Part shown: positions 1-23,859 of the stretch, piece after piece
How the letters are laid out: the number at the start of each line of letters is the position of its first letter
Position numbering within the stretch: the stretch's first letter is position 1
Notes under the pieces: model-generated
The model's input: the letters and a program-made list of their open reading frames with translations, nothing else
What the model was told of the DNA's origin: nothing
Database searches by the model: none
Translations under genes and position numbers: made by a program
NCBI GenBank assembly: GCA_943704525.1
Contig: CALSCQ010002021.1
Coordinates: 1-23,859, forward strand
Reading direction: 5' to 3'
Source: Pigoraptor vietnamica
Taxonomy: Eukaryota > Opisthokonta > Filasterea
DNA length: 23,859 bases

Positions 1-99
1 CCTCCCCCCTCCCGGAAAGCGTGTGGTTTGCCTTTGTTGCAAGAAGTGTGCGGACCGGGGGGCGATCGCGAAACTGACCCTTCGTGCTTGCGATCGCAG

Positions 100-210
100 G
101 AAACGATGCACCGAGCGCGCACCATGCTGCTCATGATCCCCGGGCACCTCATCGTGACGATGGCGGCAGAGGACAAGGAGCTGCAGCGTGTGCTCAAGAG
201 CCTCTACTGA
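100..210 (+). CDS. Possible 3' terminal exon of an unidentified gene
   Basis: A CAG acceptor ending at 99 is followed by an open stretch of 36 codons ending in TGA at 208-210. The peptide begins ETMHRART and ends in KELQRVLKSLY. It has a hydrophobic patch (MLLMIPGHLIVTM) followed by a charged helical end, which looks like the C-terminus of a real protein, but I do not recognise the family. The upstream part lies outside the window or in the first 99 bases. There another frame is Cys-rich (CLCCKKCADR), so the exon boundary and even the frame are uncertain. The weakest gene call in the window. Confidence 0.3.
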   Translation, partial: ETMHRARTMLLMIPGHLIVTMAAEDKELQRVLKSLY

Positions 211-616
211 GAACTGGCAAGACAAGCCATGAGCGACGATCACCGGCGAAGGCAGTGAACTGGCGTTGTCAAACAAGGTCTCGAGTCACGTCACGTGCCT
301 TGGCGTTCGCCCGCACGACGTATTGAGCTCCCTCTCACATCACTATTCGCGTAACAGCGGCGCGTGTTCCAAAAAACCTCCTCTCAAAAGGTGCAGCAGC
401 ACAAAGTAAATTATACAGAACGCATACGCCACATTCGTGACGATCTGTTGGTCAGCCCCGGAATTTTATTCTTGGGTTACCCCGTACTCGTACAATGCAT
501 GCTGTGGGTCCAATGGCATCTGTCGTGCTCGGTCGTGGTCGTGGTCGTCACGCGCAGGCCCGTTCATGTGAGTGGGGCGCCTGTCTGACGGTACGCGTGT
601 GTACGTGCGCTGCAAA
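211..616. other. Intergenic, between convergent gene ends
   Basis: About 400 bases between the possible plus-strand stop and the stop of the minus-strand E3 ligase. Open frames on both strands overlap each other and resemble no family I know. I see no RNA gene or notable repeat. It probably holds two 3' untranslated regions. Confidence 0.5.
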
Positions 617-3239
617 TCAGTTGAGGTACACGACCTCCCGGTCTTCCACATCACGGCGACACTTTGGGCACTTTGGGAGCGCATGGACGCACGCCGAGCA
701 GAAGGCGTGCTTGCACGGGCGCAGCAGCATGTCGAGGGGTCGGTCGTAGCAGACCGAGCACGTGACCCCGGTGCCAGCCGAGTCCTCGTCGCTCTGCGTG
801 ATAAGGGGCGGCGATTGGGTCACACAACGGTCAAACTGGTGAAGGCGCCTCGATAATGTCACGTGAGCTCGCGATGCGCACAAGCAGCGTCCCTCGCGGG
901 CTTACCGAGGATGCAGAGAGAGCGCGGCTCAAGGAACGCCTGTGCGCTTTGACGAGCCGGACGAGTTCGTCCAACTTGTCCGCCGGGAGAGAGGCTGTAA
1001 CGGGCACCCATCACACACACACAAAAAAAAAGGTACGGCGTGAGTCACAGACGAAGACGGGATCGTTGCCTGAACACATGAACGAAGCAGAAGCAGAGCA
1101 CGGCCGCGGGTGGGGTGACTGGAAGAGAGAGGAGGGAGAGCCATTTGGCAAACTCACGCACCAATGTCAGACGCCTGTAGGAGGTCGCGTGTCACACGGA
1201 GCAACGCGATGATGCGCTCGTGGTCGCGCGCTTCGTTCGCTGGTGCTTGGTCGGTCGACGGCTGAAGAGGCCGACGGGAACGCCAACAGATGGAGGCGTG
1301 CATGTCAGAGTGTGGCGCGCAGAGACGTCCGCGCGTGCGATGTGTATGAGTGCGAAGACAAGAGGAGGTTGGCTCCGTTGAAGGCCTTTCACTGTGTCCG
1401 TGTCGGGGGCGAACGCGCGTTACAATGTTATAACGGACGATGCGCACCTTGGCAAGGGCCGCTGCCAGTTCACCGGCGAGAATTTCATTGCGGGCCCTAA
1501 GGGCGCTCAACTCCTCCTCGTGCCTGCACTTGGGATATGAGCACGCACACACGCGAACGGACAGGGTACACTGGGCACAAGCATGCCGGCACCTCAGCGT
1601 ACGGCTGAAAGCACATTCACCGAGAGACTTACAAGCGGTACGACAGAGAGCACGCATACGGACCGCTCAAAAGCACACCCCAAGAGCCCGCAGGCCGAGG
1701 GACGTCCGCAAACGAGAATGCGCCGGCAACAGGCAACGTGTGGCTGACGGGCCGAGCACCCTCGCGCCCTTTACATGTACTCATCGAATGATCACAAGAA
1801 TAAACACGCATGCGGCACATACACACGCGCGAGAAGCCTTTTAGAAGCCCACGTGCGAGTCACGGTGTCTGCCCCTAGCGTCGCACGCACTCTGGCCCAC
1901 AGAGACACGTGACATATACACGCCGACCAACACTGACGAGCGCATACGGAATATGGACTGAGTCAAACAACAACGCATATGGGGCATTGCGCCAAAAGGC
2001 ACTCGCCGACAGCAACCCCACACCCACATTTTCAAGATGTGTCGTGCGCACTTTGCGTCCTCCTGGGCCCGTTCCAGCTCTCCGGTCAAGTCGGCGGTTT
2101 CGCCCTTCCAGCACGCTAGCAGAAACTTGCACTTGAGAGCGTTCCTCTTCTTCCCGGCCCTCTTCCCAATGGCGTACTCCCTAAGCAACGCGGTTGCCTG
2201 CAACGCCCGGGAAAAAAAAAAAGAAGTGATGAGCACAAGCGATGCGCTCAAACACGCACGCAACTTTTGTGCCGACGGAGCACACGGCAAGCAACACGCA
2301 CCGGGGACGCGATCGTCACGAGGACGAGCGCCGACGCCTTGAACCACCCAGCGTATGCCGCATTTCGGACCAAGAAGGGCCTGTCGCAGCCGCCGTCCCT
2401 AACCACCAGCCCAGTCTCACCCGGCGCGAGGATGCCCTCGGGGCCCTCGACGTTCGGACAAAAGGTGGGCGCTAGTTGCACGAGCCGCCCGACGGTGATC
2501 TTACCGCAGAATGAATCCTTCACGCCGGCGCCGCAGCACGACCAGTGCGGGTACATTCTCTTTTCGACACTGTCGCCGCCGTGCACACACACGGCGCCCT
2601 CCACATTAGATGCGGACGAGCACCATTGCTTGCACTCGACTCCGCGCCACTCGCCCGAATGGGGGACGCTGACGGCGCGGCATGGCGCGTCCTCCATTGT
2701 CTCACCACAGCAAGACCAATGCGCCCGCGCGCAAACGCCATCGCCGTGCCCGCAGAAAGGGCCATCCTCCGCGCCCTGGAGAGAGCAACCGCCGCGCGCA
2801 CGCCAGATGCCGCTGTGGAGTGGCGGGACGAGCACGAGGTCGTGCTCACCGTCCTGGCCAATGCGGTAAAAATTTGCGTGGTCGGTGGCCAACCAGCGCA
2901 CGTGAGCCGACCTGCGCCGTCCGTGACTGTAAGTTGACTGAGGAAGGAAAGGGCACAAATGCGCACACGCACGCACCCATAGCGCTCTGCACACGCGCGC
3001 ACACCCACCCACAAACACTCTGCATGCACACATAAAACACACACACGGTCACACGCGCATACACACACAAACACTCTGCATGCACACACAAACACACACG
3101 CACGCTCACACGCACACACATACACACACACCACACACATACACACACACACACACATACACACACACCACACACACACACACACACCACACACACACAC
3201 ACACACACGCTCACACACATACACACACACACATACACA

Positions 3240-3286
<47 letters not shown>

Positions 3287-3307
3287 CACACGCGCACACA
3301 CACGCTC

Positions 3308-3346
<39 letters not shown>

Positions 3347-3439
3347 CACACGCACACACACACACACACACACTCTCTCTCTCTCTCTCACACACGCACA
3401 CACACACACACACACACACACTCTCTCTCTCTCTCTCTC

Positions 3440-3515
<76 letters not shown>

Positions 3516-3653
3516 TGGCATCGCTCACCCCTTCTCGCTAAGGCCAAGAATCTTCCCCGGACCCCCGCCGTCCTGGTTGCCCCACTTCCAGTTCGGCCCC
3601 CTGCGCACGGTCAGTCCCACGCGGAAATTGTCGGCGGTGACGATGCCTTCCAT
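617..3653 (-). CDS. MIB/HERC2-domain, Cys-rich, RING-finger E3 ubiquitin ligase
   Basis: Seven exons in phase: 3653-3529, 2926-2302, 2197-2028, 1523-1448, 1261-1162, 994-906, 793-617; 453 aa. Residues 8-75 form a MIB/HERC2 domain ([19 protein letters not shown], then [16 protein letters not shown] and DGEHDLVLV). Residues 79-182 hold two tandem Cys-rich units, each with HSG-x-W near the start and HWSCCG followed by a Cys at the end. An SH3-like MIB-type repeat follows (about 184-230; [15 protein letters not shown]). After it come a basic segment and helices likely to be coiled coil. A C-terminal C3HC4 RING (about 407-440) has CSVC, CKH, CSAC and CPKC. By family knowledge MIB-type domains bind substrate and the RING recruits E2; a role as a ubiquitin ligase is inferred and the substrate is unknown. 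It is far shorter than animal Mind bomb and lacks ankyrin repeats. Intron 1 (602 bases) is mostly microsatellite. Confidence 0.85.
3034..3515. repeat. Long interrupted (CA)n microsatellite with (CT)n blocks
   Basis: Nearly 500 bases of CA repeats inside intron 1 of the E3 ligase, with CGCTCACACG interruptions and two CT runs near 3373-3388 and 3421-3438. A unit beginning ACAAACACTCTGCATGCACA occurs at 3011 and again at 3067, showing unequal duplication at the edge. In the sense of the host transcript this is a GU-rich tract. Confidence 0.95.
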
Positions 3654-3989
3654 GCTTCTGAGTGCGAGTGCGACGATTCCTTGGGAAAAGGGGAACGTTG
3701 CGCCACTGAGACGCAGAGGGCCCCTTTTTATACATTCTCCGCACTCGCGTGCGTGTGCGCGTGTGTGCGTGTGCGCGTGCGTGCGTGTGCGCTTCGCCTG
3801 TGCTTGTGTGTGGCAGAGATAACCGGATAACGGTCACGCTGTCAGATAACAATACTTCCACAGAGTAACTGCTCGTGTTACAACCGAGATACGAATTCCG
3901 CGCCAAAACGCGCAAACGGCGCTGTACTCCTGTCTCACGCACACACACGCGCGCGCACAACACAGAGACTTCTCTTTACGGCAAAAAAG
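3654..3989. promoter_or_regulatory. Divergent promoter region, E3 ligase and BIN4-like gene
   Basis: 336 bases separate the two divergent start codons, so both promoters and 5' leaders must fit here. A GTGTGCGC-type alternating purine-pyrimidine tract lies at about 3752-3795 and a CACGCGCGCG tract at about 3938-3958. I see no clear TATA box and no further gene. Confidence 0.5.
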
Positions 3990-5635
3990 ATGTCTTCCAG
4001 CGATGACCGTGGGTCGCTGTTGTGCCTTTCGCATAACCCTTGTTCTTTCTTTGTAATAGCCGGCGTGTGTGTGCAATGTGTGGGTGTGTATGAACATCTC
4101 ATCCCCCCTTCCCCCCTTCCCCCCTCCTATTCTTTGTGCCCAAATAGCCTTTTCTCTGGACGAAGGCGACAGTGATTACGGCGGTGGGAAGGCGACGAAG
4201 AACGCCAAGTCCCCGAAAAAGGCAACTCCCGCCGCGCGAAAAACACCCCCGGCGACAAAAAAGGCGTCCGCAGGTCGCAAACGAAAACAGAAAAGTTCGG
4301 ACAGCGACGACAGTGACGCCGAGTTTGGGGATGGCGGTGACTCGCCGCCGGTACAGCGTCGGGCGTCTGCGCGGCCAACAAAACGCGTGCGTGTGATATC
4401 GGACGACGACGAGGGAGAGGGAGAGGACGATGCGTCTGTGGTGGAGGTAAAAGCGCCGCCCAAAGCGAAACGGGCACCGACTCGCCCTGCCGCACGAAAG
4501 CGAAAACTAAGCAGCTCGGAGGAGGAGGAGAAGGAGGAGGAGGTCGCAGAGAGTGAGTCGAGTGCGTCGGAACCGGAGGACAGCGGCAGTGACTATTTGG
4601 ACGCGGACAGCGACGACGATTTTGGCGGTGCGAAGACGAAGCGCAAGTCGCCGAAGAAGGCGCCGGCGTCGGCAAAGAAGGGCGCCGTGCGCGCGACGCC
4701 GACTGCTGCGAAGGCAAAGGCAGCGTCGGCGTCGCCGCGGAAGAGCGCGGCGAAGGAGAGCGAGCCCGCGAAGGGGTCGGACTCTGTTACAGCTCGTGGT
4801 GGAGCGGTTTCTGCTAGAGAACTATTCGGTCTGGACTCTGACAGCGAGGACGAAGCCGTGCCCATGTCGGGTGAGCTCGCGTCCCCGTCGGAACCGCCCG
4901 CGAGCCAGAGTCAGACGACGGCGAGCCAGGCCCTTGCGAGCCAGGAAGGAAAGAAGAAGACCAAGGGACCGGTGGGTGTGGGATGGGGCCGCACTGCACG
5001 CACGCACGTAAGCACTCCTCGTATGTCCGTCCTCTCACGCGTGCTTCCCGCATTGCTCGCGGTCAAGCTTGTGGGCGTACGCGCATGTGCCAAGCCCGCT
5101 CACGTGACGCTTCTCTGCAGGCCACCCTCGCGTCCACAATCCCCATCGTCGTCCCGCACGCGCGTCGCAACACGACGTTTGCGATGGAGACGAATGAGCC
5201 CGAGGTGTGTTGGCTTGCGTGTCTGTCTGTTGCACTCCAAGAGTTTCCCGGCACGTGCCTAACTGCCCGCTTCGTCACACACGCACACACGCAGCTCGAC
5301 CTCAGCGGCGACACTGGCGCTGTGGGCCGTTTCAGCCTTGCGGACGATGCAGAGAGCCCAATCGTACTCGACTTGAAAGGTGCGTTGGTGTGTACGTTGG
5401 TCCCTCTCTCGCGTGCGCACACGCTTGACCGCGTCCAGCGGAGTCGTTGGACGGACGTCTGTGATTCGAACTGATCCGATATCTCTGACGATGAGACATT
5501 GATGGATGTTCGCGTAGCGTGTGGAAAGTGTGACCAGCATTCAACCGTTGAACACTTCTCTGCGATGATTGATGGTGCACGTGTGTGTTTTACTCTCCTG
5601 TGCGCCACGTCGCGCGCCCGCACGCACGCACACAC

Positions 5636-5671
<36 letters not shown>

Positions 5672-6487
5672 ATTTTGACGCTCTCGATTCGTCCGCAGGC
5701 TTTCTCTTCAGGGGGAACTTGCGGCCGTGCGCTTCGCTCCTTGTCGTTAACATTGGTCCACAGGCGGCGAAAGTAGAGGTGCGACCTTGTGCCATCCATA
5801 GCAATTGGCATGGGCTTCCGAACACTTCATTTCTTTGTGTGTCACTTTTCGTTGCTTTGTGCGCTTGAAAATTACAACTCATCCTCTCTGTCTCTTATTC
5901 GCTCGACATTTAGGCGGTGGTGGATCGCTATGTGCACTGCACGCACGCGAGCAACGTGCTGGACACGGAGACACTCGTCGAGGGGCAACTGGAGGAGGTG
6001 GGTCGGTGAAACGGGGTCACGCACGCACGCACGCACGCATACACACACACACACACATACACACACACGCGCGCGCGCGCTTGAGCCCGCTTGTGTTGTT
6101 CATGCCAGTGGTGAGGTGCGAACTGAGCCTCTCCGCTCGTTGCAGGATCTCGACGAAGTGTCGGCGGCTGTGACCGATGTATGGCGCATGGACGACGACG
6201 AGGGCGGCGCATCGTCGGCGCCCACAAAGGGACGGGGAAAGAAGGGTGCCGGCGCGTTCCTGAGCTCGGAAGACGTCGTAAGGAAGCATTCCGACGGCGC
6301 TGCGAAGCCCAAAAAGGCCAAGGCCAAGGCGAAGAGTGCGCGAGGGAGTGCGAAGGGCGCGGGGAAGGGTGCGAAGGCGACCAAAGCAAAAACAGGGGCG
6401 CAAAAGGCGTCAAGAAAGAGTGTGGGCGATGCGCCGAAGCGGGCGAAGAAGACTGCGGCCAAGCGGCCCAGGGTGGACTCGGACTGA
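3990..6487 (+). CDS. BIN4: BIN4-like DNA-binding accessory protein of topoisomerase VI
   Basis: Seven exons in phase: 3990-4008, 4148-4971, 5121-5204, 5295-5379, 5699-5778, 5914-5997, 6146-6487; 505 aa. The first exon encodes only MSSSDD plus one base. Residues 7-281 are low-complexity Ser/Asp/Glu blocks alternating with Lys/Ala/Pro. The conserved core (about 282-395) carries LDLSGDTGAVGR, PIVLDLKG, a FRGNLRPCASLLVVNIG stretch with QAAKVE, and SNVLDTETLVEGQLEE. The LSGD-GAVGR, DLKG and ETxVEG pattern matches plant BIN4/MID. In Arabidopsis that protein binds DNA and works with the topoisomerase VI A and B subunits in endoreduplication and decatenation. The tail (about 420-505) is Lys/Ala-rich and histone-H1-like, ending KRPRVDSD. 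Nuclear location is inferred from the basic tracts. Assignment rests on recalled family motifs; the flanks would align with almost any charged nuclear protein. Confidence 0.78.
5621..5669. repeat. (CA)n microsatellite in BIN4-like intron 4
   Basis: CACG/CACA repeats in the 319-base intron 5380-5698, in sense orientation as CA. Confidence 0.9.
6019..6080. repeat. (ACGC)n/(CA)n/(GC)n compound microsatellite in BIN4-like intron 6
   Basis: ACGC repeats pass into CA repeats and then into a run of CG dinucleotides, all within intron 5998-6145. The alternating purine-pyrimidine composition is of the type that can form Z-DNA. Confidence 0.85.
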
Positions 6488-6634
6488 AGGGTCCTATAAA
6501 GAAGTTACTTGTTTGCGGCTGTGCCTGTGAGCCTAGTGTGCGCGCATCGTCCAGACGCCAAGGCACGAGTCATGTATACAAACATGCCCAACGAACAGCA
6601 GGGTGATGAAGAGAATGGATCCATTCGGCCGCAT
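6488..6634. other. Short convergent 3' spacer
   Basis: 147 bases between the stops of the BIN4-like gene and BCKDK. It must hold both polyadenylation regions. No other feature seen. Confidence 0.6.
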
Positions 6635-8057
6635 CTATATTTCGTGCGACTCCTCCGTGTCGCTAATGTGCTTGACGCGCACGTAGCAGTCGACGCCGTA
6701 CCCGCTCAGGTTCTGCACCTGCAGCGACCCACCGAGAAACTGCGCGTACGCCCTCGTCATGGGCATTCCAAACCCCGTCGACGGCATCCGTCCAGAGTCC
6801 TCCGCGCTCACAAGCTGCCTCGCAATCGGCGGCACAGGCGAGTACCCATGCGCACCCCCCGACGCTGCAGCCGCGTGGTGCGACAGGCGCGAGGGTGACG
6901 GCACGTAACTCCACAAATAGTCGAGCGTCTCTGCGTCCATGGAACCTCCTTGGTCCGATACGCGGATCGTGATCTCGGTGCCGCCCTTACACACCGTGAC
7001 GACGATCGGCGGCGGAGCCGACGCGAGCGCGTGTTTTTCCATGACGGCGCGCATGCTGTTCTTGAGCACTTCGATGGCCATGTACTCAATGTGGCTCGGT
7101 ATGTAGGAAAAGGTCGCGCCAATGTGGCCCTCTATCTTCACCTCGGGGTGTGCGCCGTACGCACGGTCGCAGAGCTGCTGGACCTGCTGCGCGGCGCCCC
7201 ACACGACGCGCGCGGGGCTGCAGTGCTCGTCGACGATGCCGATGCGGCCAATGTGCGAAGCGCAGCCCGAGTGAAAGGCGTTGTGGAGGGCGAGGTGGTG
7301 TTCTGCAGCAGCAGATAGAAAAGGGAAGGAGGGGGGGGGTTGGGTTGAGTGGGAGGGACGCAAGTAGTTAGAGAAACGGGGTAGATACGCCATAAGAGAG
7401 CGCGACTAATACCGCACAGCACACAACCACGCAACGCGGTGCGCACACACGCATGAAGCCCGCACCTGCGAGCACGCGTCGGCTGATGCGCGTTCGGATC
7501 ATCTTCTCCAGAAAGTCGTTGAGCTCTCTTCGCGGCACGTGCTCGGCAATGTCGCGCACCGCCAGCGCAAGCGTCGGTATGACGTCCTTGTGCATCGCGA
7601 GGCAGTGGCGGAGGACATCGACGAACCCGCGCTCGTCCGCCAGCGTCCGGATCTCCGGAAAGTTCTTGAAAGCCTCAAACGCGTCCACGTAGCACTTGTA
7701 GACGACCTGAATGTGCGGGTTGCACCCGGCTATGAAGGGCAGCTGGTTCATGTCGCGAATACGCCGCGCCAATCGCACGCTCAGCTCGTGTCGCAAGCGT
7801 CGCGCGCTCTCCGTTAGCTTGTGCTCGTCGAGGCGAAGGCCCAGCTGCATCATCGACCGTATGGTCGTCCGGAAGGGCCGCTGACACGCGTACTCCTCCA
7901 CCGCGCCCTCGATCGAATAGGGTGTCGTCTTTGGGGATACATCGTGGGTGAGGCGCGTCGTCAAGTGCCTCGAGAGAACACGATGGTGCAACACGCGCAG
8001 GCACGACTGCGTCACGGCGACGGGCGATCGGCGCGCGTGAGCGACCAATGAAGCCAT
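6635..8057 (-). CDS. BCKDK: Branched-chain alpha-ketoacid dehydrogenase kinase (mitochondrial PDK family)
   Basis: Two exons in phase, 8057-7466 and 7302-6635; 419 aa, close to the usual length of about 412. It phosphorylates and shuts down the E1 subunit of the branched-chain ketoacid dehydrogenase complex in the mitochondrial matrix. The first 35 residues are Arg-rich without acids, as in a mitochondrial presequence. The N-terminal helical domain has RRLRHELSVRLARRI and LPFIAGCNPHIQVV, both close to BCKDK. The GHKL ATPase domain has the N-box at about 268-286 (E275, K278, N279), a G1 box DQGG at 314-317 and a G2 box STGFGMPMTRAYAQFLGGSL at about 372-391. The end (VKHISDTEESHEI) matches the BCKDK end rather than PDK, which carries a longer tail with a DW motif. 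G1 reads DQGGS where many relatives have GGG. Confidence 0.9.
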
Positions 8058-8205
8058 CAGCGCATGCGCGCGCCGTCACGGCACGCACGCGGGAGGCACC
8101 TGCGTGGTCGGCGACGAAAGCAAGCCCCAACACACACAATCGCACGACGCACGCAGATTTTTTGGGAGAATGCTCCAACGACTTGATGAGACGAACCCAC
8201 GCGGA

Positions 8206-8240
8206 TGTGTGTGTGTGTGTGTGAGAGTGAGTGTGTGTGC
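8206..8240. repeat. (GT)n microsatellite
   Basis: GT repeats with a GAGAGTGA interruption, about 150 bases upstream of the BCKDK start codon. Confidence 0.9.
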
Positions 8241-8361
8241 CTTTTTCTAAGTACACGTTTCCTTCGTTCTAATTCTGAGGAGAAAGAGGCGTGTTGTGCA
8301 AGGTAAACTTTTGTGTGTATGCGGCCTTTGCACGTCATCACCTGACTGTTACGCGCGTAAT

Positions 8362-8374
8362 AGGTGGATGTTAC
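8362..8374 (+). promoter_or_regulatory. AGGTGGATGTTAC motif, copy 1
   Basis: Exact match to the 13-base motif at 12394-12406 and 14619-14631. Here it lies in the BCKDK upstream region, about 305 bases from the start codon and in reverse orientation relative to that gene. Function unknown. Confidence 0.45.
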
Positions 8375-8816
8375 CGTTAGACCCGCGGATTACCCACGGC
8401 AGTTCATTTGCGCTTCGGGCTTCTGCGCGCCACTCTCTGCCAAAGCACCCATGTCGGACAACTGTCGCGAACTTCGACTTGTTTCCCGCGGAGCATATCG
8501 TCGAGAACACCAGTCCTCTTAAAAAAGTGGTGCCGGTCCATCCATTCTCTCCTAGGCACGATCGCAAGGTGGGATTGAGGGGCGAATCGAGCGAAGTAAC
8601 GACAATGCTCGGGTATTCCGCTTCTCGACACAAAGTAGTGCGCTCTCTCGGCACCGTGGGGGAAGCATGCACTCTGAGTGGCTCGCGCGCAGAGTCACTT
8701 TGTCACGGGGAGTTTGCGAAGATTCCAATTGATCATTCCGCCGCGCAGTTGCTTCGCCTGCAGTCAGTGTCGTTTCAGAAAGTGCACACACGAACACAGC
8801 GCGCACGGAATGGAAA

Positions 8817-9536
8817 TCATGCACCTGTGTTGTGTGTGGTTTGTGTTTGGCGGGAGAAAGCGTCCATGTTGTCCATGGCCGGGTACATCACCTCGTATCC
8901 GTAGTGCTTGAGAAGGCGCACGGCAGGAATGCTACGGTGACCCGAGAGGCATATGGCAACAACGGGCCGCGATTTGTCCTATGAAGGAGAGTACTATCAG
9001 GGACACTCACACAGGAGTCGTCATGGCACCGAGAGAGATTCACAACGCCTTGCGCCCACCAAATTCAGGCTGTGGAACTTTGCATCCAGTTCGCCGATGG
9101 GGCAGTGTACGGCGCCCTCAATGTGGCCACCCGCGAACTCGGACGGCGAGCGCACGTCCAGCACTGTCGGTCGCTGCGAGGGATTTGCGTGCGTCACGGC
9201 CGCGTGCAAATCTCTGCATGTTGGACGGTCATATGTGAGCACACATTGGTACGTGTCGAACTGATTTCAAGAAAGAAGGACCAAACAAGACATCGATTGC
9301 ACGACGGCCATTAAGCCCATCGACTGCCGTGTGACACCAGAGAAGGAGGGGAAAGTGGCAAGAGTCGTACAACAACCGAGCGTGATGCCCACCAATACGC
9401 ACAAGCAAGCCCGAAGAGTGTCAACGTACGCTGCGGAAATCTCGGGAATGCGGAAGAGGGGATCGAGCGGCATCCACCACAGCGCCGGCTTCGAGCTCTC
9501 AGTCGCTGTGTCGGACGCACTTTCGTTTCCCGCCAT
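8817..9536 (-). CDS. Single-domain rhodanese-like sulfurtransferase
   Basis: Three exons: about 9536-9393, 9260-9060, 8978-8817; 168 aa. The rhodanese fold shows PTVLDVRSPSEFAGGHIEGA (the conserved D-V-R and GHI elements) and, after the second intron, RPVVAICLSGHRSIPAVRLL. That segment holds the catalytic Cys in the active-site loop C-L-S-G-H-R-S. Single rhodanese domains carry sulfane sulfur on this Cys; the acceptor here is unknown. Exon 1 encodes an N-terminal 48 residues starting MAGNESASD and ending in a short hydrophobic stretch (LRACLCVL). The donor of exon 1 is the least certain boundary: GTGGGC at 9392 keeps phase 0, but other donors nearby could also do so. The C-terminal tail after PAMDNMDAF is short and polar. 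Confidence 0.8.
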
Positions 9537-9865
9537 TTCAACCGAGTGCCATGCAGCACGTTCGCAACTCTTTTTCACCGCGCGCACTCACAGCGCCAAT
9601 GCGCAACGGCGGTGTGCCTAATCGCCTCGCACACGCTGGAGGGTAACAGACGGCAGTAGCGAGATCTCGCAAATTAACCACCAATCAGAGGCCCCGGCGC
9701 AAACTCGCCAGGGTAACAGTCAGGCCATTTTGTGTGTGTGTGCTGTTTCCCCTCTCAGTATTGATCGCAGCGCGTTTGCTTTGGGTGAAAACCGTGTCTC
9801 GTTTCACAACTTCGAGTTGCGTTGTGTTTGTAGTTTGCCACTGTGTCCAGTGAACGAGCAGAAGA
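9537..9865. promoter_or_regulatory. Divergent promoter region, rhodanese and SNRNP25
   Basis: 329 bases between two divergent start codons. Two GAGGGTAACAG/CAGGGTAACAG pieces at about 9641-9650 and 9709-9718 could be a repeated site. No gene or RNA seen. Confidence 0.45.
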
Positions 9866-10640
9866 ATGGCAGTCGCGGCGCGCGAGGCGGTGTCGCACAC
9901 GCGTGCGCTCGAGATGCTGTCGGGTCTGTTTGCCTCGCTCGTCGAGAGCGACCCGCTGCTTTCGGACGTGTCTGCGGAAGCGCACTTGGAGGACATTACG
10001 ACGCTCATCGCGCTGGAGCACGGAAATGCGATGATTATCGGCGTGCGAAAGTTCACTGGCGAATCTGTCAGTGAGTGTTGCTTGGCCCTTTTTTTGTTCT
10101 TCTTCATTTTATGTGTCTTAATGTGTGTCTGTGTGCGTGTGTGCACGTTTTGGTGTGCGCGTGTGCGCGCGTTTTGGTGTGTGGCGTGTGAGAATGTGTG
10201 GGCGTGTTTCTATACGTGTGAACCCATTTGTTTTCTGCGCGTGTTACTGTGACTGCAGTGCGTCAGACTAACCTCGCACGCTTCGGCAGCCGTCGTCGTT
10301 CTTATGCAAGCGACTGTCAAGGACCTCAAGCGGGCCATTCAGCGCAAGATTTCTCAGTTGGAGGAGACGAAGATGGGATCGCGTCGCATCAGCTGGTGAG
10401 TGCGTCTGCATGTCGCGTTACACCATAACGCACTTTTGCCTTTGCGAAATGTGAGTATGTGTGGGTGTTCCATGAGCTCAGCGAATTCAAACTCTGCGCA
10501 GGAAATACGTGTGGAAGAACTTTGTGTTGTCGTTTAAAGGAACGCGCCTCACCGACGACCGCGCGAAGCTCACGGACATTGGCATTCGCACGCGCGATGA
10601 AGTCGCCTTCGCACGGCGCCCCATCCGCAGCGACGACTGA
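9866..10640 (+). CDS. SNRNP25: U11/U12 snRNP 25 kDa protein (minor spliceosome)
   Basis: Three exons in phase: 9866-10070, 10290-10395, 10502-10640; 149 aa, a little longer than the human protein. It is a ubiquitin-like-fold subunit of the U11/U12 di-snRNP that recognises minor introns. Seen: SDPLLSDVSAEAHLEDI near residue 30, then VRKFTGESV joining VVVLMQATVKDLKRAIQRK, RRISWKYVWKNFVLSFKGT, LTDDRAKLTDIGIRTRDEV. These match the family's ATVxDLKKAIQR, HISWxYVW and GIRNRDEVSF signatures in order and spacing. The acceptor at 10289 was chosen because it gives a gap-free match and has ACTAAC about 20 bases upstream. The AG at 10258 would break the frame. Confidence 0.9.
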
Positions 10641-10996
10641 GGCGCACACCACCTTCGCTCTCAAATCGCGTGTCCGCGCCTTTCTACGAATCGCGGCTTG
10701 TGGTGCAAGTACTCACCTTCGCTCTCAAATTGCGTGTCCGCGCCTTTCTACGAATCGCGGCTTGCGGTGCAAGTACGGCGTGCGGCATTGTTGCAAATTC
10801 CTCAATACCCAGCCCACGCGCTCGCTATCGGTTGCGTCGCGACAGGTCCCGCGCTACGAACGAGAAGCACGCCGCAAGACGGCGCCTTGCTTCCTTTCTC
10901 GCTCTCCCGCTTCCCACCGCCCAAACGGCCAAAGGGAAACAATGAAATTTGCAAGTGATCGCACAAATTAGCGCCAGTGAAAAGCTTACGGGCATC
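10641..10996. other. Convergent 3' spacer, SNRNP25 and PIGL
   Basis: 356 bases between two stops. Apart from the 64-base tandem duplication listed separately I see no gene. It must hold both polyadenylation regions. Confidence 0.55.
10650..10777. repeat. 64-base imperfect tandem duplication
   Basis: Copies at 10650-10713 and 10714-10777 start CACCTTCGCTCTCAAAT and differ at only a few bases. They begin ten bases after the SNRNP25 stop and so probably lie in its 3' untranslated region. Confidence 0.9.
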
Positions 10997-12005
10997 TCAG
11001 TTTATCGGCGTGAGCGTATTGACGTGCATGTACCGCGAAAACAAGACGTACAGTCGCCTAAACCACACAAACTGCGACGCATGCGCGCGCATCGCACGCA
11101 CTGCTCTCACATAAGAGGCGGGCGAGGACACCGCCACCCTCTCGCACAACAGCAGAGACAGCGGGACGTCCACGAAGGACGCGTACTTTCGAAGCAGACT
11201 CGTCGTCTCGAGGGCCAGCGAACGGATCCCCTTCAGTTGGCCGCTAGAACACATGCTTCGCACGGCGCGATAGACGGCGCAGTGGTTTGCGTGGCCAGAA
11301 ACGCCCCCATCGTCGAAGGTGACCAGCACGGAAATGCCACCGGCCGGATCGCCGCCCACGCCTTGCGATGCGCGATCAACGTAGCTCGTAATGTGCTCTG
11401 CCACAACACGAAGGTCCCACTTGGCTGCTGGATCGTCCCTCAGACGCTTATCGTCCACAACAAAGACGCGAGATTCGTTCACACCAAGCACCTGCCAGAC
11501 GCATGTCGCGCGAAGTAAGCAAGAGTATTATGAATTCTCTTTAAGACGTGTGTGGAACAAACGCACCTTGCAGCTCTTTTCGAGCTCGTGCCTTCGCACG
11601 GATCCAAGGCCGTCGTAGTTGCCCGTGGAGAGGCACAGCACGTGGACGTTGCGTCCGTCGCGCGCAAGTCGGAGGATGGTGGGCGCAAAGAACATGCACT
11701 CGTCGTCGGGGTGCGCAATCACGACGAGGGCATCGCCATCGCGTGCCGGCTCGCTTCTGCGTGAGTGAAAGTCACACATACACACAGAACCCCTCAGTAA
11801 AATTACACGTACATATGAAACACCTCAGCACAGACCCCTATACTCCCACAATAATGAATACTGACCTCGCCTCTCGCCGCTGTCGCCTTGCGAGAACAAT
11901 CAAAAGAAGAAACACAAACACGTTCACGGCGACGAGCACTCCCTTCACGGCCAACTCGGCCGCTTGCACAGCACCATCGACTGCATCCCAGTCCATTTCG
12001 ACCAT
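10997..12005 (-). CDS. PIGL: N-acetylglucosaminyl-phosphatidylinositol de-N-acetylase
   Basis: Three exons in phase: 12005-11866, 11756-11567, 11491-10997; 274 aa, near the usual 250-ish. It removes the acetyl group from GlcNAc-PI, the second step of GPI-anchor synthesis, on the cytosolic face of the ER. A single N-terminal membrane segment (about residues 20-39, [17 protein letters not shown]) is followed by RRQRR. The LmbE/PIG-L catalytic domain has AHPDDE at 61-66 (zinc and general-base residues), [29 protein letters not shown] at 129-136 and [13 protein letters not shown] at 168-180 (the second zinc-binding element). The C-terminal third ([15 protein letters not shown]) also matches the family. 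An in-frame TGA upstream of ATG 12005 fixes the start, with M4 as the only close alternative. Confidence 0.93.
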
Positions 12006-12630
12006 TTTGACAGCGGGAAATCACAGTTAAAGGAGTACGATTGTCAATCGTTTTTCTGTGAAACTGCAAAACCTTCAACGTGGGCGTGTTACCGTTTGTC
12101 ACTTTTGAGCACCCCGGATGCGCAGTACGAGGACTAGAGTTATAGATTGTCCTGCTTTGTTCTCGATTGCTCAAAATAATTGAAATATAAATCACATTTG
12201 TATGAAATTTGTATTGAAACCAGGGTGTGAAATGGCCAGTGGTGGAGTCCGTCCAATTAGGAAATTTTCAGAGATTTGGTTTTGTGTGGCGCCTACTCAG
12301 TGCACCGCAGGGTGGGTGTTTCCCAATGCATTGGCCCTTGGTTGGGGTTACAAGTCACTGCAACATACAGTGAGGGTCTCCAATTTGAATGCAAGGTGGA
12401 TGTTACGCCACTGCAGGCAGAGGTGGATGTTTACATTTGGTGTAGGGTGGGAGTTATGTGTGTCTGGGTGGCCACACCCCTCACGATGTGTGCTCAAGGG
12501 CTCCTCGGCGCATCTCGCACACAACGTTCAAAGCAAAAGGCACTTTGACTTGGCATTTTCTTCAGCATCTTTGCTCCTTTATCCTCTTTTGCGCAACGCG
12601 GGCGTAGCATTGCGCTCGATCGTAAGGAGG
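12006..12630. promoter_or_regulatory. Divergent promoter region, PIGL and TTHB210-like gene A
   Basis: 625 bases. The PIGL-proximal half is more AT-rich than the rest of the window. The gene-A-proximal part (about 12300-12480) contains several related G-rich units (GGGTGGGTGTTTC, AGGTGGATGTTAC, AGGTGGATGTTTAC, AGGGTGGGAGTTATG), followed by a CCACACCCC box. Open frames here encode nothing recognisable. Confidence 0.5.
12394..12434 (+). promoter_or_regulatory. AGGTGGATGTTAC motif, copy 2, with an adjacent degenerate copy
   Basis: Exact 13-base copy at 12394-12406, about 225-237 bases upstream of the gene A start codon. A second copy with one extra T is at 12421-12434, and a looser GGGTGGGAGTTATG lies just downstream. 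Confidence 0.5.
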
Positions 12631-13160
12631 ATGGCCCGCGCCCTTGCTGTCTTCGCCCTCGTGGGCTGTGTGCTTGTCGGCTTTGCTCTTGGCGAGCGTG
12701 AGTGTCCTCGTTTTTGTGAGCCTGCATCCTATTCACGATGTAATGCCCCGTAGTGCCCCGTAGAAATGACGTTGTGTTGTCTGAGGCGAGGTTGATGCAT
12801 GCGTCGGTCGTCAGATATGCATATCAGTATGCGTTATTGCTCGCTATTGTTCAGACGCATAACACCTTCTCGCGTTGCGACACACAGGCGTCTCGAAGAC
12901 GTTTGATCCGGCCAACTTCGGCTTCACGAAGGGCGACGATAACGCGGTCTTTACGACGTACGTGGACCGGGATGCCTCTGGCAAGCCGACGGTCGTTGGG
13001 TTCTCGTGGCCCGACTTTGTGTCTGGCCGCCTCGGGCTCCCCCCGCACCCTGCCGTTGCGATGCTCGAGATGCCCGAGGTCCGCGACGTGCCCTACAAGA
13101 CGTTCGAGTTTGACTGGAACAACGGTGGGTTGATCTGAATATGCCTCGTGCGTGCGTGCA

Positions 13161-13206
<46 letters not shown>

Positions 13207-14422
13207 TGTGGGCGCTCGTGGCAAGCAGGGCGTATTGTCGGTCACTTTCTAACCGACTCTTCACCCCTGGCTACGTTAGGGGGCCACCCTGGCGGTCTCT
13301 CGCTTGAGGACCGCGTCATCTACGACTCGCTCACACCGGGTGAGGAGCAGGCGCTCTTCCTCGTTCAGCACGGCGCGTGGATGGTCCCCCACTTTGACAT
13401 GCACGCGTACCACGTGGACATGTCGTACATTAGCGGCATCCAGCCGTGCTCGTCGTTCCCGCCGTGCGTTTTCGACCCCGCCATGATGGGCAAGACGATG
13501 AACTATCCCGCGGCGCGCTTTTTCCCGCCCAACTTCAAGCCGAGCCTCTACGCGGCGGTCCCCATGATGGGCATCCACTGGTGCGTTTTTCTCTTTTTTT
13601 TTTCCTGTTTTGTTTCGTATCTCACTCTTCCCCTCTCAACGCACCTCAAAACCGCGCGCGCTCGTTGTACGTTGACCTTATTCTCGGACAAGACCCTGCC
13701 TCACTCGCAATCCTGTTTGCGCTTGCAGGGACGACGTCACGGCGGACGTGACGCCAGAGTCGTATGCCACGACCCCCGCGATCATCTACGGTTCGTGGGA
13801 CGGCCGCATGATTTTCACCGAGGCGATGCCCGCCAAGAGCAACCTCGAGGCCATTCGCTCGTCGGCGTCCAAGATGCAGGTCGGCTCGCTCATGCGCCCC
13901 TCGCACTTCCAGCGCAGCGGCTACTACGCCAGCAACTACCGCATCTACTACAGCGCCGAGACGAACAACTTTTATTACGAGCTCTTCGACTTTGACTACT
14001 TTGAGGGTGAGTGGATGGCACGTGAGCCGCTCTGTCGGCGTCGGCTGTCTTCCTTCGCACCGTGTCGCGCATGTCGCTTGTTGGGATGGCACGTGAGCCG
14101 CTCTGTCGGCGTCGGCTGTCTTCCTTCGCACCGTGTCGCGCATGTCGCTTGTTGGGCCGTGGTCGCTGACGCCCTGCCTGGTTGCCGCACACAGTGGATG
14201 ATGAGTATGCCGATGACGAGTGGTACGAGAAGTTCAACAAGTGGCAGGTCCAGTTTAAGGTGCGTTGTTGTCGCATTGCGCCCTGTATCTGTGCCGGCAC
14301 CCTCCCGCTTCTTACATGTTAATCTGTGCCTGATGTTGAGTTTCTGACGCTGTTCGTTTCACTTGCAGGCGTGGAAGGCGAACGCTGGCTCGTGCAACAC
14401 GCCGCCGCCCGGCATGCCGTAA
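12631..14422 (+). CDS. Secreted TTHB210-like (DUF5602) protein, tandem copy A
   Basis: Six exons in phase: 12631-12697, 12888-13124, 13280-13580, 13729-14006, 14195-14259, 14369-14422; 333 aa. Residues 1-21 form a signal peptide (MARALAV, hydrophobic core, ALGE). The mature part shows DFVSGRLGLPP, then GGHPGGLSL (102-110), VPHFDMHAY (137-145), a PCSSFPPC Cys pair (158, 164), VPMMGIHW (195-202), and PAIIYGSWDGRMIFTEAMPA. The GHPxG, PHFDxH and MGxHW run matches the bacterial DUF5602/TTHB210-like family. The Thermus member TTHB210 is controlled by a sigma-E system and its biochemical role is unknown to me. The His/Asp motifs look like a metal site; that is inference. A third Cys (325) is near the C-terminus. 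Not known to me in eukaryotes. Confidence 0.85.
13141..13208. repeat. (GT)n with GTGC flanks in gene A intron 2
   Basis: CGTG repeats surround about 28 bases of GT repeats within intron 13125-13279, in sense orientation. Confidence 0.9.
14013..14154. repeat. 71-base perfect tandem duplication in gene A intron 4
   Basis: Copy 1 is 14013-14083 and copy 2 is 14084-14154; I find no mismatch. It lies wholly in intron 14007-14194. Perfect identity suggests recent duplication. Confidence 0.93.
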
Positions 14423-14975
14423 GGCGCGAACTCAGTCGTGCTTCAGTGCTCAGTCGCCGTCCTCGACCTGGGGACGAATGTAATTGCCTGACAGCATTCT
14501 CACCGTGGCGTATGTGAGTCACGGTCGCAGCGTAGGGCAGAGCAAAGTTCTCAACAACCCAAGCCGGCGAATGCAATTGTTAACCCTCATCAAGGGTGGA
14601 AATTATGCGGTTGGTGTAAGGTGGATGTTACAGATAGTATGCACAGTGGGGATTAGCGAGACCGACCACACCCCCTGGGGACTAAATTGGCCGCATTTGG
14701 CTCGACGGGGCGGTGACCCACTCCTCGTGCCTCTTCATCCCAAAAAACGCATCTTTGCCTTTCTTCAGACCTCACGCCGATTCGTTCATTATTTTGAGAG
14801 ACGCCGTTATCTGCTTGTGTAGTTGAAACGATCGCTCAGCCACCGACGGACTCGGCGCACTGCTCCAGCCGGCGGCTCAGGCACCGCGGTTGAGACATTA
14901 GGCGACAGACTCGCACTGAGGGCGTGGGGGTCTCGTTTTAGGGGATTCTCTATCGCTTGCGTCCGCCCGTTTAAT
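14423..14975. promoter_or_regulatory. Spacer and promoter between TTHB210-like genes A and B
   Basis: 553 bases. It holds the third AGGTGGATGTTAC copy and, about 45 bases further, a CCACACCCC box, the same order as upstream of gene A. No gene or RNA seen. Confidence 0.5.
14619..14631 (+). promoter_or_regulatory. AGGTGGATGTTAC motif, copy 3
   Basis: Exact 13-base copy about 345-357 bases upstream of the gene B start codon, preceded by GGTGTA as also seen near 12438. A possible shared control site of the two paralogues. Confidence 0.5.
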
Positions 14976-16841
14976 ATGGCGCGAGGCATCGCGCTGCTCC
15001 TCGTGAGCCTTGCCCTTCTCAGCGCTGTTGCGGGCGAATGTAAGTCTGTGTCAGATTGAGTTGTCGCCAGGCTTGTGTTGCGCCCACTCTTGCATTTTTG
15101 CGAGTAAATGTTGTCTCCTGTCGTTGCTCACCAAAGTGCGTGGCGTGACTGCGTTCATATCTCAAAATCTGAGCGGCGGGCGTGTCTTTTCAGTATTGTT
15201 GTTGCTACTGTACTGTCCAGAATTGCCAAATGACCCTCACGCCATGTCCGCCGCTGTGTCTGCAGACCATGTCAGCGTGTTCAACCCTGCCGACTACGGG
15301 TTCGAAGTGGGCGACTCGCACGCCGTGTTCACATTGTACCTCGACACCAATGCGACGGGCGAGCCCAACGTGGCGGGCTTCCGGTTCCCCGACTTTACGA
15401 CCGGGCGCCTCGTCCTTCCGTCGCACCCCATGACCACGTCGTTTGACGTTCCGTCGTCCGTCGAGCTTCCATACAAGATATTCTCGTTCGATTGGAACCC
15501 AAGTGAGTGCATGTCCATTGTTGGCTGTTGTGATCATGAGTGCCTCAGTCTGTCAATCTCCATTCATTTCGATTGTCGTGCAAGCAATGTGTGGCCGGCT
15601 GAACCCCGGCTGTCTTTCATATATGCCGCATTGGTCAGACAGTGCCCGTAACGGTTGCCGGCTGTGGCGATGCTTAACATGTGGCTCCGCTCCCCCGGTT
15701 GATTTTTGCGATCCCGTCTGCTCACTGGTTTTTGAAATTCCGACCTTGAGTTCGTTTGACTTCGCTTGAACTGACCGATGCATTCATTCCCCCGCAACAC
15801 TCAGACGGGCACCCGGGCGGCCTCTCCCTTGCGGACCGCGCCACGTACAACAAGCTGCCAGATAGCCAGAAGGCGGCGTTCCTTGCACAGCACGGCGCCT
15901 GGATGGTCCCCCACTTTGACTTTCACCTCTACCACGTCGGCATTGATTTCCTCGACGACATCCAGTGCGAGGCGTTCCCCCCGTGCTCCCTCAGCGCGAA
16001 CCAGAAGGCGGCGGCGACCAATTACCCGCCGGCGCGCTTCCTTCCGAGGCACTACGTCCCGGACATTAACACTGTCGTGCCGATGATGGGTCTCCACTGG
16101 TGGGTCCCTAATCTATTGAGTGTGGACGTGTCGTGAACTATGCCGTGAGCCGAACAGCAACAGTTTCCTGTGTAGATCTGTCCGTACGCCTCCGTCGGCA
16201 AGGGAACTGGAGTCTCGTCCCCACAGGCTGAAGACGTCGTCATGTGTGCCGGCCGTTGTGCTAATCGCAACTCCTCCCTTTCATTGTCAGGGACGACGCG
16301 TCAGAGGACGTCACTCCCGCGCACTATGCCGCCAACCCTGCCGTCATTTACGGCTCGTGGAACGGGCGCATGATCTTCACGGAGACAATGCCCGCCAAGA
16401 GCACCTTTGAGACGATTCGCGCGACGGGCGCGACGTACACCGGCTCGCTCAAGCGCCCGCTGGCGTTCCAGCGCACGGGACACTACGCAGGGCAGTTCCG
16501 GATTCACTACGATTCCGTCGCCGAAGAGTTCGTCATCGAGATATTCGACTTTGAGCGCATCGAAGGTGCTTAGTGTTTCTATGCCAACCCTCACTGCTGT
16601 TGTTGGTAGCACGCAGGGAATTGAAGCCGTCGTGCCTGACATTCCGATTCGCGCGCGTTGCAGTGGATGCTGCGTACGCCCCCGACGAGTGGAGGGAGGC
16701 CTACGGAGAGTTCACGAGCTCTTTCGAGGTGCGTGCGCGTTCGTTGGCTCAGTTAATCCAGACACAGCGTTCATTCCGACTCACCCGAAATGCGCACGCA
16801 TTTGATCGCAGACGTGGAAGAGGAACAGCTGTAACAACTGA
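14976..16841 (+). CDS. Secreted TTHB210-like (DUF5602) protein, tandem copy B
   Basis: Six exons in phase: 14976-15039, 15266-15502, 15805-16099, 16291-16565, 16664-16728, 16812-16841; 321 aa. Residues 1-21 are a signal peptide (MARGIALLLVSLALLSAVAGE). Family motifs: DWNPNGHPGG (97-106), VPHFDFHLYHV (135-145), QCEAFPPC (C155, C161), VPMMGLHW (192-199), PAVIYGSWNGRMIFTETMPA. C319 sits near the C-terminus, matching C325 of copy A. Exons 2 (237 bases) and 5 (65 bases) are identical in length to copy A, and all five introns have the same phases (1,1,2,1,0), so the pair arose by duplication of an already intron-bearing gene. Introns have diverged fully. Secretion or cell-surface location is inferred from the signal peptide; no membrane anchor seen. 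Confidence 0.85.
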
Positions 16842-16980
16842 ATGCCGGGGAGGAAATGGAGACGCCGCACTTGGCTGGCGTCGTTGACAGTAAACATTGT
16901 CGAGTCGGCCGCTGTTGTGCAGCTGTTGCACGGTCGTTGGTCACGAGGAATGCGAAATAGAGAGGTGCAACGCGACGAGC
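16842..16980. other. Convergent 3' spacer
   Basis: 139 bases between the stops of TTHB210-like gene B and the exonuclease gene. Nothing else seen. Confidence 0.6.
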
Positions 16981-18542
16981 TCACGTCTCGGACGCTCCGA
17001 CGTCATCGATGCCTACTCGCCGTATGACGCGCGCATCTGCCCAGTGCACGAGTTAGCCGAAGAAAAACAGCATAGAATCGAAATCATCGCAGAAGCAAAA
17101 TTAACATAGAAGATTGACAGAGGCAAAACGAACATTCAAACGCACCTTCTTTGGCGCGCATTCTGACGAGGTCGATGCAGGTGAGTGCGTCCTCAAAACT
17201 GTCGTGCCCTTCCGACGCACGCTGCTGAATCAAGCGGCCCAGCAGCTCGGCGCTCAGCGTACGGAGAGCCCGCTTGTACGGCGACCCCAACTTGTGAGGG
17301 AAGAGCACCGACGTGTCCACGACGCGGCCGTGAGATATCTGCGCCACGTGGCAAGAGGAAAACAATCAGCGACACTCTTGCGGCAGGCTCACGTGACGAC
17401 AGGGTGCGTGCGTCACTGACCCGCAACGCATGGAGGTCGCTCTCGAGCGAATGCCCGACGAGAATGGTACCGCAGGACACGAGACGGAGCACTTCGCTCT
17501 GCGCCGCCTCAAAGTCGCATGCGTCTGGCGCGGCGAGCTTTTCCGCCGTCATTCCGCTAAACTCAGTGTTGAGATCGACGACTGTGCCCGTCGGCCGCAC
17601 CACGCGATCCAGCGCCACCTTGCCGAATCCGTCCACAAGCGTCACGCGGGCCAGTTCGAAGCCCAACGTCGTGTATATCTACGCTCACACGCACGCGCCG
17701 CGCAAGGACAGCAGAAGTGAGATGGTTGGAAAAAAGGGCAAGGCGTACACCGTCGCACGTGACCCACCATTTCACAGTCGAGGCCGTAGACGCGCGCGCC
17801 TCTTTCCCCAGGGACAGTCGCGCGGCAGTCGTCGTAAGTTAGAGGGGGCGACGAAGGCACGTGCACGGCGGCGGTTCGGCACCCGGGGCTCCCTCCGATG
17901 CCGTTGCAGCACGAGTAGACGTCCATCGTGCCCTCCACCCACCGCCCTGTGGCGTTAAATTGAGTCTCTTGTTAACATTACAACCGTCAAAGTGCTTTCG
18001 AGCACGTGCTGCGCCGTTGTGAACGACGGTTGCATGGCGCCTTTTCTTTCGCGGACGTCGTCGCACAGACGATCACACCACGCGCAACAGCCCAAGTCTA
18101 GAGACAGCTCACCCTTTCTGCGCGTCCACTGGCGGCCTGGGTGGTAGGCGCAGGTGGCCGGGGGTTCGGCACCGTCCTCGAGAGACACGCCGCACCGCAT
18201 GCATGCGGGAGAAAACGGCTCGTCGGCCGCACTCTGCAGCAATCAGCCGGTAATTAACAGCACATCAACTAACGGACCAACTCATATGCGATTACACGTG
18301 CTTATGCGTGCACGTGCAATGGCAAAAGCAAACAGGAACTGCACGGCCTCTGCCTCACTGAGTCGATGCACGCAAGGGCACGCACAGGGGGATCGCCTTC
18401 GGCCGGCGGGACGATGAAGCCGTTCTCGACCAGCTGCTCGCGTGTGAGGATGTAGGGTGCGGCCACAGCAGCCGTGAGCTCTGTGCCTGATGGTGCCATT
18501 ACACCGTAAGAAATGTGAATACAATTCATGCCTCGTCGCGAT

Positions 18543-18578
<36 letters not shown>

Positions 18579-18591
18579 GCACACAACACAC

Positions 18592-18628
<37 letters not shown>

Positions 18629-18641
18629 GCACACAACACAC

Positions 18642-18728
<87 letters not shown>

Positions 18729-18863
18729 GATCGTAAACCGAAACCCACAGCGCTTCCCGCGCAACCTGGGGCCCTCGCCGTGTGCGTGCGCATGCTGCCC
18801 GTGGGCGTGGGAGTGCCCGTGGCAAGGGGCGCCGTTGTGGCTGTGGCCGTGTGTTTGCTCCAT
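16981..18863 (-). CDS. REXO1/REX-type 3'-5' RNA exonuclease with His-rich N-terminus
   Basis: Seven exons in phase: 18863-18749, 18486-18386, 18233-18113, 17946-17768, 17678-17421, 17338-17146, 17036-16981; 340 aa. Residues 1-38 are His-rich (HGHSH and HAHGQHAHAH). Next comes APYILTREQLVENGF, an element found before the exonuclease in REXO1-like proteins. A zinc-binding-like region follows (C83, C86, C100, YHPG at 102-105, C125, C126, C135, H141). The DEDDh domain has Exo I YGLDCEM (D169, E171) with YTTLGFELARVTLVD, DLNTEFSGMT, Exo II LVGHSLESDLHALR (D253), and Exo III H303, D308 in EGHDSFEDA. Relatives trim 3' ends of 5S rRNA, snRNA and snoRNA. The exact paralogue (REXO1, 3 or 5 type) is not settled. 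The His-rich exon is joined by phase over a microsatellite intron and is the least certain part. Confidence 0.85.
18546..18728. repeat. (CA)n microsatellite in exonuclease intron 1
   Basis: About 180 bases of CA, with a CACGCGCACACAACACACAA interruption present twice, 50 bases apart, showing internal duplication. In the sense of the host transcript it is a GU tract. Confidence 0.95.
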
Positions 18864-19417
<554 letters not shown>

Positions 19418-20075
19418 ATGGTTGTCCTTCACGTGAAGCGGGGCGACGAGAGCCTCTTTCTGTTTCAGACGACGTGCGATGTCCCTCTCGACAAGCTCAT
19501 CCCTGAAGTAACCGCCATATACAACGGGCGGTTGCGCGTAGAGCGCCTTTGCGAGGGTGCGTGGGCCACACATTGCGACAGTGCGCGCTCAAGCGTTCCC
19601 CTCTCTGTGTGGTGATGTGTCTGCTCTTCAATGGCCCATGAATGTGGCACAATGAGCAGTGGGGGCCCATAGGAAGTGTTGGTCGCTGCATCTTACCTTG
19701 GACATCCCCCGTGTGTGCAGCTGCGCGCGACCTCGCAAAGCACGGCGTGTGTCTCCCACCGAACATGCAGGGCCTGACGCCGGAGCAGATCGAGGAGATG
19801 CACTATGTCGACGACTGGGGGCAGAAGTGCCGTCCCATGGGCGGCGTCGTCGTCAACCCGGACCCAATGGGACGGCGGAACGGCGAAGGTGCGCGGGCAG
19901 CGTGCATGCGTAGTGTTAAACACTGAATTGCTTAGGTTGTCGTTTTGTTACGTAGCGATGATCCAGCACTATGCGGACGTTATTGAGAAGGCCTGCGCGG
20001 AAGCACTCGCGGTCATCAGCAAGGTTTGTGGTTGCGCGTATGAGTGACGTGTATTTATAGTGTGGGGAGTGCGCA

Positions 20076-20107
<32 letters not shown>

Positions 20108-21403
20108 GTGCGTCTATGTAGCTCGTGTGAGAGTGCGTACGTGCGTTCACGTGCGCAGGTGCGTGTGTGTGCATGCGCCCTCACAGACACACACACTCGT
20201 GCGCTTTGCAGAATCAGGCGGCTGCGAATGTGTGTGTGACGGACAAGATGATTGCGGATGCCATTGCGACCATCGGCGGCGCAGTCACAATGGCCTATCC
20301 CATGGGCCTGCCTCCTCACGAGCACGTGAAGGCCATCCTCGAAGACGACGAGGACCTCTCGGGCACGCAGGTGCGTCACACACACGTCACTCGTGCGTGC
20401 TTCTTTCACACGTCACTCGTGCGTGCTTCTTTGCCGCTGTCTCTGCGGGGACTGAACTGCGCTGTTTGTCGGAGTGCGCATGGTGTGCTTGTGTGGGATG
20501 CTTACTTCGCGTTACTCATATTTGGCACGTTCACAAGCATTAAGTTCGCACTTGTCTGTTGCATTCCCTTAGCATCCCTTTCCCCTCAACGTCCCAACAA
20601 CCCCACACTCCCTGTGTTTGCAACGTGTGACCATGGGTCGATGATTTACACGTCCCCCATCTCGCTGGCGCAGGCATCGCAGGCGGTGATTGATCCCGCG
20701 CAGGCGCAGCTGTGGTGGGCGGGGAAGGAGCTCCTCCGCGACAAGAAGCTTGGTGACTTTGTGGGCCGAAATGAGAAGACAAAGCTCATAGTCAAGATCC
20801 AGAAGGTGCGTGCAGTCCCCGCGAGCGCATGTGCGTGCGTGTGCAGATGCCAATAAGTGTGGACTCTGTGTGTGCGTGCGTGCGCGGGGCTGCTTGGTGC
20901 TCTGCTCTCTTGTGTCGTGTTTGTGTTCGTGTTGGTGTGTGTTTTGTGCTCGTGCGTTGTTCTGACCGCTCGTGTCACGTGGCCGCAGCGGGGAGCGGGC
21001 GCCCCAGTGCGCGAGCCTGCGGTTGACGAGGCGACGCAGCGACAGCTCATGGCCATGTACCACAAGAAACAGGAGGAGCTCAAGGTGGGGCGGCGCTTAT
21101 GCAGCGCACACATAAGCAACCCTCACCGACTCACAGACTCACCGCCTCACACCGACCCACACCGACCCACACGGATCCGCACACTGAACTTGCTCTGCAC
21201 GTCCACTCATTACTATCACGCTTCACACCGCGCACTCGCACTCGCCATTCACGTGCACTCACATGCGAACTTACCTCGCGCATTTCGCACAGAGGATTGA
21301 GGCTGACGACTCGGATGCCTACCATGGGGCGGCGTGGGCGGACACAAGCGCCCTCAAGCAGTCGCTGCGCGGTCTGGACAACGTCGGCTGGCGGCCGCGG
21401 TGA
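19418..21403 (+). CDS. CFAP298: Cilia- and flagella-associated protein 298 (C21orf59/Kurly)
   Basis: Seven exons in phase: 19418-19556, 19721-19888, 19956-20023, 20212-20370, 20674-20805, 20989-21084, 21293-21403; 290 aa, the same length as the human protein. The family works in the cytoplasmic assembly of dynein arms and in motile-cilium function. Conserved landmarks in order: MVVLHVKRGDESLFLFQ at the N-terminus, NGRLRVERLCE, HGVCLPPNMQGLTPEQIEEM, VCVTDKMI, YPMGLPPHE, EDLSGTQ, QLWWAGKELLRDKKLGDFVG, NEKTKLIVKIQ, RGAGAPVREP, MYHKKQEELK, and VGWRPR at the end. Every exon junction falls inside these landmarks without gaps, so the model is secure. It shows that the organism makes motile flagella at some stage. 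Confidence 0.96.
20077..20107. repeat. (GT)n microsatellite in CFAP298 intron 3
   Basis: About 15 GT units in sense orientation inside intron 20024-20211. Confidence 0.9.
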
Positions 21404-21693
21404 CATGATGTCTCACATTGCCCCAGCGTGCGTGCGTGCGTGCGCGCAGCGTCAAGTGCCTTTTTTCATTCACACACAATGGCTCAGCTCCATTAATCGC
21501 CTTTGGTTCGTCGCAATCGTTTCGCGTGCAAGTACGAACAGGCGGCGCTCTAGGCGATCGACGGCAGCCGCCGAAGATTCTTGCAGACGACCGAAGTTGA
21601 GAGAGACGAGGAGGGCGTGGGGATGTGCCGTGTTCCCGTGAATGGCCACTCCTACTCCGAGCGACCCACGGTATGGGCTCAGAGTGGCCTTTC
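21404..21693. other. Convergent 3' spacer, CFAP298 and TGS1
   Basis: 290 bases between two stops. Open frames here are shadows without family resemblance. No RNA gene seen. Confidence 0.55.

Positions 21694-23859
<2,166 letters not shown>

Follow-up and report, generated by a model that had tools for sequence, protein, structure and literature searches.

Two neighbouring genes, A and B, on a contig of the filasterean Pigoraptor vietnamica encode proteins with motifs of the TTHB210-like (DUF5602) family known from bacteria. The locus raises the questions of whether the two proteins truly belong to this family, how such genes came to be in the genome of a holozoan, and what the proteins may do. 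The window analysed is one whole contig of 23,859 bases, and the assembly searched comprises 32.5 Mb in 1395 contigs. Published genomes include those of Pigoraptor vietnamica, P. chileana and Ministeria vibrans, as stated in the part of PMC9492541 consulted; they are deposited in ENA under PRJEB52884.

Organisation of the gene pair

Genes A and B lie in tandem (Table 1). Each has five introns, all 10 with GT–AG boundaries, with phases 1, 1, 2, 1 and 0 at aligned positions in both genes; the open spliced frames bear out the preliminary description of a tandem pair with six exons each and identical intron positions and phases. Intron 2 is located one or two codons upstream of a conserved GH in both genes and therefore about four codons before an insertion described below. 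The products are identical at 165 of 321 aligned residues (51%). Since the divergence of the genes is considerable (NG86: dN 0.40, dS 0.93) and the corresponding introns are little alike (short, weak similarity only, with best local scores of 15–22), A and B are old conserved paralogues and not a recent copy. Both N-termini, read by eye, resemble signal peptides, and the secretion of A and B is likely on this ground. A 14-mer, AAGGTGGATGTTAC, occurs upstream of both genes; this motif and its GGTGG[AG]TGTT-like variants are enriched across the whole genome and are not particular to the pair.

Table 1. Coordinates of genes A and B and of their features in the window.
Feature	Position	Strand	Remarks
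Gene A	12631..14422	+	333 aa, 6 exons; open spliced frame, GT–AG; homologues P0001 and P0002
Gene A exons (stop included)	12631-12697, 12888-13124, 13280-13580, 13729-14006, 14195-14259, 14369-14422	+	
A exon 1, signal-peptide-like N-terminus	12631..12697	+	Sequence read by eye
A residues 106-130, insertion between H104 and PHFDxH	13291..13365	+	Filled in <10% of 83 prokaryotic rows
A PHFDMH (H139, D141, H143)	13387..13404	+	Conserved in 82, 82 and 80 of 83 prokaryotic rows
A MMGIHW (H201)	13564..13580	+	His in 81/83 rows; intron 3 (phase 2) interrupts the Trp codon
A exon 4, with YGSWDGRMIFTEAM (E233)	13729..14006	+	Glu in 82/83 prokaryotic rows
Gene B	14976..16841	+	321 aa, 6 exons; 51% identity with A; introns agree with those of A in position and phase
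Gene B exons (stop included)	14976-15039, 15266-15502, 15805-16099, 16291-16565, 16664-16728, 16812-16841	+	
B exon 1, signal-peptide-like N-terminus	14976..15039	+	Sequence read by eye
B residues 105-128, same insertion	15816..15887	+	A/B alignment
B PHFDFH (H137, D139, H141)	15909..15926	+	Alignment with prokaryotic rows
B MMGLHW (H198)	16083..16099	+	Trp codon split by intron 3
AAGGTGGATGTTAC, 14-mer upstream of A	12393..12406	+	More GGTGG[AG]TGTT-like motifs nearby, 12309-12460
AAGGTGGATGTTAC, exact 14-mer upstream of B	14618..14631	+	

Relationship to the TTHB210-like family

A search of A and B against Pfam found 0 families at E up to 1, as did a search with P0001, the closest homologue; the DUF5602 model PF18197 gave no score on any of the three and no match in a six-frame search of the host genome. 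The lack of a significant DUF5602 match had been named beforehand as one of the outcomes that would refute the proposal, and, read to the letter, this outcome was obtained. The model is only 50 residues long and corresponds to residues 67–122 of the prokaryotic-type protein P0002, N-terminal to the conserved His motifs; the relationship was therefore rested on full-length homology to proteins that bear PF18197.

Using phmmer with A against 5.8 billion proteins, two matches were obtained among 2007 candidates. P0001 (E 7.9e-86, 46% identity) is the product of a Pigoraptor chileana (Opistho-2) transcript in EukProt; P0002 (E 6e-11) carries PF18197. The identity of clone Opistho-2 with P. chileana is given in the portion of PMC7147346 consulted. 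A profile that included P0002 matched 675 proteins, the best 120 of which were P0001, the only one labelled eukaryotic, and 119 proteins with PF18197. A profile of the three eukaryotic sequences gave 30 matches among the 8000 best candidates, with PF18197 present in 26 of the 29 besides P0001; both profile searches scored about 8000 candidates, and most of the matches are unnamed. An hhalign comparison of the eukaryotic sequences with 48 prokaryotic ones gave a probability of 100 and E 2.5e-43 over 226 columns. Together, these comparisons place A and B in the prokaryotic TTHB210-like/DUF5602 family, as had been proposed from their motifs, despite the lack of a PF18197 score.

A scan of prokaryotic species genomes with the pattern PHFDFHF, which passes over family members with a different motif, found 322 relatives among 404 stretches, and 80 were kept; these best 80 loci represent 14 named phyla (5 of the 80 are without a phylum) and include two from Methanosarcina. 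In the preliminary description, the Thermus member, TTHB210, is said to be controlled by a sigma-E pathway; control by a sigma-E/anti-sigma pair is not a feature to be expected in a eukaryote. The section of PMC4153023 available names the sigE–TTHB212 operon and does not name TTHB210.

Conserved residues and eukaryotic additions

Residue conservation was assessed in an alignment with 83 hand-picked prokaryotic rows (43 of 148 proteins and 40 of 80 loci). The first conserved His, in the column of A H104, is retained in 80 of the 83 rows, and the other positions are comparably constant (Table 1). All six candidate ligands (four His, one Asp and one Glu) are retained in A, B and P0001, as are the near-invariant H, HxDxH, MGxH and FxEPM residues apart from the Pro; the Pro that follows the conserved Glu is present in 78 of the 83 prokaryotic rows and is replaced by A, T and T in the three eukaryotic proteins. 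The prokaryotic alignment agrees with the proposal of PHFDxH and MMGxHW as family motifs, the latter in the form MGxHW. GHPGG, also taken for a bacterial motif, is not one: the prokaryotic proteins inspected mostly have GHEPPGxYD or close variants, and the eukaryotic PGG opens an insertion.

The linker between GH and HFD is 36 residues long in A, 35 in B and 36 in P0001. It measures 8–11 residues in 146 of 148 prokaryotic proteins (the other two are without HFD) and 10–12 in 77 of 80 prokaryotic loci (three are not measurable); because they depart from this short linker of 8–12 residues, A, B and P0001 were classed as a variant. The pattern GGLxxxDR...FLxxHGAW in the insertion is common to all three, and the model of P0001 folds the insertion into two helices with moderate confidence (block pLDDT 69–75).

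Two further stretches, an 8-residue Cys loop (A 160–167) and a C-terminal stretch (A 300–320), are filled in fewer than 10% of the prokaryotic rows. Recomputed positions of the Cys residues, 158/164/325 in A and 155/161/319 in B, are as claimed. Where A has its four Cys, 0 of the prokaryotic rows carry Cys, and two of these columns are mostly gaps in prokaryotes. P0001 has three Cys in contexts matching those of A and B, the first being offset by one or two residues in the alignment; it also shares the insertion and the C-terminal extension.

The eukaryotic proteins thus resemble the family in the 226-column homology, in the same His, Asp and Glu residues, in PHFDxH and MGxHW, and in a similar order of strands (two models, DSSP), and differ from it in about 25 extra residues after GH, the 8-residue Cys loop and a C-terminal helix; A and B differ also in carrying introns. 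A, B and P0001 are a eukaryotic variant of an uncharacterised prokaryotic family and not a new system.

Prokaryotic gene neighbourhoods

Among 92 operon-like neighbours of the prokaryotic genes, no recurrent partner was found, and no Pfam family occurred in more than 3 of the 92. The term “undescribed system”, used in the preliminary description, is too strong for what is an uncharacterised protein family. When read by eye, 10 of 11 annotated plasmid regions contained an oxidoreductase or oxygenase, copper or haem/iron gene within 5–6 kb; such genes are common anyway. The context in Rhodococcus opacus includes P450, SRPBCC and hemerythrin genes, that in Azoarcus a tryptophan halogenase, and two contexts in Chroococcidiopsis include copper genes.

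Structure models and possible function

The models of P0001 (mean pLDDT 81) and P0002 (mean pLDDT 90, block means of 92–99 over residues 41–280) are both beta-rich. A search of the PDB by sequence found no match, and a search by fold with both models found no clear solved relative, which does not by itself demonstrate a new fold. In both models the His-x-Asp-x-His motif lies within a single predicted strand (E143–149 in P0001, E137–143 in P0002); with PHFDFH in one strand, its His, Asp and His alternate with other residues and are expected to share a face. MGxH and FxE are also in predicted strands, and the first conserved His is in a loop.

In cupins and other beta folds that bind metal through His and Glu, the strands bear several His together with one acidic residue. 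A and B could be likened to cupins in this respect, as an idea only; they have no Pfam match and the models no clear structural match, but they may nevertheless have a fold of this kind. A metal site formed by the conserved His, Asp and Glu is plausible from the alignment and the models, with chances that appear about even. Within the beta-rich fold, the four His, the Asp and the Glu would line a single metal-binding pocket; the helical insertion would cover or modify this pocket beside the first His, as a lid, and disulfides would stabilise the secreted form. An enzymatic role of A and B is suggested with some reserve, falling short of even chances; the most likely activity would be metal-dependent small-molecule chemistry, either in the extracellular space or in a predator's food vacuole.

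It is unlikely, though not strongly so, that A and B are instead secreted non-enzymes that bind metals or small molecules for sequestration or transport. The conserved set is rich in His, and the two related Chroococcidiopsis plasmid contexts adjoin genes for copper-binding proteins and heavy-metal ATPases, as would suit such binding proteins; however, the near-invariant Asp and Glu would also suit a catalytic site, and 9 of the 11 annotated contexts, read by eye, are not metal-resistance clusters.

Evolutionary history

In a tree of 66 rows, A, B and P0001 form one clade with a support of 100/100. The stem of this clade is 1.7 changes per column long, and the clade lies beside two actinobacterial rows in a set with 96/88 support; because the eukaryotic branch is so long, a donor cannot be named from the tree. 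The grouping of A with B to the exclusion of P0001 reaches only 95/43, and the duplication may therefore be older than the separation from the Pigoraptor lineage of P0001; neither of the alternative pairings is rejected (p-AU 0.37 and 0.48). The simplest reading is a single acquisition in an ancestor of these holozoans, with the duplication either preceding or following their separation: a gene transferred once, long ago, from a prokaryote would then have gained introns and been duplicated. The sequence of transfer, intron gain and duplication proposed earlier is the best-supported candidate history, one for which the tree resolves no donor clade.

Since no donor was found and the stem is long, we also considered an ancient eukaryotic family passed on by vertical descent, with losses in almost every lineage; this is improbable. 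The eukaryotic clade stands on its long branch outside any sampled prokaryotic clade, and the introns and paralogues indicate that the genes are not recent. Against vertical inheritance, the 5.8 billion proteins searched, EukProt included, yielded one protein labelled eukaryotic (among the best 120 of 675 matches, with about 8000 candidates scored per profile and most matches unnamed), whereas the family is spread across 14 named prokaryotic phyla in the best 80 loci.

More improbable still is that P0001 derives from the prey of Pigoraptor or from another contaminant, in which case the two eukaryotic occurrences would not both be holozoan. Opistho-2 was cultured on Parabodo caudatus (PMC7147346, in the part available), and contamination of Pigoraptor cultures by this species is on record (PMC9492541, likewise in part). 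However, P0001 is the nearest relative found to A and B, and the genome that carries A and B has holozoan marker genes: Runt (one match, E 3.1e-52), T-box (several matches, best E 1.1e-64) and integrin beta (E 2.1e-51), each matched in 0 of 14 control genomes, and cadherin (47 matches on two contigs), matched in 1 of the 14. A search of the host genome for chlorophyll-binding protein gave no match. Taken together, these results indicate a holozoan, closest in character to a flagellated filasterean. Cadherin and integrin are also among the Pigoraptor transcripts mentioned in the accessible text of PMC7147346.

Using A and P0001 as queries, the genome search matched only A and B among the best candidates scored, exon by exon, on one contig. 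Of the neighbouring coding stretches, 5 of 10 had Pfam matches; these neighbours include a branched-chain ketoacid dehydrogenase kinase (BCDHK, in two parts), an RNA cap guanine-N2 methyltransferase, the cilia and flagella protein CFAP298 (matching part of its profile) and a PIG-L-like stretch with a match below the cut-off of the family. The GC fraction of third codon positions, 0.86 in A and 0.83 in B, is near the 0.70–0.82 of four neighbouring coding stretches; in the introns, GC is 0.49–0.66. Bacterial contamination or mis-assembly of the contig, which the otherwise prokaryotic distribution of the family might suggest, is scarcely credible and already largely contradicted by the five introns in each gene model, the eukaryotic neighbours on the same contig, their similar GC3, and the insertion common to P0001 and absent from the prokaryotic proteins measured.

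Considered as a whole, it is slightly more likely than not that A and B, as TTHB210-like family members, go back to one transfer, intron gain and duplication, and that their products are secreted, with a metal-binding pocket, a lid formed by the insertion, and disulfides.

Significance

A large prokaryotic family of unknown function is hereby extended to eukaryotes close to the animal lineage. A more specific reading, put forward tentatively, is that A, B and P0001 represent a branch, confined to eukaryotes, of a secreted prokaryotic family with uncharacterised chemistry and possibly an unrecorded fold, acquired once by unicellular organisms closely related to animals and provided with a helical lid over the conserved His/Asp/Glu pocket. 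Because the predicted domain is of high confidence and has no clear solved relative, solving a single structure would shed light on many hypothetical proteins. The eukaryotic members add testable features of their own, namely the insertion and the Cys residues, and as further examples they may help to find the chemistry of the family.

A repeated motif upstream of the paralogues

The motif GGTGG[AG]TGTTA is present upstream of the tandem TTHB210-like genes A and B (two copies, their position relative to the genes being read in the window) and at other loci of the same assembly. At some sites it forms same-strand groups with a spacing of 20–80 bases. Across the genome it occurs 231 times and in reversed form 25 times; the corresponding numbers for the 14-mer AAGGTGGATGTTAC are 12 and 0. 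The motif may be a species-wide regulatory element.

Features of the window and of other contigs of the same genome
Feature	Position	Strand	Remark
GGTGG[AG]TGTTA motifs	12309–12460, 14600–14640, 8361–8374		also at locus L106 and other loci of the genome
Intron 2 of A	13125–13279		
Intron 2 of B	15503–15804		
Tandem duplication inside intron 4 of A	14013–14154		perfect 71-base tandem duplication
Branched-chain ketoacid dehydrogenase kinase	6638–8075	-	neighbouring gene, Pfam match
PIG-L-like stretch	11000–11527	-	Pfam score slightly below its cut-off
CFAP298	20131–20853	+	neighbouring gene, Pfam match
RNA cap guanine-N2 methyltransferase (TGS1-like)	21972–23519	-	neighbouring gene, Pfam match
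Long (CA)n arrays	3037–3515, 18546–18728, 19142–19244, 23745–23859		
Runt, T-box, integrin beta, cadherin arrays	contigs C739, C844, C791, C1344, C123, C661, C928, C1328, C874		outside the window

Introns and simple repeats

In both genes, the conserved GH lies one to two codons 3′ of intron 2 and the eukaryote-only insertion starts about four codons after this intron; the insertion might therefore have arisen at an exon edge. The perfect tandem duplication in intron 4 of A suggests a recent local event. One long (CA)n array extends up to the contig end and may be the reason the contig stops there.

Holozoan marker genes

This one protist genome encodes Runt, integrin beta, four almost full-length T-box domains and long cadherin arrays, a combination of use to studies of animal origins.
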